Position numbers and translations under genes: made by a program. Shown here in pieces: positions 1 to 64,000 of a DNA stretch of 64,000 nucleotides. The notes under the pieces were generated by a model. The model did no database searches. It was not told where the DNA came from and saw nothing but the letters and a program-made list of their open reading frames with translations. Every line of letters starts with the position of its first letter. Positions within the stretch are counted from its first letter, which is position 1. The DNA comes from a virus. The stretch lies in IMG/VR virus record IMGVR_UViG_3300046698_000540, positions 36,370 to 100,369 of that record. The stretch is one strand, 5' to 3'.

Positions 1-2015
1 ACCGGCGTAGCTGTATCCAGCATTTGCCAGTCTCCGTCTGCCCCCATCGTGGTTCCGTTCAAGTCCGGAGAGCCTGCTGTTTTGGTGACTACCGAGCCGC
101 CACTCACCGAAACCGTGACTGCAAAATTCCAGGCGGGGGCCCGGGATTTGATCGTCAACGTGGTGCTCGTGTTGAAAGCGTTGTCGCACCACACCGTACC
201 AAACGCCGCATTCAGATTTGCGCGCATGGCGCTGCATACTGACTGTGGCGTTTCTCCGTACCCCACGGCATGCTGAACAAGAGTCGCCCCCACGTGAATC
301 GTGATGATGTCCCCTGGCACTACGGACGTGAACGCTATGGCGCAACTTGGATACGTGGCGTTCACCCGGCGCCTTTTGTTGTTCCAGAATACCCCCATAT
401 AGACGTCGGCCCGGCCCAGAAAGCCGAGCTTTTGCAGAACCCATGCCACCCAAAAGGGCGGTTTTTTGATGCCATGGTCGGTATCGAAGTCCAAGGCCAG
501 TCCTACATTGAAAAGCGTCCAGGGTGCATCTGGAATATCTTGCTGTACCAAAGGCCACAGGTAGTCATAGTAAAAGTAGTAACCACTCGACGCGGAATTT
601 TTCGCGAAAAGAGCTTTCAGGGTGACTACGTGTTTGCCGCCCGTCAAGCCTGTGCGCACCAGGAGCATTCCGTTCGATTCGTTGCCGGGATTCGTGTTCA
701 GGAACAGATCGTGAACCGTGGGGGTATCGCCGTCCACCGAAACCTGAAGGTGGCCGCAATTTTCCCCAAACTGAGTTCCTACCACCAGATCGTGCGTTCC
801 ATTCTTTGTATAGGTGACTACGACCTGGCGCACGTCTCCTGAGCTGGCCGGCGCGGTTCTTTTTGCGTATCCACCGCTCCACCACCCGACCGGCGCCGTT
901 TCCCAATAACCGGTGTAGATCGCATTTTTGCTCTCCTCCAGGCGGTCGTTTTCTCCAGGTCCTCCCACTTTCAAAGCCGGGGAAGATCCCGTGAGCGTGA
1001 TGTTGGAAACTGTGACTTTCCACTCCGTATCTGGTGTGAGGGGGACCGCCCCGCTACCTTCCAGGTTGGCCTCTTCATTTTCAAATCGTGGCGTGAACGC
1101 CATGGTGATCTTGCGCACGTCCGTCATGCCGGCGCTGGTGGTTACGCCATGCAGTACCACGCCTGTGTCTAAAGGGGACTGTCGGCCGATCATTGTGTTG
1201 AAGGGAAGCACAACCCGGTACACACTCGTATCGTCGCCACCCGTGAAGCGTACACCTGCGCCCTCCGTGCCATTGGTCCATGCCCATCCAGCCCAGTCAC
1301 TCGACGTGAACAGTCTATCTCTGCTGCCGTCCTTTCCAAACCCCACAAAAGTGACTACCAGAGACCCTGCCCCCGCAGATGCGGAAATCCAATTGAGCCC
1401 GGCGCCTCCGTAATCTGTTCCGTTACCCATGTAGATGGATCCGTGCGCCGCCACTCCGGTATTGATCTGCGCTGCAAACTCTTGTGCGACCTGAAGAGTT
1501 GTTGGACCTCCTACCCATGTGCTGGTGTCCACCACGTAGCGATTTTCTCTGAAGTACAAATACAGCAGGCCACTTGCTCCACTACCTGCAAACGTCATAG
1601 TGGCCGTTGCGTCCGTCTCAGCCCCAGACAATACTGTGGCATAATCGAGCAACCTGACCATCCAAGGATCCAACGTGGGGCCAAAATAAAAAATCATGGA
1701 ATCCCACGCGATCGTAGGATACAACATGCACCCCAACCTGGTGTTGCCGTCCAAAGTGTGGTCAACTTCGATGTCAAATTGAAGAGTGATACCCGACAGA
1801 TCTGTTCTCGGCAGAGGTTTGAATCTCAGGTGGTTGTAAAAGTCGTAAGCGTTGTGCCACTCCAGCACGGCGAAATCTTCCGCCCCCTGAAAAATTCCGG
1901 AAATGACGAAGCCTGTCTCTGTAGCGCTGGTAAGCGTGGTGGTCGCCGCGCGCTCGCTAAATCCCCCGAGCTGCATCGTTTTGCGCGGATCGAACAGGTG
2001 AATCGCTTCGCTCAT
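1..2015 (-). CDS. Distal tail / fibre-like protein, 3' end outside window
   Basis: I translated this frame by hand and it is open for 671 codons from ATG at 2015 to the window edge, so the C-terminus is missing. The start overlaps the upstream stop as ATGA, and the gene is the last visible one of the tail-tip cluster. The sequence is rich in beta-formers, Gly, Thr and Ser. Around residues 440-490 a stretch with KHVVTLKALFAK followed by YYFYYDYLWPL looks like a carbohydrate-binding jelly-roll edge. Position and composition suggest a tail-tip or fibre component that contacts the host surface; no catalytic motif was recognised. Confidence 0.75.
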   Translation of the reverse strand, partial: MSEAIHLFDPRKTMQLGGFSERAATTTLTSATETGFVISGIFQGAEDFAVLEWHNAYDFYNHLRFKPLPRTDLSGITLQFDIEVDHTLDGNTRLGCMLYPTIAWDSMIFYFGPTLDPWMVRLLDYATVLSGAETDATATMTFAGSGASGLLYLYFRENRYVVDTSTWVGGPTTLQVAQEFAAQINTGVAAHGSIYMGNGTDYGGAGLNWISASAGAGSLVVTFVGFGKDGSRDRLFTSSDWAGWAWTNGTEGAGVRFTGGDDTSVYRVVLPFNTMIGRQSPLDTGVVLHGVTTSAGMTDVRKITMAFTPRFENEEANLEGSGAVPLTPDTEWKVTVSNITLTGSSPALKVGGPGENDRLEESKNAIYTGYWETAPVGWWSGGYAKRTAPASSGDVRQVVVTYTKNGTHDLVVGTQFGENCGHLQVSVDGDTPTVHDLFLNTNPGNESNGMLLVRTGLTGGKHVVTLKALFAKNSASSGYYFYYDYLWPLVQQDIPDAPWTLFNVGLALDFDTDHGIKKPPFWVAWVLQKLGFLGRADVYMGVFWNNKRRRVNATYPSCAIAFTSVVPGDIITIHVGATLVQHAVGYGETPQSVCSAMRANLNAAFGTVWCDNAFNTSTTLTIKSRAPAWNFAVTVSVSGGSVVTKTAGSPDLNGTTMGADGDWQMLDTATP

Positions 2016-3259
2016 ACCACAATGGTAATAACCAGCGTGTCACCAGGAGACGTGGAGCCCACCTGGGTAACGTCCACCCCTACCAAAGTGCCGGCGGGCA
2101 TTCTCGGGAAAGGAAATTCCATGCCGTAGGGAGAATTCGTCACAGACGGATCCGTGCTCTCGGCCGCGTAGCTGTTCAAATTGCTGTCTGTGATCTCCAG
2201 CGTGTGAGGAGTGGGTGTGCCTGCCAGAACTGTCCAAGTTGTTCCATTGTCCAATGAAATGCGCACATCAATCAGAATCGGGGATCCTGTGGGGGCACTT
2301 AAAACCTCTGCGTACAGTACTCTCGGTGTGGCATCGAAATTCAACCGATATTGCGTGTCTGCATCCGTGGCTACAGCCAAAGTGCCGGGAACCCTGAACC
2401 GGATCTCTCCACCTGAGCAAGTTCGGATTCCCAAACGAGTCTGAGTGACCAGGCCGTAGTAGGGAAAATCAGAGTACCCCAACCTGTTGGCCAGGCCTGC
2501 CAGCACAAAGGCGACCATGGCATTGGGTTGAATGCAGTCGTAAATGGGGGCAATCTGATTGGTTAGATCGAAAGCGCCCGGCTGCGTCTTGAAAATGTGG
2601 TGCCCCAGCGTCAACTTGAAAAAGTTCTTGCCTATTGCGTGGGCATTCAAATAGGAACCGAACGTCGCCCGATCGGGGAGCCCTTCCCCTGGATACACCC
2701 TCTGAATATTCACCACCCCGCCTGTGATGGGGTCACCTGCACTTCCTGGACCTGTGATCTGAACCGCTTCGTATCGGCGCCAACCCGCCGGGTTGACTCC
2801 ATATGGCTGCCCGTAGCTGGGAACCAAGTCCTCATCGTTAAACACCAAAAAATCGCCGACGTGAAACTGCCAACCATCCGCGATTGCCTGTGCAGAGTAC
2901 GAAAATCCGAGATCGCTGATCGAAGCCGCTCCTACAGCATAGGGACTTTCCATACCTATCACGGCCGTTAAGGTGCCGAAATATTCCGTGGCCAGTTCAT
3001 CCACGAACACCAGCACCCCGTGGAATTCAGTGATGCCGGCCATATTGAGGTTGTCGAACACCGAGACGTCGGAAAACTCCAACTGGCCGTAGGTCACCAA
3101 CGCAGGCGTGAAGATGGGATAGCCGGGCGCATCTGTGTCCAACGTGTTATCTGGTCCCACCACCTGGATGGATTGACTGGCCGATTTTTGCCCTGGAATC
3201 CCCGTCAGGTTCACAGGAACCAACCAGTACCACCAAGTCTCCTTTGTATGGACTGCCAT
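2012..3259 (-). CDS. Tail-tip associated protein, hypothetical
   Basis: 415 residues. I start it at MAVHTKETWWYWL because AGGAAA lies just upstream of this ATG; a longer frame reaches 3319 but would overlap the 3' end of the preceding gene. The N-terminus is Trp-rich and the remainder is beta-rich without a recognised catalytic motif. It lies directly after the large DUF2163-like tail-tip gene and overlaps the next gene by four bases, so a distal tail or baseplate structural role is inferred. Confidence 0.7.
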   Translation of the reverse strand: MAVHTKETWWYWLVPVNLTGIPGQKSASQSIQVVGPDNTLDTDAPGYPIFTPALVTYGQLEFSDVSVFDNLNMAGITEFHGVLVFVDELATEYFGTLTAVIGMESPYAVGAASISDLGFSYSAQAIADGWQFHVGDFLVFNDEDLVPSYGQPYGVNPAGWRRYEAVQITGPGSAGDPITGGVVNIQRVYPGEGLPDRATFGSYLNAHAIGKNFFKLTLGHHIFKTQPGAFDLTNQIAPIYDCIQPNAMVAFVLAGLANRLGYSDFPYYGLVTQTRLGIRTCSGGEIRFRVPGTLAVATDADTQYRLNFDATPRVLYAEVLSAPTGSPILIDVRISLDNGTTWTVLAGTPTPHTLEITDSNLNSYAAESTDPSVTNSPYGMEFPFPRMPAGTLVGVDVTQVGSTSPGDTLVITIVV

Positions 3260-3267
3260 CTGATTTC

Positions 3268-6192
3268 CTACGTTGTGGTGCTCGAAGTCGTCGTGCTGGT
3301 CGTTGTCGTTTCCTCCCACGGATCCATGTATTGCGTGGCTGAAACCAGAGCTTGAAGCTGGCTAGGGTGCGGAAGCTGGTCCAACAACGAAATACTGGCG
3401 ATCTGATCGTACTTCAAATGAGGTTCGGCATTCGTGCTGTTGTACCCGCGTGTCACCGTGAGCGTTGCGGTACCATCGCCATGCCACACACAATTAGTGG
3501 CCAACACCTGTTCCGAGCCTACCTGATAAACACTTCGCGTTCCTATTCCTGTGACGTCGAAATCGTCCCAGGTGTTGTCCACCGTCCAAGCCGTCGCTGA
3601 AGCATCCACATCCGCGAGTAAAAATCCGCCGGCCGCCAGGTTGTTATCTGGAGTTCTGAAAATCTGAACCGCTTGCAGGAGTTTTTGCTTGCTCAGATCA
3701 CTATATGCCTGCCAGGAAAGGCGCACGCCCACACTGGGAAGCGAAACACAGGGATTTTGTGCCGCCCAAAGCAGAGCGGGCAATGGGGGATACACGAAAC
3801 CCTTTGATCCGCGGATGTACACATTGCGCGGAAATCTCGCCAGCTCAACGAAAGGATCCCCTGAAAGAATATCGTCGTACTCACTCGATCGCCAGGAGCG
3901 AACCTTGAAAGTCATGCCCCAATCGTCATTGAGCGCTTTTTCTTCGATCCTGATCCAATCTCCACCGTTAGGCATGAGCGTGTGGGCCAGGTACGTGATG
4001 TCGCCCACTTCCAGCTCATCCATGAGGAGAGTGCTGTCCAGCTCAACATTGCGAACTTGCGCCCATAATTGGGGACTGGTGCCACCCAATTCATGGCGCA
4101 GCATCCTGAGGCCGAGGCGCGCCGCCTGTTCCGTGAAGCAAGTTCCCACCAGGTTGTAGCTCTGCGCCATTTTGAACGGATAGCCATTCAATCCGATCAA
4201 CTTCTGGTAGTCGATCGAATAAACCGTCGCCATGTTCTGCTGGAAATCGAAGTCGTGATCGGCGAAGTTCAAATCCAGTTCATTATAGGAGGGCGTGGGA
4301 ATGTCCGGCTTCAAGCTGTTGTGCTTGACGTTGACGAACTCTTGAAAGGCCGGCCTTACTGTGGCATCCTGACATGCGCTGAATTGCCGGACCGCCAGTT
4401 TTCCATTGCGGAAAAATCGGAATCCGTGGCAATCCCTGAGCGCCGAATCGATCTGATCCATTGCCGGCGCCAGTTCACTGAACTGCCCAGCAAACTGGTA
4501 GCGCTGCACCGTGCTTCCGTCCAGGCCCGTGATATTGTCCGCGGCATAAGTCGCAAAATCTATGAAACTTTGAAGGTCTATGAACGTGGCGTGCGTTGCG
4601 ATCGACGTGTACTTGATGTTGAACGCTTCCAACACCATGTCCAGGATGATCCACACGGGATTGCCGCTTCCGCCGTAGATCCCGCCAACGCCATAAACTC
4701 TGCTGGTTGTGCTGCCGTACTGCCATACCCGGCGGCCTGCCGCCAGGTTGGCATAAACCGAAGGAGCCGAGCTGGCGCCTGTGCTTTTGCTGGCATCTGG
4801 GCTATTCACACCCGAGCTTGTGTCCTTCACCCGAGCAAAAAATCCGGCCCTGGAGGAAATATAAACCTGTGGGTCTCCTGGGGAATCTGTCTGAAGCATG
4901 TCCCCTTCGATCTGCGTCCACACATGAGGCTCGCCAATACGACCGGGGGATCTGCCTACTCCCTTATCGCAACCCGGCGCCGGCCAAGCCGGGGCGGGAA
5001 ATTCCCCGTTGGTAGGAAGCAGGCTGTTGACCTGGACATCTTGAATGGCCCCAATGTTCACATCTCCGCTGGCGGCCGGGGCATTTCCCAACACCCCTTC
5101 CCCAACGATGCACTCTACGGACACATAATCCGATTCTGGCCGCCATTCCAGAATCAAGGGCGTGCACGTGAATCCTGTAGCGGCGCCGGCATACACCAAG
5201 GGCACGGCCTGATCGAAGATCGTGGAAGTCTGAGAACTATAGGACGTGTAGGGGTCGCCGCCGCCAAGAAACCTGGTCAAAAAATTTCCGCCCAAATAGC
5301 CTGTGGCCCAAGAACAAACATACCTCTGACCACCATAGAACCGGGCCATTCCGCGGCCAAGGCAACCCGTAGCCGGCCCCACATAGCTCCAATATGTGGG
5401 CGAAGAATCCGGCTGGTGCTCGTTATTGGTCACCGAAGCTTGCCAAATTCCGCCATTCTGGTAAACTTGGCTTCCTGCCTGATACACCACGGAATGAAAC
5501 CATGAGGAAGGTCCGAACGTCTTGTCGCACGTCGTTAGATAGGGCCGGCCTTTATACCCCTCTGTGGAACTTATGTCGGGTCCGAAGTCGTCAGGTACGC
5601 TTGCCTCTCCGAGAACTCCCAATATTTCAGGGATGGCCACACGCGGCCCTGCGCCTGCGCCTGTGTACCCGAAGCCGGAATAGGGGCAGTACAGCCCGTC
5701 GTCGAACTGAAGATCGCAGTTCCTGCTGAATCGCCGCCGCGGAAGTGGCAAGGTCAAATCGAATAGACCGTCCTTACAGGAGAGCGAAAATGTCTGCTGA
5801 TCGTAGGGCGTTTTGTCTATGAAGCCGATCCACTCGATGCGCGTGGCGTCCGCGAGGGAACCTCCACCGGTCACCACGTCGGGCATGTAGACTTTGAACA
5901 CAACCACGCCGCGTTGGAACATGTGATCGCGCGCCGCCAATTCTAGAGTGCGATCGACGTTGGACAAAGTGAACGTGGCCGTGGAACTGGATCCTGTGAT
6001 ATTGGAACTGATGGGCCCCCACTTCACCAGGCGCGGCAAATAAAGATGCCCGCCAATACCCGTCAGATCGACCCGGCGATCGCTCATGTACCCTGTGGCG
6101 CCGTCCACCAGGGTTACCTCCAGCAGAGGTACAGGCTCCACCGTGCGCCCGCGGACGGCATTCCAATACGCGGTGCTGGGAAACGGGTTCAT
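3268..6192 (-). CDS. Large tail-tip protein, DUF2163-like N-terminus, Thr-rich tail
   Basis: 974 residues. The first ~270 residues follow the layout of DUF2163 phage proteins (WIGFID around residue 122, then FSLSCKDGLFDL and a Cys-containing FSRNCDLQFDDG), and the later part resembles siphophage tail-hub or tail-tip modules. Such proteins sit at the tail end and take part in adsorption and DNA delivery. The last 14 residues after PWEE are only Thr and Ser, ending at the stop. The start at 6192 overlaps the stop of the Cys-rich gene upstream. The Thr/Ser tail recurs in other tail genes of this window. Confidence 0.8.
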   Translation of the reverse strand: MNPFPSTAYWNAVRGRTVEPVPLLEVTLVDGATGYMSDRRVDLTGIGGHLYLPRLVKWGPISSNITGSSSTATFTLSNVDRTLELAARDHMFQRGVVVFKVYMPDVVTGGGSLADATRIEWIGFIDKTPYDQQTFSLSCKDGLFDLTLPLPRRRFSRNCDLQFDDGLYCPYSGFGYTGAGAGPRVAIPEILGVLGEASVPDDFGPDISSTEGYKGRPYLTTCDKTFGPSSWFHSVVYQAGSQVYQNGGIWQASVTNNEHQPDSSPTYWSYVGPATGCLGRGMARFYGGQRYVCSWATGYLGGNFLTRFLGGGDPYTSYSSQTSTIFDQAVPLVYAGAATGFTCTPLILEWRPESDYVSVECIVGEGVLGNAPAASGDVNIGAIQDVQVNSLLPTNGEFPAPAWPAPGCDKGVGRSPGRIGEPHVWTQIEGDMLQTDSPGDPQVYISSRAGFFARVKDTSSGVNSPDASKSTGASSAPSVYANLAAGRRVWQYGSTTSRVYGVGGIYGGSGNPVWIILDMVLEAFNIKYTSIATHATFIDLQSFIDFATYAADNITGLDGSTVQRYQFAGQFSELAPAMDQIDSALRDCHGFRFFRNGKLAVRQFSACQDATVRPAFQEFVNVKHNSLKPDIPTPSYNELDLNFADHDFDFQQNMATVYSIDYQKLIGLNGYPFKMAQSYNLVGTCFTEQAARLGLRMLRHELGGTSPQLWAQVRNVELDSTLLMDELEVGDITYLAHTLMPNGGDWIRIEEKALNDDWGMTFKVRSWRSSEYDDILSGDPFVELARFPRNVYIRGSKGFVYPPLPALLWAAQNPCVSLPSVGVRLSWQAYSDLSKQKLLQAVQIFRTPDNNLAAGGFLLADVDASATAWTVDNTWDDFDVTGIGTRSVYQVGSEQVLATNCVWHGDGTATLTVTRGYNSTNAEPHLKYDQIASISLLDQLPHPSQLQALVSATQYMDPWEETTTTSTTTSSTTT

Positions 6193-6380
6193 TGCACGGA
6201 AACCTTCAGGTCGCAGAAATGAGGCGCACAGGACTTACAAAAATAATATCTGTGAAGCTCTTCACAGCATGGTAACTTTAGCATGTAGCATACCTCTGCA
6301 ACATTGTTGCAAGGTTGCATGTTCTCTCGGGTGTCCCCACAAGTTGCCTCGCATATTTGACCAGCAGGAACTTCCATCAT
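6189..6380 (-). CDS. Small Cys-rich protein in tail cluster
   Basis: 63 residues with ten Cys, including CEATC, LPCCEE and FCKSCAPHFC, which suggests a small zinc-binding fold. GGAGG precedes the start, and both ends overlap neighbours by a few bases (6377-6380 and 6189-6192), so it is translationally coupled inside the tail-tip operon. Its position between two DUF2163/DUF2460-like tail genes parallels the small NlpC/P60 or zinc proteins found there in other phages, but no peptidase motif is present. Function unknown. Confidence 0.75.
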   Translation of the reverse strand: MMEVPAGQICEATCGDTRENMQPCNNVAEVCYMLKLPCCEELHRYYFCKSCAPHFCDLKVSVQ

Positions 6381-6853
6381 CCGGGAAAACCTCCAATTTT
6401 CAACTGAGCTTTTCGCAACTTGTACTCGAATAGCTCCACGCTCATCTCATCCTCGTCGAACAACGCGACGTAGCGCCCGAGCGTGGCGTGTGAGGGGTGC
6501 GTCAACCTGGTGGTGGGATCGTCGCGGTAGGGGTTCGGATACGTGGACCAAGGAACCGGATCGTAGTACCAGAAGGAAACCGCCCGGCCCTGGTGGTCGT
6601 TGAAAAATTTCCAGAGAATGCCCGACCGGCTGGCGATGATATCCGTCAACTCCCCCTTCAGGACGTCGAAGCCTATCTCGAACGTGATGAGCGGCGATCC
6701 TCCAATCACGAAGCGCTGCTCGAGAATCGGAGAGAACTGGTGAACCTTGTTTTCCCATTTCCGGCCACGCTTGAAATTGTAGTCGGGATCGAACGGAAAA
6801 ACCCCGACAGGAGTGTATGCTGGAACGGGCTCGCCGAACAAAAAATCGCTCAT
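6377..6853 (-). CDS. Distal tail protein, hypothetical
   Basis: 158 residues starting MSDFLFGEPVPAYTP. The start ATG overlaps the TGA of the upstream gene (ATGA at 6850-6853). The sequence includes QFSPILEQRFVIGG and SGILWKFFNDHQGRAVSFWYY, the kind of beta-sandwich with 'fullness of surface' residues seen in DUF2460/distal tail families encoded between tape measure and tail-tip genes. A structural role at the tail end is inferred from this and from gene order. Confidence 0.7.
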   Translation of the reverse strand: MSDFLFGEPVPAYTPVGVFPFDPDYNFKRGRKWENKVHQFSPILEQRFVIGGSPLITFEIGFDVLKGELTDIIASRSGILWKFFNDHQGRAVSFWYYDPVPWSTYPNPYRDDPTTRLTHPSHATLGRYVALFDEDEMSVELFEYKLRKAQLKIGGFPG

Positions 6854-7335
6854 GTCGTTGTCGTGGTCGTGCTGCTCGTGGTGATGTTCTCCACATACAC
6901 AGGATACGCCGCATCGTTGTCGATCGAGTTGTCGATGTCCCCGATCGTAACCAACACCAGCTCCCCGGTGCGCAGCGTGGCGGCCGGGACGGAGTACCCT
7001 TGTGGATCCTCCTTGAACCGGACGTTGTACATCGTGTCGTCGTCCGGCGCGAAAAACTGGAAAGGGTAAGCGGACCCCTTCAGGGTGTCTATGAAGGTTT
7101 CCAAGGTGGCAATGTCGTTTGTCGTCCATCGGTCCATCTTGATCGTGAACTCGTACATCGCCACGATCTGGTTGGGCATCAGCTCAAACGCCTGGTCCTT
7201 GTATCTCTGCACCACGGTAACCCACTTCACCTTGCGGCTGAAGCTGTAGTCCATCTTGGTGAAGACCAGCTCAGGGCCCGGCGTTTGCGGGAGGAGCTGG
7301 TAGTTCGCAACCGAAGCAGTGGGAGCCGGACACAT
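6850..7335 (-). CDS. Distal tail protein with Thr-rich C-terminus
   Basis: 161 residues from the ATG at 7335, which overlaps the tape-measure stop by one base; GGAGG lies 6 bases upstream. The body (FTIKMDRWTTNDIATLETF, then YPFQFFAPDDDTMYNVRF) resembles the N-terminal half of DUF2460-type distal tail proteins. The final residues ENITTSSTTTTTT are a low-complexity Ser/Thr tail of the same style as the end of the 974-residue tail-tip protein. The tail could be exposed on the virion. Confidence 0.75.
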   Translation of the reverse strand: MCPAPTASVANYQLLPQTPGPELVFTKMDYSFSRKVKWVTVVQRYKDQAFELMPNQIVAMYEFTIKMDRWTTNDIATLETFIDTLKGSAYPFQFFAPDDDTMYNVRFKEDPQGYSVPAATLRTGELVLVTIGDIDNSIDNDAAYPVYVENITTSSTTTTTT

Positions 7336-10300
7336 CAAATGCCTCCGTTCCCGAGTGCGCGCCCCATTGCCTGCCGATTCACGTTTTGCTGCGTGGCCGT
7401 GGTGACGGCGCCGGCGACGGCCCTGTTGTACGTGGCCGTGTTTTTCAAGAACCCGCTGGTGGTCAAAGTGTTCAAAGCGCCCGCGTCCAAAACTGTGGAA
7501 GCATCCACGGACACCACCATATTCTTTTCGTTGGCTTTCTGCAACTCCGTCAACTGCTGCCGAGCCAAGCCGATCATGACCTGGCCACTCTCGTTCTGGA
7601 CTTTTTGAGCGCCCCTCAAATTTTCCGCCAGGCGATCCGCAAGAAGAGTTGGCATGGAGCGCGCCTGGCTGTTCTGCTGCTGTGAGGACTCCAGCAAATT
7701 GGTATTGATCGAAGTAAGAATGCCCGCATACTGGACAGAATGCTGCCCTTCTGCGACCAGGTAGGTACTCAGGTTGTTGAACAACTGATTCATCTGCCCG
7801 GGTTGAAAACCCGCCTGTGTGCGCCGCGCCAATTGATCCGCCAACTGGTCGGCAAAATTCCGGTCGCCTTCGCTACGGGATGCCGCCAGCATGTTGATGT
7901 CCTTCACCATCTGGAACATCTGCGCGCCGGTTTTGTCGTAGGCCTGACCGGCGTACTGCATCACGCGGTTGTTCACCACCAGGTTGTCGTTGAGCTTGAT
8001 GATGTTGTCCTCCATGGCGGTCTTGGTAGACACGGGCGCTGGCGTTCCTACGGCCGTGCCTCTGGAGCCCGAAGCAGCTCCGCCACCTCCGCCCCCTGCT
8101 GCTCCCGATAGAACTCCTCCAGCAAAGCCGGCTGCCGCTGCCGCAGCGGTCCACAAAGCAGCTGCTCTATACTCCCCAGCAGCTGCTGCCGCGGTAAGAG
8201 GACTGGAAGCGTCGGCAAGCCCTGCCATGAGATGTATTCCCGCCTGCTTCAAGCAGTATTTAGAGAGCGCCTGTAACACCTCCGCGCCCATGTTCTCCAC
8301 GAACTGCGCCATGGCCTTCCCAACATTTCCGCCCGAGCCAACAGCCTTGCCTAAAGCATTGGTCGCCTGTACCGCGAGATCCATACCGGCCTTGTAGGCG
8401 CCCATCGTGGTAAGAGTGCCCTCAAACAGGTGGTTCAAGGCCTCCGCCGTCGTTTCCAATGGCTGCGTGAGATCCCGGACGGCGCCGGCATACTTTTGCC
8501 ACGTGATCGTGCCTTCCTCAAGCTTCTTGTTCAGCTCCTCAATCTGGCTCTGAACGGGAGCCAACCGAGCCGTCAGATCCTCCATGATTCCCGAAACTGC
8601 TTTCGTCGAAGCGCCATACTCCTGCGCTGTTTTTGCGGCATCCAACTGCGCTTGCCCTTTTACATCTCCGCCGACCAACCGCTGAGCTTGTGCCTGCTGC
8701 TTCGTGATCTCGGCGAGTTCTTTCTGATAGTCTAGCCACTTCTTGACCTGATCCGCGGTGAGCGTGGTATTTTTCAAGAGGTCCAGGGCTTGCACGCTCG
8801 AATCCCGTCCGGCCTTGTTCCGGGCGGCTTCTTCCGCGGTTAATTTCCCCTGAGCCACCGAAGTTTGTTCCAGAATGTCCAACTCCCGATTCCGCATCGT
8901 GAGGAGAGCGGTTTCGGTGGTGAATTGCAAATCGGCAATCTGCCGCTGCGCCGCGAGCCTCAGTTCATCCTGGCGTGCTTGAATTTCCTTATCGGCCGCC
9001 TCAACGGAGCCTGTCTGCTTGATGAGCGCGAGTCTGAGAGCCGCATCCTTTCCCAGGGCTTGCGCTTGTGCTTCCGCCAGGGAGGTAATGGCCCTCTTTT
9101 GCTGATCTACGTTTTCGAGCTGCTTCGAAGCGTTCGTATTTTGAACCTCAATCAGGTGCAGCTCCCGATTGAAACGGGCTTCATCCAAGGATGCTAGTTC
9201 TGTTGCGCGTTGCACTCGGGCCTGGAAGACGGCTGTGTCGGCCTCTTCCATTTTTTGCGCGACCTGCGCTTCCATCAGAACTTTATCGGCCGTGGTGTTG
9301 CGAATCAAGTCGATTTCGTTCTGATACCTCCTCCGGATCGCCTCTTCTTCCTGATCGTACGTTTGCCCGGTGCGCTCCGCGATCGAAGTCTGCGTAGCGA
9401 GTAAAATTTCCTGAACCTGCAAAACTGAGTCGAGGAGGGCTCGTGCATGTTCTATTGCTGCCACTTGCGCCTGCGAAGCTGCCGTGGTCAAGACCGTTTT
9501 GGCGGCCCAGGCATCCTGCATAATCACGATGGCAGTTTGCAGATCCGCGATCTTCCCCTCGTTTTTGTAGATCGTCTCTATGTCCGCGGCCGTCTTGCTG
9601 CGAGCGCCCAGCAGAGCGTTTTCCGCTTGCAACCCTTGGATGTCGTTGTTGATCTCGCGTACCTGGTTTTCGACGATCTTCTGATGCGTCGAAAGTCTCA
9701 TCTCCTGCAAAGACTGAAGGGCTTGCTGTACCCCCTCGACGACATTCTGATAGATCAAAGCGTTTTCGCCGGCCTTGGCCAAACTCGTGGCAATTTTTTC
9801 GACCTGCTGGGCCAGCAGAGCGGAAGTTTCCTGTGCAGATTGTGTTTTGGCCCCTAAAGCGGCAGTGAACTCAACAGCTTGCTGTGCAAAATCTTTCTGA
9901 TCCTGGTGGGCGCGAGCGACCATAGTCTCTGTCAGATTGAGTTCTTTCCGTCTCTGGATAACATTGGTAAGGTTTCGGTCCAAATCGGCATAAACCGTCG
10001 TGACTGCCTGTGCCGCCTGCAATGCGGCCGTCTTATCCACGTCCGTGACTTTTATGTGCGCGCGCATCAGCGCTTCGTTGGTGGAGATCGCCGACGACAG
10101 GCGCCCCAAAGCTCCTATGGTCACATTCAAATCGACGGGAACTAGCTGCACGCCACTGGCCGAGTGCTTCAAGCCTTCGATCTCCTTCTCCAAAGAAGCC
10201 ACGCCGGCCTTCAAGTTCTCTATCTGTTTGGTGGACTTTTCCGCCTCATCCCCGTAGCTGCTAAAAAGTCCTCTGCTAACCGTAGGATGCGCAAGAGGAG

Positions 10301-11900
10301 AAGCTCCGCCCGCCGCCAATTTTTGCAGCTTCTCATTACGAGCTTGTTCCGTCTCCAGAGCTTGTTTTCGCAAATCTAGGTCATGCTCAAGACCCGGTAT
10401 GGCTGCGGCTGCTTTTGCTTGCCTGTCGGCTTCTACGCTTTTTAGCCGCTCCTGGAGAGCCAGAATGTTTGTGACATGATTGCCCTCTTTGTCCAAGAGA
10501 TCGTTGATGTCTATCTTTGCTTGTTTAGCCTCCAATATACTTCGTGCTTCCGCTCCCTGGGCATTTGCAATCATGCGCTCCAAAGCGAGCTGGTTCTTTT
10601 CCTCCGTGGAAATAAAGTGGTACACGCCCAACTCGGCTTCTGTAAACTGGGACTTCCCGCTGCGAATATCTTGCAGGCGCGTCTGCAAGTCGATCATGTT
10701 CTGAACTTCTTTTTCCAGATCCTGGGTCAATGCCACGCTGCCCTGCAACTGCTGCGCCAAGGTAATCAGCGCTTTCGTTTCTCCCGCGGTGTGAATTTCC
10801 CACGCGGTAAATGCGGAAACGACCGTGAGCACCGCCATCGCCGCCAGAACATAAGGGTTCGTCGCCATGAAAACGCCTAGAGCTCTGAGCTTCAGCAATG
10901 TGGTGGCGCCTTCAAACCCGAGGACGGTCAGGCCAACGGATAGAGCTTTGACGGCCCCTAGAAAGGCCATCGTGCCTGTGATCGTGGCTACGAAAGATCC
11001 TCCCACAACATAGACCCAGGGGGGAATGCTTTTCAGAATCGCCGCCAAACCTTCAAGAGCTTTGATTCCTTGCAGCATCACCGGAACAAAACCCTGCCCG
11101 ATCTGTTCCTGGACATCCTCTACCAGTCTTGGAAGGGACGTTATGCGCTTGCCCGCGTCCTCCATGGCGGTGGTGTATGCACCCGAAACCTTCCCGGCCT
11201 CCACCAGAATCACATTGAGAATGGCTTGGCTTCTCTCCAACTGCGTAAGTGAATCCGCCGTCCGGTTTATGGACGAAGCGTATTCCTCAAAAATCGAAGG
11301 AAGGTTCTTGACGATTCCGTACTGCCGCAACTGCATCACGTAGTTCGTTTGAATCGCATCGGTCAAGGTTCCCAGGGCCTGGGAAGTATCCTCTCCGGAA
11401 ACCACGGCAAGATCCCGCGCTGCCGTCGCCAACTTGGTAGCATCCGTAAGCTGCAATTGCGACCTGATAAATTGCAGGGTGATATCGATCGATTCTTTGT
11501 GTGTGATGTTCAAAGCCCGCAAACCTGAGATTTGCGCCTGCGCCGCGCCTGTGGAATAGTTCATGGTCTGCGCCGTCAGACCCATGACCGTATTCAGCAC
11601 TTCGATTCGAGCCGCGAGAGCCGTGGACTCGACTATGGTGCTGTGGATCATCTCCTTTACACCGTGAAGAGCCTCCCCAAGCAGTTGAGTTTGGGCATAC
11701 AACTTCAACCAGCCCCCCGCGGATTTTTCCGCTTCCTGGCCGGAATCAAGAGCAGATTGACCCAGCCCCTTCAAGTCCTTGGACACATTCTGGATTGTGA
11801 CCTGGCCGGTCTTGGCGTCCACCGCAATGGTGAGCTGGATCGTGCTGCCGGGCCCGCCACTACCAGGCGGAGGGGTTGGGGTCGTTGGCGCCACCGTCAT
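7335..11900 (-). CDS. Tail tape measure protein
   Basis: 1521 residues, the largest tail gene. It is dominated by Ala/Gln/Glu/Lys-rich heptad-like helices, with hydrophobic segments around residues 295-380 (VYVVGGSFVATITGTMAFLG and a second one near VLAAMAVLTVV) as is usual for tape measures that enter the host membrane. At about 1.5 angstrom per residue the tail would be near 230 nm. It follows the frameshifted chaperone pair, the conserved siphophage order. The ATG at 11900 directly abuts GGAGG, so the GTG six bases downstream (11894) may be the real start. Confidence 0.95.
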   Translation of the reverse strand: MTVAPTTPTPPPGSGGPGSTIQLTIAVDAKTGQVTIQNVSKDLKGLGQSALDSGQEAEKSAGGWLKLYAQTQLLGEALHGVKEMIHSTIVESTALAARIEVLNTVMGLTAQTMNYSTGAAQAQISGLRALNITHKESIDITLQFIRSQLQLTDATKLATAARDLAVVSGEDTSQALGTLTDAIQTNYVMQLRQYGIVKNLPSIFEEYASSINRTADSLTQLERSQAILNVILVEAGKVSGAYTTAMEDAGKRITSLPRLVEDVQEQIGQGFVPVMLQGIKALEGLAAILKSIPPWVYVVGGSFVATITGTMAFLGAVKALSVGLTVLGFEGATTLLKLRALGVFMATNPYVLAAMAVLTVVSAFTAWEIHTAGETKALITLAQQLQGSVALTQDLEKEVQNMIDLQTRLQDIRSGKSQFTEAELGVYHFISTEEKNQLALERMIANAQGAEARSILEAKQAKIDINDLLDKEGNHVTNILALQERLKSVEADRQAKAAAAIPGLEHDLDLRKQALETEQARNEKLQKLAAGGASPLAHPTVSRGLFSSYGDEAEKSTKQIENLKAGVASLEKEIEGLKHSASGVQLVPVDLNVTIGALGRLSSAISTNEALMRAHIKVTDVDKTAALQAAQAVTTVYADLDRNLTNVIQRRKELNLTETMVARAHQDQKDFAQQAVEFTAALGAKTQSAQETSALLAQQVEKIATSLAKAGENALIYQNVVEGVQQALQSLQEMRLSTHQKIVENQVREINNDIQGLQAENALLGARSKTAADIETIYKNEGKIADLQTAIVIMQDAWAAKTVLTTAASQAQVAAIEHARALLDSVLQVQEILLATQTSIAERTGQTYDQEEEAIRRRYQNEIDLIRNTTADKVLMEAQVAQKMEEADTAVFQARVQRATELASLDEARFNRELHLIEVQNTNASKQLENVDQQKRAITSLAEAQAQALGKDAALRLALIKQTGSVEAADKEIQARQDELRLAAQRQIADLQFTTETALLTMRNRELDILEQTSVAQGKLTAEEAARNKAGRDSSVQALDLLKNTTLTADQVKKWLDYQKELAEITKQQAQAQRLVGGDVKGQAQLDAAKTAQEYGASTKAVSGIMEDLTARLAPVQSQIEELNKKLEEGTITWQKYAGAVRDLTQPLETTAEALNHLFEGTLTTMGAYKAGMDLAVQATNALGKAVGSGGNVGKAMAQFVENMGAEVLQALSKYCLKQAGIHLMAGLADASSPLTAAAAAGEYRAAALWTAAAAAAGFAGGVLSGAAGGGGGGAASGSRGTAVGTPAPVSTKTAMEDNIIKLNDNLVVNNRVMQYAGQAYDKTGAQMFQMVKDINMLAASRSEGDRNFADQLADQLARRTQAGFQPGQMNQLFNNLSTYLVAEGQHSVQYAGILTSINTNLLESSQQQNSQARSMPTLLADRLAENLRGAQKVQNESGQVMIGLARQQLTELQKANEKNMVVSVDASTVLDAGALNTLTTSGFLKNTATYNRAVAGAVTTATQQNVNRQAMGRALGNGGI

Positions 11901-12731
11901 CCTCCTTCTTGATGGGGAAAGTAATCGAGTGCACCAGGTTCACCTTGTCGAGCACGTCGGTGTGCTGTTCCTTGGGCACATCCATGCTCTCCATTACCTG
12001 GTAAATCGCGCTGATGTTGATGCCAAGGACGGTTCCCAGACCTGCGACGATTACTTGATTCCAGCACCTGGCGTAGACTTCCCATGCCACGATATTTCCG
12101 GGCATCAGTTCCACGGCCGGGCAGTCTGCGCAGCGCTGGAACTTCGCGCTTTCCACCGCTTGGGTTTCGCCCACGGCTATGAGCTGGCTCCTGCACTGCT
12201 CGAAGATCTCCTGGCAGATTGCGCACGTTTTTGCGTATCCGCCCTGCTTCTGCCAGCGGGCGAACGCGGTCAGTTTCCCAGTTCGGCGGCCTTTTTCTGC
12301 TCGTTGAAGGTATCGACCTTCTGCGTCACCGAGGCGAGCCACTGGTCGAATTCCAGGCTGTGCTCGATGAGCATTTCCTTGTTCTCGTCCGTGCAGGGAA
12401 CTTCCAAATCGCCGGCCAGGGAAGAATCCAACTTCAGAATCACCATGCTGCGCAGGACATCGATGGTGAGCCCCTTCCACTCCTGAATGACCTTGCGGGC
12501 ATAGAGCTTCCGGAACTTCAACTTGTCCATCTCCTCCTCTTCCCGGAGGGTCCGCATGTTCAGCTTCGTGGTCTTGGCGGCCTCGAACATTTTCTGCATC
12601 TGCTGCTTGCCGTAGTAGGTGACTCGCAACCAGAACGGCGTATTTTGATACTGAACCCACACGCCTTCGTTTTCGGGGCGCGCGGTGTCAATGAGATCGG
12701 CTAATCGTACAGCTTGCTGTTGATCGTTCAC
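11860..12731 (-). CDS. Tail assembly chaperone fusion (GT type) made by -1 frameshift
   Basis: Reading the 153-codon G-type gene and slipping back one base on GGGAAAC (12273-12279) continues into a frame open to 11860, giving a ~290-residue fusion. The second part begins LTAFARWQKQGG and carries the Cys cluster CAICQEIF and CADCP. In lambda-like phages a G/GT pair of this kind bridges the tail tube and tape measure during assembly. The 3' end overlaps the tape-measure start, as expected for the pair. Confidence 0.85.
12270..12731 (-). CDS. Tail assembly chaperone (G type)
   Basis: 153 residues, mostly helical and charged (for example MRTLREEEEMDKLKFRKLYA). AGGAGG precedes the ATG. Position between the major tail protein and tape measure, size, and the slippery heptamer immediately before its stop identify it as the short product of the chaperone pair. 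It would coat the tape measure before tube polymerisation and be absent from the mature virion. Confidence 0.85.
   Translation of the reverse strand: MNDQQQAVRLADLIDTARPENEGVWVQYQNTPFWLRVTYYGKQQMQKMFEAAKTTKLNMRTLREEEEMDKLKFRKLYARKVIQEWKGLTIDVLRSMVILKLDSSLAGDLEVPCTDENKEMLIEHSLEFDQWLASVTQKVDTFNEQKKAAELGN
12273..12279 (-). other. Programmed -1 ribosomal frameshift site
   Basis: On the minus strand the heptamer G GGA AAC is in the X XXY YYZ register (codons CTG GGA AAC, followed by TGA). Slipping joins the chaperone frame to the downstream frame. Lambda uses the related GGGAAAG at the same place. Confidence 0.85.
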
Positions 12732-12762
12732 GTGAAAAAGCCTCCTGATTCATTCTACATGG

Positions 12763-12809
12763 GAGGGGCGCCTATCCTGACGCCCCTCTCCCCAGGGTTC
12801 ACGCCCTGG
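12763..12809 (-). promoter_or_regulatory. Double intergenic hairpin between chaperone and tail-tube genes
   Basis: The 133-base gap 12732-12864 holds two strong stems: GAGGGGCG/CGCCCCTC (12763-12788) and CCAGGG/CCCTGG (12792-12809). There is no clear U-tract on the minus strand, so it is more likely an RNA-stability or attenuation structure at the 3' end of the abundant tail-tube message than a full terminator. Confidence 0.5.
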
Positions 12810-12864
12810 CACGTTGCCTGGCACCGGGAAAGGATCGGCCCAGGCGCGCGGACGCGGGGTATAC

Positions 12865-14181
12865 CTACGAATGCGATACGGTCGTTGTCGAAGAAGTGAC
12901 CGTGCTCGAAGCCGCCGGCGCGAACATGAGCGCCGCCTCATCGTCGTACGACGGGCTGGCCGTGCTCTTGAACGAAATGGTGGCTGTCTTTTCGTCTTCG
13001 CCCGCCACGTTGGGGGATCCCCACTCGACCCGCGGACAGTGAATCTCGGCCAGGCGCCCGGTAGTTGCCGAACGATCCTGCATCGGGATAATCACGTAGT
13101 CCTGGTAAAGCGGATCGCGCAAAGCCTTGTACATGAAGACAGGCAAATCGCGGTAGGCAAACACCGTGATCTCGCCTTCACAGGTCCTGGCCGCCGGCCG
13201 AACCACTTCCGTGGGATAGGGCTGGTTGTCTTTCAGATCGGCGTGGTACTTGTAGTTGTTGGTGATCGTCACCCTGGCCGACTGGATGATGTACGGCGTC
13301 GTAGGCAGGCTGGCGATCGCCTTCGTGGAGATCGTGCCGCCGATGCGCATGATGCCGTACTTGCCGTACATCGGGATGCCCACTTCCGTGCCAGCGGGGA
13401 GGTACGGCGCCACGATGTCACCGCTTCCACGTGTGGCTGTGCTCGCCAGGGTGAGGATATTGTTCACGTAGTCTACCGCCGTCACTGTAGCCGTCGCTCC
13501 AAGCGCGCCTGTGGCGTATGTGATGAACTGGATCATGAACTGGTCACCAGTCTGGCTGAGGAAGAACTTGCTGGCGTTCTCCACTTTGAGAGATGTGCCT
13601 GAGCCGGAATCCGCGGCGGTTACGGCATCCGTGCCGCAGAAACCATGCCGCATGAACTCGCCGGAAAAATTCGCCTTTGCCAGGTCGTTGCCCGCGCAGT
13701 TGAACTCTCCGACATTGGTGGTGGCTCCGCAGGCGTAGTACATCATGTGGCCCACTTTGAACCACAGCGTGAAGGTGAGGGGGACGGTGCCAGCCGGTGA
13801 AACCGACTGCAACAGGTATGCCCGGCTGTTGGCGCCGAACCAGGCGGTTTGCGTGGTGTCCGCAATTTTTCCAAACAGGCTGGCCAGAATGGGGTCCAAT
13901 TCCGGAGCCGCCGGCGTTCCTGATGCGGCTACGGTTTTGATAACCGCGGGGAAACTCCACTTGCCGACGTCGAACGATCCTGGGGTTGGGTCCAACTTCG
14001 ACAAGGTGTTTCGGTATTGCGGGTCGTCAACCATCCGCATCAACTGCTGTACCGATCCGGCGCCCGCCGCGAGAATGAGATTCATGCCTGACGCATTGGG
14101 AAGCACCTGTGTGCCGGGCGTCGTTTCCAGACCGGCAAAAAGCTTGGTCTCCCGTGCTACTGCTACTACTAAGTTGTTCAA
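12865..14181 (-). CDS. Major tail (tube) protein candidate
   Basis: 438 residues, Ala/Gly/Thr-rich and beta-rich, containing an internal domain with TGALGATATVTAVDYVNNIL and a conserved-looking KYGIMRIGGTISTKA section. It sits immediately before the tail-assembly chaperones, where the tube protein is normally encoded. The C-terminus ends SSTVTSSTTTVSHS, another Ser/Thr tail of the type seen in two tail-tip proteins. Assignment rests on position and composition. Confidence 0.7.
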   Translation of the reverse strand: MNNLVVAVARETKLFAGLETTPGTQVLPNASGMNLILAAGAGSVQQLMRMVDDPQYRNTLSKLDPTPGSFDVGKWSFPAVIKTVAASGTPAAPELDPILASLFGKIADTTQTAWFGANSRAYLLQSVSPAGTVPLTFTLWFKVGHMMYYACGATTNVGEFNCAGNDLAKANFSGEFMRHGFCGTDAVTAADSGSGTSLKVENASKFFLSQTGDQFMIQFITYATGALGATATVTAVDYVNNILTLASTATRGSGDIVAPYLPAGTEVGIPMYGKYGIMRIGGTISTKAIASLPTTPYIIQSARVTITNNYKYHADLKDNQPYPTEVVRPAARTCEGEITVFAYRDLPVFMYKALRDPLYQDYVIIPMQDRSATTGRLAEIHCPRVEWGSPNVAGEDEKTATISFKSTASPSYDDEAALMFAPAASSTVTSSTTTVSHS

Positions 14182-14196
14182 TGTTTTCTCCTTTCT

Positions 14197-15192
14197 TTAA
14201 CCGATCAAGAAACTTTGGATGTACATAATCTGCAAGTCCAATTCTACGTCCACCACGGGGTACTCGCAACGATCCGTGCGAATCGCCAGGATGTCCACAG
14301 TTGCCACGCGGCCCCCCAAATCGGCATTGGTGCCCAAGCAGCTCTTGAGAGCCGCCACCCAAGTATCCACCGAAGCTGTGAATGTGGCCAGGTTCGTGTC
14401 CACTGCCAGAAGCCTTGTCGTGATGAACAGGGTCTTCTTGGTGTCCATCGAACCCTGGTACTGATACGGCTCGTTCGTGTCCTTGAACCAGATGCCGGGC
14501 GTGTAACGCGCGGAAATCTGCTCTGGGGAAATGGGCCAGTTCCGCGCTTTTTCCACCCATACCAAGCTGGGAATGGCCCTGAAAGCGTTGCCCAGTGCAT
14601 TGACGATCGTCTCCCTCCAAGGCTGCGTAAAAGGACCTGAAGGAAGCGCGCTTGTTGAGTCGGTGGAAAACGCGGCCGGAAGGGTCACTGTTGTGCCGGC
14701 GCCGGAGTCCACCACCTCGATATAGTCCGCCTCGTAGAGCACGGCAAACGCCGGGCTCTCATCGTCGGTGGATGTGTCTGCTTCGAGCCGGGTAATTCTT
14801 CCGCGGCGGGAAAGGCCGCCCCAGGTGGGATCGGAGACCAGGACGGCGCGGGTATCGTCTATCAGGTCATCAAGCTGCACCACGGCGGATTTTCCCGTGC
14901 GGCCCGTGTCTTGCCGCGTGGGGACTTTAACCTCGCCGGCGACGGTCATCTGGACCGTCTGCTGCAAGATGTCGGCCAGCATATGCCGGCCGCTTTCGAC
15001 CGGATCCACCAGAAAAAGGCCGGGAAACTTGTCGTCGGAGATGCCGAACATCGAACGGTTCACGCTGCGCACAGTCGAGAGAAAGATGTGGGCGCTCCCG
15101 GAGGCGAGATTCGGGACGGGATTGCCGGCCTTGATCTTGCCCAAGGCCGTCTCCACCGCCTCAATAATCAGCGTGCGCGTTGACTTCGGCAT
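14197..15192 (-). CDS. Neck or tail-terminator region protein
   Basis: 331 residues from MPKSTRTLIIEAVETAL; a longer frame to 15483 overlaps two upstream genes and is not used. The N-terminus overlaps the stop of the 63-residue gene by 25 bases. It is mixed alpha/beta (VNRSMFGISDDKFPGLFLVD, later EYPVVDVELDLQIMYIQ) and fits the usual place of minor tail or tail-terminator proteins between gp10-like and tail-tube genes. No family was recognised with certainty. Confidence 0.65.
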   Translation of the reverse strand: MPKSTRTLIIEAVETALGKIKAGNPVPNLASGSAHIFLSTVRSVNRSMFGISDDKFPGLFLVDPVESGRHMLADILQQTVQMTVAGEVKVPTRQDTGRTGKSAVVQLDDLIDDTRAVLVSDPTWGGLSRRGRITRLEADTSTDDESPAFAVLYEADYIEVVDSGAGTTVTLPAAFSTDSTSALPSGPFTQPWRETIVNALGNAFRAIPSLVWVEKARNWPISPEQISARYTPGIWFKDTNEPYQYQGSMDTKKTLFITTRLLAVDTNLATFTASVDTWVAALKSCLGTNADLGGRVATVDILAIRTDRCEYPVVDVELDLQIMYIQSFLIG

Positions 15193-15359
15193 TTCAACAA
15201 TTCTCTGCGCAATTCCTCTGTGGTCATTGCCCGGTCCAGGTCCACGTAATAGTGGTGACCCAAAACGGCGTCTTCCACAGCGATCGCCAAAGGGCCTCCG
15301 TTGCTCAGAGCCTTGCGGACTTCTCCGACAAGAACATATTCCGAGGAGCTGGGTTCCAC
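15168..15359 (-). CDS. Small hypothetical protein, GTG start
   Basis: 63 residues (MEPSSSEYVLVGEVRKALS...). The GTG start is preceded by AGGAG, which directly follows the stop of the tagged 120-residue protein. A compact alpha/beta fold seems likely, with an arginine-rich end. Function unknown; it is coupled to neck/tail genes. Confidence 0.6.
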   Translation of the reverse strand: MEPSSSEYVLVGEVRKALSNGGPLAIAVEDAVLGHHYYVDLDRAMTTEELRRELLKCRSQRAR

Positions 15360-15368
15360 GTGCTTCTC

Positions 15369-15731
15369 CTACATCGAACGACCGTAGCCGGCATGGCCGC
15401 CAGGAAGCGCCGCGTGACCAAGGATGTTGAAATCCTGGCCGGACTTTTTTCCTTTTCCTTTTCCATGGTGGGGGGTCCTCCATCCTCTGAATCCACCACC
15501 TTTGGCACCTGAATTGTCTCTTTCCAATTCACTGATGTGCCCCAAGTGATGCAAGGATCCCCCGTATTTGCTTTTCTGGTACACATTACCTGTGGGCTTA
15601 TGCAAAAACTGGCCGCCGGGATGACTTTTACCCTGCTGCTCAAACTCATGAGCGGGTAACATCTCGCCGCCTTTTCCGTGACCGCTACCTTGGACGTGGT
15701 ACTCGTTTAATTTACCTCTTGGAAATCCCAT
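15369..15731 (-). CDS. Tag-bearing basic protein 1 (SGQDFN C-terminal tag)
   Basis: 120 residues, Gly/His/Lys-rich and probably disordered. The N-terminus MGFPRGKLNEYHV is shared with the protein at 16798-17184. It ends KKSGQDFNILGHAALPGG HAGYGRSM, the C-terminal tag found on four proteins of this late module. GAGGTTTGAA precedes the start. The basic, glycine-rich body suggests a protein bound to DNA or packed inside the head, but that is inference. Confidence 0.75.
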   Translation of the reverse strand: MGFPRGKLNEYHVQGSGHGKGGEMLPAHEFEQQGKSHPGGQFLHKPTGNVYQKSKYGGSLHHLGHISELERDNSGAKGGGFRGWRTPHHGKGKGKKSGQDFNILGHAALPGGHAGYGRSM

Positions 15732-15762
15732 TTCAAACCTCCAAAACCATTGTGTCGGCCCG

Positions 15763-16275
15763 CTAGGCCGGTCCTACTACCGTCTTCTCCGAAGCCAGAG
15801 CCTCGGCAATTCTCTTCTTCAACCTGGTCAACTCCGTCTGCACTTCCCGGTCCATTGCCACCTTGTCCACGGACTTTTTGGCGCCAGGGTGCCTCACTCG
15901 CGGCCCAAAAAACTGATCTCCGCTGGCGAACTGGAAAGCCAGCACCTTGGCATGAACCGCCTGGATAGCGTGCCTTTTGGTCCCACTCTGCAACAGCGGC
16001 CAAATTTTCGCCGCTCGTGGGTCAATGTTCCGAATCAGGATCTTCAGCTTCGCGTGCGGCTCGTCCGTCTCCACTTCGCCTTTCCACCCGGCGCGCAATT
16101 TTCCCGGCGAAGGCTGGTTGGGATCCTTCGACACCGGCGTATATTTCCGGTAGAGCTTTTCCAGGATGGCTGAGGACTCGACGGCGACACCCTTCAGCCG
16201 GGTGAACTTCAGCATGTTCTCCATCCGTTTCAGAACGGCGTCCATGCTGACCGAGATTTTGATGCCGTCGATCAT
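15763..16275 (-). CDS. HK97 gp10-like neck/tail-completion protein
   Basis: 170 residues. The start MIDGIKISVSMDAVLKRMENM, then TPVSKDPNQPSPGKLRAGWKG (a TPVxTGxLRxS-like segment) and a helical end fit HK97 gp10-like tail-completion proteins, which join the connector to the tail. Position between capsid-connector and tail genes agrees. The next gene upstream ends two bases before its start. Confidence 0.7.
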   Translation of the reverse strand: MIDGIKISVSMDAVLKRMENMLKFTRLKGVAVESSAILEKLYRKYTPVSKDPNQPSPGKLRAGWKGEVETDEPHAKLKILIRNIDPRAAKIWPLLQSGTKRHAIQAVHAKVLAFQFASGDQFFGPRVRHPGAKKSVDKVAMDREVQTELTRLKKRIAEALASEKTVVGPA

Positions 16276-16276
16276 T

Positions 16277-16801
16277 TCAAACCTGCGCGATCGCGGAAAA
16301 ATCTTTGACTGAGTTCATGGCCGCCATGGCTGCCGGCGTAATGGCGTCCGTGTTGCCGCTCCACCACCAGTCCCAGGCCATGCTGGCGCGCATCGCAGCG
16401 ATAAAAGAAAAAGCCCGCTCCTTCACCGCCGCTTCTTCCAAACCGAAGAACGGGTTGCTGTGAAGAACATCGCCGTCAAGGTTGGCGTATTCCTCCACCG
16501 ATCCGAGCAGCCAGCACCTGAACGTCTTGCATGTGGGCGGTTTTACGCCTTGAATTTCACAGGAGTGCTTGCCTTCCGTTCGGCTCAAAAAAGCGCAGCG
16601 CCCGTGAGACCTGGTGTTAAGAACCGGCAGACTACCCGGCCTGTCTTGGGCTACCTCCACAGCCTCCACTCGGAGCAAAAAATCCGCTGTGGTGTTCAGG
16701 TGATCTGCTACCTCTTCCAAGTTGGGAACAGGAACCCCGTGCGCTACGTAGCAGCAGGCTCCGCACTGCTGGCAGAGTTCTTCGGTCCAGGGGAACTTCA
16801 T
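16277..16801 (-). CDS. YkgJ-like Cys-cluster protein, copy 1
   Basis: 174 residues beginning MKFPWTEELCQQCGACCYVA. The CxxCxxCC start and later GRCAFLSR...SCEIQGVKPPTCKTFRC match the YkgJ family, thought to chelate iron or zinc. The start overlaps the end of the tagged protein upstream as CGATGAAG. Two other YkgJ-like genes occur in the window (48215-48835 and 55122-55694). Its presence inside a neck/tail cluster is unusual. Function in phages unknown. Confidence 0.8.
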   Translation of the reverse strand: MKFPWTEELCQQCGACCYVAHGVPVPNLEEVADHLNTTADFLLRVEAVEVAQDRPGSLPVLNTRSHGRCAFLSRTEGKHSCEIQGVKPPTCKTFRCWLLGSVEEYANLDGDVLHSNPFFGLEEAAVKERAFSFIAAMRASMAWDWWWSGNTDAITPAAMAAMNSVKDFSAIAQV

Positions 16802-17184
16802 CGGCCGTAACCCGCATGCCCACCGGGAAGCCCCGCATGACCCAGGATGTTGAAGTCCTGACCGGATTTGCGACCAAATGGATTGTGCCCCGGCTTGCTG
16901 TGCGATTTGCCGGGATGTTTTTTGCCAAACTTGCCATGCTTGCCACCGGCGTTATGGTCGCCTGTTACCGGATCGAAGGTGCCTCCGTTCATAACATCAT
17001 TGGTATAGTAGTGACCTAACTCACCGTGAATGGTGTACCTCTCACCCGAGGAGTTTGGCCCAAAGTACTTTTCTGCTTCCTTATGCGAACCGAATGAGGG
17101 AGTCCCCATAGGCCCGTGCTTACTACCGCGTGGGACGTGGTACAAGTACTCGTTTAATTTACCTTTACCTCTTGGAAATCCCAT
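16798..17184 (-). CDS. Tag-bearing basic protein 2
   Basis: 128 residues. It shares the N-terminus MGFPRGKGKLNEYLYHVPRG with the protein at 15369 and ends RKSGQDFNILGHAGLPGG HAGYGR. The middle (FGSHKEAEKYFGPNSSGERYTI) is more ordered, and a linker of His/Gly/Lys precedes the tag. The codons of the tag differ from the other copies mainly at third positions, so the peptide itself is conserved. Likely virion-associated; exact role unknown. Confidence 0.75.
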   Translation of the reverse strand: MGFPRGKGKLNEYLYHVPRGSKHGPMGTPSFGSHKEAEKYFGPNSSGERYTIHGELGHYYTNDVMNGGTFDPVTGDHNAGGKHGKFGKKHPGKSHSKPGHNPFGRKSGQDFNILGHAGLPGGHAGYGR

Positions 17185-17185
17185 T

Positions 17186-18100
17186 TCAAACCTCCAAAAC
17201 CATTGTGTCGGCCAGCAAGTCGATGAAGTTCTCTACCTTCAGAGAAACTGGATCGCTCATCGCGGCCAGCATGTTCCAGTTGACCGCCGCCAGGATGAAG
17301 TACCACGTCCCGGTCGGCAGCAGAGTGTACTCCATCCACAATTCGTTCTTGGCCATCTGCGCTTCCCCTGTCGAAATCCAGGGGCCTGAAACGCGCTCGA
17401 AGGCCAGCGTGTCGGAGTAATAGTCGTAGATCGTGCGGATCACCTGCCAGGTTTCAAGAGGCGCCCGTGGATTCTGCGAAGCGTAGAAGCGAAGGTATGC
17501 GAGATCGCCTGTGTCCATCCGGGCCCAGTCCAAAACCAGGCGCCCGAAAGGAACGGCGATGTTCTGGAATCCTCCTGTGTCGGCCGGCGGATTCACCCTG
17601 GCGTTCGGATAGTAGAGGTAGGAAACCGACAGGAGTTTCGGCTTCGGAGGCGGCGGCGCAATCTGCACGGGAACCTTGGCGTGAATAAGCCTACTGTCCC
17701 GGACCAGGTTGCCAATCACGATGTCCCCGCTCACATTGTCTTGTGCGGCGATGCGATCGCGCTGGTAGTCGTACTCGTCCCGCAGCTCGTTAGCGGCGGT
17801 AATGAGCATCTGTGAATTGCCCGTCTTGTCTGCGGAAAAATTCGCGCCTACGGAAACTCGGGTATCTAGAGCATATTCCAGCGCCTTATCCCGGGCGATG
17901 CGGACCTTCGCCAGCAGCAGGATGAGCTGTTCTTCCTCCACGGGAACTGTTGCCCACGTGTAAGACTTGTTGTGCTGGCGAAGGGCCTCGAACAGGGCCT
18001 CGTTCAGGAGAGCATTGTCGAAACGCCGCTCTCCCGTGAGCCAGGAGATGTCTCCAAGCTGGCCCCGCATCGTTTCCCGTAATGCTGAAATAGTGGCCAC
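17186..18100 (-). CDS. Head-tail connector region protein, hypothetical
   Basis: 304 residues. The N-terminal helical part (MATISALRETMRGQLGD...NEALFEALRQHNKSYTW) resembles adaptor/connector proteins, followed by a Pro-rich linker (IAPPPPKPK) and a beta domain. It lies one base from the tagged gene and just after the decoration-type genes. A connector or head-fibre role is inferred from gene order only. Confidence 0.6.
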   Translation of the reverse strand: MATISALRETMRGQLGDISWLTGERRFDNALLNEALFEALRQHNKSYTWATVPVEEEQLILLLAKVRIARDKALEYALDTRVSVGANFSADKTGNSQMLITAANELRDEYDYQRDRIAAQDNVSGDIVIGNLVRDSRLIHAKVPVQIAPPPPKPKLLSVSYLYYPNARVNPPADTGGFQNIAVPFGRLVLDWARMDTGDLAYLRFYASQNPRAPLETWQVIRTIYDYYSDTLAFERVSGPWISTGEAQMAKNELWMEYTLLPTGTWYFILAAVNWNMLAAMSDPVSLKVENFIDLLADTMVLEV

Positions 18101-18112
18101 TGCACCATCCGA

Positions 18113-18709
18113 TTATTCGTAGTACGGGTAAGCCAGTTCCTCCCGTATCAAGCCGTCGCGAACACTCTTCGGCACCTCGCACACCACGTCCTTCGTGAAG
18201 TAGTAGCGGTACGGCCCAATGAACCTGCTGCCGGTGAACCTGGGCCTCACCTTCACTACCTTTTCCTCCGAAACCAGAGCCTCATCGATGGGGCCAATCT
18301 GGATCTTCGTGCGAAGGTCCGCCCTGGAAGCCGGCCCGACCGGGGGAGGAGCTTGTGTGCTTGGATCGGTGAACACCGGCTTGGGCGCCGGCGGAGGGTC
18401 GTTGTAAAGGTTGGACGTTGTCGTAAGGCCCTGCGGAGGAAGCGGGATGTCGTTTGCCCGCGCGCCTTCGGCGAGCTGATCCATAACCGAACTGTTGAAA
18501 GCGGCCGGGGGGACTTCTCCCTTGAACGGCTTGCCTTCCTCGGTCTTTCCCGTGATTTCCCGCCCTCTTACAGAGTGTGACGTATCGGGTTCAGAATTCG
18601 TGTTTCTCGTGCCAGCAGGCAGCGGAACTTCAATCATTCGTTTCGGCTGCGGAAGTTTTGTCCGCTCCGGAACTGCCTCTGGAATATCCAGCGTTGTGTT
18701 CTTTGCCAT
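18113..18709 (-). CDS. Hypothetical structural protein, Pro-rich
   Basis: 198 residues from MAKNTTLDIPEAVPERTK, preceded by GAGGAAAGG. The N-terminal two thirds is Pro-rich and likely extended (LPLPPQG, PPPAPKPVF); the C-terminus is more ordered (FTGSRFIGPYRYYFTKDVVCEVP). It lies directly downstream of a hairpin (18737-18755) after a decoration-like gene. Could be a head-fibre or head-completion protein. Confidence 0.6.
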   Translation of the reverse strand: MAKNTTLDIPEAVPERTKLPQPKRMIEVPLPAGTRNTNSEPDTSHSVRGREITGKTEEGKPFKGEVPPAAFNSSVMDQLAEGARANDIPLPPQGLTTTSNLYNDPPPAPKPVFTDPSTQAPPPVGPASRADLRTKIQIGPIDEALVSEEKVVKVRPRFTGSRFIGPYRYYFTKDVVCEVPKSVRDGLIREELAYPYYE

Positions 18710-18790
18710 GGTTTTACCTTTCCTCGTTGCAATCACCGCCCCTTTCGGGCGATACCTGATTGTACCGAAGCAGTGTTCAAGTTTGCGCTG

Positions 18791-19249
18791 TTACGCGCGG
18801 ATGCGAATGCGCACGGCCATCTGAGGCGTAGCCACTCCGCCAGCGGAATGCTCGACGGAGAAGGTCAACACATCGTTCAGTTTGGGTGGCGCCTTCGTAG
18901 CGTCCAGTGTGAGAGTGAACGGAACGTACGCAGCCTGTGACACGGAGGCCGTGGTCAGGGAAGCCAGAACATCGGTCCCTGTGCCATCGCCCTTCCGGTT
19001 ATACAGCTTGAACGTAACGTAGTTCGATCCATTTGCGGCGATCGCAGCCTGCGCAATGACCTCAACCGAATCGATCTGAATGGGATCCGCGGCGGCGCCG
19101 CTTCCCTTCAGCATTTTGTCAAGGACCGTTTCCGCATCCGTGCCCGCGGTTCCCCGCGCGGCGATGGAATACTGCTTTTCTATGAAGTTGCGAACGGCCC
19201 CCTTATCGACAGGAACCGTTCCGACATAACCGAGTGCACCTATAGGCAT
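18791..19249 (-). CDS. Head decoration-like protein
   Basis: 152 residues with a short helical start (VDKGAVRNFIEKQYSIAARG) and a beta-sandwich-like remainder (FTLTLDATKAPPKLNDVLTFSVEHS). It follows the major capsid gene, where decoration proteins are usually encoded. No sequence family was recognised, so the name is positional. Confidence 0.6.
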   Translation of the reverse strand: MPIGALGYVGTVPVDKGAVRNFIEKQYSIAARGTAGTDAETVLDKMLKGSGAAADPIQIDSVEVIAQAAIAANGSNYVTFKLYNRKGDGTGTDVLASLTTASVSQAAYVPFTLTLDATKAPPKLNDVLTFSVEHSAGGVATPQMAVRIRIRA

Positions 19250-19294
19250 TTTTCTCCTTTCATTTCGACCAGACTTTGACCAAACGCCCTGGCG

Positions 19295-20236
19295 CTACGC
19301 CGACACGATCGGCAGAATGTTGTCGCCGTTGATGATCTTCGACCCCATGATCGAATACCACCCAAGCGAATGCTTGCGGCCGAAGTCCTCGACGCCGTTG
19401 TCCCGCATCTCGACCGGAAGCCCGACCGCCCATGCGTAACTGTTGTCGCCCATCAGGACCGCTTTGTACAGATTGACGGAGCCTGCGCCGGCCGTAACCA
19501 GGGTGGCATCGTAAGCCGGATCGGTGGAGAGAACCGCGCCATTGTTCATGTGCCCGGTGCCCACAAAACGAACATCGTCGAAGCGGCCGAGTTCGCCGCG
19601 GAAGAGCTGTTCGGTGGCGCCGTAAGTCGAAGCCGACACCCATTCCGGATCGCGCTTCAGGCTGGAAGCCTGATGCGGGTGAACGAAACAGGCGAAAAAG
19701 TCCCCATTGAACTTGGGAACGTTGAGGGTGTACAGACGCTCGACACCGGCGCGCAGGTCGTCGATGCGCAACGGCTGGGAAATGCTGGACAGCGGCCAGG
19801 CGCCGCCCGAGCCGATGGAGTTTGCCGATGCCATCACAGCATTGCGCAACAGCAAGTCGGTGACACGGGCGTAGTCGCGCCCCAACTGGTACGCGGCCTC
19901 GGTCAACACATCGTCGTATGCGGACTGGAGCAACAGTTCCGAAATGGCAATTGCGTTGCCATACTCGGTCACCGTTACAAAGACCTGCGAGGCGGTCATG
20001 GCCTGCGTGGTCATGTTGACGCCTTCGGTGAGGGGTCCGCCGAGCGCCAGGTTCTCGTAGATCGTGAAATAAATGGTCAGGCCGGGCTGCCGGGTCAGTT
20101 CGTCCTTGATGACGGCGAACTGCTCGAACCGCATGGCCGGAAGCGCGCGGTGCTGAATTTCGCGCGAATAGACGTTCAGAATTGCTTGCGGCAAACCGGT
20201 TACCACACCGGCTGTCGCCGTACCCGTAAGTGCCAT
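19295..20236 (-). CDS. Major capsid protein, N4-gp56-like
   Basis: 313 residues. The start (ILNVYSREIQHRALPAMRFEQFA) followed by GLTIYFTIYENLALGGPLTEG and TVTEYGNAIAISELL is the pattern of N4-gp56-family coat proteins, and FFACFVHPHQASSLKRDPEW fits the HK97-fold A-domain. The preceding gene is scaffold-like and the portal lies further upstream, which is the usual order. It would form the icosahedral shell. Confidence 0.9.
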   Translation of the reverse strand: MALTGTATAGVVTGLPQAILNVYSREIQHRALPAMRFEQFAVIKDELTRQPGLTIYFTIYENLALGGPLTEGVNMTTQAMTASQVFVTVTEYGNAIAISELLLQSAYDDVLTEAAYQLGRDYARVTDLLLRNAVMASANSIGSGGAWPLSSISQPLRIDDLRAGVERLYTLNVPKFNGDFFACFVHPHQASSLKRDPEWVSASTYGATEQLFRGELGRFDDVRFVGTGHMNNGAVLSTDPAYDATLVTAGAGSVNLYKAVLMGDNSYAWAVGLPVEMRDNGVEDFGRKHSLGWYSIMGSKIINGDNILPIVSA

Positions 20237-20269
20237 TGACGTAGCTCCTTAAGCAAAGTCCTGCGCCTT

Positions 20270-21013
20270 TCAGCGCGGCTGCTTCATTGGGAGCCCTGCA
20301 TCCTGGAAAATCTTCGCTTTGATATCTTTCTTTTTCTGATCCCACTCTTGAGGGGACATGTCCCGCCAAGCTTCTAACCCGCCTGCTGTTACGGCTGCGT
20401 CACCTGAGGGTGTGCCCGGAAATACCGGTTTTGGCAGAGCTTCACGAAGTGGCGCCCCAAGTTCCTTTCTTACGCGCTCAGCTTCTCTGTCGGCGATTTC
20501 CTTGTACTTCGCCTTCGCGCGCTCGAAACTTGCCTGTAGCTCCTCGGGTGTGTTGCCGGCCACCATTTCCGGGATCAGCTCTTGTGTACTCTGGAGGAGG
20601 CCCGTGCGCTGCGCCTCAAGCCGATCTCTGCGGCGCTGCTCCTCATTTTCCTTGCGCTGATTGTCCAGCGCGTCGTCCATTGCCTTACTGAACTGGTCCG
20701 TCATGCTGGAAACCTGGCCCGTGAGGGCCGCGATTTGTTGTTCCAGCGTCTGAGCTTTCCGGCTTCCATCCTGCGCGGTCTCGAGGGCCGCGCGGGCGTC
20801 CGCCAGTTCCCGCTCCTTTTTCTGCAGGTCGGCTTTGTGACGTTCGATCTCGGGATAAAGCTTGGCCTTCTCATCCCGTCTGGCTTCTGCAAGCCTGCGT
20901 TCTACCTCTTCCGCCGAGATGCCCCCATTACCGGCTGCTGCCTGATGCGGCGGGGCTCCTGCGGGTGATCCTGGTTGTTCTCCGGCTGCTGGTGTGACCT
21001 GTGATGTTGCCAT
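20270..21013 (-). CDS. Capsid scaffold protein candidate
   Basis: 247 residues. A disordered Ala/Pro/Gly N-terminus is followed by a long coiled coil (EVERRLAEARRDEKAKLYPE to KENEEQRRRDRLEAQR), typical of scaffold proteins, with a basic C-terminal helix (QKKKDIKAKIFQDA) suited to binding coat protein. It is directly upstream of the coat gene. Confidence 0.8.
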   Translation of the reverse strand: MATSQVTPAAGEQPGSPAGAPPHQAAAGNGGISAEEVERRLAEARRDEKAKLYPEIERHKADLQKKERELADARAALETAQDGSRKAQTLEQQIAALTGQVSSMTDQFSKAMDDALDNQRKENEEQRRRDRLEAQRTGLLQSTQELIPEMVAGNTPEELQASFERAKAKYKEIADREAERVRKELGAPLREALPKPVFPGTPSGDAAVTAGGLEAWRDMSPQEWDQKKKDIKAKIFQDAGLPMKQPR

Positions 21014-21053
21014 GGTTTCCTTATCCTTCGTGAAAATTCTTCACCTAGCTGAA

Positions 21054-21239
21054 CTACGCCAGGCGGGGATCCACTGCCACCCGAACCAGGGCGTCCGGAT
21101 CGAGCGAGTTGGTGGTGGCCCGCGGAGTGGCGTCCGGGCGATACCCGGTCTTCCGCTGACTCTTGTTGGCGCCCGCTTCCACCCCGATGCCCCGTTCGTC
21201 ATTCACGCGGCCCGGCTGAGGGTTAATCGCTTTCTGCAT
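21054..21239 (-). CDS. Small hypothetical protein between portal and scaffold
   Basis: 61 residues (MQKAINPQPGRVNDERGIG...), polar and probably disordered. GGAGGCAAC precedes the ATG, which supports translation. No domain recognised. It sits between portal and scaffold genes and may be a minor head protein. Confidence 0.55.
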   Translation of the reverse strand: MQKAINPQPGRVNDERGIGVEAGANKSQRKTGYRPDATPRATTNSLDPDALVRVAVDPRLA

Positions 21240-21297
21240 GTTGCCTCCTTACTGTTCATACACCCTTTCGGGTCCAAAACACAACTTCATGCTACCA

Positions 21298-22872
21298 CTA
21301 CACTCCCGAGGCCTGCGCTCCTGCCTGTTTTTCGGCTTTGGCTGAGGACTCCTCGGCTGCCGCCGCCTCTGTCTTTGGCGGCTTTTTTCCGGGCGGCTTG
21401 GGACCTCCCGCACCGCCTGCTCCACCACTCACACCAGCTTCCTGAAGATTCACGGCGTGGTTCAACTGCAACTCGTTTTCTTGCTCTGTTGCCTTTTGAA
21501 GCTCTTCGTCCACTTCGTCCAAAACCTTTTGTGCGTCGCTCACATCCAACTCGGCTGGCGCGATGTCATCGTGGATCAATTCCCGCAAGATCATGGCCCG
21601 GGAAAGCAGTTTCATCTGCTGCATGACGGTCAGCTCGTTCAACCGAAGCTGCTTGTCGCGCGGCAGGGGGTCCGGCCACTTCACGCCGCTGTAGTAAGGC
21701 AGGGGACGGCCATTGGCCTTGTAGTCTCCCAAAATTTCCCGGACGCGGAGAATTTGGTAGTTCACGTACTGGATGCCCTTCGTATACGTGAGCCGCTTCT
21801 TCTTCATGTGCTCCAGGATCGGAGCGAACTGGATGGCCAGGGCAACGCCAGACGTATTCGAGATCGGAACGTCGCCCCCAAAGGCAACCTTCGGCATGGA
21901 GCCAAGCTGGAACAACGTGTCCTTCAGATTCATCAGGTACTCGCGTGCCGCCGCCAAATCGCCCTGCAGCTCCAGGTTCTCCACCCTGGCGTCCTTCGGC
22001 AGACCACTCCACACCTTACGGGCGCCTTTTTGCAGCGTGGAAGCCTTCGCGCCATAAATCACGGTCACCGGCGCCGCGTGGTAGTTGATGATGTCGCCCA
22101 AGTCGGTGGTCTTCTCGTTGAACTCCCGATTCGAGTCCACCACCTGGCCGATGTCCGACATGCCGAAAAATTCCGTGCCCACCATCAGGTTCGGAATATG
22201 CGTGAACGGAATTTCCCCCAAAAGGTTCGGCTTGGAATTGCTGATGGGCTGGCCGTCCCGCAGTTCCCAAACCTCATCCTTCGTCCAATACTGCCCCGCG
22301 ACGTAGGTCCGAACCCTGACGCGGCCGAAAGCATTGCTCACCACTTCCGATTCGGGCCACTGCACCAGCAAACCGGAAAATCCGCGGTCGGAATTTCTGA
22401 AAAAAATCGGGAAAACAAATTCGCTTGGAAAGACGGTCAACTTTACGCGATCGCCAAAGACCGCATCGTTGTCGATCCCGACGTTTACCCAACAGTCGCC
22501 TGTCACCCCTCCGACTTGGCCCATCTGGAAACCAAGCTGCCCAATGTGGTTTTTTTCCCACTCCTCGTTCAACAGGTCTTCGGCTGCCTGATAGGCGCTG
22601 CCGCGAAAATTCGCGTGGATCGTGAACTGATTGCCGAACAGATATTGCGAGTGCTTGTCCACGAAAAGCTGCACGAAGTTCGCGGTGGTCACAGGCTCGC
22701 CGGCCTCGGGAACATAGTTCCAGTGGTTGCCCTTGTAGAAGTTCCAGAGCCTGCCGTATTGCAGAATGCGGGCGGCGTTCTGATGCCAGATGTCTATTTC
22801 GTGCCCCGACGTGATCGGGTAGTCCCGGTTCACGCGATTCAGCGTGAACCTGGTCATGTCGCCCATGCTCAT
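21298..22872 (-). CDS. Portal protein, SPP1 gp6-like
   Basis: 524 residues. The early helical segments, the FVDKHSQYLFGNQFTI section, the GQVGGVTGDCWVNVG beta segment and the long helix near residues 255-300 follow the SPP1 gp6-like portal layout. The C-terminus is acidic then Gly/Pro/Ala/Lys-rich and likely disordered. GAGG precedes ATG 22872. The portal forms the dodecameric DNA channel and binds terminase. Confidence 0.9.
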   Translation of the reverse strand: MSMGDMTRFTLNRVNRDYPITSGHEIDIWHQNAARILQYGRLWNFYKGNHWNYVPEAGEPVTTANFVQLFVDKHSQYLFGNQFTIHANFRGSAYQAAEDLLNEEWEKNHIGQLGFQMGQVGGVTGDCWVNVGIDNDAVFGDRVKLTVFPSEFVFPIFFRNSDRGFSGLLVQWPESEVVSNAFGRVRVRTYVAGQYWTKDEVWELRDGQPISNSKPNLLGEIPFTHIPNLMVGTEFFGMSDIGQVVDSNREFNEKTTDLGDIINYHAAPVTVIYGAKASTLQKGARKVWSGLPKDARVENLELQGDLAAAREYLMNLKDTLFQLGSMPKVAFGGDVPISNTSGVALAIQFAPILEHMKKKRLTYTKGIQYVNYQILRVREILGDYKANGRPLPYYSGVKWPDPLPRDKQLRLNELTVMQQMKLLSRAMILRELIHDDIAPAELDVSDAQKVLDEVDEELQKATEQENELQLNHAVNLQEAGVSGGAGGAGGPKPPGKKPPKTEAAAAEESSAKAEKQAGAQASGV

Positions 22873-22881
22873 ATTAGAGCC

Positions 22882-23301
22882 TCACTGTCCGTATCCTGCG
22901 TGCCCGCCTGGAAGTCCTGCGTGACCTAAGACGTTGAAATCCTGACCAGACTTGTGCGTTCTGCTCCCTCGCTCGCCTATGACAACTGGCAGTTTTGCCA
23001 TTCCCATCTCGCGTCCTATAGCCAGACGGTGGTGCCCGTCTTCTATATGGTAGTGTCCTTCACCCTCGTGGCGCAGAATGATAGGTGCCATACCGTGCTT
23101 GCGTACGTGCTCCTTGAACTTTTCCAAATAGGGGCGCTCGAATTTCTGAATGGAAGCGACCCTACCTGCATCCTGCAACTTCATCAGGTGTGCCTTGGTG
23201 GCCATAAAGCCCGAGGCACCTTGAGACTCGTGGATTGCTCGAGCAGCTCTGTGCGCTTCGCGCCGCTCGTGATCATCCCGTGCTTCTTCATCAACCGTCA
23301 T
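22882..23301 (-). CDS. ParB-like domain protein with C-terminal SGQDFN tag
   Basis: 139 residues from MTVDEEARDDHERR; the ATG overlaps the upstream glycosyltransferase stop as ATGA. Residues ~75-115 (HYHIEDGHHRLAIGREMG) carry the DGHHR motif of ParB/Srx-like N-terminal domains, some of which bind nucleotides or act as nucleases. It ends HKSGQDFNVLGHAGLPGG HAGYGQ. The tag fused to a globular domain, just before the portal gene, is informative: the tag is likely a modular signal rather than part of one fold. Confidence 0.75.
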   Translation of the reverse strand: MTVDEEARDDHERREAHRAARAIHESQGASGFMATKAHLMKLQDAGRVASIQKFERPYLEKFKEHVRKHGMAPIILRHEGEGHYHIEDGHHRLAIGREMGMAKLPVVIGERGSRTHKSGQDFNVLGHAGLPGGHAGYGQ

Positions 23302-24536
23302 TTCCGCACTGTCTCCGTGAGGATAGCTTGCTCGATCTGACTCCAGACCGCTTCCCATCGGTAATGCTGGCGGTAGAACGTCTTAGCCCGAAGAACGTGG
23401 TTCGACTCCATCGTGTGCACGATGATCTTCGCCATGTCCCGGAAAAAAGCCGCCTTGTCTGGCATCTCCACCTGCTGCTGGTAGCTGCCGAACGTGAAAT
23501 GCAGAGCGCTCCCTGGGCCGGCGATTTCCTGGAACATGGGCAGATTTTGGTTCAGCACCAAAAGCTGTCCACACAGAGCCGCCTCTGCGGGCGCGTATCC
23601 AAAAGATTCTGACTTCGATGGGCAAATAAAAAGGTTGCCTATCTGCATCAAATCGTGCACCACGGCCTGTGAAACTCCAACCTCAAACTCGGGATCGAAC
23701 CGGCTGGTGAAAATCACTTCCCGGTCAGTGAGCCCCTGGTCGAACGCGTGGTTGATCAGAAACTTCACGTCGGCCCGGCGCTCATCCGTGTTGCACCAAG
23801 CGTTGCAGAAAATCAGGCGCACGCTTTTTCCGTGGCGTTTCAGTTGGCCGAACAACTCGATCACTTCCTTGGCGCCTTTTGGCTCGTAGCGATCGGTGGG
23901 GATCGGGTACACCTGAATGATGTCCGCCGCCAGCACGTCGTACTCGGTCACCAAACGCTCCGCCAGATCGGTGCGGAACATGTACTCGCGGGGATCTTTT
24001 GAATGCGGAATTATCAGCACGTTCTCCTGCCAGGTCCGAAAATGTTCCGCGCATCGAATGCGGTCCTGGTGGTTCGGATAAACGAGCTTCCCGTTGGGTG
24101 GCACCCGCCAGTAATCGCGCATGCCTCCACCCGGAACGGAATGCACCCAGTGAAAATGCGGAAAAGGCCAGAACGTAGCCGCTTCCTGCATTCCCAGGTT
24201 CAGCGGCAAATTCCAGCCCGTGAATAGAATGTCGTGCGAGAACAGGGCGTTCAGATCGCCGAGGCTGCCGGCCATCCACCGGCAAGCTGCTCTGCCCACG
24301 TCGATATGCTCCATGGGCAGTTCCGAAAGGCTTTTGTAATCCTTCTTGGCCCAAACAGGCAGCCCGGCGCGGATCTCAACCCAATCCGGCGCCTCGGGCC
24401 ATTTGAAATCTTCAAGCCCAATCAATACGGGCGTGTGACCAGCGTGGTGAATCATCCGCAACTGCCCGAGCACCACAGCGGTTAAGCTGTAGTGATCCAA
24501 CATTGCGGAGAAGGCCGTCAAAAGTCCAATTTTCAT
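23298..24536 (-). CDS. Glycosyltransferase, GT4-like (GT-B fold)
   Basis: 412 residues. The C-terminal domain contains NLFICPSKSESFGYAPAEA and CGQLLVLNQNLPMFQE, the donor-binding E-x7-E region of GT4-type enzymes. It would move a sugar from an NDP-sugar donor. It lies between an S74-chaperone protein and the ParB-like tagged protein in the head module, not with the other glycosyltransferases. GGAGAGG precedes the start. Acceptor unknown; virion proteins or modified DNA are possible. Confidence 0.8.
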   Translation of the reverse strand: MKIGLLTAFSAMLDHYSLTAVVLGQLRMIHHAGHTPVLIGLEDFKWPEAPDWVEIRAGLPVWAKKDYKSLSELPMEHIDVGRAACRWMAGSLGDLNALFSHDILFTGWNLPLNLGMQEAATFWPFPHFHWVHSVPGGGMRDYWRVPPNGKLVYPNHQDRIRCAEHFRTWQENVLIIPHSKDPREYMFRTDLAERLVTEYDVLAADIIQVYPIPTDRYEPKGAKEVIELFGQLKRHGKSVRLIFCNAWCNTDERRADVKFLINHAFDQGLTDREVIFTSRFDPEFEVGVSQAVVHDLMQIGNLFICPSKSESFGYAPAEAALCGQLLVLNQNLPMFQEIAGPGSALHFTFGSYQQQVEMPDKAAFFRDMAKIIVHTMESNHVLRAKTFYRQHYRWEAVWSQIEQAILTETVRK

Positions 24537-24555
24537 GCCTCTCCAATCGAATGCG

Positions 24556-24580
24556 GGCGGCGCTTTTTTGGGGCGCCGCC
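24556..24580 (-). other. GC-rich hairpin before glycosyltransferase gene
   Basis: The 69-base gap between the S74 gene and the glycosyltransferase holds an 8-bp stem GGCGGCGC/GCGCCGCC. No U-tract follows on the minus strand, so it is probably a stabilising or attenuating structure rather than a terminator. Confidence 0.4.
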
Positions 24581-24605
24581 TACACGGAGGTTAGCAGGTT
24601 TTCGG

Positions 24606-25544
24606 TCAGATGACCGGGCCATGGTAGCTTCGCCTGCGAACCGACGACGCTACTTCTTGCTGAGGTTCCTCGACCAGCGGCCCATCTTCAACGTAGGGGC
24701 CCACCAGAGCCATCAGGATCTGGGTATTCACATTGCCCAACCCCAACAGCTCGAACAGCTTGCCGTAGTTGATCTGCCACGGCTCATTCTCCGGAACAGG
24801 ACCGCCAACAACAACGGCTTCCGGATAGCGCTCGTAAACTTCTTGCGCGAGAAGACCCACGTATACTTTCTTTTCGAGGTCGGCCTTGAAATAGAACGCG
24901 TACACGTTCAAGCCGAACACCTGTGCGATCTTGGACAGGATCTCCTTCAACCGGGCATCCGAGGTCGTGGTAGTCGTAGTGGTTGAAGTCGTAGTGGTCG
25001 AAGTCGTAGTGGTCGTGCTGGTCGAAGTGGTGCTGGAACTGGTCGTGCTCGTCAACCCGGTGAACGTGTTGACGAAAACCGCCAGCCAACTGCCGCCGCG
25101 GACATAGTTGTCAACCAGCTTTTTCGCCAGCCATTGGGAAATGTCCGGCGAAGGAATCATCGCGTATGCTCTTTCCACGATGTCCCTTTGGCGCACGATG
25201 CACGTGTAGGTGACACCGCCGATGGTCCCCGTGATCTGCACCCGGTCGTAGCCTGCCACCAGGGAGTAGCACGTCGCCTTGTTGCCAAATGTCACCGCAA
25301 CCTGCGTCGTCGAACGCGGGTGTGTGATGTTGACCGTTCGGCTTGCCACGAGATTGTTGATGAGCTGGTCCATGCGGGCCCAGTCATCCAAGAACGCTTG
25401 CGCCACGCTGGTACCCGTCAGTTCCGTGGGGTTGAAAGGCTTGGTCCATTCCATCAGATGCGAATTGCCGTCAACCGTACCCGACAAGAGCCAGGAGCCT
25501 TCGGCATCGAAAGGAACAGCCGCTGTAATAATCACTGTAGACAT
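24606..25544 (-). CDS. Virion protein with Thr linker and S74 intramolecular chaperone domain
   Basis: 312 residues. After a ~160-residue globular part comes a ~35-residue Thr/Ser-only linker, then SDARLKEILSKIAQ and VGLLAQEVYERYPEA, the hallmarks of Peptidase_S74 intramolecular chaperone domains. Such domains trimerise fibres and then cut themselves off at the Ser of the SDxRLK motif. The gene is in the head module, away from the long fibre genes. AGGAGG lies 13 bases upstream. Likely a short head or whisker fibre. Confidence 0.8.
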   Translation of the reverse strand: MSTVIITAAVPFDAEGSWLLSGTVDGNSHLMEWTKPFNPTELTGTSVAQAFLDDWARMDQLINNLVASRTVNITHPRSTTQVAVTFGNKATCYSLVAGYDRVQITGTIGGVTYTCIVRQRDIVERAYAMIPSPDISQWLAKKLVDNYVRGGSWLAVFVNTFTGLTSTTSSSTTSTSTTTTTSTTTTSTTTTTTTSDARLKEILSKIAQVFGLNVYAFYFKADLEKKVYVGLLAQEVYERYPEAVVVGGPVPENEPWQINYGKLFELLGLGNVNTQILMALVGPYVEDGPLVEEPQQEVASSVRRRSYHGPVI

Positions 25545-25581
25545 GGTTTTCTGCTTACCTCCTCTTTTCGTCAATGAAGCG

Positions 25582-25785
25582 CTATCGTGTTTCGGTGTCC
25601 ACGCGGGTACGCTCCTGGCTCGCGCGGTTCTGATCGCCATGCCCTCCCGGAGGGGGACCTTTCCGCGGACTTCCTACTCGGGAGCCTGGAGGAACGCGGG
25701 GATTTCCGGGCGGCGTAGAAAAACCGCGGCCGGAGGTATTGTCTTGCGAGAATGCGCCCTCGCCGGGGCGCGCTTTGACTGCCAT
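25582..25785 (-). CDS. Small disordered hypothetical protein
   Basis: 67 residues (MAVKARPGEGAFSQDNTSGRG...), rich in Gly, Pro, Arg and Ser. AGGAGG precedes the ATG and the next gene upstream ends three bases away. Low complexity and position suggest a minor virion protein; no function recognised. Confidence 0.55.
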   Translation of the reverse strand: MAVKARPGEGAFSQDNTSGRGFSTPPGNPRVPPGSRVGSPRKGPPPGGHGDQNRASQERTRVDTETR

Positions 25786-25788
25786 AGC

Positions 25789-25986
25789 TTATTCCTCCTT
25801 GGCGCCTTCGTGCTCTTCCTTGGCGGCCTGCTTGTGCTTGTGGTGCTGGGCCAGGTGGTGCTTGTGCTTCGCCGAGTGGTGCTTCTCTTCGTCCCACTCT
25901 CCCTGTTTGGCCGCTTCGTCCGCCAGGCCTTTGTGATGCTCCGCGAGCTTGCCGTGCATATCTGCTTCGTCACAATGAGAACACAT
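25789..25986 (-). CDS. His/Lys/Glu-rich small protein
   Basis: 65 residues starting MCSHCDEADMHGKLAEHHKG, with 14 His and many Lys and Glu, predicted to be a single charged helix. CxxC plus clustered His suggests metal binding. AGGAGGAACC precedes the ATG. Unlike the flanking proteins it contains no aromatic core apart from one Trp. Function unknown. Confidence 0.65.
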   Translation of the reverse strand: MCSHCDEADMHGKLAEHHKGLADEAAKQGEWDEEKHHSAKHKHHLAQHHKHKQAAKEEHEGAKEE

Positions 25987-25995
25987 GGTTCCTCC

Positions 25996-26457
25996 TCAGA
26001 AACTTCCGGTATACCCAGACAGTGGGCCGGTCAGGCTCTGCTTCGCCAGCAGGGCGAGGATCTGTGCCACTCGCTGCGTGAAGAGCGGCGTCGTCATCAG
26101 CGACCAGTCCAGGAAGCTCACCGTGCTCATGGTGATCGTGAAGGACGTGCTGTACACCGTGGCCGTGATCGACACCTGACCGTAGCCCGGATTCGTAACC
26201 GGCGATGCACCAAATGTCACCGTTGGTAAATCCGGCAGATTGGAAACCGTAACCACCTGATTCGCCAACTGCGCGATCGCCGCAAGGTAGGCCGCGATTT
26301 CGGCCAAGACCATGGCGGCCAGTTTGGACGCCGGCATGGAGATTTGATCGAGGGCCACGTTGTCTTTGGCGTACAAATAATTGGTCACCCCGCCGCCCGT
26401 TGCTTTCACGTAGAGCCGGTTCAGATCCGGGTCCACGCTGAGACTCGTTACTGTCAT
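25996..26457 (-). CDS. Hypothetical virion protein
   Basis: 153 residues (MTVTSLSVDPDLNRLYVKA...). A beta-rich start, a helical Ala-rich stretch (LAAMVLAEIAAYLAAIAQL) and a beta-rich end. It begins just after a 109-residue zinc-type protein. Gene order suggests a head component; no family recognised. Confidence 0.6.
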   Translation of the reverse strand: MTVTSLSVDPDLNRLYVKATGGGVTNYLYAKDNVALDQISMPASKLAAMVLAEIAAYLAAIAQLANQVVTVSNLPDLPTVTFGASPVTNPGYGQVSITATVYSTSFTITMSTVSFLDWSLMTTPLFTQRVAQILALLAKQSLTGPLSGYTGSF

Positions 26458-26466
26458 AAAACGCTC

Positions 26467-26796
26467 CTATTGACTGATTTTTCCGCGCGCCTCGGCGCGG
26501 CGTTGCTGAAACTCGCTGCCCCGGTACTCTTCCCGGCCGTCGTGCATCTCGTGGGTCGCCGCCGGCGCATGGCCCGGTTCGCCAAGCACGAAGTGATCCT
26601 GGAAGGAAATAGCCGTGCCCACCTTGGCCAGACCTTGAACAGCACCTCTCACAGACCACTTGTGCGGGGTTTTATCCAGATGTCCAGGGGCTTTGTGCTT
26701 GTGCGTTTCGACCAGACCACAATCCGTGCACACCCTTGGTTCGGGGCTGCCCGTCATGAAATTTGCGAACTTTTGACCTTTGCTTCGAATGCTCAC
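26467..26796 (-). CDS. Small Cys/His protein, GTG start
   Basis: 109 residues (MSIRSKGQKFANFMTG...). PRVCTDCGLVETHKHK looks like a zinc-binding knuckle. The GTG start overlaps the upstream stop in ATGTGAGC, and its Shine-Dalgarno GGGAGG is formed by the last codons of the C-terminal tag of the previous protein. Function unknown. Confidence 0.6.
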   Translation of the reverse strand: MSIRSKGQKFANFMTGSPEPRVCTDCGLVETHKHKAPGHLDKTPHKWSVRGAVQGLAKVGTAISFQDHFVLGEPGHAPAATHEMHDGREEYRGSEFQQRRAEARGKISQ

Positions 26797-27083
26797 ATGG
26801 ACCTCCCGTAGCCGGCGTGCCCGCCCGGCAACGCGGCATGGCCCAGAATGTTGAAGTCTTGACCGGACCGCTCTAAACTGGATTTGGCGCCTGTTCTGGC
26901 AAACTTCAACTGGGAATGCGTTTGCCTGTGCGGGCCGAACCGCGGTTCTGCGCCGGCCTTTTTCGCCTTAGCACTCCAGTTCTTTCCGTGGTGTGCCTTC
27001 AGCATTTTCTTGTGCTCTGGGGTGGCTCGACCTTGTGCATGAGCCTCTTCCGCTTCCGTTAAAAAATCCGCTGTTCTGGACAT
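26793..27083 (-). CDS. Tag-bearing basic protein 3
   Basis: 96 residues from MSRTADFLTEAEEAHAQG, six bases after the terminase stop. A helical N-terminus, then a Lys/His/Gly-rich region, then the tag ERSGQDFNILGHAALPGG HAGYGRSM. It is the copy closest to terminase. The last tag codons double as the ribosome-binding site of the next gene. Likely a virion or packaging-associated protein. Confidence 0.75.
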   Translation of the reverse strand: MSRTADFLTEAEEAHAQGRATPEHKKMLKAHHGKNWSAKAKKAGAEPRFGPHRQTHSQLKFARTGAKSSLERSGQDFNILGHAALPGGHAGYGRSM

Positions 27084-27088
27084 GGCCC

Positions 27089-28909
27089 TCACAATCTATG
27101 AAACGGCATTTCACGATCCGACGCAAGTCCTCGCTGGTGGCGGCCCTTGCCGGGATTCAGGAAGAAGTTGTCGTGCTCCTCGATCTCCCTGTTCTCATCG
27201 GCAACAAAGTCGCACGCCAAACAGCCAAGCATCAAGCTGGAACAGAAGTCCTTATAGGAGGTCTCGTCCCCGGCCTCCACGGCCAAATAAGCGCCACGGT
27301 AGACCTTTTGCAGATTCGTCATCTGCGAGACGAAATTGCGCTGCTTCTGGCCCTTTCGGGCTCGTTCGCTGTTGGGGTATTCGAATCGTTCGTTCTGCAG
27401 GTCCGCTAGAAGGCGTGAGTAACCGTCGTGGTTGGTCGATTGGTCCGCAATGAACCGTATCAGCTCCAGCTCGTTCGCGGCAATTTGCGCCTGGAAATAA
27501 TTCTCCAGCATATCCGCCATTGCCTCGCCGACGCCCGTGGCGTCGATCATGATCCGCTTCAATCCCCGGTAGTTGACCAAGAAGTCCCGGATCTGGCTGA
27601 ACTGCGCGACATAATCGTCGCCAGTGATCTGCAGCCAGTTCAAAACCCGCTTGTGGCACCGGAAGTCTCCTTCGCCTACATAACCACCTTTAGTGTAGTC
27701 CGGTTGCACCACCGTTACAACCGTGGAGCTTTCCGCCTTCCCAACGTCGATTCCCACATAAATCACGTTCACCGGATCGTAGGTCACCGGCGAATAATTT
27801 TTCCCCATCAGGTCGAACAGAGTGGGCTCGACGAACATGCCCCTTTCGAGAATCCAGTGGAGGCGGTACGACAGCCTGAACTCGTCGGAGTCGTACCCCA
27901 ACTCGGCCATCTTTTTCTGGATGTGAATTCGATACCACTGGTTCGCTCTCGCGGCCACTTCAAAGTCGTACTGGAAATGCAGCTTGAGGGTCTGATCTTG
28001 CTGCTTGACGTCCTCCCGAACATTCTGCTGGCACTTGTCGTAGAAGGCGGACCTGGTCATATTGCAGGTCCCGATCTGTACGAAGCTGGCGGCCGTGGAG
28101 GCTGCCATGGGCACGATCGACTTGCGCCACACGTACGCGTTGATGTCCTGCGCCTCTTCTCCAATAATCAGGTGCCAGCTTGCGCCTTCGATCTTGGCCT
28201 GGAGGGCGGAGGAATGGCATTTGGCATACGACCCATTGGGCAATTCCGCTCTGGCGGAATCTTTTTTGTCGTCCATCTCGATCCCTATTTCGTCATCCGC
28301 CAGCACTTCATGGGCGTGCTCCGAATGCAGGTAGTGCAGGATCTTGTCGAACAACAGGCCTGACTGCTCGTGGGATGGGGCGTAAATTCCGACCCAAAAG
28401 CCATTCTTGAATTTCTGAATGCGGGGATCCGCGAACACGGGCGGCGAATTTTCCTTATCCGGATTCGTAGTGATCTGCGCCAGCAGGGGAAGCATTACCA
28501 TCATGCCGTCCACGATGACGGCCACCACAGTGGATTTCCCAGACTGGCGCGAAAACAGACCCGTGACATCTTCCGAATCCGACCGCAGCACCGAAAGAAT
28601 CACGCGCTGCCCAAATTCCCGCTGGTACGCGTGAAGCTGGATGTCAGCCATCATTTCGCTGAACGCCAGAATCGCTTTAGCCAGCTTCCGGAGCTGAACC
28701 TTGGACAGGTGCTTGATCTGCTGCTGGCGCAAGTCCTCGCCGGCAAGCGCATCTCTTACCTGGCCGGAAAGTTTTTCCTCGGAACGAAGGCCCGGCTTTT
28801 CATCGGTAACTACCGTACGGGCCTCCAGGGGTGAGCGTGTAAGCGATACGTCCAGCACACGTGCGGAAAATAGCCGAACACCACGCCGGCGTCCAACAAG
28901 GAAAGCCAC
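27089..28909 (-). CDS. terL: Terminase large subunit
   Basis: Up to 606 residues. SRQSGKST near residue 120 is the ATPase Walker A loop, WHLIIGEEAQD the Walker B and catalytic Glu, and VIYVGIDVGKAES with MIDATGVGEAM supplies the first acidic residues of the RNase H-like nuclease. It packages DNA into the prohead. The frame can begin at GTG 28909, but this overlaps the upstream glycosyltransferase by 100 bases; GTG 28858 or a later codon may be the true start. No small terminase was recognised nearby. Confidence 0.95.
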   Translation of the reverse strand: MAFLVGRRRGVRLFSARVLDVSLTRSPLEARTVVTDEKPGLRSEEKLSGQVRDALAGEDLRQQQIKHLSKVQLRKLAKAILAFSEMMADIQLHAYQREFGQRVILSVLRSDSEDVTGLFSRQSGKSTVVAVIVDGMMVMLPLLAQITTNPDKENSPPVFADPRIQKFKNGFWVGIYAPSHEQSGLLFDKILHYLHSEHAHEVLADDEIGIEMDDKKDSARAELPNGSYAKCHSSALQAKIEGASWHLIIGEEAQDINAYVWRKSIVPMAASTAASFVQIGTCNMTRSAFYDKCQQNVREDVKQQDQTLKLHFQYDFEVAARANQWYRIHIQKKMAELGYDSDEFRLSYRLHWILERGMFVEPTLFDLMGKNYSPVTYDPVNVIYVGIDVGKAESSTVVTVVQPDYTKGGYVGEGDFRCHKRVLNWLQITGDDYVAQFSQIRDFLVNYRGLKRIMIDATGVGEAMADMLENYFQAQIAANELELIRFIADQSTNHDGYSRLLADLQNERFEYPNSERARKGQKQRNFVSQMTNLQKVYRGAYLAVEAGDETSYKDFCSSLMLGCLACDFVADENREIEEHDNFFLNPGKGRHQRGLASDREMPFHRL

Positions 28910-29355
28910 AAGTTCCAGTCTTCGTACGGCGCTGTGATCTTGAAGCCGCCCACCTGATCGAAGATGGCCCTTCGCATCAGAACGGTGACCGGGATATAAT
29001 TGGCGCCGCGGAGCCTATCCGGATCGAACCGGGAAATAGGCGGCCGCCAAGGGGCGCCTGGAGGATACCTGCAAGGAGCATATACCAAATCGGTTTTCTG
29101 CTCCTGCGCCGCCTTTACCATCCACTCGACAAACTGGTCGTCCAGCAGGTCGTCGTCATCCAGGAACACCAGCCACTCCGCGTCGGATCCTTGCACCAGA
29201 TCGTTGCGAATGAATCCGGGCCCGCGGCCTCGCGTATCTACGCCCACCAGGTGGCCTACATCAAGGTAGGTTTGGCGATGGACAGAGGCAACAGCTTCTG
29301 TCAGCAATTCCGCCCGCTCTGGAATCGTTGGCGTGATTACATCGACTTGTGGCAT
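28810..29355 (-). CDS. Glycosyltransferase family 2-like protein
   Basis: 181 residues. VDVITPTIPERAELL at the start and WLVFLDDDDLLDDQFV with a DxD-type metal site define a GT-A fold; a later EDWNLWLSLLDAG supplies the usual ED(W) acceptor-side motif. Compact compared with most GT2 enzymes. It lies between terminase and the acidic-tail protein. It presumably adds a sugar to a virion or DNA acceptor. Confidence 0.85.
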   Translation of the reverse strand: MPQVDVITPTIPERAELLTEAVASVHRQTYLDVGHLVGVDTRGRGPGFIRNDLVQGSDAEWLVFLDDDDLLDDQFVEWMVKAAQEQKTDLVYAPCRYPPGAPWRPPISRFDPDRLRGANYIPVTVLMRRAIFDQVGGFKITAPYEDWNLWLSLLDAGVVFGYFPHVCWTYRLHAHPWRPVR

Positions 29356-29423
29356 ACTGAACCCAGGAGCGTTTCTTCTTGGTTCGGCGTGGCGGCTTCT
29401 CGGCGGGGGCTGCCGCGCCGTTT

Positions 29424-29627
29424 TTATTCTTCTTCGTCGTCCTCTTCTTCGTCGTCCTCTTCTTCGTGGTGCCCAGTGGCTTTGGAATCCTGACCGGACT
29501 CCTCATCCGTGCACGCTCGACGCTGGGGCTCGAATTCCGTACCAAACTCGCTCATGGGCGCTGCGCTGTTTGCTCCCTGATCGTAGTCCTGAAAGGACGT
29601 TGTTTCCGTACCGCCTTTGCCTGCCAT
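29424..29627 (-). CDS. Small protein with acidic repeat tail
   Basis: 67 residues from MAGKGGTETTSFQDYDQG, preceded by AAAGGAG. The C-terminus is a run of Glu and Asp encoded by tandem copies of GAGGACGACGAAGAA. A four-residue SGQD occurs before the acidic run, recalling the SGQDFN tag, although the rest differs. Possibly a DNA-mimic or scaffold-like peptide; unproven. Confidence 0.6.
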   Translation of the reverse strand: MAGKGGTETTSFQDYDQGANSAAPMSEFGTEFEPQRRACTDEESGQDSKATGHHEEEDDEEEDDEEE

Positions 29628-29638
29628 AATGCTCCTTT

Positions 29639-30301
29639 TCACTCCTTTGGAAATCCCGCCGCTTTCCTGCGATTGAATAATTCCTGACCCTGCTTCCAGG
29701 ATTCCGGCGTGTTTCCGCTCGCGTAAACCTCGTCCCACTCGCCGCCATCCTGGTGCGGATGACAGTGGTGAAAATGCAAATGCCTCGCGTCTATAACGAT
29801 ACCATCCTGGCGCGCGTGTTCCGTGAACTCGTTGTCCACCCACAAGGCCTGGTATGCTGGATTTGCAATGTAGCCCAACTTCTCATAGCGGCGCCGCGAG
29901 AGAATGTAGAGGACCATCAGCCGGCGGTCATCCGCAAGGAAACCCGACGAAACCTCCACCACAAACTCCGCGTTCAGGTCGGGAATGATCTTCAGCAACT
30001 CCTCGTCCCAATTCTGAGGCGGCCGCATGTCATCGGAGTTGGCAATAAGCACCCGGCCTTGGGAGATCACCGCGGCTTCATTCCAGCCGGCGATGGCTCG
30101 TTTCTCGCCTGTGCACCAGTGAACTTTTGATAGAGCGTTCAAGAAGGGAGGCCTGCTTGGATCGAATCCCCATCGGGAATCCGCGGCCATGAGGTACTCC
30201 ACCCGGTCGGGATTTTTGCAGGAGTCCCACCAGGCCGTGTAGCTATCCTTCCACTTTCGAGGGCGCGCTGTAGCGTGGCAGATCGAAAAAATTGGCGTCA
30301 T
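29639..30301 (-). CDS. Glycosyltransferase-like protein (GT-A type)
   Basis: 220 residues. FSICHATARPRKWKDSY at the start and VLIANSDDMRPPQNWDEELL in the middle follow the nucleotide-sugar and DxD regions of GT-A enzymes. A C-terminal HLHFHHCHPHQDGGEWD stretch is His-rich. The start is close to the next glycosyltransferase stop. Part of the glycan island. Confidence 0.65.
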   Translation of the reverse strand: MTPIFSICHATARPRKWKDSYTAWWDSCKNPDRVEYLMAADSRWGFDPSRPPFLNALSKVHWCTGEKRAIAGWNEAAVISQGRVLIANSDDMRPPQNWDEELLKIIPDLNAEFVVEVSSGFLADDRRLMVLYILSRRRYEKLGYIANPAYQALWVDNEFTEHARQDGIVIDARHLHFHHCHPHQDGGEWDEVYASGNTPESWKQGQELFNRRKAAGFPKE

Positions 30302-30304
30302 GCT

Positions 30305-31018
30305 TCACCTCTCGATCGACAGGATTGTTTCTTCAGTCTTTGGGATACCGTCCACGATCCACGCGGGCGGCCGAGTGAGCTTCATCCCCAGGCGCCAGGC
30401 CAGCACGGACAGTACGGTCTGATCGTGCCTGTGGCCCAGCACACGGGGATCTTGCGATGCTTGGTGCGCTTCATTAGTCCAGGGCCCTTGAAACGCCGTC
30501 TTCTCCTCAGCCAGCAGCAGAAATTCGTTCAGCAAAGCCCGAGCGCGCAAGTCTTTGAGGTTCAACCCGAAGGCCGTTCCTATTACTTGCGGGATTTTGA
30601 ATGCTGTTTCCCGATCGATCTTGAGGGGGGCCAAAGCAGAATCGCACGTCCAAGGCCCGCAAGTCCAGCAGGGAAGATCCTGCCGGCCGAACGGCAAATT
30701 TTCGCTGAACCAATACCCCTGCGACTCGATCCGGTCCCACAGAGGTTCTAATGAACGCACCGGCAGAATCGAAGCGTCTACCCAAAGCAGAGTATCACAG
30801 CCTATCCACAGGGCGTGCTTCAGAGCATGTGCCTTGAAAGCGTAGGGCACATCCTTGTGCGAAGGCGCGCCCGGCGGAAGACACCCCCGCCAGTGGGAAA
30901 TTCTTTTCTCTCCCAACTCCCGTGCGGCTTTTTGCATACGATCCTGCATGGCCAAATATCGGCCGCCCGTCGCCACGTTCACCAAAGCTCTCACAAGACC
31001 CTCCAATACACGGGGCAA
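30305..31018 (-). CDS. Glycosyltransferase-like protein
   Basis: 237 residues. WIGCDTLLWVDASILPVRSLEPLWD has the variant DxS/DxD motif and context of GT-A enzymes that use a sugar nucleotide, and GYWFSENLPFGRQ follows. The start overlaps the methyltransferase 3' end by 28 bases, so the two are probably coupled. Substrate unknown. Confidence 0.6.
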   Translation of the reverse strand: MPRVLEGLVRALVNVATGGRYLAMQDRMQKAARELGEKRISHWRGCLPPGAPSHKDVPYAFKAHALKHALWIGCDTLLWVDASILPVRSLEPLWDRIESQGYWFSENLPFGRQDLPCWTCGPWTCDSALAPLKIDRETAFKIPQVIGTAFGLNLKDLRARALLNEFLLLAEEKTAFQGPWTNEAHQASQDPRVLGHRHDQTVLSVLAWRLGMKLTRPPAWIVDGIPKTEETILSIER

Positions 31019-31623
31019 TTTTCCAGCTTCATCAAATAAGGCATGACCGCTTCCCTTGCACCATCCAGCGTGAAATCGTCACAGATACACCATCCGCCGC
31101 GGCTGATCTTGGAATAAAGCCCCTCCAAGCATTCCTTGGTGGATTCGTACAAATCCCCATCCAACCTGAGAAGGGCAATTTTTCCCATGAGCGATCCAGG
31201 GATCGTCTCGCAAAACCATCCTTCGTGATACACCAGGACATCGGGGTCAACACCCCACCGCTCCATGTTCAACTCAACATTTCTGCGGGAGCATACGGAA
31301 ATTCCCGAACTGGTGACCTCCGCCTTGCCTGGCTCGCCGTAAGGTCTATGGACGGGATCATCGTTGTGCCATCTGCGATCCTTGGGGCCAGCCATAGGGA
31401 TTCCCTGGAAAGAATCGAACAAATGAACTTTTCGGCCGCGCGCTCCTGTGTCGTAGATGGCTTTGGCCATTGCGGCCGGGTGCGCGCCGGCATAGACCCC
31501 GCACTCCACCAGGTCGCCGGGAATACCTTCCACGATCAGGGCCTTGGCGATCTGGTATGTGGCCCCAACTGCCTCCGGCGCCGTAATCGCCTGCAACGCC
31601 AGTTCATCCAAGGATGCTTGCAT
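30991..31623 (-). CDS. TylF-like O-methyltransferase
   Basis: 210 residues. DLVECGVYAGAHPAAMA is the SAM-binding motif I, KVHLFDSFQGIP and LLRLDGDLYESTKECLE are typical of the TylF/macrocin O-methyltransferase family, and CICDDFTLDGAREAV supplies later metal-ligand-like acids. GGAGG precedes the ATG. In a glycan island it probably methylates a sugar added by neighbouring enzymes. Confidence 0.85.
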   Translation of the reverse strand: MQASLDELALQAITAPEAVGATYQIAKALIVEGIPGDLVECGVYAGAHPAAMAKAIYDTGARGRKVHLFDSFQGIPMAGPKDRRWHNDDPVHRPYGEPGKAEVTSSGISVCSRRNVELNMERWGVDPDVLVYHEGWFCETIPGSLMGKIALLRLDGDLYESTKECLEGLYSKISRGGWCICDDFTLDGAREAVMPYLMKLENCPVYWRVL

Positions 31624-31624
31624 G

Positions 31625-32308
31625 TCAACCTCCGTGCAACTTTTTGGCGTACCTCTCGCGGTTTTCCGCAAAAAAGCGATCCCGCTCTGGATGACTCGAA
31701 GCACCACCCCAATGCGACACCCATGTTCCCCGCCATCCCGCGATCCTGTGGCCTTTTTCCTCGAGTCGGCGCCACAAGTCTGTGTCCTCCCAATAGCACA
31801 TCTCAAAATCTTCGTCGTAGCCGTTCACCTGGCGCATCGCCGCCGTGCGCGCCACGTAGAACGCTCCGAACCGCCAATTTGTGCCCATCAGGTCTTGACT
31901 TTTGCCCATGCCGTAGTGCATGCAGTTCTCAAAGTGCTCTGGCATTCCAACGGCCAAGTTGTGAATCTGCATGACCTGGATAAGCATGTAAACGGAGTCT
32001 TCAACCAGCTCCGCGTCGGTGTTCATCTGGCAAAAATATTCGCCACGGGCGAGCTTCAAACCAATGTTGCAGGCTGGACCAAAGCCTATGTTTTCGGGAA
32101 GAAAAACTGTCTTCCAATCCCGTACTGATTCTTTTATAAGGTTTCCCGGTAGGGCTGCACAGGGGGAGTTGTTGTCAATCAAGAGCAGCTCATAAGGGAC
32201 TTGCACATAGTTGGCGATGGAAGCAATCGCCCTGCGGCACAGCAGCCGTGCATTCTCGTCCTTGTTCCAGATGGGCACGACTATGGTGACTTGCGGTGGT
32301 TCTCTCAT
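31625..32308 (-). CDS. Glycosyltransferase family 2 protein
   Basis: 227 residues. VTIVVPIWNKDENARLL, LLLIDNNSP, ENIGFGPACNIGLKLARGEY and QMNTDAELVEDS give the ordered motifs of rhamnosyltransferase-like GT2 enzymes, and CYWEDTDLWRRLEEKGHRI is the usual ED-containing motif. The start overlaps the preceding gene by four bases. It is the most canonical glycosyltransferase of the island. Confidence 0.9.
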   Translation of the reverse strand: MREPPQVTIVVPIWNKDENARLLCRRAIASIANYVQVPYELLLIDNNSPCAALPGNLIKESVRDWKTVFLPENIGFGPACNIGLKLARGEYFCQMNTDAELVEDSVYMLIQVMQIHNLAVGMPEHFENCMHYGMGKSQDLMGTNWRFGAFYVARTAAMRQVNGYDEDFEMCYWEDTDLWRRLEEKGHRIAGWRGTWVSHWGGASSHPERDRFFAENRERYAKKLHGG

Positions 32309-32667
32309 ACTCCCGGGGGATACCTGCGTAGCAGCGCTTCATACTTGGTCTTCAATTCCTGCCAGGCCTTGCGCGAGACAGTGATGTCCTCAACCGGCGT
32401 CATTTCTCCACTGGCTTCGCAGGGAATAACGCCGAATACCTCGTCCCAGTTCACTGCATGGTCCAAAGGGACGGGGTGGCCCGCCTCGTCCTTCACCTGG
32501 TCCGTTTTTGTTTCCAGGTGCAAAATCACGCGGCGGGTGCGCACGTCTGAATGAATTTCCAGCAGCCGCGCTTGCGGCAACGCTTCCGGCGAAGTCCTGA
32601 CCAAGTATTCCGTGAGCATGGCGACCGGAAGGATAACCCGGCGTGCTTGCCTTTTGACGTCTTCCAT
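32305..32667 (-). CDS. First gene of late module, hypothetical
   Basis: 120 residues from MEDVKRQARRVILPVAML, preceded by AGAGGTGA. It lies directly downstream of the divergent promoter region and overlaps the GT2 gene by four bases. The fold seems alpha/beta; VRTRRVILHLETKTD and the Tyr/Pro-rich end are not diagnostic. Function unknown. Confidence 0.65.
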   Translation of the reverse strand: MEDVKRQARRVILPVAMLTEYLVRTSPEALPQARLLEIHSDVRTRRVILHLETKTDQVKDEAGHPVPLDHAVNWDEVFGVIPCEASGEMTPVEDITVSRKAWQELKTKYEALLRRYPPGV

Positions 32668-32679
32668 AAAAATCACCTC

Positions 32680-32709
32680 TTGCCAACGTAGCGCTATTAG
32701 CACTATACT
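32680..32709 (+). promoter_or_regulatory. Promoter for ribbon-helix-helix gene cluster
   Basis: TTGCCA (32680-32685) and TATACT (32704-32709) with an 18-base spacer. The start point expected six to seven bases after the -10 coincides with the GTG start codon at 32716, implying a leaderless message. Confidence 0.55.
32690..32704. promoter_or_regulatory. Inverted-repeat operator candidate
   Basis: AGCGCTA-T-TAGCACT is an inverted repeat with one mismatch in seven pairs. It lies in the spacer and touches the -10 of the plus-strand promoter and of the overlapping minus-strand promoter, a natural site for the adjacent ribbon-helix-helix protein. Confidence 0.5.
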
Positions 32710-32730
32710 CGAAGCGTGCCAGACAAGCAA
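32702..32730 (-). promoter_or_regulatory. Putative late-module promoter (minus strand)
   Basis: TTGCTT (32730-32725) and TATAGT (32707-32702) are 17 bases apart on the minus strand, with transcription expected near 32695. The -10 overlaps the -10 of the opposite promoter. The consensus match is moderate. Confidence 0.45.
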
Positions 32731-32892
32731 CCCACCAGCTTCCGTCTGACGGAAAACGCCCTGACACTGCTGGCCGCCCTTGCCAAGCGTGAGGGCATAG
32801 ATAAGACAGATGTTCTTGAAATCTTGATCCGTGAGCGTGCCCGCGGTTTGGGCATACCTGAACCCGAGGAGCCTTCCAGTGCAACACCCTGA
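32716..32892 (+). CDS. Ribbon-helix-helix (CopG/Arc-like) regulator, leaderless
   Basis: 58 residues, GTG start. TSFRLTENALTLLAALAKRE then GIDKTDVLEILIRERAR is the strand-helix-helix pattern of CopG/Arc regulators, which bind DNA as dimers through the N-terminal strand. No Shine-Dalgarno site is possible because the promoter -10 ends seven bases upstream. It overlaps the next gene by 14 bases. It probably represses its own promoter and may control the divergent late module. Confidence 0.75.
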   Translation: MPDKQPTSFRLTENALTLLAALAKREGIDKTDVLEILIRERARGLGIPEPEEPSSATP

Positions 32893-33949
32893 CGTCCACC
32901 AGCCTTGGTCCGCCTGGAGCGAATCTCAAACGCTCCACGTGGCTGCCGCCTATTCCAATCCGTTCCGCTGGAGAACCCGGCGCGAACTTTCCAACGACTT
33001 CCGCCGACATATGGAACAATCCCCAAACGTCCAACTGCATTTCGGCGAGCTGGCTTATGGCGCCCGGCCCCACGAGGTAACTGACGCTGAAAATCCTCTG
33101 GACGTACAGTTGCGAACACAGGCGGAACTGTTCCACAAGGAAAACATCCTGAACAGGGTCATTTCCCGATTTCCCTCGAACTGGCAATATGGCGCTTACG
33201 TGGATGCCGACTTTCATTTCACCAGGCACGATTGGGCGCTCGAAGCCATTCACCAGCTTCAGCACTACGATTTCGTGCAACTGTTTTCTTCCTACGCCGA
33301 TTTGTCTGGGGATACTTATGGGACCGGACAACTACCAACAAGGGTGAACCCCAGCTTCGCTTTCAACTACATTCAGAACGGTTACAGGCTCCCGGAAGGA
33401 TATGCCAACGGAGGCTGGAGGAAGCAAGGCGTCTCTGTCAATCCCTATTATGGCGCTGCAATTGGTAAAGGCGGCCGGCGCGGTGTGGGCGCCACAGGCG
33501 GTGCCTGGGCCTTCAGACGGTCCGCTTTTGAAACGGTCGGGGGCCTGCTGGACAAATGCATCCTGGGCCATGGGGATTGGTTCATGACTTTTGGACTGGT
33601 CGGGGAAGAAGCCCCGGACATGCATATTGACGGCTATTCAGCCGACTACCGCAACACCATTTTGGCCTGGCAAAAAGAAGCGGCTAAACTCCGCAAAAAC
33701 ATAGGCTACTTGGATTGCTTTGCGCTCCACAATTTCCATGGATCCAAAATGCGCCGCGCTTATGCCAACCGCGACACCATTTTGGTCAAGCATCAATTCG
33801 CCCCAACGACGGATCTGAAACCCGACTGGCAAGGCATCTACCAGTTGAGCGGCGACAAGCCGGCGCTTCGCGATGCCGTCCGGATGTATTTCATTTCCCG
33901 AAACGAAGACGATCCCAACCTCTACGGTAAAGAGCAACCCCTGGTCTGA
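32879..33949 (+). CDS. Glycosyltransferase-like protein, GTG start
   Basis: 356 residues from GTG 32879, with AGGAG seven bases upstream inside the regulator gene. QYGAYVDADFHFTRHDW carries a DxD-type metal motif, and GATGGAWAFRRSAFETVGGLLD resembles the acceptor-side motif of GT-A enzymes. The N-terminal section has SNPFRWRTRRELSNDF. It is the sixth glycosyltransferase-like gene of the window and the only one on the plus strand. Confidence 0.65.
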   Translation: MQHPDVHQPWSAWSESQTLHVAAAYSNPFRWRTRRELSNDFRRHMEQSPNVQLHFGELAYGARPHEVTDAENPLDVQLRTQAELFHKENILNRVISRFPSNWQYGAYVDADFHFTRHDWALEAIHQLQHYDFVQLFSSYADLSGDTYGTGQLPTRVNPSFAFNYIQNGYRLPEGYANGGWRKQGVSVNPYYGAAIGKGGRRGVGATGGAWAFRRSAFETVGGLLDKCILGHGDWFMTFGLVGEEAPDMHIDGYSADYRNTILAWQKEAAKLRKNIGYLDCFALHNFHGSKMRRAYANRDTILVKHQFAPTTDLKPDWQGIYQLSGDKPALRDAVRMYFISRNEDDPNLYGKEQPLV

Positions 33950-33960
33950 AAGGAACCATC

Positions 33961-34737
33961 ATGCTCATTCACAAACTTGGAAAGCAACCCCGCAGGGAAG
34001 ACCGGTTCCACCGGACCCTGCAATTCAAAAACTACCGGCTCCTGGAAGCCTTGCCCACGCCTCCCCCTGAGATCAGCTACGTAGTCAAGGTGCCCTCGTG
34101 GCCTATGCTCCTCAACGACCGGCTTGGGGATTGCGTCATCGCCGCCATGGGACATATGGTCCAACAGTGGACCTACTTTGCTTCCGGCGGCACTGCCATG
34201 CAGACCATGACGGACCAGGAAGCGCTGGCCGCCTATGAGGCGATTGGCGGCTATTACCCGCCCGACCCCTCCTCAGATCAAGGATGCAACATGCTGTCCG
34301 CGCTGAACTACTGGCGGAACCAGGGCATCCGAGTGGCTGGAAAGAACCACAAAATTGCGGGCTTCGTCGAACTCACGCCCACCCTTGCCAATCTCCGAGA
34401 AGCGGCCTGGATCTTCGGCAACGTCTTCACCGGAGTTGCGTTGCCTACGGCTGTGCAGGGCGCCGGCGATTGGACCGTTCCTGAAGGGGGCATTTACGGC
34501 GCCGCGGGGCAGCCGGGCGGTTGGGGCGGGCATTGTATTCCCGTCATGGCCGAAAGCCCTGAAACGGCAACCTGCATTACCTGGGCCGAGCGGCTGAAGA
34601 TGTCGCACAACTTCTTCACCGACTACTGCGACGAAGCCTATGCGGTCCTCAGCGAAGATTGGTTAAGCGCACAGGGCGACACGCTCACTGGATTTAACCT
34701 TGCGCAACTGCGCAAAGACATTGCGGCGCTGTCTTAA
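33961..34737 (+). CDS. Papain-like cysteine-peptidase-fold protein
   Basis: 258 residues. LLNDRLGDCVIAAMGHMVQQW places a Cys at a helix start, followed by GGWGGHCIPVMAE (His) and CITWAERLKMS, an order compatible with a Cys-His-Asn/Glu papain-like site. Similar uncharacterised proteins occur in bacteria and phages. Eleven bases separate it from the previous gene and the next gene is a small membrane protein, so a role in lysis or wall processing is possible but unproven. Confidence 0.55.
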   Translation: MLIHKLGKQPRREDRFHRTLQFKNYRLLEALPTPPPEISYVVKVPSWPMLLNDRLGDCVIAAMGHMVQQWTYFASGGTAMQTMTDQEALAAYEAIGGYYPPDPSSDQGCNMLSALNYWRNQGIRVAGKNHKIAGFVELTPTLANLREAAWIFGNVFTGVALPTAVQGAGDWTVPEGGIYGAAGQPGGWGGHCIPVMAESPETATCITWAERLKMSHNFFTDYCDEAYAVLSEDWLSAQGDTLTGFNLAQLRKDIAALS

Positions 34738-34765
34738 AAAAGCGGCCCGCGGAAAGGAGCACAAC

Positions 34766-34930
34766 ATGGTAACTCTCAGTTGGTGGGAGCAGTTCATCAT
34801 CGGAGCGGCTATCAGCTTCCTAACGATGTTGCTACCCAAGATCAAGAACCCCGTGGAACTGGCCGGCCTGCAAGCGACCATCGCGTTTCTGCAGAAGCTG
34901 CTGAACGGCAACGTGACCCTCGAAGCCTGA
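34766..34930 (+). CDS. Small one-helix membrane protein, holin-like
   Basis: 54 residues from MVTLSWWEQFIIGAAISFLT; GAAAGGAG precedes the ATG. One membrane helix (residues ~7-24) is followed by a short amphipathic helix (LAGLQATIAFLQKLLNG). Size and position after a possible hydrolase fit a holin, but many small phage membrane proteins look alike. Confidence 0.5.
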   Translation: MVTLSWWEQFIIGAAISFLTMLLPKIKNPVELAGLQATIAFLQKLLNGNVTLEA

Positions 34931-34949
34931 CCGGGCGCCGGGCGGACAT

Positions 34950-34996
34950 AAAAATAGGCCGGGTCCCAATCCTCCGAGGGCCCGGCCTATTTTTTC
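34950..34996. terminator. Bidirectional rho-independent terminator
   Basis: AAATAGGCCGGG (34952-34963) pairs with CCCGGCCTATTT (34981-34992), flanked by A-rich and T-rich runs, so it works for both strands. It separates the plus-strand cluster from the convergent minus-strand genes. Confidence 0.85.
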
Positions 34997-35384
34997 AGTC
35001 TTCCCACTTCACTTTGTTCTCTGCCAGCAATCTCTCTAGATCTTTCCTCGCCTGCGCTTCGGTTATGTGGATCGGCGGCCGGAGGCGCGCCGCTTCTTGA
35101 AAGGTGTGCCTACTGACCTGGAAGCCCCGAAACCCGTGCTGTAAGCCCAAGCCCACAGAAAAGATCCAGTTGCCCAGGTTCAGCAGCGTTCTCATCAGGA
35201 AATCGAACATCCACTGCGATCCCTTGTGGTAGCGGTACAACTCCCGGACCTTCCTGATGGGGCGGGGCTTATCCGGCGTGGCCTCTCCGCTGAAGAGCTT
35301 CAGCAGACCTTTCAGAGTACTCCGCGCCCGACGAAGGTCTCTCGTAACCTCGGAGCCCTGTTGCTCCGCTTCATTGTCCTTCAT
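34995..35384 (-). CDS. Hypothetical protein
   Basis: 129 residues from MKDNEAEQQGSEVTRDLRRA; GGAGGTACTTG lies upstream. A charged N-terminus, one moderately hydrophobic segment (FLMRTLLNLGNWIFSVGLG) and a C-terminal helix (EAQARKDLERLLAENK). The longer upstream frame overlaps another gene and is not used. It may be membrane-associated. It is the last gene of the minus-strand early/middle region. Confidence 0.55.
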   Translation of the reverse strand: MKDNEAEQQGSEVTRDLRRARSTLKGLLKLFSGEATPDKPRPIRKVRELYRYHKGSQWMFDFLMRTLLNLGNWIFSVGLGLQHGFRGFQVSRHTFQEAARLRPPIHITEAQARKDLERLLAENKVKWED

Positions 35385-35635
35385 TTTTTCAAGTACCTCC
35401 TCTCCATCTCCTTGTTCGTGCTCATCATCAGACGGCCGCCACGATTTCGACAGTTGTGGTCCGCACAGGGAACGCACATATAGTAGCTGCGCTTGTCGCG
35501 GTCGTGGTACACTATCGCCACGGCGGGCGCTCCGCACGGAATATACAATCTACGTGACATCGGCGATGCTTCCTGGCAGCGCGCGCCTTTAGGGATTTTC
35601 TTTTCGTCTTCCACCAGCGGAATTTCCATGTTCAC
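35381..35635 (-). CDS. Small Cys-containing protein
   Basis: 84 residues. YIPCGAPAVAIVYHDR and YYMCVPCADHNCRNRGG supply four or more Cys/His in a zinc-ribbon-like arrangement. Both ends overlap neighbours by four bases. Function unknown. Confidence 0.6.
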   Translation of the reverse strand: MNMEIPLVEDEKKIPKGARCQEASPMSRRLYIPCGAPAVAIVYHDRDKRSYYMCVPCADHNCRNRGGRLMMSTNKEMERRYLKK

Positions 35636-36081
35636 TTGCCTCCTCTACAAACCGACATCAGGTGCAGAACATGCTCCAACGGCATTACCGCGCCGCCGTC
35701 CAGTTCCACCTCCCTGCTGTACCCACACTCGTCGTATGCCCGGTGCAGATCGTCCAGCCAGGCTAGCTGCATGTCTTGCCACGTGCCCTGCCCGCCATGT
35801 TCCAGACGGCGCACACAGCCGAACGCACGGCCCGCTACGAACCAGTCGAACTCTTCTTCCGGCTGGTATGGCGCGTTGTTCAACCAGAAGAAAGTAACGG
35901 CGCCGGCATAGGCGTCGTGAATCTCCATCAACAAATGGCGCGCCAGTTCGTGATAGTCCTCAGACCCGAACAGTACACATGGATCGTTTTTCACTCGGGA
36001 TTGCCCTGGCGCGGGTTTTTTCAAGACGTCGCGGTAATGGTCGTGTGCCACACCGCGAATCCTGATTCTTTCTTTGCTCAT
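35632..36081 (-). CDS. Hypothetical protein
   Basis: 149 residues from MSKERIRIRGVAHDHYRDVL. Middle helices are Trp/Tyr-rich (AVTFFWLNNAPYQPEEEFDW). The start overlaps the upstream stop by three bases. No family recognised. Likely a small helical early protein. Confidence 0.6.
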   Translation of the reverse strand: MSKERIRIRGVAHDHYRDVLKKPAPGQSRVKNDPCVLFGSEDYHELARHLLMEIHDAYAGAVTFFWLNNAPYQPEEEFDWFVAGRAFGCVRRLEHGGQGTWQDMQLAWLDDLHRAYDECGYSREVELDGGAVMPLEHVLHLMSVCRGGK

Positions 36082-36215
36082 TTTTTTCTCTTTCGCCAGG
36101 GCGGAACTTCGTTGCCCTTCGGGTACTTTTTCGCGTTCGGACATCCCTGCTCGTGACACGGGACGTTGTTGATCGCCAGGATTTCACACTGGCTGCAATA
36201 CAGTTTGCGCGTCAT
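36078..36215 (-). CDS. 45-residue zinc-knuckle protein
   Basis: MTRKLYCSQCEILAINNVP then CHEQGCPNAKKYPKG: CxxC plus CHxxxC forms a zinc-knuckle pattern I have seen in tiny bacterial and phage proteins of unknown function. It is joined to the upstream gene through TAATG and to the downstream gene through an ATGA overlap, which supports translation. Confidence 0.65.
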   Translation of the reverse strand: MTRKLYCSQCEILAINNVPCHEQGCPNAKKYPKGNEVPPWRKRKK

Positions 36216-36433
36216 TAGGCCAGCTCCTCTTCGTTGCAGGCTTCATATGCGCCTGGAAGGGGAACGATCGGTTCCAGGCCTTTGGCAATTCTGATTGGGT
36301 TGAATCTGTTTACGCAATTCTCACAGATCGGCTCCCTCACGTCATTGACGCGAACCGAGGGAACCTTCATCGGGTTGAACGTGAACGGTTGGCCGCACCC
36401 GATGCACGGCGCCGTTCCCAAGGCGTACCCCAT
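36215..36433 (-). CDS. Zinc-ribbon hypothetical protein
   Basis: 72 residues from MGYALGTAPCIGCGQPFTFN, with a second pair in EPICENCVNRFN: a CxxC...CxxC zinc ribbon. The ATG overlaps the upstream stop as TGATG. This type of small protein is common in phages; function unknown. Confidence 0.65.
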   Translation of the reverse strand: MGYALGTAPCIGCGQPFTFNPMKVPSVRVNDVREPICENCVNRFNPIRIAKGLEPIVPLPGAYEACNEEELA

Positions 36434-36633
36434 CACGCCACCGTCATGATGAGCAGTTCTTCCGCTCCGTACACCTGTGCAGCCCCGCATACCTCGCAAG
36501 TGTACTTACGCGCGTCTGGCTCTACGCCGAAGGCTTCTGCCCCACAGGAGATACAGAACCCTCTGTTGTCGTCTTCCTGAACGGCCTCTACTATACGGTC
36601 CTGCGTGATGCTCGAATGAATGTCCTCTTGCAT
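36433..36633 (-). CDS. Small zinc-ribbon protein
   Basis: 66 residues from MQEDIHSSITQDRIVEAVQE. FCISCGAEAFGVEPDARKYT and CEVCGAAQVYGAEEL form a CxxC...CxxC ribbon. GGAAAAG precedes the ATG. Function unknown. Confidence 0.65.
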   Translation of the reverse strand: MQEDIHSSITQDRIVEAVQEDDNRGFCISCGAEAFGVEPDARKYTCEVCGAAQVYGAEELLIMTVA

Positions 36634-36649
36634 GTTCTTTTCCTTTCCT

Positions 36650-36802
36650 TCACTTGGGCGATTTTTTCTTTCCTCTGCGGCAGACCCACCACACGTACAG
36701 CAGGCCTCCACCGTAGACCATCAGTTGCGTGATGGCCATGGCCGGCCAGAACCACGGCGGGTCTGGCGGCAGTTTGTCGAACTCCGGCGGCAACGGAAAC
36801 AT
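36650..36802 (-). CDS. 50-residue single-pass membrane protein
   Basis: I found this frame by hand: MFPLPPEFDKLPPDPPWFWP, then one membrane helix (AMAITQLMVYGGGLLYVWWV), then basic CRRGKKKSPK. GAGGTGA precedes the ATG and the upstream gene stops eight bases earlier. The orientation (basic tail inside) suggests an inner-membrane protein. Function unknown. Confidence 0.6.
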   Translation of the reverse strand: MFPLPPEFDKLPPDPPWFWPAMAITQLMVYGGGLLYVWWVCRRGKKKSPK

Positions 36803-36809
36803 GTTCACC

Positions 36810-37895
36810 TCACACTTTGTAATCGGAGCGCACCGACACCGACGCCCCCGCGCGGCTGAACTCGACCGAGCACTGGTTGTACGTGCCCGACTCGTACCAG
36901 CTCGTAATCTTGGGGTACGCCTCGCTGTCTCCGACCTTCAGGTAGCCCTTCGCGCGCCACGGCGGAACATGGGTCGCGGCGAAGCGCAGCGGCACAGTCC
37001 GGTAGTGGATCCGCCGCTCCGCGATGCCCTGCGGAGTCCCCGGCGCCGGCTGTGCGAAATTGAGCTGGATGAAATCCCGCCCCCACTCCGGCTCCGCGCC
37101 GGTTCCCCGGAGCTTGTGCCGCGCGAGAGCGCCGGCCAGATACTCGGCCAGCTTCCAGGTCTGTTCCTTAATGGGCATGCCGGGAAACCACTTGGCGTAC
37201 TGGTGCCGGTAGAAGTCCCTCTGCTCTTGGGGAATCAAGCCCTGCCAACCGATGTCGGTCAGCTCGCTTGGACCTGGCTGGATGCCGTAGAGATCCGTCC
37301 GCTCCAGATACAACTGGAAGACCGGCGCCAACGTGCCCGCTTGGAAGTCGTACTCCTTCGGGTCCATCAACGCGCTCTCCAGCACCGGACGCAGGAAGCG
37401 GAAGTTCAGCACGTCCACCAGGGCGAGGAAATCGCGAACATACGTCTCGCTCGACCGGAGCGCCGCGTCCCCTTCCGACTTGAAGAGGTACTTGCCGCCC
37501 ACGTCCTCGATCCGCATGTTCATCCGCAGGCCCGGCTCGTAATAGCGCCGCACGCGTCCCTGGAGGCACTGGAGAGTCTTCAACCCCATCAGCTCCGCCA
37601 CATCCACGCTCTCGCCATTGATAGGCTTCTTGCTGCCCCACGGCACCAGGAACGGGATCGGAGACCCCTCCTCGATATGCTTCCGCAGGACCGCTCGAAT
37701 CGCCACCAGGCTTTCCGGATTGGGCGCCGGTCCGAACCTCGACTGGTTCGTTCCGATGATCTCGGCTGCCACCAGCTCCAACGTCGTCGCCTTGTCACCG
37801 CGGTTCGACCCTGGAAACTCGCGCGCCAGCGCCCGCTGGATCACCTCTCCATAAGGATTGTCCAGCTCACTTACGTGAATCTTCAAATCATTCAT
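36810..37895 (-). CDS. Hypothetical protein downstream of ribozyme K
   Basis: 361 residues from MNDLKIHVSELDNPYGEVIQ. I choose this start because it follows the SD hairpin of element K; a longer frame would run through the ribozyme. The motif IPFLVPWGSKKPINGE and several conserved-looking Arg/Glu helices do not identify a family to me. It may be an enzyme. The gene is the last one served by a hammerhead-like leader. Confidence 0.65.
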   Translation of the reverse strand: MNDLKIHVSELDNPYGEVIQRALAREFPGSNRGDKATTLELVAAEIIGTNQSRFGPAPNPESLVAIRAVLRKHIEEGSPIPFLVPWGSKKPINGESVDVAELMGLKTLQCLQGRVRRYYEPGLRMNMRIEDVGGKYLFKSEGDAALRSSETYVRDFLALVDVLNFRFLRPVLESALMDPKEYDFQAGTLAPVFQLYLERTDLYGIQPGPSELTDIGWQGLIPQEQRDFYRHQYAKWFPGMPIKEQTWKLAEYLAGALARHKLRGTGAEPEWGRDFIQLNFAQPAPGTPQGIAERRIHYRTVPLRFAATHVPPWRAKGYLKVGDSEAYPKITSWYESGTYNQCSVEFSRAGASVSVRSDYKV

Positions 37896-37904
37896 CTGTT
37901 TTGT

Positions 37905-37981
37905 CCCGGCCTTTCTCCGGGGGCTATCGCCTACACGTCTCGTGTTTCGACTCGGAGCCTCCGAATCCTCTTCAGGGCGAA
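37905..37981 (-). ncRNA. Hammerhead-like element K with SD hairpin
   Basis: Stem I UUCGCC/GGCGAU, core CUGAAGA, stem II GAUUCGG/CCGAGUC (loop AGGCU), GAAA, stem III CACG/CGUG, UA; predicted cut between 37932 and 37931. SD hairpin CCCGG-AGAAAGG-CCGGG. A terminator-like hairpin directly precedes it. Confidence 0.75.
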
Positions 37982-38016
37982 AAATTCCTGGCCGGGGCAT
38001 GGCGTCCCCGGCCAGG
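37980..38016 (-). terminator. Terminator-like hairpin before element K
   Basis: CCTGGCCGGGG (38016-38006) pairs with CCCCGGCCAGG (37997-37987) followed by AATTTTT on the minus strand. It sits between the stop of the 38043 gene and the ribozyme, so readthrough is needed to make the element. Confidence 0.75.
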
Positions 38017-38042
38017 CGGCGAAAGCTCACGCGTGCAGCCAA

Positions 38043-38930
38043 CTACGCCGCGGACGTGGGAGCGGAGGGAAACAAACTCTGTTGCTGTTTGGCGGGTTTG
38101 GGAGCATTCGGAATCGCCTTCCGGGATACTACCGCCTTGCGGTTCTCCTCAAAATCAGAGAGCTCGCCGGGTGTCGGCTTGCGCACCATCGCCAGCCGGC
38201 ATTTGTAAGTGCTGTCCGTGTATTCTCCGCTGTTGCTCCGGATCAGCTCCACAGTCTCCACGGCATACGCCGGATCCTCGCCCTCCTCCAGGTAGTCGGG
38301 ATTATAGGTCACCACTTTGAAGTGGCCGTCCTTCCCGATCTCCTGGACTTGCGCGAGAACCACACCGGGCGCCCAATCCCCGTCCCCCGTAACTTTGGGG
38401 TACACGAGCGCGGCCACGTCGCCTACCTTGAGGGCGGCTTTGTCCGGCGAACGCTGCGCCGAACTGGACCGGATGCCTTCGAGAGCATCCCGCTGCTCCT
38501 TATTGGGCCGTTTCACTATCACTACGCGCTCATCGTTGGCATCGATGATCTCAGTGCTGACCCCCCGGCCATTTTCGCGCCGCTTGGTCAACCTCTCCGC
38601 CACTTTCAAAGAGCCTGCACGGGGCGGTTTGTTCGGGAACAGGAACTTGATTGACGCATCGGCGCCGTCCTGAGAAACGGTCACCACTTCCGCGCCATAC
38701 ACGCCGGGAATGCGCCCCGGCTCCATCGCGTACGCGACCGTAATCAGATCGCCCGCCCGTAGCCCTTTCAGCGTTGCCAGCGCCGGCAGAGTATCTGGTG
38801 GCGGAGTGGAATCCGTCGCCACGGGAACCACCTTGGGCGGCTCCTTTTTCTTGATTACCTTCTTCCCTTCCAGAGCGCCCACCAGTTTTGTGGCGAACTC
38901 CCCTTCCGGTTTTTTCTTTGCCATGTTCAT
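38043..38930 (-). CDS. Hypothetical protein, Lys-rich N-terminus
   Basis: About 295 residues; ATG 38930 or ATG 38924 (MAKKKPEGEFATKLVG) could be used, both just after the SD hairpin of element J. A Lys-rich disordered start is followed by beta-rich repeats (LRAGDLITVAYAMEPG and LKVGDVAALVYPKVTG) suggestive of two SH3-like barrels. Function unknown. Confidence 0.6.
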   Translation of the reverse strand: MNMAKKKPEGEFATKLVGALEGKKVIKKKEPPKVVPVATDSTPPPDTLPALATLKGLRAGDLITVAYAMEPGRIPGVYGAEVVTVSQDGADASIKFLFPNKPPRAGSLKVAERLTKRRENGRGVSTEIIDANDERVVIVKRPNKEQRDALEGIRSSSAQRSPDKAALKVGDVAALVYPKVTGDGDWAPGVVLAQVQEIGKDGHFKVVTYNPDYLEEGEDPAYAVETVELIRSNSGEYTDSTYKCRLAMVRKPTPGELSDFEENRKAVVSRKAIPNAPKPAKQQQSLFPSAPTSAA

Positions 38931-38932
38931 CA

Positions 38933-39086
38933 GGGGTCCTTTCCACCCCAGACTGCTGCCTTCGAATCGCAGCCGTCTCTTGGGCGCGCTCGACGTGTTC
39001 CTCGCCGAGAGACTTTCGTCCGGGATGGGTCCCGCGCCCAAGACGCGGCTGCGAACCGCGCCACTACCTGCCTATTCCGGGCGATT
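38933..39086 (-). ncRNA. Diverged hammerhead-like element J with SD hairpin
   Basis: The SD hairpin GGGGU-GGAAAGG-ACCCC is intact and stem I can form as AAUCGC/GCGAUU, but the core reads CCGGAAUA, stem II is expanded and GGCU is inserted before the 3' strand of stem I. The upstream stop TAG lies in the changed core. Likely non-cleaving or altered. Confidence 0.5.
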
Positions 39087-39341
39087 CATCAGCGATCGCA
39101 GCTTGTCTGCAATCCGCCCGAACAGGTTCTTTTGTTTCCGTTGCTGCCGCTCGACCTGTTGTTGAAACCAGGGCGGCCTGTGTAGAACCGAAGTCACCTT
39201 CACTTCCTTCGGCCCTTTCTTTGTGGGGACTTCCACCGTCGCCGTGCTACGACCGGCGCCGCGGTGATGAACGGGCGCTGCCGCCCCCGCTCCCAAATTG
39301 TATCTGTTGTCTTTTCCAATCGCGAAAAAATGATGCGCCAT
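39072..39341 (-). CDS. Hypothetical basic protein
   Basis: 89 residues from MAHHFFAIGKDNRYNLGAG; GAGGAGG precedes the ATG, which overlaps the upstream stop as TAATG. The end is Gln/Lys/Arg-rich (QQVERQQRKQKNLFGRI) and helical. A longer in-frame extension overlaps the upstream gene and is rejected. Function unknown. Confidence 0.6.
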   Translation of the reverse strand: MAHHFFAIGKDNRYNLGAGAAAPVHHRGAGRSTATVEVPTKKGPKEVKVTSVLHRPPWFQQQVERQQRKQKNLFGRIADKLRSLMNRPE

Positions 39342-40072
39342 TACACCTCCTCGAATAACCCTGCCTGACCTCCCCACGGCGCAACCTGCCGCTGTGTGGG
39401 CCTTCCTTCGTTGTAACCTCCGATTCGAGCCTTGCGCAGCCTCTCGTATTCCTCGGCTTCCTCCCGGACCCCGAGCCGGATCGCTATGCCCGATCTCTCG
39501 TTGTCCGTATCCCACCAGCCGCCAAGGCCGTCCCTTGCCATCAACACGTCTTCCGGCTCCGCCTCTTCATACTCAAAGCGGATCTTCAGCACGTTCTGCT
39601 CCGGAATTTCCAAGACCCGGCCGATATATTCGCCGGCATCATCACCTGGCCAAGGATACATGGCCACAACGATGTCTCCGAACGTGAATGGCCCTTCCTT
39701 CCGGACCGGGAAGCACTCGCGGAGGCACATAGGGCAGTAACCCTTCCCCGCGAAATACTCCAGCACCTTGACGAACCAAGGCTTTCCGCAGATATCGCAC
39801 TCTGCCGATACCTGGTTGACTTGGACAGGCGGCAACTCAATGACGGGAACCTCACCGTTCAGGTGCTGTTCCGTTCTGAGCCACAATCTCTGCCCGTGGC
39901 CGATCCCGACGCCCACGCCGTGCTCCTTAAAATGCCCCAGGCACATATTCCGCCAAGGGCCGGCCTTTGTGATGCCGTCGTACCGCGCCAACAGCCGCTG
40001 GTCGCGGTCCTTCTTGTGCTTGCAAAAATCGCAAGGGGGAAGTTTCTCTACTGTTCTTTCTTCACCGTGCAT
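39341..40072 (-). CDS. Two-zinc-site protein, paralogue of 42195-42581
   Basis: 243 residues. The N-terminus CDFCKHKK...MCLGHFKEHG with GVGIGHGQRLWL has the same layout as the 128-residue protein at 42195 (CDVC...LCQVHFDGLG, GLGTGQ). A second site is CDICGKPWF...CPMCLRECF. The C-terminus is acidic then Arg/Gly-rich. GGAGGAGG precedes the ATG. Possibly a nucleic-acid-binding protein; no enzyme motif seen. Confidence 0.65.
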   Translation of the reverse strand: MHGEERTVEKLPPCDFCKHKKDRDQRLLARYDGITKAGPWRNMCLGHFKEHGVGVGIGHGQRLWLRTEQHLNGEVPVIELPPVQVNQVSAECDICGKPWFVKVLEYFAGKGYCPMCLRECFPVRKEGPFTFGDIVVAMYPWPGDDAGEYIGRVLEIPEQNVLKIRFEYEEAEPEDVLMARDGLGGWWDTDNERSGIAIRLGVREEAEEYERLRKARIGGYNEGRPTQRQVAPWGGQAGLFEEV

Positions 40073-40230
40073 GGTGGTACCTCCTCCAAGGCGACCCGAC
40101 TACGCCGCCAGATAATGCAGGAATACCCTGTCGAAAGGGCCGTATCTTTGGCGGCTTTTCTGTTTGAATACGGACCATACAACCGATCCGTTCCTTTCAC
40201 TTCCACCTCATACTCAATAGAATTGGCCAT
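40048..40230 (-). CDS. Small hypothetical protein
   Basis: 60 residues from MANSIEYEVEVKGTDRLYGP. A compact beta-rich protein (YGPYSNRKAAKDTALS, then IIWRRSRVALEEVPP). It overlaps the next gene start by 25 bases. Function unknown. Confidence 0.55.
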   Translation of the reverse strand: MANSIEYEVEVKGTDRLYGPYSNRKAAKDTALSTGYSCIIWRRSRVALEEVPPCTVKKEQ

Positions 40231-40237
40231 GCCGCCC

Positions 40238-40414
40238 CTACTTTCTTCTCTTCGCCAGGCGCTGGCACTTCCCACAGGTTACCCGCTTCGGGTCCGACGT
40301 GGAAGGAAGCCTGGACTTATCTGTATCCAACAGCTCAGCCTTTGCGTAGCACGCCGGAAAGCGCATGCCTGCATTGATAAACAACCTTTGGTCCTGCAAA
40401 TGAATTTTTGCCAT
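40238..40414 (-). CDS. Small CxxC protein behind element I
   Basis: 58 residues from MAKIHLQDQRLFINAGMRFP; ACYAKAEL and RVTCGKCQRLAKRRK supply three Cys, one CxxC pair, and a basic end. A GTG six bases upstream (40420) could also start it; ATG is preferred because several neighbours begin AUGGC after the same leader. Function unknown. Confidence 0.6.
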   Translation of the reverse strand: MAKIHLQDQRLFINAGMRFPACYAKAELLDTDKSRLPSTSDPKRVTCGKCQRLAKRRK

Positions 40415-40420
40415 GTTCAC

Positions 40421-40505
40421 CGCGTCCTTTCTCCGCGAGGCTTTCGCCTACCTCCCTGTGCGGGAGGTTTCGAGCCGGCGCCCACCGGCCCATCTTCAGG
40501 ACGAA
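40421..40505 (-). ncRNA. Hammerhead-like element I with SD hairpin
   Basis: Stem I UUCGUC/GGCGAA, core CUGAAGA, stem II GGGCCGG/CCGGCUC, GAAA, stem III CCUCCC/GGGAGG, UA; predicted cut between 40449 and 40448. The upstream stop TGA (40498-40496) is part of CUGA of the core. SD loop AGAAAGG between CGCG arms. Confidence 0.8.
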
Positions 40506-40834
40506 ATTTCCGCTCTTGTGTCTCCCAAGATCGTGATTGAGCTGTGGGTTTCCTTCCATGCAACCGCAGCCACATGAAAGCTCTTCAGCCTATCGATCTG
40601 TTGCGTGACCCAGAACGCTTGCGTTTCCAATCCTACTTGCATATACATGGTCAGCAGGATATGCGTTCCTTTCAACACCATCCCCCGATCCGCGAACCTG
40701 CCTTCTACCGCCATGGGGGGCCGCCCGGTGTGCATGATGCTGTAAACACTCACGACCCCGGCGTACCGCAAATACTCGGTCACCACGGCGCCCGGATCGG
40801 GCACCAGCATGGTGATAGCCACTCTTGTTGCCAT
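40496..40834 (-). CDS. Hypothetical protein behind element H
   Basis: 112 residues (MATRVAITMLVPDPGAVVTE). Beta/alpha alternation resembles a small nucleotide-related fold, but no motif is diagnostic. Its last codons ATT TCG TCC TGA are the 5' strand of stem I and the core of element I, so the coding region runs into the ribozyme. Start follows the SD hairpin of element H by ten bases. Confidence 0.65.
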   Translation of the reverse strand: MATRVAITMLVPDPGAVVTEYLRYAGVVSVYSIMHTGRPPMAVEGRFADRGMVLKGTHILLTMYMQVGLETQAFWVTQQIDRLKSFHVAAVAWKETHSSITILGDTRAEISS

Positions 40835-40841
40835 TTTTCAA

Positions 40842-40929
40842 AGGCTCCTTTCCAGCCTAGCTTTCGCCTATGGCGGGCCTCCCGGCCGGCCATTTCGACC
40901 TGGAGCCACCAGGTTCTCTTCGGGGCGAA
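40842..40929 (-). ncRNA. Hammerhead-like element H with SD hairpin
   Basis: Stem I UUCGCC/GGCGAA, core CCGAAGA, stem II with a bulged A (ACCUGG/CCAGGU), GAAA, stem III UGGC/GCCA extended across a mismatch, UA; cut predicted between 40869 and 40868. SD hairpin AGGCU-GGAAAGG-AGCCU. Confidence 0.75.
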
Positions 40930-41274
40930 CTACTCCGTTTCTTCCCATGGCTTTTCGCCGGGCTCCTGGTACAGGGCCAGGCCACAAGAATTATGCAAAG
41001 CTTCCCACAACCGGTCGCCGCGGGCCAGCAACTCCTCCTTGGGTTGCAACTTCTTGTGATTCCCAACAAAGCCTTGTTCCTCGGGAGTCGTTTGATCCAT
41101 TGCATCTCCTGCCTGTTCCAGCAGCTCCGCCATGTAGGTTTGCGCGTCATCCCATTCTGCGAGAGACCGGGCCGCCATCATCACCAATGACAGGCGCGCG
41201 ATCGATCTAGCCCAGGTTCTCAGCTTTACAAGCGTGATTTGGGCATTCGTCAATTCTGTTGGTATTGTTGCCAT
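40930..41274 (-). CDS. Hypothetical helical protein behind element G
   Basis: 114 residues (MATIPTELTNAQITLVKLRT). Mostly helical with MAELLEQAGDAMDQTTPEEQ; no family recognised. The stop TAG touches the first base of element H. The start follows the AAGCU/AGCUU SD hairpin of element G. Confidence 0.65.
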   Translation of the reverse strand: MATIPTELTNAQITLVKLRTWARSIARLSLVMMAARSLAEWDDAQTYMAELLEQAGDAMDQTTPEEQGFVGNHKKLQPKEELLARGDRLWEALHNSCGLALYQEPGEKPWEETE

Positions 41275-41278
41275 TTCA

Positions 41279-41360
41279 AAGCTCCTTTCCAGCTTGGCTT
41301 TCGCCTACCGGCTGTAGAGGCCGGTTTCATCCGGGCGCCGCCCGAACTCTTCAGGACGAT
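41279..41360 (-). ncRNA. Hammerhead-like element G with SD hairpin
   Basis: Stem I AUCGUC/GGCGAA, core CUGAAGA, stem II GUUCGGG/CCCGGAU with no extra base, GAAA, stem III CCGGC/GCCGG, UA; cut predicted between 41306 and 41305. The upstream stop TAA shares its last A... region with stem I (41362-41360). SD hairpin AAGCU-GGAAAGG-AGCUU. Confidence 0.8.
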
Positions 41361-41827
41361 TACAAGGTGTCCGCAGCGTTTCCTTCAGGATCATCTCCAG
41401 CGAAAAACGCTCTCTGGCCCTCCAGTTTCGCCAGAGTCTTCCGCTGTTCCTCCACTTCGATCCCAACACCCTGCTTGCCGTACAGCCAAGCAATCACCAG
41501 TTCCAACGATGCGTCCTCGTAACACATCTCCTGGTGGTTCACCGGCACGGCATAGAACCTGCTGGCCCCCACTTTGTACACCATGCCGATCCCCTGCTCG
41601 CCTGGATGTAGACGCACCTCGTAGCAGGGCGCCAGTAGCAGGTTTATGCCGTGATACCTGGCGGGGATTGCCAACAGGCGATTTTGCATCTGCTTTTCCG
41701 CCCGTGCCAGTTCCTCGGATTCCAACTGCGCTTCGTTTCGTTTTGCCATTGCTTTCTCACTCCTGTCCAAATATGCCAGCAGATCGGTCCGATTCCGTTC
41801 GCAATGATCTTCAAATTCGACCATCAT
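41360..41827 (-). CDS. Hypothetical protein behind element F
   Basis: 155 residues (MMVEFEDHCERNRTDLLAYL; the second Met is also possible). A helical Glu/Lys/Arg-rich start is followed by a beta domain (INLLLAPCYEVRLHPGEQG). Stop TAA overlaps element G. Function unknown. Confidence 0.65.
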   Translation of the reverse strand: MMVEFEDHCERNRTDLLAYLDRSEKAMAKRNEAQLESEELARAEKQMQNRLLAIPARYHGINLLLAPCYEVRLHPGEQGIGMVYKVGASRFYAVPVNHQEMCYEDASLELVIAWLYGKQGVGIEVEEQRKTLAKLEGQRAFFAGDDPEGNAADTL

Positions 41828-41837
41828 AATCTTTTAG

Positions 41838-41918
41838 CCGGTCCTTTCCACCGGAGCTTTCGCCGACCGCCTTGTCTGGCGGTTTCGTCCCTGCGCTACA
41901 GGAACTCATCGGGGCGAA
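41838..41918 (-). ncRNA. Hammerhead-like element F with SD hairpin
   Basis: Stem I UUCGCC/GGCGAA, core CCGAUGA, stem II GUUCCUG/CAGGGAC directly on the core, GAAA, stem III CCGCC/GGCGG, then UC, giving the classical C17; cut predicted between 41865 and 41864. The upstream stop TGA (41908-41906) is the end of the core. SD hairpin CCGGU-GGAAAGG-ACCGG. Confidence 0.8.
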
Positions 41919-42109
41919 TTTCTTTCCTCTTCATTTTCCCGGAGAGCCTTGTCGAATTCACTATTGCGTTTAGCTCTCTCGGAGGTAGCTTCTCGCCAAA
42001 CATGCCTGTCAGTTTGCGAGGCATTTGGATGCTCAAGACTATCCAGGATTGCAAACGCAATAACGAAGACAAAAAGCCCAAGCCAGCAGAGTTTCATTTC
42101 ACGTTTCAT
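41906..42109 (-). CDS. Small membrane-anchored protein behind element E
   Basis: 67 residues from MKREMKLCWLGLFVFVIAFA, an N-terminal signal anchor followed by a charged helix (SERAKRNSEFDKALRENEEE). The ATG is six bases after the SD loop AGGA. The last codons AAT TCG CCC CGA TGA are stem I and core of element F. Could be a superinfection or spanin-like protein; no lipobox is seen. Confidence 0.65.
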   Translation of the reverse strand: MKREMKLCWLGLFVFVIAFAILDSLEHPNASQTDRHVWREATSERAKRNSEFDKALRENEEERNSPR

Positions 42110-42111
42110 AA

Positions 42112-42194
42112 GAGCTCCTTTCAAGCCCAGCTTTCGCCTATCCCCCTGAGCGGGGGATTTCGGCCGGAAGCCATCCGGCCATCATCGGGGCGAA
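42112..42194 (-). ncRNA. Hammerhead-like element E with SD hairpin
   Basis: Stem I UUCGCC/GGCGAA, core CCGAUGA plus one U, stem II GGCCGGA/UCCGGCC, GAAA, stem III UCCCCC/GGGGGA, UA; cut predicted between 42139 and 42138. SD hairpin GGGCU-UGAAAGG-AGCUC. Confidence 0.8.
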
Positions 42195-42581
42195 CTACCA
42201 TTCCAGGTTGTTGAGCGCCGCCAGTACCATAACCTCGACCGGGGTCAACGCCACCACAAAGACGTCCACCACGATAGCGCCCTGGAGCGCTTCGTGATGC
42301 TGGCCGCCGATCGCGTGTTCCTTCAGCGGTTCCACCAGATCCTCCAGGCGGATTTTTTCCTGGACGGGAAGACGATTCCTGGTATCCTTCACCAGCGCCT
42401 GACCCGTGCCCAATCCCAATCGGCAGCCCAGGCCGTCGAAATGCACCTGGCACAGGTTTGCCCAGCACATGCCGCCCCATCCGGGGAGCTTCGCGCTGTA
42501 CAACGCCGGCGTCTGTTGATCCTCCGCCCTGCACACATCGCAGTCCGGACGCTCTCTCACCATCACTTTATTGTTTGCCAT
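42195..42581 (-). CDS. Zinc-knuckle protein, paralogue of 39341-40072
   Basis: 128 residues. RPDCDVCRAEDQQTPALYSA, LCQVHFDGLGCRLGLGTGQA and the spacing between them repeat the N-terminus of the 243-residue protein nearby. The C-terminal half is different. Stop TAG touches element E. Function unknown. Confidence 0.65.
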   Translation of the reverse strand: MANNKVMVRERPDCDVCRAEDQQTPALYSAKLPGWGGMCWANLCQVHFDGLGCRLGLGTGQALVKDTRNRLPVQEKIRLEDLVEPLKEHAIGGQHHEALQGAIVVDVFVVALTPVEVMVLAALNNLEW

Positions 42582-42593
42582 GTTCGTTTGATT

Positions 42594-42681
42594 CGGCTCC
42601 TTTCCAGCCGGGCTTTCGCCTATGCCCCCTACTTCTTGGGGGCATTTCGCTTCCGCGCCACGGAAGCCTCTTCAGGGCGAA
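42594..42681 (-). ncRNA. Hammerhead-like element D with SD hairpin
   Basis: Stem I UUCGCC/GGCGAA, core CUGAAGA plus one G, stem II GCUUCCG/CGGAAGC, GAAA, stem III UGCCCCC/GGGGGCA, UA; cut predicted between 42621 and 42620. SD hairpin CGGCU-GGAAAGG-AGCCG. Confidence 0.8.
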
Positions 42682-42700
42682 GATTCTCTCTGCGCGCCCA

Positions 42701-42779
42701 AAAAAATCCGGCCACGCAGGAGCACTACCTGGGCACCACACCGGCATGTGGCCGATGTCCCGCATACGCAGGGCCGGAT
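42701..42779 (-). terminator. Terminator-like structure before element D
   Basis: ATCCGGCC (42779-42772) can pair with GGCCGGAT (42713-42706), followed by TTTTTT on the minus strand. The loop of ~58 bases contains a smaller hairpin. It lies between the stop of the 42779 gene and element D. Confidence 0.5.
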
Positions 42780-43009
42780 CATGCCGCGTTCTCGAAATGG
42801 AACCGCTCGCTGCGGCTGTAGCCCGGCCGCGGATTCCTGACCGTCCACGAGCCGTCCGCCTTCTCGCGCAACATCGTGCGCAGCTTCGAAGGCCCTGACT
42901 GAACCCCAATGCTCAGGGCCCCGGTCGTAGTGGCGAAGGTGTTGAACTCCACTCCCATCGCGCGCAACATGTTCCGCAGAATTCTGTTCTGTCTCTGTAG
43001 TCTTTTCAT
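42779..43009 (-). CDS. Hypothetical protein behind element C
   Basis: 76 residues (MKRLQRQNRILRNMLRAMGV). A basic helical start is followed by VQSGPSKLRTMLREKADGSW. The start lies 17 bases after the SD loop of element C. Function unknown. Confidence 0.65.
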   Translation of the reverse strand: MKRLQRQNRILRNMLRAMGVEFNTFATTTGALSIGVQSGPSKLRTMLREKADGSWTVRNPRPGYSRSERFHFENAA

Positions 43010-43021
43010 ATTCGTGTTTGT

Positions 43022-43112
43022 CTCATCCTTTCCATGAGGGCTTTCGCCTAACGGCCCGCCTCCTTTTCGGGCCGTTTTCGGGGAGTTGCCGACTCCCCAT
43101 CTTCAGGGCGAT
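43022..43112 (-). ncRNA. Hammerhead-like element C with SD hairpin
   Basis: Stem I UCGCC/GGCGA, core CUGAAGA plus one U, stem II GGGGAGU/ACUCCCC, GAAA, stem III ACGGCCC/GGGCCGU, UA; cut predicted between 43049 and 43048. Upstream stop TAA at 43114-43112 overlaps it. SD hairpin CUCAU-GGAAAGG-AUGAG. Confidence 0.8.
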
Positions 43113-43891
43113 TACGCGGCGGCCGACTGCTTCTCCGTGGCCGCTTCCCACTTCGCGTACACTTCCTCCCACGCGGCGTCCGCGCCAATTTCCTTGGCCT
43201 TCACCCGCGCTTCCTCCACCAGCTTCACGTGCGCCGGTTTCATCGACGACTTCCAGGTCGCCTCCGCCTTCTTCCGATCGCCCGCGGCCGCCAGCAACCC
43301 TTCCAGGTCCTTGGCGCCGTAGAACTCGATCGCGCCGTTGCCCAGCGGATCCGTGCACTCGACCGCGATCGGCGTCTTCTTCGCCGTCGTGCGCAGCCCA
43401 ACCACCGTGAACTCGTACGGGTACTGGGGATCCAGGTCGTCGTCCGGGTCGGGCACGTGATACTTACGCCCGAGCCATTCCGGATTCACACCCTCGAAGT
43501 CCTTCGCCCGCTCGATCCACAGCGTCTGCATCGAGGGAACCGGCGCGCCGGCTTCGTTCCGGTACACCAGGTCCACGGCCACATACGGCGCCGTAACCGC
43601 GAAGTCCTCGACCGCCACCTGACGGCTGCCGAGCGCCTGCTCCACGATCTTCTCGAAGTCTCCGTCCGCGATTCCCAGGTCCACCGAGAACCCAAGACTC
43701 ACGTACCCGGAGTCCGTCGCGTCGTCCGATTCCTCGACCTTCACCGAGACTTTCGCCCGCGCTACCAGAGTTTCCAGTTTTGCGAGGATCTCGGATCGAA
43801 TGGCGGCCGTCGTCGCTTCGTCGAACTTCACCGGCACGAATTGCGATTTTTCCGCGACTGCAACTGCTTCTTTTCTGTTCTTGTTTGCCAT
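43112..43891 (-). CDS. Hypothetical protein behind element B
   Basis: 259 residues (MANKNRKEAVAVAEKSQFVP). Helix-rich N-terminus, a beta-rich core (SGYVSLGFSVDLGIADGDFE) and a helical C-terminus ending AAWEEVYAKWEAATEKQSAAA-like residues. No motif identifies it. It is the largest protein of the ribozyme array and could be an abundant middle protein. Confidence 0.65.
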   Translation of the reverse strand: MANKNRKEAVAVAEKSQFVPVKFDEATTAAIRSEILAKLETLVARAKVSVKVEESDDATDSGYVSLGFSVDLGIADGDFEKIVEQALGSRQVAVEDFAVTAPYVAVDLVYRNEAGAPVPSMQTLWIERAKDFEGVNPEWLGRKYHVPDPDDDLDPQYPYEFTVVGLRTTAKKTPIAVECTDPLGNGAIEFYGAKDLEGLLAAAGDRKKAEATWKSSMKPAHVKLVEEARVKAKEIGADAAWEEVYAKWEAATEKQSAAA

Positions 43892-43903
43892 AACGTTTGT
43901 AAA

Positions 43904-43981
43904 CCCGTCCTTTCCACGGGGGCTTTCGCCGACGCCTCACGGCGTTTCGACCTGGCGCCACCAGGCCTTCATCGGGGCGAA
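43904..43981 (-). ncRNA. Hammerhead-like element B with SD hairpin
   Basis: Stem I UUCGCC/GGCGAA, core CCGAUGA plus one A, stem II GGCCUGG/CCAGGUC (loop UGGCG), GAAA, stem III CGCC/GGCG, then UC with classical C17; cut predicted between 43931 and 43930. SD hairpin CCCGU-GGAAAGG-ACGGG. Upstream TAG abuts it. Confidence 0.8.
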
Positions 43982-44383
43982 CTACTCTACGCTTGTGTGA
44001 ATCCGGTTGCACCGGCAGCCTGGGGAATCGCAGAACTCGCTTTCCGCGTCCGCTTCGCTCACCAGGTCCTTGAACTGAAGCGGCTCCGATTCCAGATCCT
44101 CGTCGTACACCGAGGCCACCTGGGCCATGGACGTTCTTGCATCCTCGGCCGCGCCTGGCAGCGAGTCGTACCCTGCGTCGGTCAGTTCGTTGATCCTGGT
44201 TTCGATCAACCCGTTTGGCCCCACCGGATCCATTTCTTCGGAAGTGCATCCCGTTTCCGGATCCGTCTCTTCGCGCAAAAAGTCCGCGGCCAAGACCTCA
44301 TCCTGCATTGCCTCCCGGCAGTCCTCGCAGGGCTCTTCCAAATGCTGGCAATCTTCGCAACGAACTACTATTCCTTTTGCCAT
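43982..44383 (-). CDS. Cys-rich acidic protein behind element A
   Basis: 133 residues from MAKGIVVRCEDCQHLEEPCE, with CEDCQHLEEPCEDC and later CDSPGCRCNRI, a probable two-part zinc site separated by an acidic stretch. The ATG follows the SD loop of element A by ~14 bases. It is the first clear gene downstream of the 45.05-kb promoter. Function unknown. Confidence 0.65.
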   Translation of the reverse strand: MAKGIVVRCEDCQHLEEPCEDCREAMQDEVLAADFLREETDPETGCTSEEMDPVGPNGLIETRINELTDAGYDSLPGAAEDARTSMAQVASVYDEDLESEPLQFKDLVSEADAESEFCDSPGCRCNRIHTSVE

Positions 44384-44393
44384 ATCGTTCAAC

Positions 44394-44480
44394 CAGGTCC
44401 TTTCCACCTGAGCTTTCGCCTATTCATGCCGTCTGGACATAAATTTCGGCCGGGCGCTGCCCAGCCATCTTCAGGACGAA
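44394..44480 (-). ncRNA. Hammerhead-like element A with SD hairpin
   Basis: Stem I UUCGUC/GGCGAA, core CUGAAGA plus one U, stem II GGCUGGG/CCCGGCC, GAAA, stem III UUUAUGUC/GGCAUGAA, UA; cut predicted between 44421 and 44420. SD hairpin CAGGU-GGAAAGG-ACCUG. A short frame ending KYNSS* would stop in the core, as in element I. Confidence 0.8.
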
Positions 44481-45032
44481 TTGTATTTTCCCACCACACT
44501 TCCCGCGGGGTTATGAGGCCCGCGGGTTCGCTTTGAATTCGACTCTCCAGTTTGCTTCCCAGTCCGAACGTTGCCCAAGTTGGGCGCCCCCGTCAGGGGA
44601 CCGTGTTACACCAGGCCAATTCGCCGCATCGTAAATCCCAGGGGCAAGCTCGTTCTGCCCAAAAATGTCACGACGATCTTCGCCGGGGACGTTTGCGGGG
44701 ACATGGTGATTCGACCGGGTAGCGAATGTCATCTGAGAAAGGAAAGGTATTAAAATGACATCCGTCGCCGGAGCCGTTTTCCGTATTCAATTGTCAAATA
44801 TCGCTTGGGTGCCTTCCCCGATCGGGAGCGGTTGGAGGGATTGTGCTGTGGCGGGAGTGGCCAGGGCTTTTGAGTCGTCGCGGCTTTTCACCAGCACCGA
44901 AATGCTGTGCACCTTGATAGGTAACGCCGAAACTTCCACCTCACCGAAGTGAGGACCGTTTCTGCCACCCGGTAGCACCGCCCCCGAAAGGGTCGGCCCC
45001 GGTTTGGTTCCCCCTTGTGAGGGGAGGGGTAT
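44481..45032 (-). other. Structured leader with doubtful small frames
   Basis: About 550 bases between the promoter at 45.05 kb and element A. It includes the UUCG-capped hairpin CCTCAC-TTCG-GTGAGG near 44940-44960 and other GC stems. Minus-strand frames 44787-44978 (63 residues, GTG) and 44511-44732 (73 residues), and plus-strand 44755-44952 (65 residues, after GGAAAGG), are all possible, but none has a recognised domain and I do not call a gene with confidence. Confidence 0.4.
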
Positions 45033-45038
45033 GATTTA

Positions 45039-45067
45039 AGTATAGTATATCGTTGGGTATTTGTAAA
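45039..45067 (-). promoter_or_regulatory. Sigma70-like promoter, copy 1
   Basis: TTTACA (45067-45062), 17-base spacer ending GATATAC, TATACT (45044-45039), then TTAAATCATACC. A near-identical promoter occurs at 49759-49787. It should drive the ribozyme array. Confidence 0.8.
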
Positions 45068-45081
45068 GGGGTGTAAGTGTA

Positions 45082-45157
45082 TGAAAACAAAGGAGATGTT
45101 ATTATTGGTTGTAACCTATTGAAAACAAAGGAAATATAGTTGTGGTTGGGGGGTATT
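45082..45157 (+). repeat. Two imperfect 38-bp tandem repeats
   Basis: TGAAAACAAAGGA begins at 45082 and again at 45120; each copy continues with an A/T-rich part and a GTTGxxGG-like G-rich part. They lie just upstream (relative to minus-strand transcription) of promoter copy 1 and could bind a regulator or replication protein. Confidence 0.55.
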
Positions 45158-45966
45158 GATTAAATTGATGGTGGAAGGGTGTTTTGGGGTCTCTCGCTTA
45201 TCCCTGCCTTTTTTGAATCCATGCTTTCCTTCGTGGCACGCTCACGTGTGAGTGTCTCCTGTCCATACCATTCCCATGCCGGCTCTTAATGCGGGGGGTG
45301 TGATTCCCACCATAGACCCACCTGAGGAAGCCCAAATAAAAGTCCGCGGCCGGGCGCACCCATCCGGCCTGCCGAATCGTAGCGAGCCTAACGCGCGCTG
45401 AGCCTACGCATTGCTTTTCTATACGCGGCGGGGGCTTGATGCATGGCCAGGGCGTAGGGGGTGTGATAGGACGCCTGAGGAGCAAAGACAGAGGGGTAGG
45501 ACAGGGCTTAGCAGGGGAAGAAGGGGCAGCGTGGCATATGGGAAGCGGGCTGACGATAGGGGATATGCGGGGGGGTACTGGGTAGAGGGGGTATAACAAG
45601 CATCTCAAGGGAGAACACAGGAAGGGAAGGAAAGGCTTTCCAGGCGGCATTTTTTCAGGGGATCTGGTATACAGAGGGCCTGTCGGGGGAGGGGGGAACA
45701 AAGGGCTCTTGGGCGCGGATTTTTTCGAGGAGAAAAAGGCCCTTTACGAAACACTTCCCCTCGGGGGTTGTGGTGGGGGTCTTGGTGGGGTCTTGGTACG
45801 GTAGGGGCTATCGGAGCACTTTGGGGAAAGCTGGTAGGTTACCCTTCTCCTTCAGGCGGCCTTTTTTCGGGGGGTCTCCAGGCACTGGAGTGTTCTTCGC
45901 AAAGGAGGCCGATCGGGAGGGCCTAAGTACCATATTGCTGGCGCCGGCCAACCGAAGCTGGCCAAT
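45158..45966. other. Non-coding, strand-asymmetric region
   Basis: About 0.8 kb with no convincing gene. The plus strand is strikingly G-rich and C-poor in places (for example GGGGGAGGGGGGAACAAAGG around 45688), unlike the coding flanks. The only long frame (minus, 45198-45701) encodes a Pro/Ser-rich low-complexity peptide and lacks a ribosome site. A replication origin or regulatory region is possible. Confidence 0.5.
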
Positions 45967-46491
45967 CTAACCGTGCCTGAACAACGCTATAGCAGTACCC
46001 AACAAGCTGCAGAGCACCGCGATGAGGGCCAATGCGAAAGCCCAATTGGCGCTCGACTGAGATGCTTTGCCTGCCAACTCCGAGCGAGATTCCCTTAGAA
46101 AGCGAAGATCGTTTTCCACCAGTTGCTTATAGGCGTCGTGTTCCACGCGTGTATAGCAGTTGGCGGCCGTCCTCACCTGGTCTTCTTTGATGGCTTCCAC
46201 CTCCGAAGACATCAGCTTCTGGAAAGCGGCATGTTCTTGCTTGGTGAAGAACTGTGCTGCCTGGTCCTTGAGCGAGGACCTGAACTCGTTCATGGTCTCC
46301 AGGCGCTTCCCCATCTCGTCCCGGAACTGATCGGTGAATCTCTCCAGTAGCCCCTGTTCGCGAAGGTGCGCCTGCCAGCGCTCGTTCTCCAGTTCCTTAC
46401 AGCCCTGCACCTCTCTCTTGAGCACCACCAAAGCCGCAGAGTTCGCACTGAGTATATCGTCCTGCTCTTGCATTGAGAGAGGCTTAGCCAT
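45967..46491 (-). CDS. Coiled-coil protein with C-terminal membrane anchor
   Basis: 174 residues. A long charged helical region (residues ~1-145) ends in one hydrophobic helix (WAFALALIAVLCSLLGTAIA) and a short RHG tail. A tail-anchored coiled coil is similar to holin/antiholin or spanin-like partners, but no specific family was recognised. It is four bases after the HTH gene. Confidence 0.65.
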   Translation of the reverse strand: MAKPLSMQEQDDILSANSAALVVLKREVQGCKELENERWQAHLREQGLLERFTDQFRDEMGKRLETMNEFRSSLKDQAAQFFTKQEHAAFQKLMSSEVEAIKEDQVRTAANCYTRVEHDAYKQLVENDLRFLRESRSELAGKASQSSANWAFALALIAVLCSLLGTAIALFRHG

Positions 46492-46495
46492 ACTC

Positions 46496-47092
46496 TTAGT
46501 TTATGCTTGAAAGCAACCCTTCTGGCGGGGGATTTTTTGCCAAATACTTCTGGATCGGGTAAAGACCGTAGGGCTTCATCTCGACGAATACCCGGCCGAG
46601 GCGTTGCTCTAACCGGTACACTTCGTGGAAGAACTCCCCTCGGCTTATGCGCATTTGCTGGCAGCAAAGCTTCCAAGGGGCGCCTTGAAGGAAATGCAAA
46701 CGGAACACATGCGCTGGTATGGAAGTCAACCTATTTACGGCGATTTTTTCAAAGTCGATCGCGAAGTCTATTTCTTCGTGCCTGATATTCGACCACTGGA
46801 AGCTCACAGCATGCTGCCATTGGTAAAAGCACTTCCGGAACACTCCCCGGAAAACACAGTTGCAAAGGATGGGGTGCCCAAATCCGTAGCCCGCAAAGAC
46901 TACACCCAAACCTTCACACTTCATGCACATGCCATCGGCAAGAGACGCCAAAGAACCGCGCTTGAAAGTACCCAGGCGAATCGCCTCATCCCGTGCGGCA
47001 CACACCTGGGTTTTGCGCTGTTCCTGCTCTTTTTGATAGGCCGGAACAGAGCGCGAAAACCGATTCAAAAGTCTGGTTTCAGGAATGCTCAA
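46496..47092 (-). CDS. Zinc-finger/HTH protein, possible late-gene regulator
   Basis: 198 residues. GMCMKCEGLGVVFAGYG with CNC forms a DnaJ-like or zinc-ribbon pair, and APWKLCCQQMRISRGEFFHE then VYRLEQRLG is a sigma region 4-like helix-turn-helix. Phage late regulators and antitermination-type proteins combine such features. Regulation of transcription is inferred. Confidence 0.6.
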   Translation of the reverse strand: MSIPETRLLNRFSRSVPAYQKEQEQRKTQVCAARDEAIRLGTFKRGSLASLADGMCMKCEGLGVVFAGYGFGHPILCNCVFRGVFRKCFYQWQHAVSFQWSNIRHEEIDFAIDFEKIAVNRLTSIPAHVFRLHFLQGAPWKLCCQQMRISRGEFFHEVYRLEQRLGRVFVEMKPYGLYPIQKYLAKNPPPEGLLSSIN

Positions 47093-47098
47093 AGCTCA

Positions 47099-47581
47099 TT
47101 ATATGGCAGGCAGGGGTGAATCGTACGCCTTCTCGCACCAGGACGTCACCGGGATGAGAACCAGGCACCGGCGGCGGGCTTCATTGAAGAGCTTGCGGTA
47201 GGGTGGGTAGTTGACCAGGAACTCTTCGGGCGATTTTTTCCGCAGGGCAGCCGCTTCCCGATCGGCGGCATCGTAGGAACGCATTGCGTTCTGCTCGACC
47301 TGAACAATTCGCGCCGCCTGGAGGAGATCGGCATGGCGCTCGACGTACAGGATGGAGTTGAGTAGTTGGGAATCTTTCATGCTCCGAACACGGATTTTTT
47401 TTCCGTCTCGGGATTCCCACACCATGTTGCAGGGGCCTGGCATCCTCTCTTTGCGCGGCCGTTTATTTGCCACTGCTCCACTCATAGGCTCATCCCCATC
47501 ATCGTCCTCGCGCGGCTCTACGTCAAAGAAACCGCCTAGAGCCATTGCGTCTTCGGTCGCCATTTCAGCATATTCGCCCAT
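47099..47581 (-). CDS. Hypothetical protein
   Basis: 160 residues (MGEYAEMATEDAMALGGFFD). An acidic N-terminus is followed by a helical region (MKDSQLLNSILYVERHADLL) and PPYRKLFNEARRRC. Located six bases upstream of the HTH gene. Function unknown. Confidence 0.6.
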   Translation of the reverse strand: MGEYAEMATEDAMALGGFFDVEPREDDDGDEPMSGAVANKRPRKERMPGPCNMVWESRDGKKIRVRSMKDSQLLNSILYVERHADLLQAARIVQVEQNAMRSYDAADREAAALRKKSPEEFLVNYPPYRKLFNEARRRCLVLIPVTSWCEKAYDSPLPAI

Positions 47582-47585
47582 AACC

Positions 47586-47852
47586 TCATCTCCTCATGAA
47601 CTCGAAAAGCTGCTGCCCTGTTTGCGCGATCGCGCCCGCCACGATTGCCTTGGCTCTCTTCGCTGGCGTCAGATCATAATGGGGAAGCGAGGGATGCTCT
47701 TGGAACCAGGCTTTCCGTAAGCCGATTTTTTTCGCCATAGCGTGCAGCTCTTCCGGACTGTCGGCGTACATGTGGCAGGAAGGCTTGAGCCTGAAACACC
47801 GCGGTGCGTGGCTGCCACCCCACACCCTTAGAGGATCAACGTAAACGCTCAA
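47586..47852 (-). CDS. DUF4031 protein
   Basis: 88 residues. MSVYVDPLRVWGG, CHMYADSPEELHAMAKKIGL, WFQEHPSLPHYDLTPAKRAK are the characteristic blocks of DUF4031 proteins, frequent in phages and bacteria with no known role. The start overlaps the upstream stop. Confidence 0.85.
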   Translation of the reverse strand: MSVYVDPLRVWGGSHAPRCFRLKPSCHMYADSPEELHAMAKKIGLRKAWFQEHPSLPHYDLTPAKRAKAIVAGAIAQTGQQLFEFMRR

Positions 47853-48049
47853 GAGTCGAACCCTCCGTGCTCCTCAAGGATGGCATCGATCAGCTTGGAA
47901 GCATCTCCGATGTTTAGCTCCCTCCAATGAGCGCCTGGAAAACCTGTGATCTCCTCAGCCATGTCGTCCAGGTCCGTTTCCTCGAGATCGTGCTTATCGG
48001 ACAGCTTCTCGATGTAATCCTGCTGCGCCCGCGTCATTGGTTTGGGCAT
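47849..48049 (-). CDS. Small acidic helical protein
   Basis: 66 residues (MPKPMTRAQQDYIEKLSDKH). TRAQQDYIEKLSDKHDLEE followed by a second helix resembles the small DUF3072-type helical proteins (QxxYLxxLxxxxG pattern), though the match is partial. It overlaps both neighbours by a few bases. Confidence 0.6.
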   Translation of the reverse strand: MPKPMTRAQQDYIEKLSDKHDLEETDLDDMAEEITGFPGAHWRELNIGDASKLIDAILEEHGGFDS

Positions 48050-48297
48050 GCTCTTCTCCCCGATCGGCGAATCTCGATCTTGAGCTTCTCCAATTGGCCT
48101 GAGTAGCGAATCAGTTTCCTCTCCAACAGCCGGATTTTTTCCAGGTGGTTTTCGATGTAGCCCCGAAGAGCGTACACCCGCTTGCTCAGATAAATTCGGC
48201 GGCGCCGGAGAGGATCAGCCCGTTTCGTGTATTCCTTGGCTTGCTGGATCGCCCGCTCCCGAGCAGCTTGGTTGTTCCTGTAGCAGGCTTTGGTCAT
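48034..48297 (-). CDS. Basic coiled-coil protein
   Basis: 87 residues from MTKACYRNNQAARERAIQQA, helical and Arg/Lys-rich (LEKIRLLERKLIRYSGQLEK). It overlaps the 3' end of the YkgJ-like gene by about 83 bases in another frame, unusual here; GTG 48312 is an alternative start. Function unknown. Confidence 0.5.
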   Translation of the reverse strand: MTKACYRNNQAARERAIQQAKEYTKRADPLRRRRIYLSKRVYALRGYIENHLEKIRLLERKLIRYSGQLEKLKIEIRRSGRRACPNQ

Positions 48298-48835
48298 CTT
48301 CTCCGTCCTCAACTTCGCATTCGACTACCATGTGGTCCACCTGGTCGATCATGTGCTCCATTGCTTCCGCACCGGAAATTTCCGGGAGCGGCTTATCCCC
48401 ATCCAGTTCCAAAATCATGGACATGGATTTCATAAGGTCCATAAATGCTTCGACCTTCATGGGAGTTCTGGCCTTACACCCATGGCCGCAATCCAGGGTC
48501 AAAATAGGGTGGCCAAACATCCGGCAGACCAGCGGCCGATCCTCGTAGATGGAACAGCGCCCATCCCTCAGGAACTCGCAAGGCTTGTTCAAGCCCAAAG
48601 TGGGCATCATCACCTGTTCATTGAGCCCATGAATGGCCGGCAGCAGGACAGCATTGTGCTTCTCAATCAGGTAAAGGGCCTCCACGGGCATGACCGGAAC
48701 GTTTGCGCAATCTTTCTGGCAAAGCCCCTTGCAATGGATATGTGGAACCATTCTCCACAGGCGCTTCATGTTGAAGATCTGCTGCCGGGTGAGCTTTCGA
48801 TGGGAGACTATTCGTAGGGCTTTCACTGTGTTCAC
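48215..48835 (-). CDS. YkgJ-like Cys-cluster protein, copy 2
   Basis: 206 residues with a GTG start (48835, or GTG 48826). HCKGLCQKDC, CEFLRDGRCSIYEDRPLVCR and DCGHGC match the YkgJ Zn/Fe-chelating pattern although the first cluster is CxxxCxxxC rather than CxxCxxCC. It lies just after a terminator-like hairpin. Function unknown. Confidence 0.75.
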   Translation of the reverse strand: MNTVKALRIVSHRKLTRQQIFNMKRLWRMVPHIHCKGLCQKDCANVPVMPVEALYLIEKHNAVLLPAIHGLNEQVMMPTLGLNKPCEFLRDGRCSIYEDRPLVCRMFGHPILTLDCGHGCKARTPMKVEAFMDLMKSMSMILELDGDKPLPEISGAEAMEHMIDQVDHMVVECEVEDGEDDQSLLQEQPSCSGAGDPASQGIHETG

Positions 48836-48837
48836 CT

Positions 48838-48864
48838 GAAAAATCCCCGCGGCCAGGTCGCGGG
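48838..48864 (-). terminator. Terminator-like hairpin before YkgJ copy 2
   Basis: CCCGCG/CGCGGG stem with a short loop followed by ATTTTT on the minus strand, directly in front of the GTG start. Two 13-bp direct repeats of GCAGGGCACAGAG lie just upstream (48866-48878 and 48891-48903). Confidence 0.6.
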
Positions 48865-48933
48865 ACTCTGTGCCCTGCCTTTCGCTAAAGCTCTGTGCCC
48901 TGCGATTGACTTTGACCCGGCCGCCGAGAACTT

Positions 48934-49209
48934 TTATGCGCTCTTCCGGAGCGCGGACAACTCCTCCACGCGGCGCCTGAAGTCGGCTGACGCCTCCTTG
49001 AAGCTCGCCGTTTGCAGGCTGTGTTTCGTAGGATCGCCCGTGAGAAGTCGCGCCTGACGGACATCGTACACGAAATACGTCCTCTTCCGGCTGCCGTCCT
49101 CAAGGATATCCATTTGCAGAAACATCCAAACGCCTTTCGCCGACTGCTTCACGAGGCTGCTGGCCGAATCTTTCACCGCTACGCTGCGGAGCCGCCTGAT
49201 TTTACTCAT
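48934..49209 (-). CDS. Hypothetical protein
   Basis: 91 residues (MSKIRRLRSVAVKDSASSLV). Basic start, then a beta section (RKRTYFVYDVRQARLLTGD) and a charged helix. The start overlaps the end of the upstream gene by eight bases. Function unknown. Confidence 0.6.
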   Translation of the reverse strand: MSKIRRLRSVAVKDSASSLVKQSAKGVWMFLQMDILEDGSRKRTYFVYDVRQARLLTGDPTKHSLQTASFKEASADFRRRVEELSALRKSA

Positions 49210-49645
49210 ACTCCGTTTCGGTGTCCTCCGTCTCTTCCGCTTCCTCCAGCTCCTCTTCCGATCTGGACGAAGCCGCGGCCAATCCCGCCGCCCGCCATTT
49301 TTTCAGAACGGCGAGGGGGATGGGGCATGTTTTCACCTCGGACACGGCGACGTTGTAGGTGACGTCGATTCCAGTTTCCAGGTTAACTTCTTCCTCCTCG
49401 GGGGCTTCGCCGTTGGCGTAGACGAACTGCATAATCAACCGGGGGCCCTCCAGAGTGTCCACGAACCCATGATAAGGGCCGAAGTTGAACTCTTCGTGTT
49501 CCAACGCAAGTTCCTTGGTCCGTTCCTCGCTGTAAACCAGCGTGAGGGAATCCCCCTTCTTGAGGTTCGCCGGCAGCTTCAGAAACCACTTCTTCTCTGG
49601 TGGGTCTTTTTTCGGCTCTTCTTTTTTGGCGGCTTTTCTTGGCAT
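49202..49645 (-). CDS. Hypothetical protein with acidic tail
   Basis: 147 residues (MPRKAAKKEEPKKDPPEKKW). Basic N-terminus, beta-rich middle (SLTLVYSEERTKELALEHEE) and a Glu/Asp/Thr-rich C-terminus. AAAAGGAG precedes the ATG. First gene after promoter copy 2. Confidence 0.65.
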   Translation of the reverse strand: MPRKAAKKEEPKKDPPEKKWFLKLPANLKKGDSLTLVYSEERTKELALEHEEFNFGPYHGFVDTLEGPRLIMQFVYANGEAPEEEEVNLETGIDVTYNVAVSEVKTCPIPLAVLKKWRAAGLAAASSRSEEELEEAEETEDTETEYE

Positions 49646-49758
49646 TTCTTCTCCTTTTCAGATTCGAAGGGCCAGGACACTCGCCCCGGCCCTTTGCATC
49701 GGACATTCTCAAGTCATCAATTGTGCCCACCTCAGTTTGAGATGGGAAGGTATGATTA

Positions 49759-49787
49759 AGTATAGTATATCTAGAGCTTTTTGTAAA
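49759..49787 (-). promoter_or_regulatory. Sigma70-like promoter, copy 2
   Basis: TTTACA (49787-49782), 17-base spacer ending GATATAC, TATACT (49764-49759), then TTAATCATACC. The spacer 3' half and downstream bases match copy 1 at 45.05 kb. The ~107-base leader contains a GGGCC/GGCCC hairpin. Confidence 0.8.
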
Positions 49788-49793
49788 GGGAGA

Positions 49794-50378
49794 CTATTCA
49801 GACGTAACCGGCTGAACGTCCACAGTGAGAGATTGCTTGGGAGTCCTCTTCCGCGGCCCTAGCGCAGCCAGAATCGCAGAGACAGCACCACCCTTAGCCT
49901 TGATCTCCAGTTCCTCCGTCTTGGGCGCCATGAACTCGTTGAATTCGTAGACCATGGCAGTCAACCTTTCCATTTCGAAAGAAAGGTTGCGGTCCAAAAC
50001 GCCGCCGTCCAACTGCTCCTGATAGAGCGCCTGTGTGACACGATTCGTTTGCGCAATCAGCACGACGCGCACCGCGGACACCAGATCGGCCGTGCTCGAG
50101 AACGTATTGGTCAGAACGAAATAGCAGGACTTGCCTTCCTGAAAGAAACCGCAACGATCCTGCACATAGCAGTTGTCGCACTGCATGGGCCGCCCGATCA
50201 TGGCCTCCCTGCTGATGGACTCTTGAACCCTGGCGGGATTTGCAGTTACAGGCGCAATTTGCACCAGGGCGGCTTTTTCCTCTGGAGTCTTGAGGGTGAG
50301 ATTCTGCACCGAACTCTGCCGACGTTGCTGGCGCGCTTCCTCCTTCGCCTCGGCTTGAGCTGCGACGATCTTCTTCAT
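49794..50378 (-). CDS. Four-Cys protein next to DpdA, hypothetical
   Basis: 194 residues from MKKIVAAQAEAKEEARQQRR, with AAGGG before the ATG, which overlaps the DpdA stop as ATGA. CDNCYVQDRCGFFQEGKSCY is a four-Cys zinc site and the following part is helical. It may be a partner of the modification enzymes, inferred from coupling only. Confidence 0.6.
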   Translation of the reverse strand: MKKIVAAQAEAKEEARQQRRQSSVQNLTLKTPEEKAALVQIAPVTANPARVQESISREAMIGRPMQCDNCYVQDRCGFFQEGKSCYFVLTNTFSSTADLVSAVRVVLIAQTNRVTQALYQEQLDGGVLDRNLSFEMERLTAMVYEFNEFMAPKTEELEIKAKGGAVSAILAALGPRKRTPKQSLTVDVQPVTSE

Positions 50379-51448
50379 GCCCTTCCCTGTTTCAGAATAT
50401 CCGCTCCTGGAGATCGCTGCAAGAGATCCGCGGTATCCCAGTCCGTGGGCGGCCCCAAAGACCCCAAAGGCGCCCCATTCAATTCCTTGGTCCAGTAGTC
50501 CTTGTTGGGCACTGTTCCCAGGAAATGAGCGTACTGGATCCAAGCCAAAAGGTTCATGGCATCGACCTCAGCGGGGTCTTCCTTTTCAATCTTCGCCCAA
50601 TCCAGCCCGAACTTCTCGTACATGGACTTGTACCGCTTCCGGACCTCTTTTCGTTCGTGTTGAAAAAACCGCAAGCGGCCGTTCTGAAAAATCATGGTGT
50701 TGCCGTACTTGGACCCCATCAACCATGACGTGGAATCAACCGAGTAGAGCGGGAACCTGCGCAACCAGTCGGGCTTCGTGCCAGCGAACCCGTGGATGTA
50801 TGTCCCTGTTTTTCGCGCCTCGTTGACGTAGGGGAACCACTGATGCTCCTTAACGTCCTCACCACCTGGTAGCGCGAGATAGCGGTACGTTTGGCACTGA
50901 TCCTTCCAGCCTTTCCACTCGCGCACGGAATGCCAGGACACCAGAACGGTTACGCCAGCGCTCATGATGCGCTCTCGCCAATACGCGATCGGCGGCGCCG
51001 TGTAGCCTTTGGAGCCATCCAGGCGGGCGCCCCTGCGGGAATCCCACCACTCTTCCAAGGCACCCCTCCAACTGCCTGCACCGCGCCAGATTTCCTCGAA
51101 CGCTAGAACGTAGTCCACGTCCATTTCCGCACAGGAAAAAAGGCGGCTCCGGTGTTTGTTCAGGAACAGCACGTAGCTCTCCACGTATCGTTCCATTAAA
51201 TCCCACCACTTCGCCGGCTCCTGACGCGCCAGCTTCAGGTGCGTTTCCATGAAGGTGAACGCTCCCGAGTCCACCATGTAGCAGACGTCCCGCGGCGTGG
51301 TGTCGTAGAGAAGCTGGTCTTGCTTCGCGGGCGACTTGGTGCGCAGGTAGTAGAACGACATCAGGCGGTAGCGCACCTTCAACCGGTTCATAACCGGATA
51401 GGCTTTGTTGCCTTCTTCGGCACCCGCGAAAAAGATTTTGACCGGCAT
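50375..51448 (-). CDS. dpdA: DpdA-like DNA 7-deazaguanine transglycosylase
   Basis: 357 residues. CYMVDSGAFTFME corresponds to the TGT DSGGF region with its general-base Asp, CAEMDVD follows, and LYSVDSTSWLMGSKYG contains the Asp expected to act as nucleophile. This is the arrangement of phage DpdA enzymes, which exchange guanine in DNA for a preQ0/preQ1-type base. It is translationally coupled to queC upstream (TAATG). The assignment is from motifs; no structure comparison was possible. Confidence 0.8.
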   Translation of the reverse strand: MPVKIFFAGAEEGNKAYPVMNRLKVRYRLMSFYYLRTKSPAKQDQLLYDTTPRDVCYMVDSGAFTFMETHLKLARQEPAKWWDLMERYVESYVLFLNKHRSRLFSCAEMDVDYVLAFEEIWRGAGSWRGALEEWWDSRRGARLDGSKGYTAPPIAYWRERIMSAGVTVLVSWHSVREWKGWKDQCQTYRYLALPGGEDVKEHQWFPYVNEARKTGTYIHGFAGTKPDWLRRFPLYSVDSTSWLMGSKYGNTMIFQNGRLRFFQHERKEVRKRYKSMYEKFGLDWAKIEKEDPAEVDAMNLLAWIQYAHFLGTVPNKDYWTKELNGAPLGSLGPPTDWDTADLLQRSPGADILKQGRA

Positions 51449-52188
51449 TACAGAGCAGGGTCTTTGATGCCCACTTCCGCGAATCCTTTGATCCTGATGA
51501 GGCAGGAATCACATCGGCCGCAAGGAATGTACATCCGCTTGTTGCCCGGCTGAGCTTCATCCTGGACATCTTGAGGATCGTAGCAACTCCAGGTCAACTC
51601 CAAAGGCGCCCGCCGGCGAATTGCCTCTTGAATGATCTGAACCTTGGTCAGGTGCACCAGGGGCGCATGAATTTCAATGGTGCCCGTCTTTTCAACCCCA
51701 ACCTTGGTCCCCAGGTCAAAAACCTTTTGCATGGCCGCGAAATATTCCGGCCTGCAGTCAGGGTAGCCTGAATAGTCCAGGGCATTCCAGCCGCCGAAGA
51801 CCGCCTCGGCCCCTACAGCCTCCGCCAGGCTCATAGCGAAGGCCAGGAACACGGTGTTGCGCGCCGGCACATAGGTAACCGGGATACCCTCGCTCATCGT
51901 CTCCACGGGCCTGTCTTTGGGCACAGCGATGCCACTGGTGAGAGCAGAACCGCCCCAAAGCCTCAAGTCTATGGTCTGGATGTAGTGGCAGAACCTTCCC
52001 AGGGGGCTTTTTTCGCCATAATGCCTCACAATGGCCTTGGCCCTCTCCAGCTCGATGGCGTGGCGCTGCCCATATTGAAAGGACAGGACATCCACGTGCT
52101 CCGCCGCCTCGGCCGCGATCGCCAGGGCCGTTGTGGAATCCAGCCCGCCGCTCAAAAGCGCTACTGCCTTGTGATATTCGTAGTTCAT
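51448..52188 (-). CDS. queC: 7-cyano-7-deazaguanine synthase
   Basis: 246 residues. AVALLSGGLDSTTALAIA is the ATP-pyrophosphatase loop, YVPARNTVFLAFA a family motif, and CYDPQ plus CGRCDSCLIR give the four zinc Cys. QueC turns 7-carboxy-7-deazaguanine into preQ0 using ATP and ammonia. GGAG precedes the ATG. It is divergent to queF with 33 bases between start codons. Confidence 0.95.
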   Translation of the reverse strand: MNYEYHKAVALLSGGLDSTTALAIAAEAAEHVDVLSFQYGQRHAIELERAKAIVRHYGEKSPLGRFCHYIQTIDLRLWGGSALTSGIAVPKDRPVETMSEGIPVTYVPARNTVFLAFAMSLAEAVGAEAVFGGWNALDYSGYPDCRPEYFAAMQKVFDLGTKVGVEKTGTIEIHAPLVHLTKVQIIQEAIRRRAPLELTWSCYDPQDVQDEAQPGNKRMYIPCGRCDSCLIRIKGFAEVGIKDPAL

Positions 52189-52221
52189 CTTCGTTGTTCT
52201 CCTTCGGTGTACGATATTCTT

Positions 52222-52683
52222 ATGAGTCGTGCAACAGCTTCACCAGCAGCAAAGACCCCCAAAGGGGGCCTTTCCTTGCTCCAATGTATCAGAAACGACG
52301 CCCATGTTTCCTTGAAGATCCGCCTCCGAGCCTTCGAGTTCACCTGGAATTGCCCTTCCGTCCAGCAACCAGACTTCGGCGTGGTCGAGATCGAATACAC
52401 ACCTGGCAAGCGCATAGTCGAGACCAAGAGCCTGAAGTTCTACCTTCAGAAGTATCGCTACCTGAACGCCTTCAACGAAGAACTGTCTGTTCGGATTCTG
52501 AACGATTTTGTCTATTACGTCCGACCTTTGGATGTTCGCGTGACAATGCGACAGAACTCCCGCGGCGGCATTGAAACGACCTGCGAAGCGTCCTGGAGGG
52601 ACGGGGATCCGTTCAGCTACACCCCGAAGCGGACTTTTCAGGGAGGCTGGGCAATGCTTCCTCCGGGGCCGCCGGAAGCTTGA
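52222..52683 (+). CDS. queF: PreQ0 reductase-like protein (QueF type I)
   Basis: 153 residues on the plus strand. WNCPSVQQPDFGVVEIEY has the catalytic Cys and Asp of QueF, and VETKSLKFYLQKYRYLNAFN the E-x-K-S-x-K-x-Y motif; NSRGGIET is also typical. The conserved FHE appears as FNE, so the usual His is Asn. QueF reduces preQ0 to preQ1 with NADPH. No Shine-Dalgarno site is visible; a leaderless message is possible. Its 3' end overlaps the opposite gene by 71 bases. Confidence 0.85.
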   Translation: MSRATASPAAKTPKGGLSLLQCIRNDAHVSLKIRLRAFEFTWNCPSVQQPDFGVVEIEYTPGKRIVETKSLKFYLQKYRYLNAFNEELSVRILNDFVYYVRPLDVRVTMRQNSRGGIETTCEASWRDGDPFSYTPKRTFQGGWAMLPPGPPEA

Positions 52684-53647
52684 GCGCGGCCGGCAATTCC
52701 TCTTCATGAAGGGTGAACACCTTTCCGGCCGCGATGAACGGCGGAAGTGGTATTGAGTCCAACCCCTTCGTGGAATCGTAGCCTGGCACCTCGGGGTACA
52801 CGGCCATTTGATACGTAGTGGACAATGTGGGATCGGGCTCATACAGCCGCTTGTAGTGGTTGTTTCCCATCATCATGCTGAACAACCGAACAGATGGGTC
52901 TTCCACCGCGTCCTTGACGGCGTGCGTCAACAGCAGAGATCCCACACCGGGCGCCCGCTCGTGATCGAGCAGTGTGATCATGAAAAACCGGCGCGCGTGA
53001 AGGGTGACTGTGAGTAAAGCTGCTACGTCCCAACCTTCTGGAGAGACTACCACAGTGAACAACGGATGCAATTCTTCCGTTTGGGCTACAGCCGTCATGA
53101 TCGCGGGCCACCTGCGAATAAGGCACGGGCAAGAGTACTCACCGCCATAGTCCTTCCAAATGGACTCGGACAGATGCTGAACTTGAGCGAGCATTAGCGT
53201 GCGAAAGGGTTGTGACAAAGCATAGTCTGGACCTTCGTAGCGACTCTGGTACCCCCATTTTTCCAACTCCACCAGGTTCTGCTTGATACGTTTGCGGTGC
53301 TTTCCCGAACGCAAAGTCAGCCACTTTTCCCAATCGTTCTCGCCCACCTGCAGATTGTTGGCGCCCTCGCACAAGGCGACCCGGCTCAAATTTGGATCTG
53401 ATGCTAGACCGTCGATGCCATTGAGAATGTACGTCTTGCCCGATCGAATCAAGTAATCCAGAAACGCGGGGCCGTTCGTTACTCTCCAGTCGAACACCAC
53501 ATCCCCAAACAACTCGAAGGCGCCCTCTTCGTAGCTGGAAGGCACCAAATGCAAAGTGTCATCCGTTGTTCGAACGACTTGAGGAATTTCCCCGCACAAG
53601 GCGGCCGCGCGCTCCAACATCTTGAGGCTATCGGAAGGAACCATCAT
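52613..53647 (-). CDS. GNAT/FemAB-like acyltransferase candidate
   Basis: 344 residues. SGKHRKRIKQNLVELEKWGY and the later VVVSPEGWDVAALLTVTLHA plus LLDHERAPGVGSLLLTHAVK follow the FemAB/GNAT layout, with the last part in the acyl-donor-binding region. Start overlaps the ATP-grasp stop. In this locus it may acylate or aminoacylate the amino group of a preQ1-type base; substrate unproven. Confidence 0.6.
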   Translation of the reverse strand: MMVPSDSLKMLERAAALCGEIPQVVRTTDDTLHLVPSSYEEGAFELFGDVVFDWRVTNGPAFLDYLIRSGKTYILNGIDGLASDPNLSRVALCEGANNLQVGENDWEKWLTLRSGKHRKRIKQNLVELEKWGYQSRYEGPDYALSQPFRTLMLAQVQHLSESIWKDYGGEYSCPCLIRRWPAIMTAVAQTEELHPLFTVVVSPEGWDVAALLTVTLHARRFFMITLLDHERAPGVGSLLLTHAVKDAVEDPSVRLFSMMMGNNHYKRLYEPDPTLSTTYQMAVYPEVPGYDSTKGLDSIPLPPFIAAGKVFTLHEEELPAALKLPAAPEEALPSLPEKSASGCS

Positions 53648-55098
53648 AGGGGCTGCATCTCCGGAGTCAATGAACTTGCAGGAAATAACCCTTTCTCCAC
53701 CCCCTGCCTATAAAGTTCCGGTAAGTGATCGCCTACGTCGTTCCTCCATGTGTTACCCAAAAGCCAGTAGTTCTCCAAGGGCTGATATGCGTAAGCCTGC
53801 GCCTCACGTGGAGTGGCGCCAAATCCCACCACCACAAACTGCCGTTCATTATATTGTGTGAGAAACACGTTGGCCTTAGGATCCCAGCCGGCCAGGACCT
53901 GGCGAACTTTTGCCTGGCTAGGAATTGCCTGTGGAAACTGAAACTCAATCTCGTGTGTGAGACCGCGAGAACAAATCTCGTAGGCGTTCTCCTTGCCGCC
54001 CACCAGCTCGTCCAAGAGTGGGTAGCCGTAGCTGAACACCGCCACACCCACACCATGGCAGAAACGAAAAGCGTCCTGAAATATCGTTGTATCCTCAGGG
54101 GGCCCGGCCAGCTTAAACAGAGCCTCACCGAAGTTGAAACTGTCCTTCATCATGGCGTGCATGACTTCACCTGTGGGGATACCAAACCGAGTGGTGAACT
54201 CCAGGAACGTGATGCTCCCGTCTTCGTAGTTCACCACGGTGTTGATGTCTATTAGGCCACAACACTTGCCGCGAAACAAGGGCTCCATCTGGCGGAAAAT
54301 TTTCCAGATGCGGCTGTTCTCTTCCGTCAAGCCATAGTGAAAAAACAAAGGCGTGCCCACTTCTCCCGTGAGCACCGATCCGCGGTCACCGTCCTGCGCC
54401 CCTTTGTGTTCAATGCACGAATACAGAGGCTCAACGAACTTGTGGCCGTTGAAAAATGCCCCCCAACAGACTTCCTGGCCAGGCGCGAATTCTTCGATCA
54501 GGGCGCCTCCCAATCCCGTCTCGATGTCCCACCAGGCGTTGGGCTTTTCGAGCATGGATGCCGCTTGTCCGCAATCGTGCACTACGATAGTGCGATTCCT
54601 CGCCGTAGCGGGGCTCGTACTGATCTGCTTGATGACGCAAGGCTTGGTGCGCTTCCTCAGATGCCTTTGCAACTCCTTGGCTTCTTGAAAAATGCGCGTC
54701 TCCGGGATCCGAATCTCGCTGACCTTCTGAAGTTCTGTCTTACCGAAGTGCCTGAAATCCTCCAAAGCATAAACACTGGAGGAATAACCGATCGTCCGCC
54801 GGCCTTCGGCTGTCAGAGCCTCGTAGCCGAACTGAAACCCTGGCGTGATGATGTACAGGTCGCAATCTGCAGCCATGAGCGATTCGAAACCGGGATGAGG
54901 ATGAAAGCGGGCATGCAGTGTTTCGACATCTCGAACTTTGGGATATAACAACCGCTCCTGGTGAGCTTCCACAGGATCCTTCGTAACGTGGTCATTGAAG
55001 GCAACACCGGGAACCCACAGGTGTACGTCATGCCCTTCGTCCATCAGCCGACCCTGAAGAGAAAGCATTCCGTCGTCGTCAACAATTCCGATCTTCAT
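53644..55098 (-). CDS. ATP-grasp ligase, PurD-like
   Basis: 484 residues. A Rossmann-like start (MKIGIVDDDGMLSLQGRLMD), CVIKQISTSPATARNRT as the ATP-grasp Lys/P-loop region, GGALIEEFAPGQEVCWGAFF and GKCCGLIDINTVVNYEDGSI with FLEFTTRFG for Mg-binding acids match PurD-type ATP-grasp ligases. Such enzymes join a carboxylate to an amine. No purine pathway genes are nearby, so ligation of an amino acid or similar group to a modified base is suggested. Confidence 0.75.
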   Translation of the reverse strand: MKIGIVDDDGMLSLQGRLMDEGHDVHLWVPGVAFNDHVTKDPVEAHQERLLYPKVRDVETLHARFHPHPGFESLMAADCDLYIITPGFQFGYEALTAEGRRTIGYSSSVYALEDFRHFGKTELQKVSEIRIPETRIFQEAKELQRHLRKRTKPCVIKQISTSPATARNRTIVVHDCGQAASMLEKPNAWWDIETGLGGALIEEFAPGQEVCWGAFFNGHKFVEPLYSCIEHKGAQDGDRGSVLTGEVGTPLFFHYGLTEENSRIWKIFRQMEPLFRGKCCGLIDINTVVNYEDGSITFLEFTTRFGIPTGEVMHAMMKDSFNFGEALFKLAGPPEDTTIFQDAFRFCHGVGVAVFSYGYPLLDELVGGKENAYEICSRGLTHEIEFQFPQAIPSQAKVRQVLAGWDPKANVFLTQYNERQFVVVGFGATPREAQAYAYQPLENYWLLGNTWRNDVGDHLPELYRQGVEKGLFPASSLTPEMQPL

Positions 55099-55121
55099 AG
55101 CTTTGTGACCTGCTCTTTCTT

Positions 55122-55694
55122 TTACGACTTTTCTTGAATGACCGAGGAAAAGGACAGGGAATCCAGAGCTTTTCTGACCGCATCTTTGCAGTCTTCCAGC
55201 TCGCCAACTTCAGAACGCGTGTAGGCTTCCAAAAAGCCGCGCACATAACTGATATTGGTGGGCACCAGCTTTTCAGCCCTTCTCTTGACTTCCTGAGGCG
55301 AAATACAACTGGCTAAAACATTGCTCCGCGGATTTCTGTCGCCCGCCACCCATCGCTCCACATCCTGATAGAGACCGCACGTCCACTCGCGGCAAAATTC
55401 CGGTCGGGCGCCGTACACTCGACAGGAAACTATGCCGTCCACAGCTTCCAACGCTGGACAGTGCCCGGACTGCAAATCGAAATAGTACTCGGAGTCCTCG
55501 GGCCTCTCCACAAGATCTTCAAACCTGTACAACACCCCGATCTGCACCAAATCCGTCTTGCATGCCTTCTCCAGACGAGTGACGTCGGCCTTGGACAGGA
55601 TGGAAACTGGAAGAAAACAGCAGGCGCCGCATTGTTGGCACAATCCCCCATCGTGCAACCAGGTCAACAGTGCTTGTTTCATGTCTTGGCTCAT
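55122..55694 (-). CDS. YkgJ-like Cys-cluster protein, copy 3
   Basis: 190 residues from MSQDMKQALLTWLHDGGLCQ. CQQCGACCFLPVSI, GHCPALEAVDGIVSCRVYGA and CREWTCG match YkgJ. The ATG overlaps the methyltransferase stop as ATGA, so a longer frame to 55976 is not used. Its coupling with modification genes suggests a metal-dependent accessory step, but no activity is known. Confidence 0.8.
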   Translation of the reverse strand: MSQDMKQALLTWLHDGGLCQQCGACCFLPVSILSKADVTRLEKACKTDLVQIGVLYRFEDLVERPEDSEYYFDLQSGHCPALEAVDGIVSCRVYGARPEFCREWTCGLYQDVERWVAGDRNPRSNVLASCISPQEVKRRAEKLVPTNISYVRGFLEAYTRSEVGELEDCKDAVRKALDSLSFSSVIQEKS

Positions 55695-56329
55695 AAAAGT
55701 GTCACCGAAAATAATTCGTCTTCCAGGCAATTTTGAAGCTTCTGAATCAGATCCTGCAAATCTAAAACCAAGGAACTCTTGCTCCAATATATGGCCGGGC
55801 CCAACGCAGTTTCCTGGTCCGTGTTGAAGTTCAGCACGATCGCCGTGCCCCCAATCCTCCGGCATTGCCAGGCCAGCCACAATGGGTCCACAAACGTTAT
55901 CGCCTGTGGATCCACTTCCGCCTGTAGGCCAGAATGCGGAGTCGAAAGGTACGCCCGCTCTGAGAACGCTCTCCAAATGTACTGCAATTGGAGCAGCAGT
56001 TCCGGAAGCGTGAAATACATGAGCGTAGCCGACGTAAACAAAAAGGGCTTCGGCGGAAGTGGAAACGGAGGATCACGCAAATCCAACTGAAAGCACCGCG
56101 GATTGTTTTTCTGAGGATACAGGTCGTATCCGTATCCTACATACCCGTGCTTCTCCAGGTACTCAAGATACAGGGAGTGCCTGCTGCAACCCCATTCCAA
56201 AAATTCCTTTCCGAGCCGCTTCGGAAAAAGGATTGGCAAGCACTTGGCAATGTGCTTGTCCCACATGGGGGAAAGATCAGGATCAGCAGTCACATCTGAA
56301 ATAATACGTCGGCCTTTTTTATCTTCCAT
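55691..56329 (-). CDS. Class I SAM-dependent methyltransferase-like protein
   Basis: 212 residues. KEFLEWGCSRHSLYLEYLEK is a SAM-binding motif I, YGYDLYP the acidic end of strand 2, and FLFTSATLMYFTLPEL resembles motif IV-V of small-molecule methyltransferases. No DNA-methylase DPPY/NPPY motif is seen. It may methylate a base precursor or partner in the modification locus. Confidence 0.65.
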   Translation of the reverse strand: MEDKKGRRIISDVTADPDLSPMWDKHIAKCLPILFPKRLGKEFLEWGCSRHSLYLEYLEKHGYVGYGYDLYPQKNNPRCFQLDLRDPPFPLPPKPFLFTSATLMYFTLPELLLQLQYIWRAFSERAYLSTPHSGLQAEVDPQAITFVDPLWLAWQCRRIGGTAIVLNFNTDQETALGPAIYWSKSSLVLDLQDLIQKLQNCLEDELFSVTLL

Positions 56330-56429
56330 GTCATCCGCGCATCCCCATCAAAGCATCTGATGAGTATCTTCGTAAAATCTCGATACACCAGGCAACCAAG
56401 TCTTTCACCTTTTGACCGGGAGGATTAGT

Positions 56430-56987
56430 CTAGCCCCTTAGGCCCATCAAAGCAAGCATCTCATCTTTGTCTAGAGACTGGTTGCGTGCCTCCAGGATCT
56501 TCGACGTGATTGTGCTCGTCCGGACCGCTCGAACACCCCGACAGCTCATGCAAGAGTGGCGAGCCTTGGCCACCACCATGACGCCGTGTGGCTCCAGCTC
56601 CTGGAAGAGGTACTCCGCAACCTGCGTGACCAGATGCTCCTGAAGCTGCGGCCGGCCGGCAAAGTAATGAACCACTCGGGGGATCTTGGATAGGCCCGCC
56701 AGCCATTCCTTCGGATGGTAGCCCACATGCATCACACCTTCAAACGGAAGATGATGATGTTCGCATAAACTGGCGAACTCGATATCTGTCTCCACCACGT
56801 ACTGATCGTATTCCTTGCGGCGAAATTTCGCGACGGGCGGAGGCCCGCCGTTGAAAGAACAGAACTCGTTGGCAAACATCTTGGACACGCGCATAGGCGT
56901 GTCTTTCGTCTCCTCATTGATTGGAAGACCCAACGCCTTCATGAACGCCAAGTAGTGTTTAGCCGCGACCTGAATCGAGTCTAAAAT
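56430..56987 (-). CDS. folE: GTP cyclohydrolase I
   Basis: 173 residues from ATG 56951, or 185 from an ATT codon at 56987. SLCEHHHLPFEGVMHVGYHP, GLSKIPRVVHYFAGRPQLQE and RHSCMSCRGV hold the zinc Cys/His residues and GTP-binding segments. It makes dihydroneopterin triphosphate, the first step to 7-deazaguanines. The frame upstream of the ATG encodes a family-like helix (SIQVAAKHYLAFMKALGLP) and GAGAGG lies five bases before ATT, so a non-AUG start is likely. QueD and QueE were not found in the window. Confidence 0.9.
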   Translation of the reverse strand: MLDSIQVAAKHYLAFMKALGLPINEETKDTPMRVSKMFANEFCSFNGGPPPVAKFRRKEYDQYVVETDIEFASLCEHHHLPFEGVMHVGYHPKEWLAGLSKIPRVVHYFAGRPQLQEHLVTQVAEYLFQELEPHGVMVVAKARHSCMSCRGVRAVRTSTITSKILEARNQSLDKDEMLALMGLRG

Positions 56988-57087
56988 TTCAACCTCTCGC
57001 CTTTTATTTTACATCGTCATTGCGCCAACCCGGACATGACAGCTTTCATTCGCCTGCACATCTGGAGTCCCGCGCTCTCGCCATCGC

Positions 57088-60000
57088 TCATTGAATCACC
57101 GATATCAGAGCCTTCCCCTTAGCGCAGAATGGCACAGCCCCAATCGTTTCGCCATCGTGCCCGGCACACCAAAGAGCCGGATTCGTCGGCGTATACCCCA
57201 CGAACACCCAGTTGTGCAGCGCGTCGATGATGCTGCACGCGACGCAGCCAATGGCGCCATCGGCGATTGTGGTCTGCGCCGCGACTCCCTGGCGTAGCTG
57301 GTAGAGAGATGTGGGCTCCCAGTACGTGCGCCAGTTCTCGCCTCGGGTACTACTCGGAACCCATCCACCTAGATGAAAATAGAACCTTGCCGACCCTGGC
57401 TCGGTCGTGGTGTCCGACGACGAATGTGCCAGGATGCAGCGGTAGTTCACGTACAAGCCACCGTAGAACCAGGAGATCGGGTTGACTACCGTATCCCCGA
57501 CATTGTACGTCCCGTGGCTCGAACTCCACGCCGGGTAAGAGCGATGTCCCAGGTAGTAGTAATCGAAGAGCATGAGGTTCCGGTTGGAGTCTACGAAGCG
57601 TGCATTCTGGCTGAGATCGTGCGCCCCAACAGTCGTCCCCCCCGTATCCGGCCCGGTGCTGAATTTGGCACAATACTGATTCGCCTGATTCTGGTACGCA
57701 TAATTGCAGCTTGTCACCAAGTTCCAGCCGTCGTTATAGTCCAAGTTCGCTGGCGATCCCACATCAGTCACCGCTCCGGCCCCCATGGAATCTAGAAACT
57801 TGACGCCGAGCGACGATCCCCCCATGTCACCGCCCGGATTGTACCCTGCCGGAACCGATGCTAGACCCCAGATAAGATTCGAGCGAAAAGACGCTAGTTG
57901 ACCCGCACTCGCCTCGTTTGTCTCAGTGTCAACGGCTCCGTCTGTGCTTCCAGAAGTGCCAATGCTATTGTGATCCACGGTCCAAGTTCCATCATTGGTT
58001 CCTCCATACAGAAAGGTCACTATCGGAGCCGATGCAAACCCACTGGCACTCACTACCGTAATTGAATGAGTAAGGGAGCGGCTGGTCTGAACTCCGTTAG
58101 CCATGATCCAGTTTGCATCTCCGTAACCAGTGTCGCCGCCCACGTCCAAGGCCATCCCGTCATAGGTGGTGCTGGGAAATGCACCAAACCCGTGCATATT
58201 GTTGCAATCTCCGTCCACGTAGTAGTAGAGATTGCTGATGCTCCCCATGGTGCCGGGTTCCTGCGCATCACAACTTGGGAAGCGATAAAAGTTCCGCGTG
58301 AAACTGGCCCATGGGTCCGCGTATCCGCCATTGATGTGATAGCCGCTCCCCATGTAGTTCCCCGTGATGGCGATGCCGGAGGCTCCCTGGTTGTTCTGAA
58401 AGGACGATGCGAACACATTTCCCACAGCCTCTCGCACTCCGGTAGTCACGGCGCTGGTCCCGTTGATGGAGATGTCCGCGGATCCGGTCGGCGCGCTGTG
58501 GACGTTGTAATCGTGCCGCACCGTGCTCGTGGGAGATGGATTGACGTAAATCTCAGAGGTGTTCGTGAAGGTCGAATGCTGAACGTCGTAACTCCCAAGC
58601 GCGCCGGATGTGCCCACCGTGATAGAGCCAAACAGCGCGTCCCCCAGATTGGAGAAATCGGTATACGTCGCGATGACGCTGCAACAGTAATAGTTTGCCG
58701 AGATCGCGTTGAAAAAGCCGTTTCCTCCGCCCGCCTGGGACGTAACGGTAAAGTGTTGGCTCGGCGTCCCCTCCGCGTGGAACGCCCGAAATCCGTTGTA
58801 CCCCTTCGCGCTGAAAGAATAGCGGGTGTCTGTTGGATCGGCAGCCCCCGAGGAATCGAACTTGAGCGTCCCGCCGGGATCGCCGATGATGCTGTCCAAC
58901 ACATAGGACGGGTCGTTGCTGTACTGGATGCTTCCGCGCGCGGTCACCGTCGATGAAATATGGAGCAAGCCGGTGATCTTAAGGTCCAGGGCAGGGGTGC
59001 CTCCCCCGCCAACGAACTGCACCGTCCCCGATCCGCTTCCACCGCCCGACCCGGTGAATGAAACAGTGGGAAGGGCGGCATCCACGTAAGCGCCCGTGCT
59101 GGTCAGCGTGAAAGTGGCCACGTTCCCTCCCGAGATTGTGCAATCCCCATGCGGCCCGTATCCTCCATACTGATTGCCTCCGGCGAACGTGGCCGTGCAG
59201 TTTCCACTGAATCCGCCAGCCGGCAGCCCGGTGACGCCGTAGACATAGCCGAACGTGGGCAGCCCGTAGTTCCCGACGATCCAAGGTTGATCGGCAGTCA
59301 GAGTGAACCCGTCTGGGATGGCGATGTAATCGGAGGACGGCACGTAGCCGTTAGCCGTGCATCCGCTGCCGGACCAGTTGGAGTGGGTGGTATCGGCGGC
59401 AATCGCGGAGAGGGAGCAGGTGCCGCTGTGGCACGCCGCCCCCACGCCTCCGTCCACGAGCGTGCAGGTCGGTGTGGAAGGGGGTGGCGCACTGACGGTG
59501 ATCATCATTGGCGCAGGGTCATTTGCGCCGAAATTGTTTGTCAGCGAGATGCTTTTCGCCCCCGTAGAACCACCCGTGAACGTGTATGTGAAACTCGTAC
59601 CCGCCGCGGGCGTCACCGTCAGAGGATTGCCCGACGTGCCGCTGGTGAAAGTGTCCCCCGCCCCACCATCCGATAGCGTGACCGTGTTTGTTGAGCCGTC
59701 GAACGCTACCGAGTTGTCCACTTCACAACTCGCAGATGGAGTCGCCGTATAAGAACTGCTTGGGCAACTCGCGTTCCAGCTCAGTGTGCTCAATGCTGGC
59801 ACTTGGAGCGAGATCGCTGACATCGCCACGAAAGTGTACCCCGTCGTGTACGTGTCCACAATGGAGCTTGCAGGCGTGGTGCTGTACGAGTCCCCAATCC
59901 ACAGATTGCCCGCCCCGTTACAGCTAATCAGCGTCTGGGAATCGGTGCAGGGATTGTGCGGCATGTAGATGCATGCGAATGTCCTGTCACTTGCCGTACT

Positions 60001-60456
60001 TGGAATCGTCAGGCTGGGGTTTGTGGCTGCCCCTGTGATCGGTGTGGGCCAATCCGAACGATAGGGGGAGATCTGATTCACGCCGCTGAAACTTGTGATC
60101 TGCCCGTATATTTCGTGGTTTGAGCTGTTTGTCACGACCAAATTCTGTGGACCCGTGGGAGGATTTGGCAAAAGATAAATCCCGGAAAACGATCCCTCGC
60201 CACCGTCAAGTGCCCCACCAGCGGCAAGAACCATCGGCTGTCCACCGTATGTCGCCGTGATGCCGCTTGCTCCTACAGTTGTTAAAGCCCCAACACATGC
60301 GACCGCGACCACGTTGGAGTGGCCCGTCGAAATGGTCTGCGAGAGAGTCAAAGTGCCGCTCTGGACATTGCCGAACGAGTTGGACACGTCAAGTGGCGTG
60401 ACCTGCCCCCACGCCGAAGCGCAGGACAGCAGAAGGAAAGGAATCAAACGCGTCAT
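57088..60456 (-). CDS. Secreted-type parallel beta-helix fibre protein
   Basis: 1122 residues. The first 18 residues (MTRLIPFLLLSCASAWGQ) form a signal peptide with an AWG/Q-type cleavage site, unusual for a phage structural gene. Residues ~220-330 are Ig-like (FTYTFTGGSTGAKSISLTNN); from ~490 to 780 repeated short strands (GSIQYSNDPSYVLDSIIG, then IAITGNYMGSGYHINGG) look like a right-handed beta-helix, as in polysaccharide lyases and tailspikes. It could bind or cut host surface glycans. Overlaps the next fibre gene by four bases. Confidence 0.75.
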   Translation of the reverse strand: MTRLIPFLLLSCASAWGQVTPLDVSNSFGNVQSGTLTLSQTISTGHSNVVAVACVGALTTVGASGITATYGGQPMVLAAGGALDGGEGSFSGIYLLPNPPTGPQNLVVTNSSNHEIYGQITSFSGVNQISPYRSDWPTPITGAATNPSLTIPSTASDRTFACIYMPHNPCTDSQTLISCNGAGNLWIGDSYSTTPASSIVDTYTTGYTFVAMSAISLQVPALSTLSWNASCPSSSYTATPSASCEVDNSVAFDGSTNTVTLSDGGAGDTFTSGTSGNPLTVTPAAGTSFTYTFTGGSTGAKSISLTNNFGANDPAPMMITVSAPPPSTPTCTLVDGGVGAACHSGTCSLSAIAADTTHSNWSGSGCTANGYVPSSDYIAIPDGFTLTADQPWIVGNYGLPTFGYVYGVTGLPAGGFSGNCTATFAGGNQYGGYGPHGDCTISGGNVATFTLTSTGAYVDAALPTVSFTGSGGGSGSGTVQFVGGGGTPALDLKITGLLHISSTVTARGSIQYSNDPSYVLDSIIGDPGGTLKFDSSGAADPTDTRYSFSAKGYNGFRAFHAEGTPSQHFTVTSQAGGGNGFFNAISANYYCCSVIATYTDFSNLGDALFGSITVGTSGALGSYDVQHSTFTNTSEIYVNPSPTSTVRHDYNVHSAPTGSADISINGTSAVTTGVREAVGNVFASSFQNNQGASGIAITGNYMGSGYHINGGYADPWASFTRNFYRFPSCDAQEPGTMGSISNLYYYVDGDCNNMHGFGAFPSTTYDGMALDVGGDTGYGDANWIMANGVQTSRSLTHSITVVSASGFASAPIVTFLYGGTNDGTWTVDHNSIGTSGSTDGAVDTETNEASAGQLASFRSNLIWGLASVPAGYNPGGDMGGSSLGVKFLDSMGAGAVTDVGSPANLDYNDGWNLVTSCNYAYQNQANQYCAKFSTGPDTGGTTVGAHDLSQNARFVDSNRNLMLFDYYYLGHRSYPAWSSSHGTYNVGDTVVNPISWFYGGLYVNYRCILAHSSSDTTTEPGSARFYFHLGGWVPSSTRGENWRTYWEPTSLYQLRQGVAAQTTIADGAIGCVACSIIDALHNWVFVGYTPTNPALWCAGHDGETIGAVPFCAKGKALISVIQ

Positions 60457-63400
60457 ATCTGCCCCTGTACGTAGAAGCTTACTGCCGACAACTGAAAATC
60501 ATCCCCAGGCGTCATCCCCGTCGTGTCCACACGGAGCTTGATCGTCGCGCGATTGGCGGCCGCACAGGCTGGCAGAGTCTGCGTCCCAGCGCCCGGCGTG
60601 ATGGTTCCGCTGGTCACGGTCTGGTACCCGGAGGCATTGTTGGTGATCGCTAAAGGGGCCGTCAATTCCGTGTATGAGGGCGAGTCGGGCCGCGCCGTGG
60701 TTCCGCTGCACGCAAGGCTAATGTAGACATTCGCTGCGTGCGTCGAGTCACAGTTTGCGGGATCGCACATCGAGAAGATCGTGTATGATATTACACCGTT
60801 CGCGGGATATGCGGGCGGCATTCGCCACGAACCATACCAGTAGTAGGTTGACTGAGCCGCCGGGAAGTCGAGGACGGCCAAATCACCGCTGGCATTGAGC
60901 TTCGCGGCCGGCGCACTGGTGGCAGGGATATTGCCCGCAAACACCGGAACGCCGCCGTAATCGACGCCTTGGAACACGTAGTTCCAGGTGCGTAGAGTTG
61001 GCATGGCGCTGCGCACCGCTTTTTCACTTGGGATGCTGGTGTCGGCCCCTTGAGAGCCTATAGTGGTCACAAGAGTAAGAGGAGTTCCGAAACCACCCGA
61101 TCCATTGCTCGTGAGAGGCTGGCCGTTGGTGCCGTTGGTGCTACTCGTGCCATTCCCAGTCGCCAGACTCGCCGGGACATACTGAGACCCGGACGCATTC
61201 CAAACCAGAGCTTGGCCGTCGGCCGGAGCGGTGGAAGCCACGGCGCGCCCCTGGATTCCAGCCACCGTGGTTGCGCCGCTTCCGGCGGCCTTGGTGACGT
61301 CTCCCGTTAAGGCCGGGGTATTTGCGGCTGGGACATGCGCCGAGGAGTCGAGCGGCGCATACCCGTTCGCCTGCCCCTTGTTTGCGACGTTCTCGGCCGT
61401 ATACCCCAGCGAGCCGGAGCCCGCCGGCAGCCAGCCGGAGGCGAGCTTGCCGTCGGCTCCGGCTTTCGGGATGGCGTTCGCCGCCGGCGTGGCGGTCGCG
61501 ATCTCGTCGCTGCCGCCGTTCTGGTGAGACGCGGCGTGCGGAGACGGGGTGAACGCGGAAGGTTTGCCGGTCAGCGCGGCCCAAGTGACAGCGGCTAGCG
61601 CCCGTGCGTTTGTATAGTAAAGGTTCCCGCCTTCGGTAACCTGATCGGTGGTGTAGTCCCCGACCCGTGGCACAACCGCTCCCTGCCGTCCAAAAACGGA
61701 CAGCACCGATCCCGAAGCCGTACTAGGCAATGGCGTCATGAGGCGAAACTGCGTCCCGTCGTACCAGGTGTCGTAAAGCTCCCCCCCCACGATATCCGTC
61801 GCAGCGGGGTCGCTGACTCCATCGCGTAACCTGAGGGGCACAGCTCCCAGTGTGTCTATATTCAGGGTCGTCGGGCCCCCTGTCCCGTTCACGTCGGGTT
61901 TCCAATGCAGCGTCATACCGGCTAAGTACGCCCCTAGCGTAGGAGTGAGGGAACATTGGTAAGTAACGGGAGATCCGGTGGCTGAAGCGCACAACAACGC
62001 ACGGCCGGTTTGTTCTCCCGGCTGGGTCTCGACGACTGATGTGTCCAGGGCCCAGAGGATATCGATCTCCGAGCCCGTATCCGACATCAACGACAGCAGT
62101 CCAGGCCCCGTCGTGAAGTTCGCCTTTGACCTCGATCCGACCACCGTGCCGTCGCTTGCGACGGTGAGGTTGGCGCCCTGCGCGGACCAGGTATTTGCCG
62201 CCGTGCAGCCGTAGACGTTGTTCCCAGCCGGCGCGTCGGTCGCGAAGTACGCTTCTCCCACCTGGCAGGTAGCCGGCAGGGCGGCGGTCAGTCCCGATTT
62301 CATGGGCAATGTATGCGCCGCCCCGCTCATGTCCTCGGTGCCGGCGGTCACGGTGTTGTTCCCATCGGTCCGCATGGCCGTCGCCGGAAGCTGCGATGGC
62401 GCCAGCGTCCCGGAAATCTGGGAGAAGGCGTAGTCCCCGTTTTGCGCCGCGACCGCGCCACTTCGCCCGTAGATCGAAGTCACCGGAGACGCGGGCAGAG
62501 TCTTCGGCTCCCACTGCCTCGCAACATTGTTCCACCCCAGGTACTGCTGGTCGGCCGGCTGCGCTGTCGATACCTGCCGGCCCTGGAGTTTCACCACGCT
62601 CAAATGCGGGAAAGTCCCGTAGAGGTCTGTATCCGCCTGCGTCGAGGTGGTCACACAAGTCGGGCAGTCCAGTGCGCCCGCAAGAAAGGTCACCACGCCA
62701 GGGAAACTGAAGGCCCCCTGCGCCCGGGTGTTCGTGAAGTACAGGTTGCCGCTCTCGATTACCTGAGCGGTCGTATAATCTCCGGCATGGGCCGCGACCA
62801 AGCCCGTCCGGCCGAACACGCTCGCGACGGATCCGCTGGGAGGGTTCCCGCTCTGGCTTTGCATCTGCATCGCGAGTCCTCCGTACGTCACCATCACCCA
62901 CTGGCCGACCTTGATATCGCCTGGGTCCAACTGCTGGCTGCCTTGTTTTAAGACCTGTTTCGCGCCCAGTCCGTTGAAGTTGATGGTCACCGAGCCGGTA
63001 TTGGCGGTGTTGGCCTGGAACCAGTAAGTGGTTCCCTGCGTATAAGCGCTAATTGGCGGTGCCAGGTTGCAGGCATAGGCGTTGATCGCTCCCGTGTCCT
63101 GACATGAGAAAACGGCGCTCAATTGGTCGGCGTTGGCCGGCGACGCCGTTCCCATTCCGCTGCGATAAGGAACGCCGTTGGCCCCGGAATCGGCTAATGC
63201 CCCCACGGCGGCCGCTGTCGGCTGCGAAGTATGGGCGACGCCCGCGGGGGAGATATAATCCACCCATTGATTGAGCGTCGGTCCGGAGGAAGTCTTCACT
63301 GCCGCAAAGACGTCGCCGTTCGCGTCGCTGCACTTGAGCGTGCCGGCGGTGGAATCGTACGAGCAGTTCTGGCTGGAAATGCCCCCCTGCAGGGACCATG

Positions 63401-63623
63401 TATTGGCCGCCGTGCAGGCATACAGGTTAGCCCCCGCCGGAGCGTCAGTCTTGAAAAACATCTCTCCCACCGTGCACGAACCCGGCAGCGCCGTGCCGGT
63501 CTTGACGGGCTTCGTGGCGGTAGCCGCCGTGAAATCCACGCTTTTCGCCTGCGTCCGAAGATCCACCTGGGTTTGCGCCGCGGCAGTGAGCACCACAAAA
63601 GCCGCCAACAACATTCTGAACAT
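60453..63623 (-). CDS. Long tail-fibre-like protein with signal peptide and internal repeats
   Basis: 1056 residues from MFRMLLAAFVVLTAAAQTQV, chosen because GGAGG is seven bases upstream; this start gives a clear signal peptide. Three modules with SVFGRTGLVAAHAGDYTTAQ, SIYGRSGAVAAQNGDY and SVFGRQGAVVPRVGDYTT, and two copies of a PAGANLYACTAANTWS / PAGNNVYGCTAANTWS block are internal repeats typical of fibre shafts. A C-terminal beta domain ends QLSAVSFYVQGQI. Likely host-recognition fibre, but export by the host is possible. Confidence 0.8.
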   Translation of the reverse strand: MFRMLLAAFVVLTAAAQTQVDLRTQAKSVDFTAATATKPVKTGTALPGSCTVGEMFFKTDAPAGANLYACTAANTWSLQGGISSQNCSYDSTAGTLKCSDANGDVFAAVKTSSGPTLNQWVDYISPAGVAHTSQPTAAAVGALADSGANGVPYRSGMGTASPANADQLSAVFSCQDTGAINAYACNLAPPISAYTQGTTYWFQANTANTGSVTINFNGLGAKQVLKQGSQQLDPGDIKVGQWVMVTYGGLAMQMQSQSGNPPSGSVASVFGRTGLVAAHAGDYTTAQVIESGNLYFTNTRAQGAFSFPGVVTFLAGALDCPTCVTTSTQADTDLYGTFPHLSVVKLQGRQVSTAQPADQQYLGWNNVARQWEPKTLPASPVTSIYGRSGAVAAQNGDYAFSQISGTLAPSQLPATAMRTDGNNTVTAGTEDMSGAAHTLPMKSGLTAALPATCQVGEAYFATDAPAGNNVYGCTAANTWSAQGANLTVASDGTVVGSRSKANFTTGPGLLSLMSDTGSEIDILWALDTSVVETQPGEQTGRALLCASATGSPVTYQCSLTPTLGAYLAGMTLHWKPDVNGTGGPTTLNIDTLGAVPLRLRDGVSDPAATDIVGGELYDTWYDGTQFRLMTPLPSTASGSVLSVFGRQGAVVPRVGDYTTDQVTEGGNLYYTNARALAAVTWAALTGKPSAFTPSPHAASHQNGGSDEIATATPAANAIPKAGADGKLASGWLPAGSGSLGYTAENVANKGQANGYAPLDSSAHVPAANTPALTGDVTKAAGSGATTVAGIQGRAVASTAPADGQALVWNASGSQYVPASLATGNGTSSTNGTNGQPLTSNGSGGFGTPLTLVTTIGSQGADTSIPSEKAVRSAMPTLRTWNYVFQGVDYGGVPVFAGNIPATSAPAAKLNASGDLAVLDFPAAQSTYYWYGSWRMPPAYPANGVISYTIFSMCDPANCDSTHAANVYISLACSGTTARPDSPSYTELTAPLAITNNASGYQTVTSGTITPGAGTQTLPACAAANRATIKLRVDTTGMTPGDDFQLSAVSFYVQGQI

Positions 63624-63741
63624 TCGATCGCCTCCACCTTCAACTTGAGGATGGCATAGAGGGGGGCTTGAGTCCGAAATTGGCGGAGGCAAGTGGTGGG
63701 AAGGAAAGGGGTTGTTTTTGAAAAAAGGTGTGACTGATAAA

Positions 63742-63814
63742 GGTTTCATCAGATTCGCGGCCGAAAAAGCTGGACGGAGGAGGAGGTGCTGGAGACCGCG
63801 AATGTGATGAAACC
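63742..63814 (-). terminator. 19-bp inverted repeat, terminator-like
   Basis: GGTTTCATCAGATTCGCGG (63742-63760) and CCGCGAATGTGATGAAACC (63796-63814) pair with one mismatch around a 35-base loop. On the minus strand TTTATC follows, so it could end transcription coming from beyond the window; it could also be a protein-binding site. Confidence 0.5.
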
Positions 63815-63951
63815 GGGCAGTGAACTAAACCTTGAACTTTACGACTTGAGAGTCTGCATGGTCCTCGATTCGGTCTAGCGGGAGTTTACTGCGAAGGGCC
63901 GGAACAAAAGTATAAGTAGTTGTTTTCGGAATGGGTTGCGAGCCGGCGGTG

Positions 63952-63974
63952 GTATTACCCACGCGGGGTAATAC
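63952..63974. promoter_or_regulatory. Perfect 9-bp inverted repeat
   Basis: GTATTACCC and GGGTAATAC are separated by ACGCG. The symmetry and short spacer suggest an operator or hairpin; no regulator is assigned. Confidence 0.45.
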
Positions 63975-64000
63975 GGAGGTGTTCCAGCCCCAGCGTTTTG

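Follow-up and report, generated by a model that had tools for sequence, protein, structure and literature searches.

Ten type I hammerhead-like RNAs at the gene junctions of one operon in an uncultured tailed phage

Background

Hammerhead ribozymes of prokaryotes and phages were discovered around 2010, and what they do has been a question ever since. Between the early genes of phage T7, RNase III sites divide the polycistronic transcript, gene by gene, into pieces whose 3' ends are hairpins. That step relies on a host enzyme, whereas the RNA described here would cut itself.

Clustered hammerheads, up to three in a row, occur in prophages and are active in vitro and, for one set, in E. coli (Perreault et al. 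2011, PMC3088659). The elements reported here resemble those clusters in flanking single genes or short blocks on phage transcripts, in suggesting message processing, which was already proposed for the clusters in 2011 (PMC3088659), and in being type I, one of the architectures found there. They differ in number, with ten copies at 10 of 11 spaced junctions rather than up to three, in the ribosome-binding hairpin fused to them, and in a stem I and tail peculiar to the subfamily. A preliminary description of this locus knew of no hammerhead at nearly every junction of an operon; the ten-copy scale is indeed new, but clusters flanking prophage genes, and the same processing idea, were on record (PMC3088659). 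What is new here is the scale, the subfamily, the ribosome-binding hairpin and, elsewhere, a mixed hammerhead-twister array.

Pseudomonas phage PaP3 also has a type I hammerhead in an intergenic region, but as one copy with another stem I and no GGCGAAAGCY tail; our covariance model finds it with 22 bits (E 0.002-0.005). A PaP3 hammerhead is listed among the active ones (PMC3088659). In haloviruses HF1 and HF2, an mRNA 5' end lies within 3 nucleotides of the hammerhead cleavage site (PMC3088659). That RNA, HHphage, likewise lies a short distance before a phage start codon, but it is a single copy with an atypical core insertion, in a virus of an archaeal host. RAGATH-1 (RF03152) is also a hammerhead, but its upstream hairpin and sequence are absent here.

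The array

The window, which is the whole 64-kb stretch analysed, contains an operon in which ten type I hammerhead-like RNAs, copies A to J, span positions 44482-37920 on the minus strand. Scores below are from covariance model R1.

44409..44482, minus strand: hammerhead copy A; 60.3 bits; descriptor match; A17; predicted cut 44421/44420; at the junction before the ORF 44383-43982
43919..43983, minus strand: hammerhead copy B; 70.5 bits; C4, C17; predicted cut 43931/43930; stem I adjoined by the TAG stop of the upstream ORF
43037..43114, minus strand: hammerhead copy C; 64.8 bits; A17; predicted cut 43049/43048; 5' edge overlapped by a TAA stop
42609..42683, minus strand: hammerhead copy D; 67.2 bits; A17; predicted cut 42621/42620; 3' of a seven-T run, behind a possible terminator (read from the sequence)
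42127..42196, minus strand: hammerhead copy E; 74.5 bits; C4, A17; predicted cut 42139/42138
41853..41920, minus strand: hammerhead copy F; 60.6 bits; C4, C17; predicted cut 41865/41864; upstream ORF ends at 41906, its TGA stop within the core (N7-G8-A9)
41294..41362, minus strand: hammerhead copy G; 61.7 bits; A17; predicted cut 41306/41305
40857..40931, minus strand: hammerhead copy H; 61 bits; bulged A in stem II; C4, A17; predicted cut 40869/40868
40437..40507, minus strand: hammerhead copy I; 63.2 bits; A17; predicted cut 40449/40448; upstream ORF ends at 40496, its TGA stop within the core (U4-G5-A6)
37920..37983, minus strand: hammerhead copy J; 63.5 bits; A17; predicted cut 37932/37931; GGCGAUAGC in place of GGCGAAAGC; intrinsic terminator directly 5'

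The ten three-way junctions of the preliminary description are all present on the minus strand, by reading, by a descriptor and by a covariance model. The descriptor (C-Y-GANGA, stem II of at least 5 bp, GAAA, stem III of at least 4 bp, U then not G, stem I of at least 5 bp) matches nine of the ten copies in the window, leaving out copy H with its bulged stem II; it has no match on the other strand of the window or in the 36 kb of the 100-kb record outside the window. The covariance-model support expected for the hammerhead reading is provided by a model built from the family, whose training set took in the ten copies or near-identical sister copies: it finds all ten at 60-74 bits (E <= 4e-13 each), and the next-best match in the window scores 13 bits.

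The Rfam type I model, suggested earlier as a check, gave no such support. RF00163 (Hammerhead_1; gathering cut-off 34 bits) has no match in the window or the whole record, and a search of the window with Rfam, at gathering cut-offs and in E-value mode, returned no usable match, with no hammerhead model reaching threshold. For copy F, the best match is to RAGATH-1, at 23.6 bits against a cut-off of 56.3 bits; that model matches no other copy. Because close relatives with a perfect, canonical core are missed equally, we take this as a gap in Rfam. No current Rfam model recognises the subfamily.

The claim that nearly every junction has an element is accurate for spaced junctions (10 of 11). Three further junctions in the operon, whose genes overlap or lie about 8 nucleotides apart, are bare, and the one remaining spaced junction, junction X (about 39070-38930), has a different, large structure. 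The array region has no match to known phages by DNA similarity. Its genes match only one PHROG, of function not known, and no Pfam family, so that gene functions give no clue.

Core, stems and natural variants

All ten copies have type I topology by the model and by reading: stem I is the open one, and loops close stems II and III. The core C3 U4 G5 A6 N7 G8 A9 / G12 A13 A14 A15.1-U16.1 is present in every copy, except at U4. The deviations noted earlier are real: position 4 is C in copies B, E, F and H; only B and F have C at residue 17, the other eight copies having A there, so that E and H combine C4 with A17; and the "several" copies with an extra base between A9 and stem II number seven (A-E, I and J). 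Stem I, first given as UUCGYC/GGCGAA, is really the 5-bp helix UCGYC/GGCGA, since the sixth pair is absent in C, G and J; the rest of that description stands. U4C reduces hammerhead activity in vitro, and a U4C variant is reported active in a viroid (PMC3088659). Some copies of the array may thus be slow.

The copies resemble one another more in stem I and the tail than in stems II and III, which differ almost wholly and still pair, as the preliminary description had it. In the family alignment, 95.9% of cells are paired, 160 cells are compensatory and 13 of 15 pairs have double changes, a result reached by none of 500 shuffles. Because stems II and III have diverged while pairing was kept, the copies appear to be old and under selection.

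U4 occurs in 40 of 52 parsed family members. Among these members, all four bases occur at N7, and residue 17 is C (39) or A (13), never G or U, in keeping with the NUH rule. Most core letters were already set by the search pattern, and patterns with mutant cores therefore serve as the independent test of the core. In 2.9 million viral contigs, the H17 pattern matches 38 stretches and the G17 pattern none. The G12-mutant pattern has two matches there, both of them genuine GAAAA-containing copies read out of register, and the G5-mutant pattern has one, an unrelated sequence on inspection.

The RGC of loop II and the GCY of the tail also covary, as a possible tertiary contact between loop II and the stem I side: a loop that lacks the G always accompanies a tail U (Fisher p = 3e-5, relatedness ignored), and two family members have T-T combinations. 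GGC and AGCC are retained where stem I differs, in phages CL131, FP_Brigit, Castelnaud and JB8. Minimum-energy folds of D, G and I favour a GGC-GAAA-GCC hairpin over stem I.

Gene junctions

Four other features of the operon accompany the array.

45039..45067, minus strand: likely operon promoter, TTTACA-17-TATACT, 10 of 12 consensus matches
43897..43924, minus strand: ribosome-binding-site hairpin, example at copy B; 5-bp covarying stem, GGAAAGG-type loop
38920..39075, minus strand: junction X, the only spaced one that lacks a hammerhead; large multibranched structure and ribosome-binding hairpin
37987..38016, minus strand: intrinsic terminator directly 5' of copy J; 11 bp, AATTTTT

Among 54 scored family copies, the upstream stop codon lies -9 to +12 nucleotides from stem I in 41, and start codons are mostly 10-30 nucleotides downstream of the element; annotated cultured phages show the same placement. 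Cleavage in this array had been described as falling just downstream of each stop codon. The predicted site is in fact about 50-60 nucleotides past the stop where the stop adjoins stem I, and it precedes the next start codon by 29-39 nucleotides.

A ribosome-binding hairpin follows each of the ten hammerheads, with a 5- or 6-bp stem of widely different sequence, and is also found in four of five checked copies of the relative L013/L022 and at junction X. The RNA of junction X folds at -76.1 kcal/mol (z -4.3), and the matching junction of the relative L110 also folds strongly (z -4.6). Junction X was considered as another ribozyme and gave no match; a protein search with the gene after it found only the sister contig and a relative. 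L110 also has a similar terminator directly before its matching hammerhead, and the 48 bp around the promoter are 94% identical to a stretch upstream of its array.

Relatives and twisters

The sister contig has ten copies and a relative has six; the elements are conserved in homologous phages. Dozens of other phage contigs also have members of the subfamily, mostly with a canonical core, and so do a few genomes of spirochaete type and four cultured phages, which include Faecalibacterium phage FP_Brigit, Aphanizomenon phage CL131 and Pseudomonas phage JB8. Most other phages have only one to three copies. Of 13 stretches in genome_contigs, those in L058, L062, L063, L067 and L068 (Treponema, Spirochaetia) are real, and the other eight look like chance matches by sequence. 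Freeing stem I in the pattern added one further contig, L100, with three copies. With a pattern for the tail and ribosome-binding loop, most single matches were due to chance, and only the sister and the relative were real.

The type-P5 twister (RF02684), whose fold is unrelated, fills the corresponding slot between stop and start codon in L054/L033 and lies beside a family member in L029; at the 37.6-bit threshold, this 100-kb record has none. Consecutive junctions of L054 have hammerhead, hammerhead, Twister-P5 and Twister-P5. Such a row of hammerheads and twisters is hard to explain unless cutting is their common function.

Proposed mechanism

Topology, core, covariation, the freedom of N7, the lack of G17, G12 and G5 variants, the homologues and the placement at junctions all support the hammerhead reading. 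We consider it quite likely that the elements are type I hammerhead ribozymes that divide the message into mostly one-gene pieces, and the phage probably cuts its long message in this way without an enzyme. From structure, core, covariation, placement and recurrence, as read in the sequence, we infer catalysis, co-transcriptional timing, end chemistry and benefit as follows. The operon would be transcribed on the minus strand from the promoter near 45050. Once a junction has emerged from the polymerase, its element would fold with an open 5-bp stem I and hairpin stems II and III, loop II RGC would pair with the GCY just 3' of stem I, and the cut would fall after residue 17. Hairpins II and III, carrying a 2',3'-cyclic phosphate, would then form the 3' end of the upstream message. 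The message downstream of the cut would begin with 5'-OH GGCGAAAGCY, a stretch that could form a GNRA-type hairpin of its own; next would come the hairpin holding the ribosome-binding site and then the start codon, 29-39 nucleotides from the cut. The polycistronic message would thus yield, for the most part, single-gene messages that each have a standard leader and protected ends, and the stability and translation of neighbouring genes might be uncoupled.

In a gated version of this ribozyme-insulated operon, which we hold to be improbable, self-cleavage would depend on translation. Each ribozyme begins at the upstream stop codon, and two enclose it in the core, so that a terminating ribosome would keep the ribozyme unfolded, and the cut would occur only after the ribosome leaves. 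Every gene would then decide what becomes of the message that follows it, and cleavage would free a leader with a ribosome-binding hairpin.

Alternative explanations

Active hammerheads might instead be selected for control and not for constitutive processing, with a ribosome that finishes the upstream gene covering stem I and the core, so that cleavage depends on translation of that gene and decides which downstream messages are produced. In most copies the stop is next to the ribozyme or within it (in the core for F and I), the array includes the rate-lowering variants C4 and A17 (U4C: PMC3088659), and two alternative folds are open to the stem I strand GGCGAAAGCY. However, the overlap with the stop is equally well explained by how tightly phage genes are packed, and no ligand- or protein-binding domain is seen; we regard this explanation as rather unlikely.

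Another possibility is that only the look of a hammerhead is kept, for binding, RNase processing or end-protecting hairpins, with no catalysis. Hairpins alone could stabilise message ends, and several copies deviate from the best core, such as E and H with C4 and A17. Structure alone, however, would neither forbid G17 nor require G12 and G5, and such variants are absent; equivalent junctions also have Twister-P5, which has the same chemistry in a different fold. This makes a mimic very unlikely.

The near-identity to the sister contig ends at the 5' edge of copy B, and this, with the greater likeness of stem I and tail between copies, would suit an inherited or selfish cassette that spread by duplication and recombination and marks gene-cassette borders, without a role for the phage. 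We judge that highly improbable, given that stems II and III are almost wholly different with pairing kept and that the elements occur only at junctions and on the sense strand. Chance resemblance in a G+C-rich, hairpin-rich region has next to no likelihood: the descriptor matches nine times here and never in 100 simulated sequences of 64 kb with matched dinucleotide composition, and the elements are conserved across many phages.

Implications

With a ten-copy operon, homologous arrays in the sister and a relative, and mixed arrays elsewhere, the hypothesis that such ribozymes process phage messages becomes directly testable, and the test extends to the cultured phages FP_Brigit, CL131 and JB8. 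Counts of phage ribozymes are probably much too low, since the Rfam models now in use overlook the subfamily. The junction unit of ribozyme and ribosome-binding hairpin would be a natural version of the ribozyme insulators of synthetic biology.

Ten hammerhead-like elements in one operon

Strand reading and a regular-expression search place ten type I hammerhead-like elements (A to J) on the minus strand of 45000-37400, as the preliminary description had claimed. Each comprises UCGYC, C(U/C)GA(A/U)GA, a stem II whose loop includes RGC, GAAA, stem III, U(A/C) and GGCGA(A/U)AGCY. A structural descriptor that specifies no stem sequence matches nine of the ten on the window's minus strand, and the tenth, H, whose stem II is bulged, lies outside these nine. 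The descriptor has no matches on the plus strand of the window, in the 36 kb of the record (100,369 bases in all) outside the window, or in 100 simulated 64-kb sequences of matched dinucleotide make-up. The caveat about core substitutions also holds: C4 occurs in four copies and A17 in eight, so cleavage rates may vary from junction to junction, whether by tuning or by drift. A U4C viroid hammerhead is functional in vivo, and slow in vitro (PMC3088659).

Because the record contains terminase large subunit and portal protein genes, it represents a tailed phage. Four different proteins of this phage (stop codons 26793, 22882, 16798 and 15369, minus strand) share the C-terminal peptide SGQDFN(I/V)LGHA(G/A)LPGGHAGYG, and a shorter version, GGHAGYG, ends proteins in two other contigs (L017 and L111). 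A protein at 51448-50375 (minus strand) matches the queuine tRNA-ribosyltransferase PHROG (E 2e-33), which perhaps indicates that the phage modifies DNA or tRNA.

Conservation of structure and core residues

A covariance model built from 51 family members scores the ten copies at 60-74 bits and the next window match at 13 bits; since the training set included these copies or their near-identical sister-contig twins, the scores measure separation and not independent discovery. Among 58 distinct matches, standard pairs make up 95.9% of paired cells, 13 of the 15 pairs exhibit double changes, and 160 cells are compensatory, which bears out the proposal that the stems differ in sequence yet still pair. 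None of 500 shuffles equals the real alignment on any covariation measure, a count that is not a probability because the phages share ancestry; a slide control, which retains ancestry, lowers pairing to about 40% when partners are moved by 1-3 columns.

An Rfam scan, the check suggested in the preliminary description, gave no match above threshold in the window, and its top sub-threshold match was RAGATH-1-hammerhead, at copy F. This silence arises because Rfam equally misses family members with a canonical core. A gapped pattern that constrains neither N7 nor stem II, stem III or the flanks finds 38 stretches in viral contigs and 13 in genome contigs, five of the latter being real (in Treponema and Spirochaetia). 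Nearly all viral matches are unmistakable, reading (TA)ATCGCCCTGATGA...TGGC...CCGAAAC...GTCGGCGAAAGCC with U4 and C17. The window array is thus part of a family in which the canonical core is the most frequent one.

Residue 17 is always C or A among the members parsed, whereas N7 is unconstrained (U 29, C 11, A 11, G 1). Because the search pattern itself required the core, three mutated patterns were run on the same 2.9 million viral contigs in which the true pattern finds 38 stretches. The G17 pattern finds none, the not-G12 pattern two (in each case a true copy with GAAAA read out of register), and the not-G5 pattern one, in unrelated sequence. Thus, residues essential to hammerhead function are required in nature in this family, whereas a merely structural element would not need them.

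In loop II, the residue that precedes GC covaries with the final base of the AGCY tail. G occurs alongside C in 36 cases and alongside U in 9, while A (6 cases) and U (2 cases) are found solely alongside U; Fisher's test gives p = 3e-5 with no correction for relatedness. Four cultured phages (CL131, FP_Brigit, Castelnaud and JB8) have a different stem I sequence, and all keep loop GGC and tail AGCC. These observations fit the pseudoknot contact reported in many hammerheads (PMC3088659), which in this family would join loop II to the 3' tail. When D, G and I are folded to minimum energy, GGCGAAAGCY folds on itself as GGC-GAAA-GCY, a hairpin that would suit the 5' end left by cleavage.

Placement within the operon

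45067-45039, minus strand, likely promoter TTTACA-17-TATACT (sequence match)
44482-37920, minus strand, elements A to J
39075-38920, minus strand, junction X, spaced and lacking a hammerhead
38016-37987, minus strand, intrinsic terminator directly before copy J

Hammerheads occupy 10 of the operon's 11 spaced junctions, in agreement with the claim of one at nearly every junction, and are absent from the tightly packed junctions of 40240-39340. An upstream ORF was scored for 54 copies, and in 41 of these its stop codon lies -9 to +12 nucleotides from stem I (most commonly 0 to -3); in copies F and I the stop codon is within the core. The next start codon is mostly 10-30 nucleotides past the element, and predicted post-cleavage leaders in the window are 29-39 nucleotides. 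Stops and starts are placed likewise in the published genome annotations of FP_Brigit, CL131 and JB8.

Downstream of all ten copies lies a hairpin whose stem, 5 or 6 bp long, varies in sequence. Because its loop is GGAAAGG or similar in every copy, the ribosome-binding site is displayed in the loop. The hairpin also occurs at junction X and in four of five relative copies checked. Junction X has a multibranched fold in place of a hammerhead (z -4.3), and the matching junction of a relative, L110, also has a strong fold (5715-5890, plus strand; z -4.6); both fold far better than shuffles despite differing sequences, and are possibly another type of processing element or ribozyme.

The likely promoter lies within a 48-bp segment that shares 94% identity with sequence upstream of the L110 array. 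A second promoter-like copy (CCCTTTACA..GATATACTATACTTAA) lies at 49749-49790 (minus strand). The L110 counterpart of copy J is likewise directly behind an intrinsic terminator (about 6730-6765, plus strand), so that the terminator T-run adjoins a hammerhead at matching places in both phages.

Arrays in other phages and biological implications

Stems are retained in homologous phages, contrary to the outcome that would have counted against the proposal: ten copies are present in the sister contig, which matches at 99.9% identity over 34.6 kb and diverges upstream of copy B, and six in the relative. Three other contigs (L100, L055 and L040) have three apiece. A 43-bit family match in Flavonifractor phage Castelnaud (L103 1214-1280, plus strand) is antisense to annotated genes, and is either an antisense element or a sign of a mis-annotated ORF.

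Perreault et al. described prophage hammerhead clusters in 2011 and demonstrated that three tandem arrangements cleave in vitro and that one does so in E. coli; a halovirus HF1/HF2 mRNA end is located at a hammerhead cleavage site (PMC3088659). Bacterial self-cleaving ribozymes are also enriched near one another (PMC10085705). The arrays described in 2011 have up to three copies, whereas the present one has ten; in the largely open-access literature covered, no array of more than three was found.

Four consecutive junctions of contig L054 (7077-8442, plus strand) carry two hammerheads and two type-P5 twisters, each placed between a stop codon and a ribosome-binding site. Hammerheads and type-P5 twisters also stand at neighbouring junctions in L033 (2683-1318, minus strand) and L029 (1092-1456, plus strand), which like L054 come from uncultured phages. 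That two folds with nothing in common but self-cleavage occupy the same slots argues more strongly than any other single observation that cutting is under selection. Where a terminator abuts a hammerhead, read-through transcripts would be cut immediately, and the array as a whole is predicted to produce 5'-OH and cyclic-phosphate ends and may benefit the phage.
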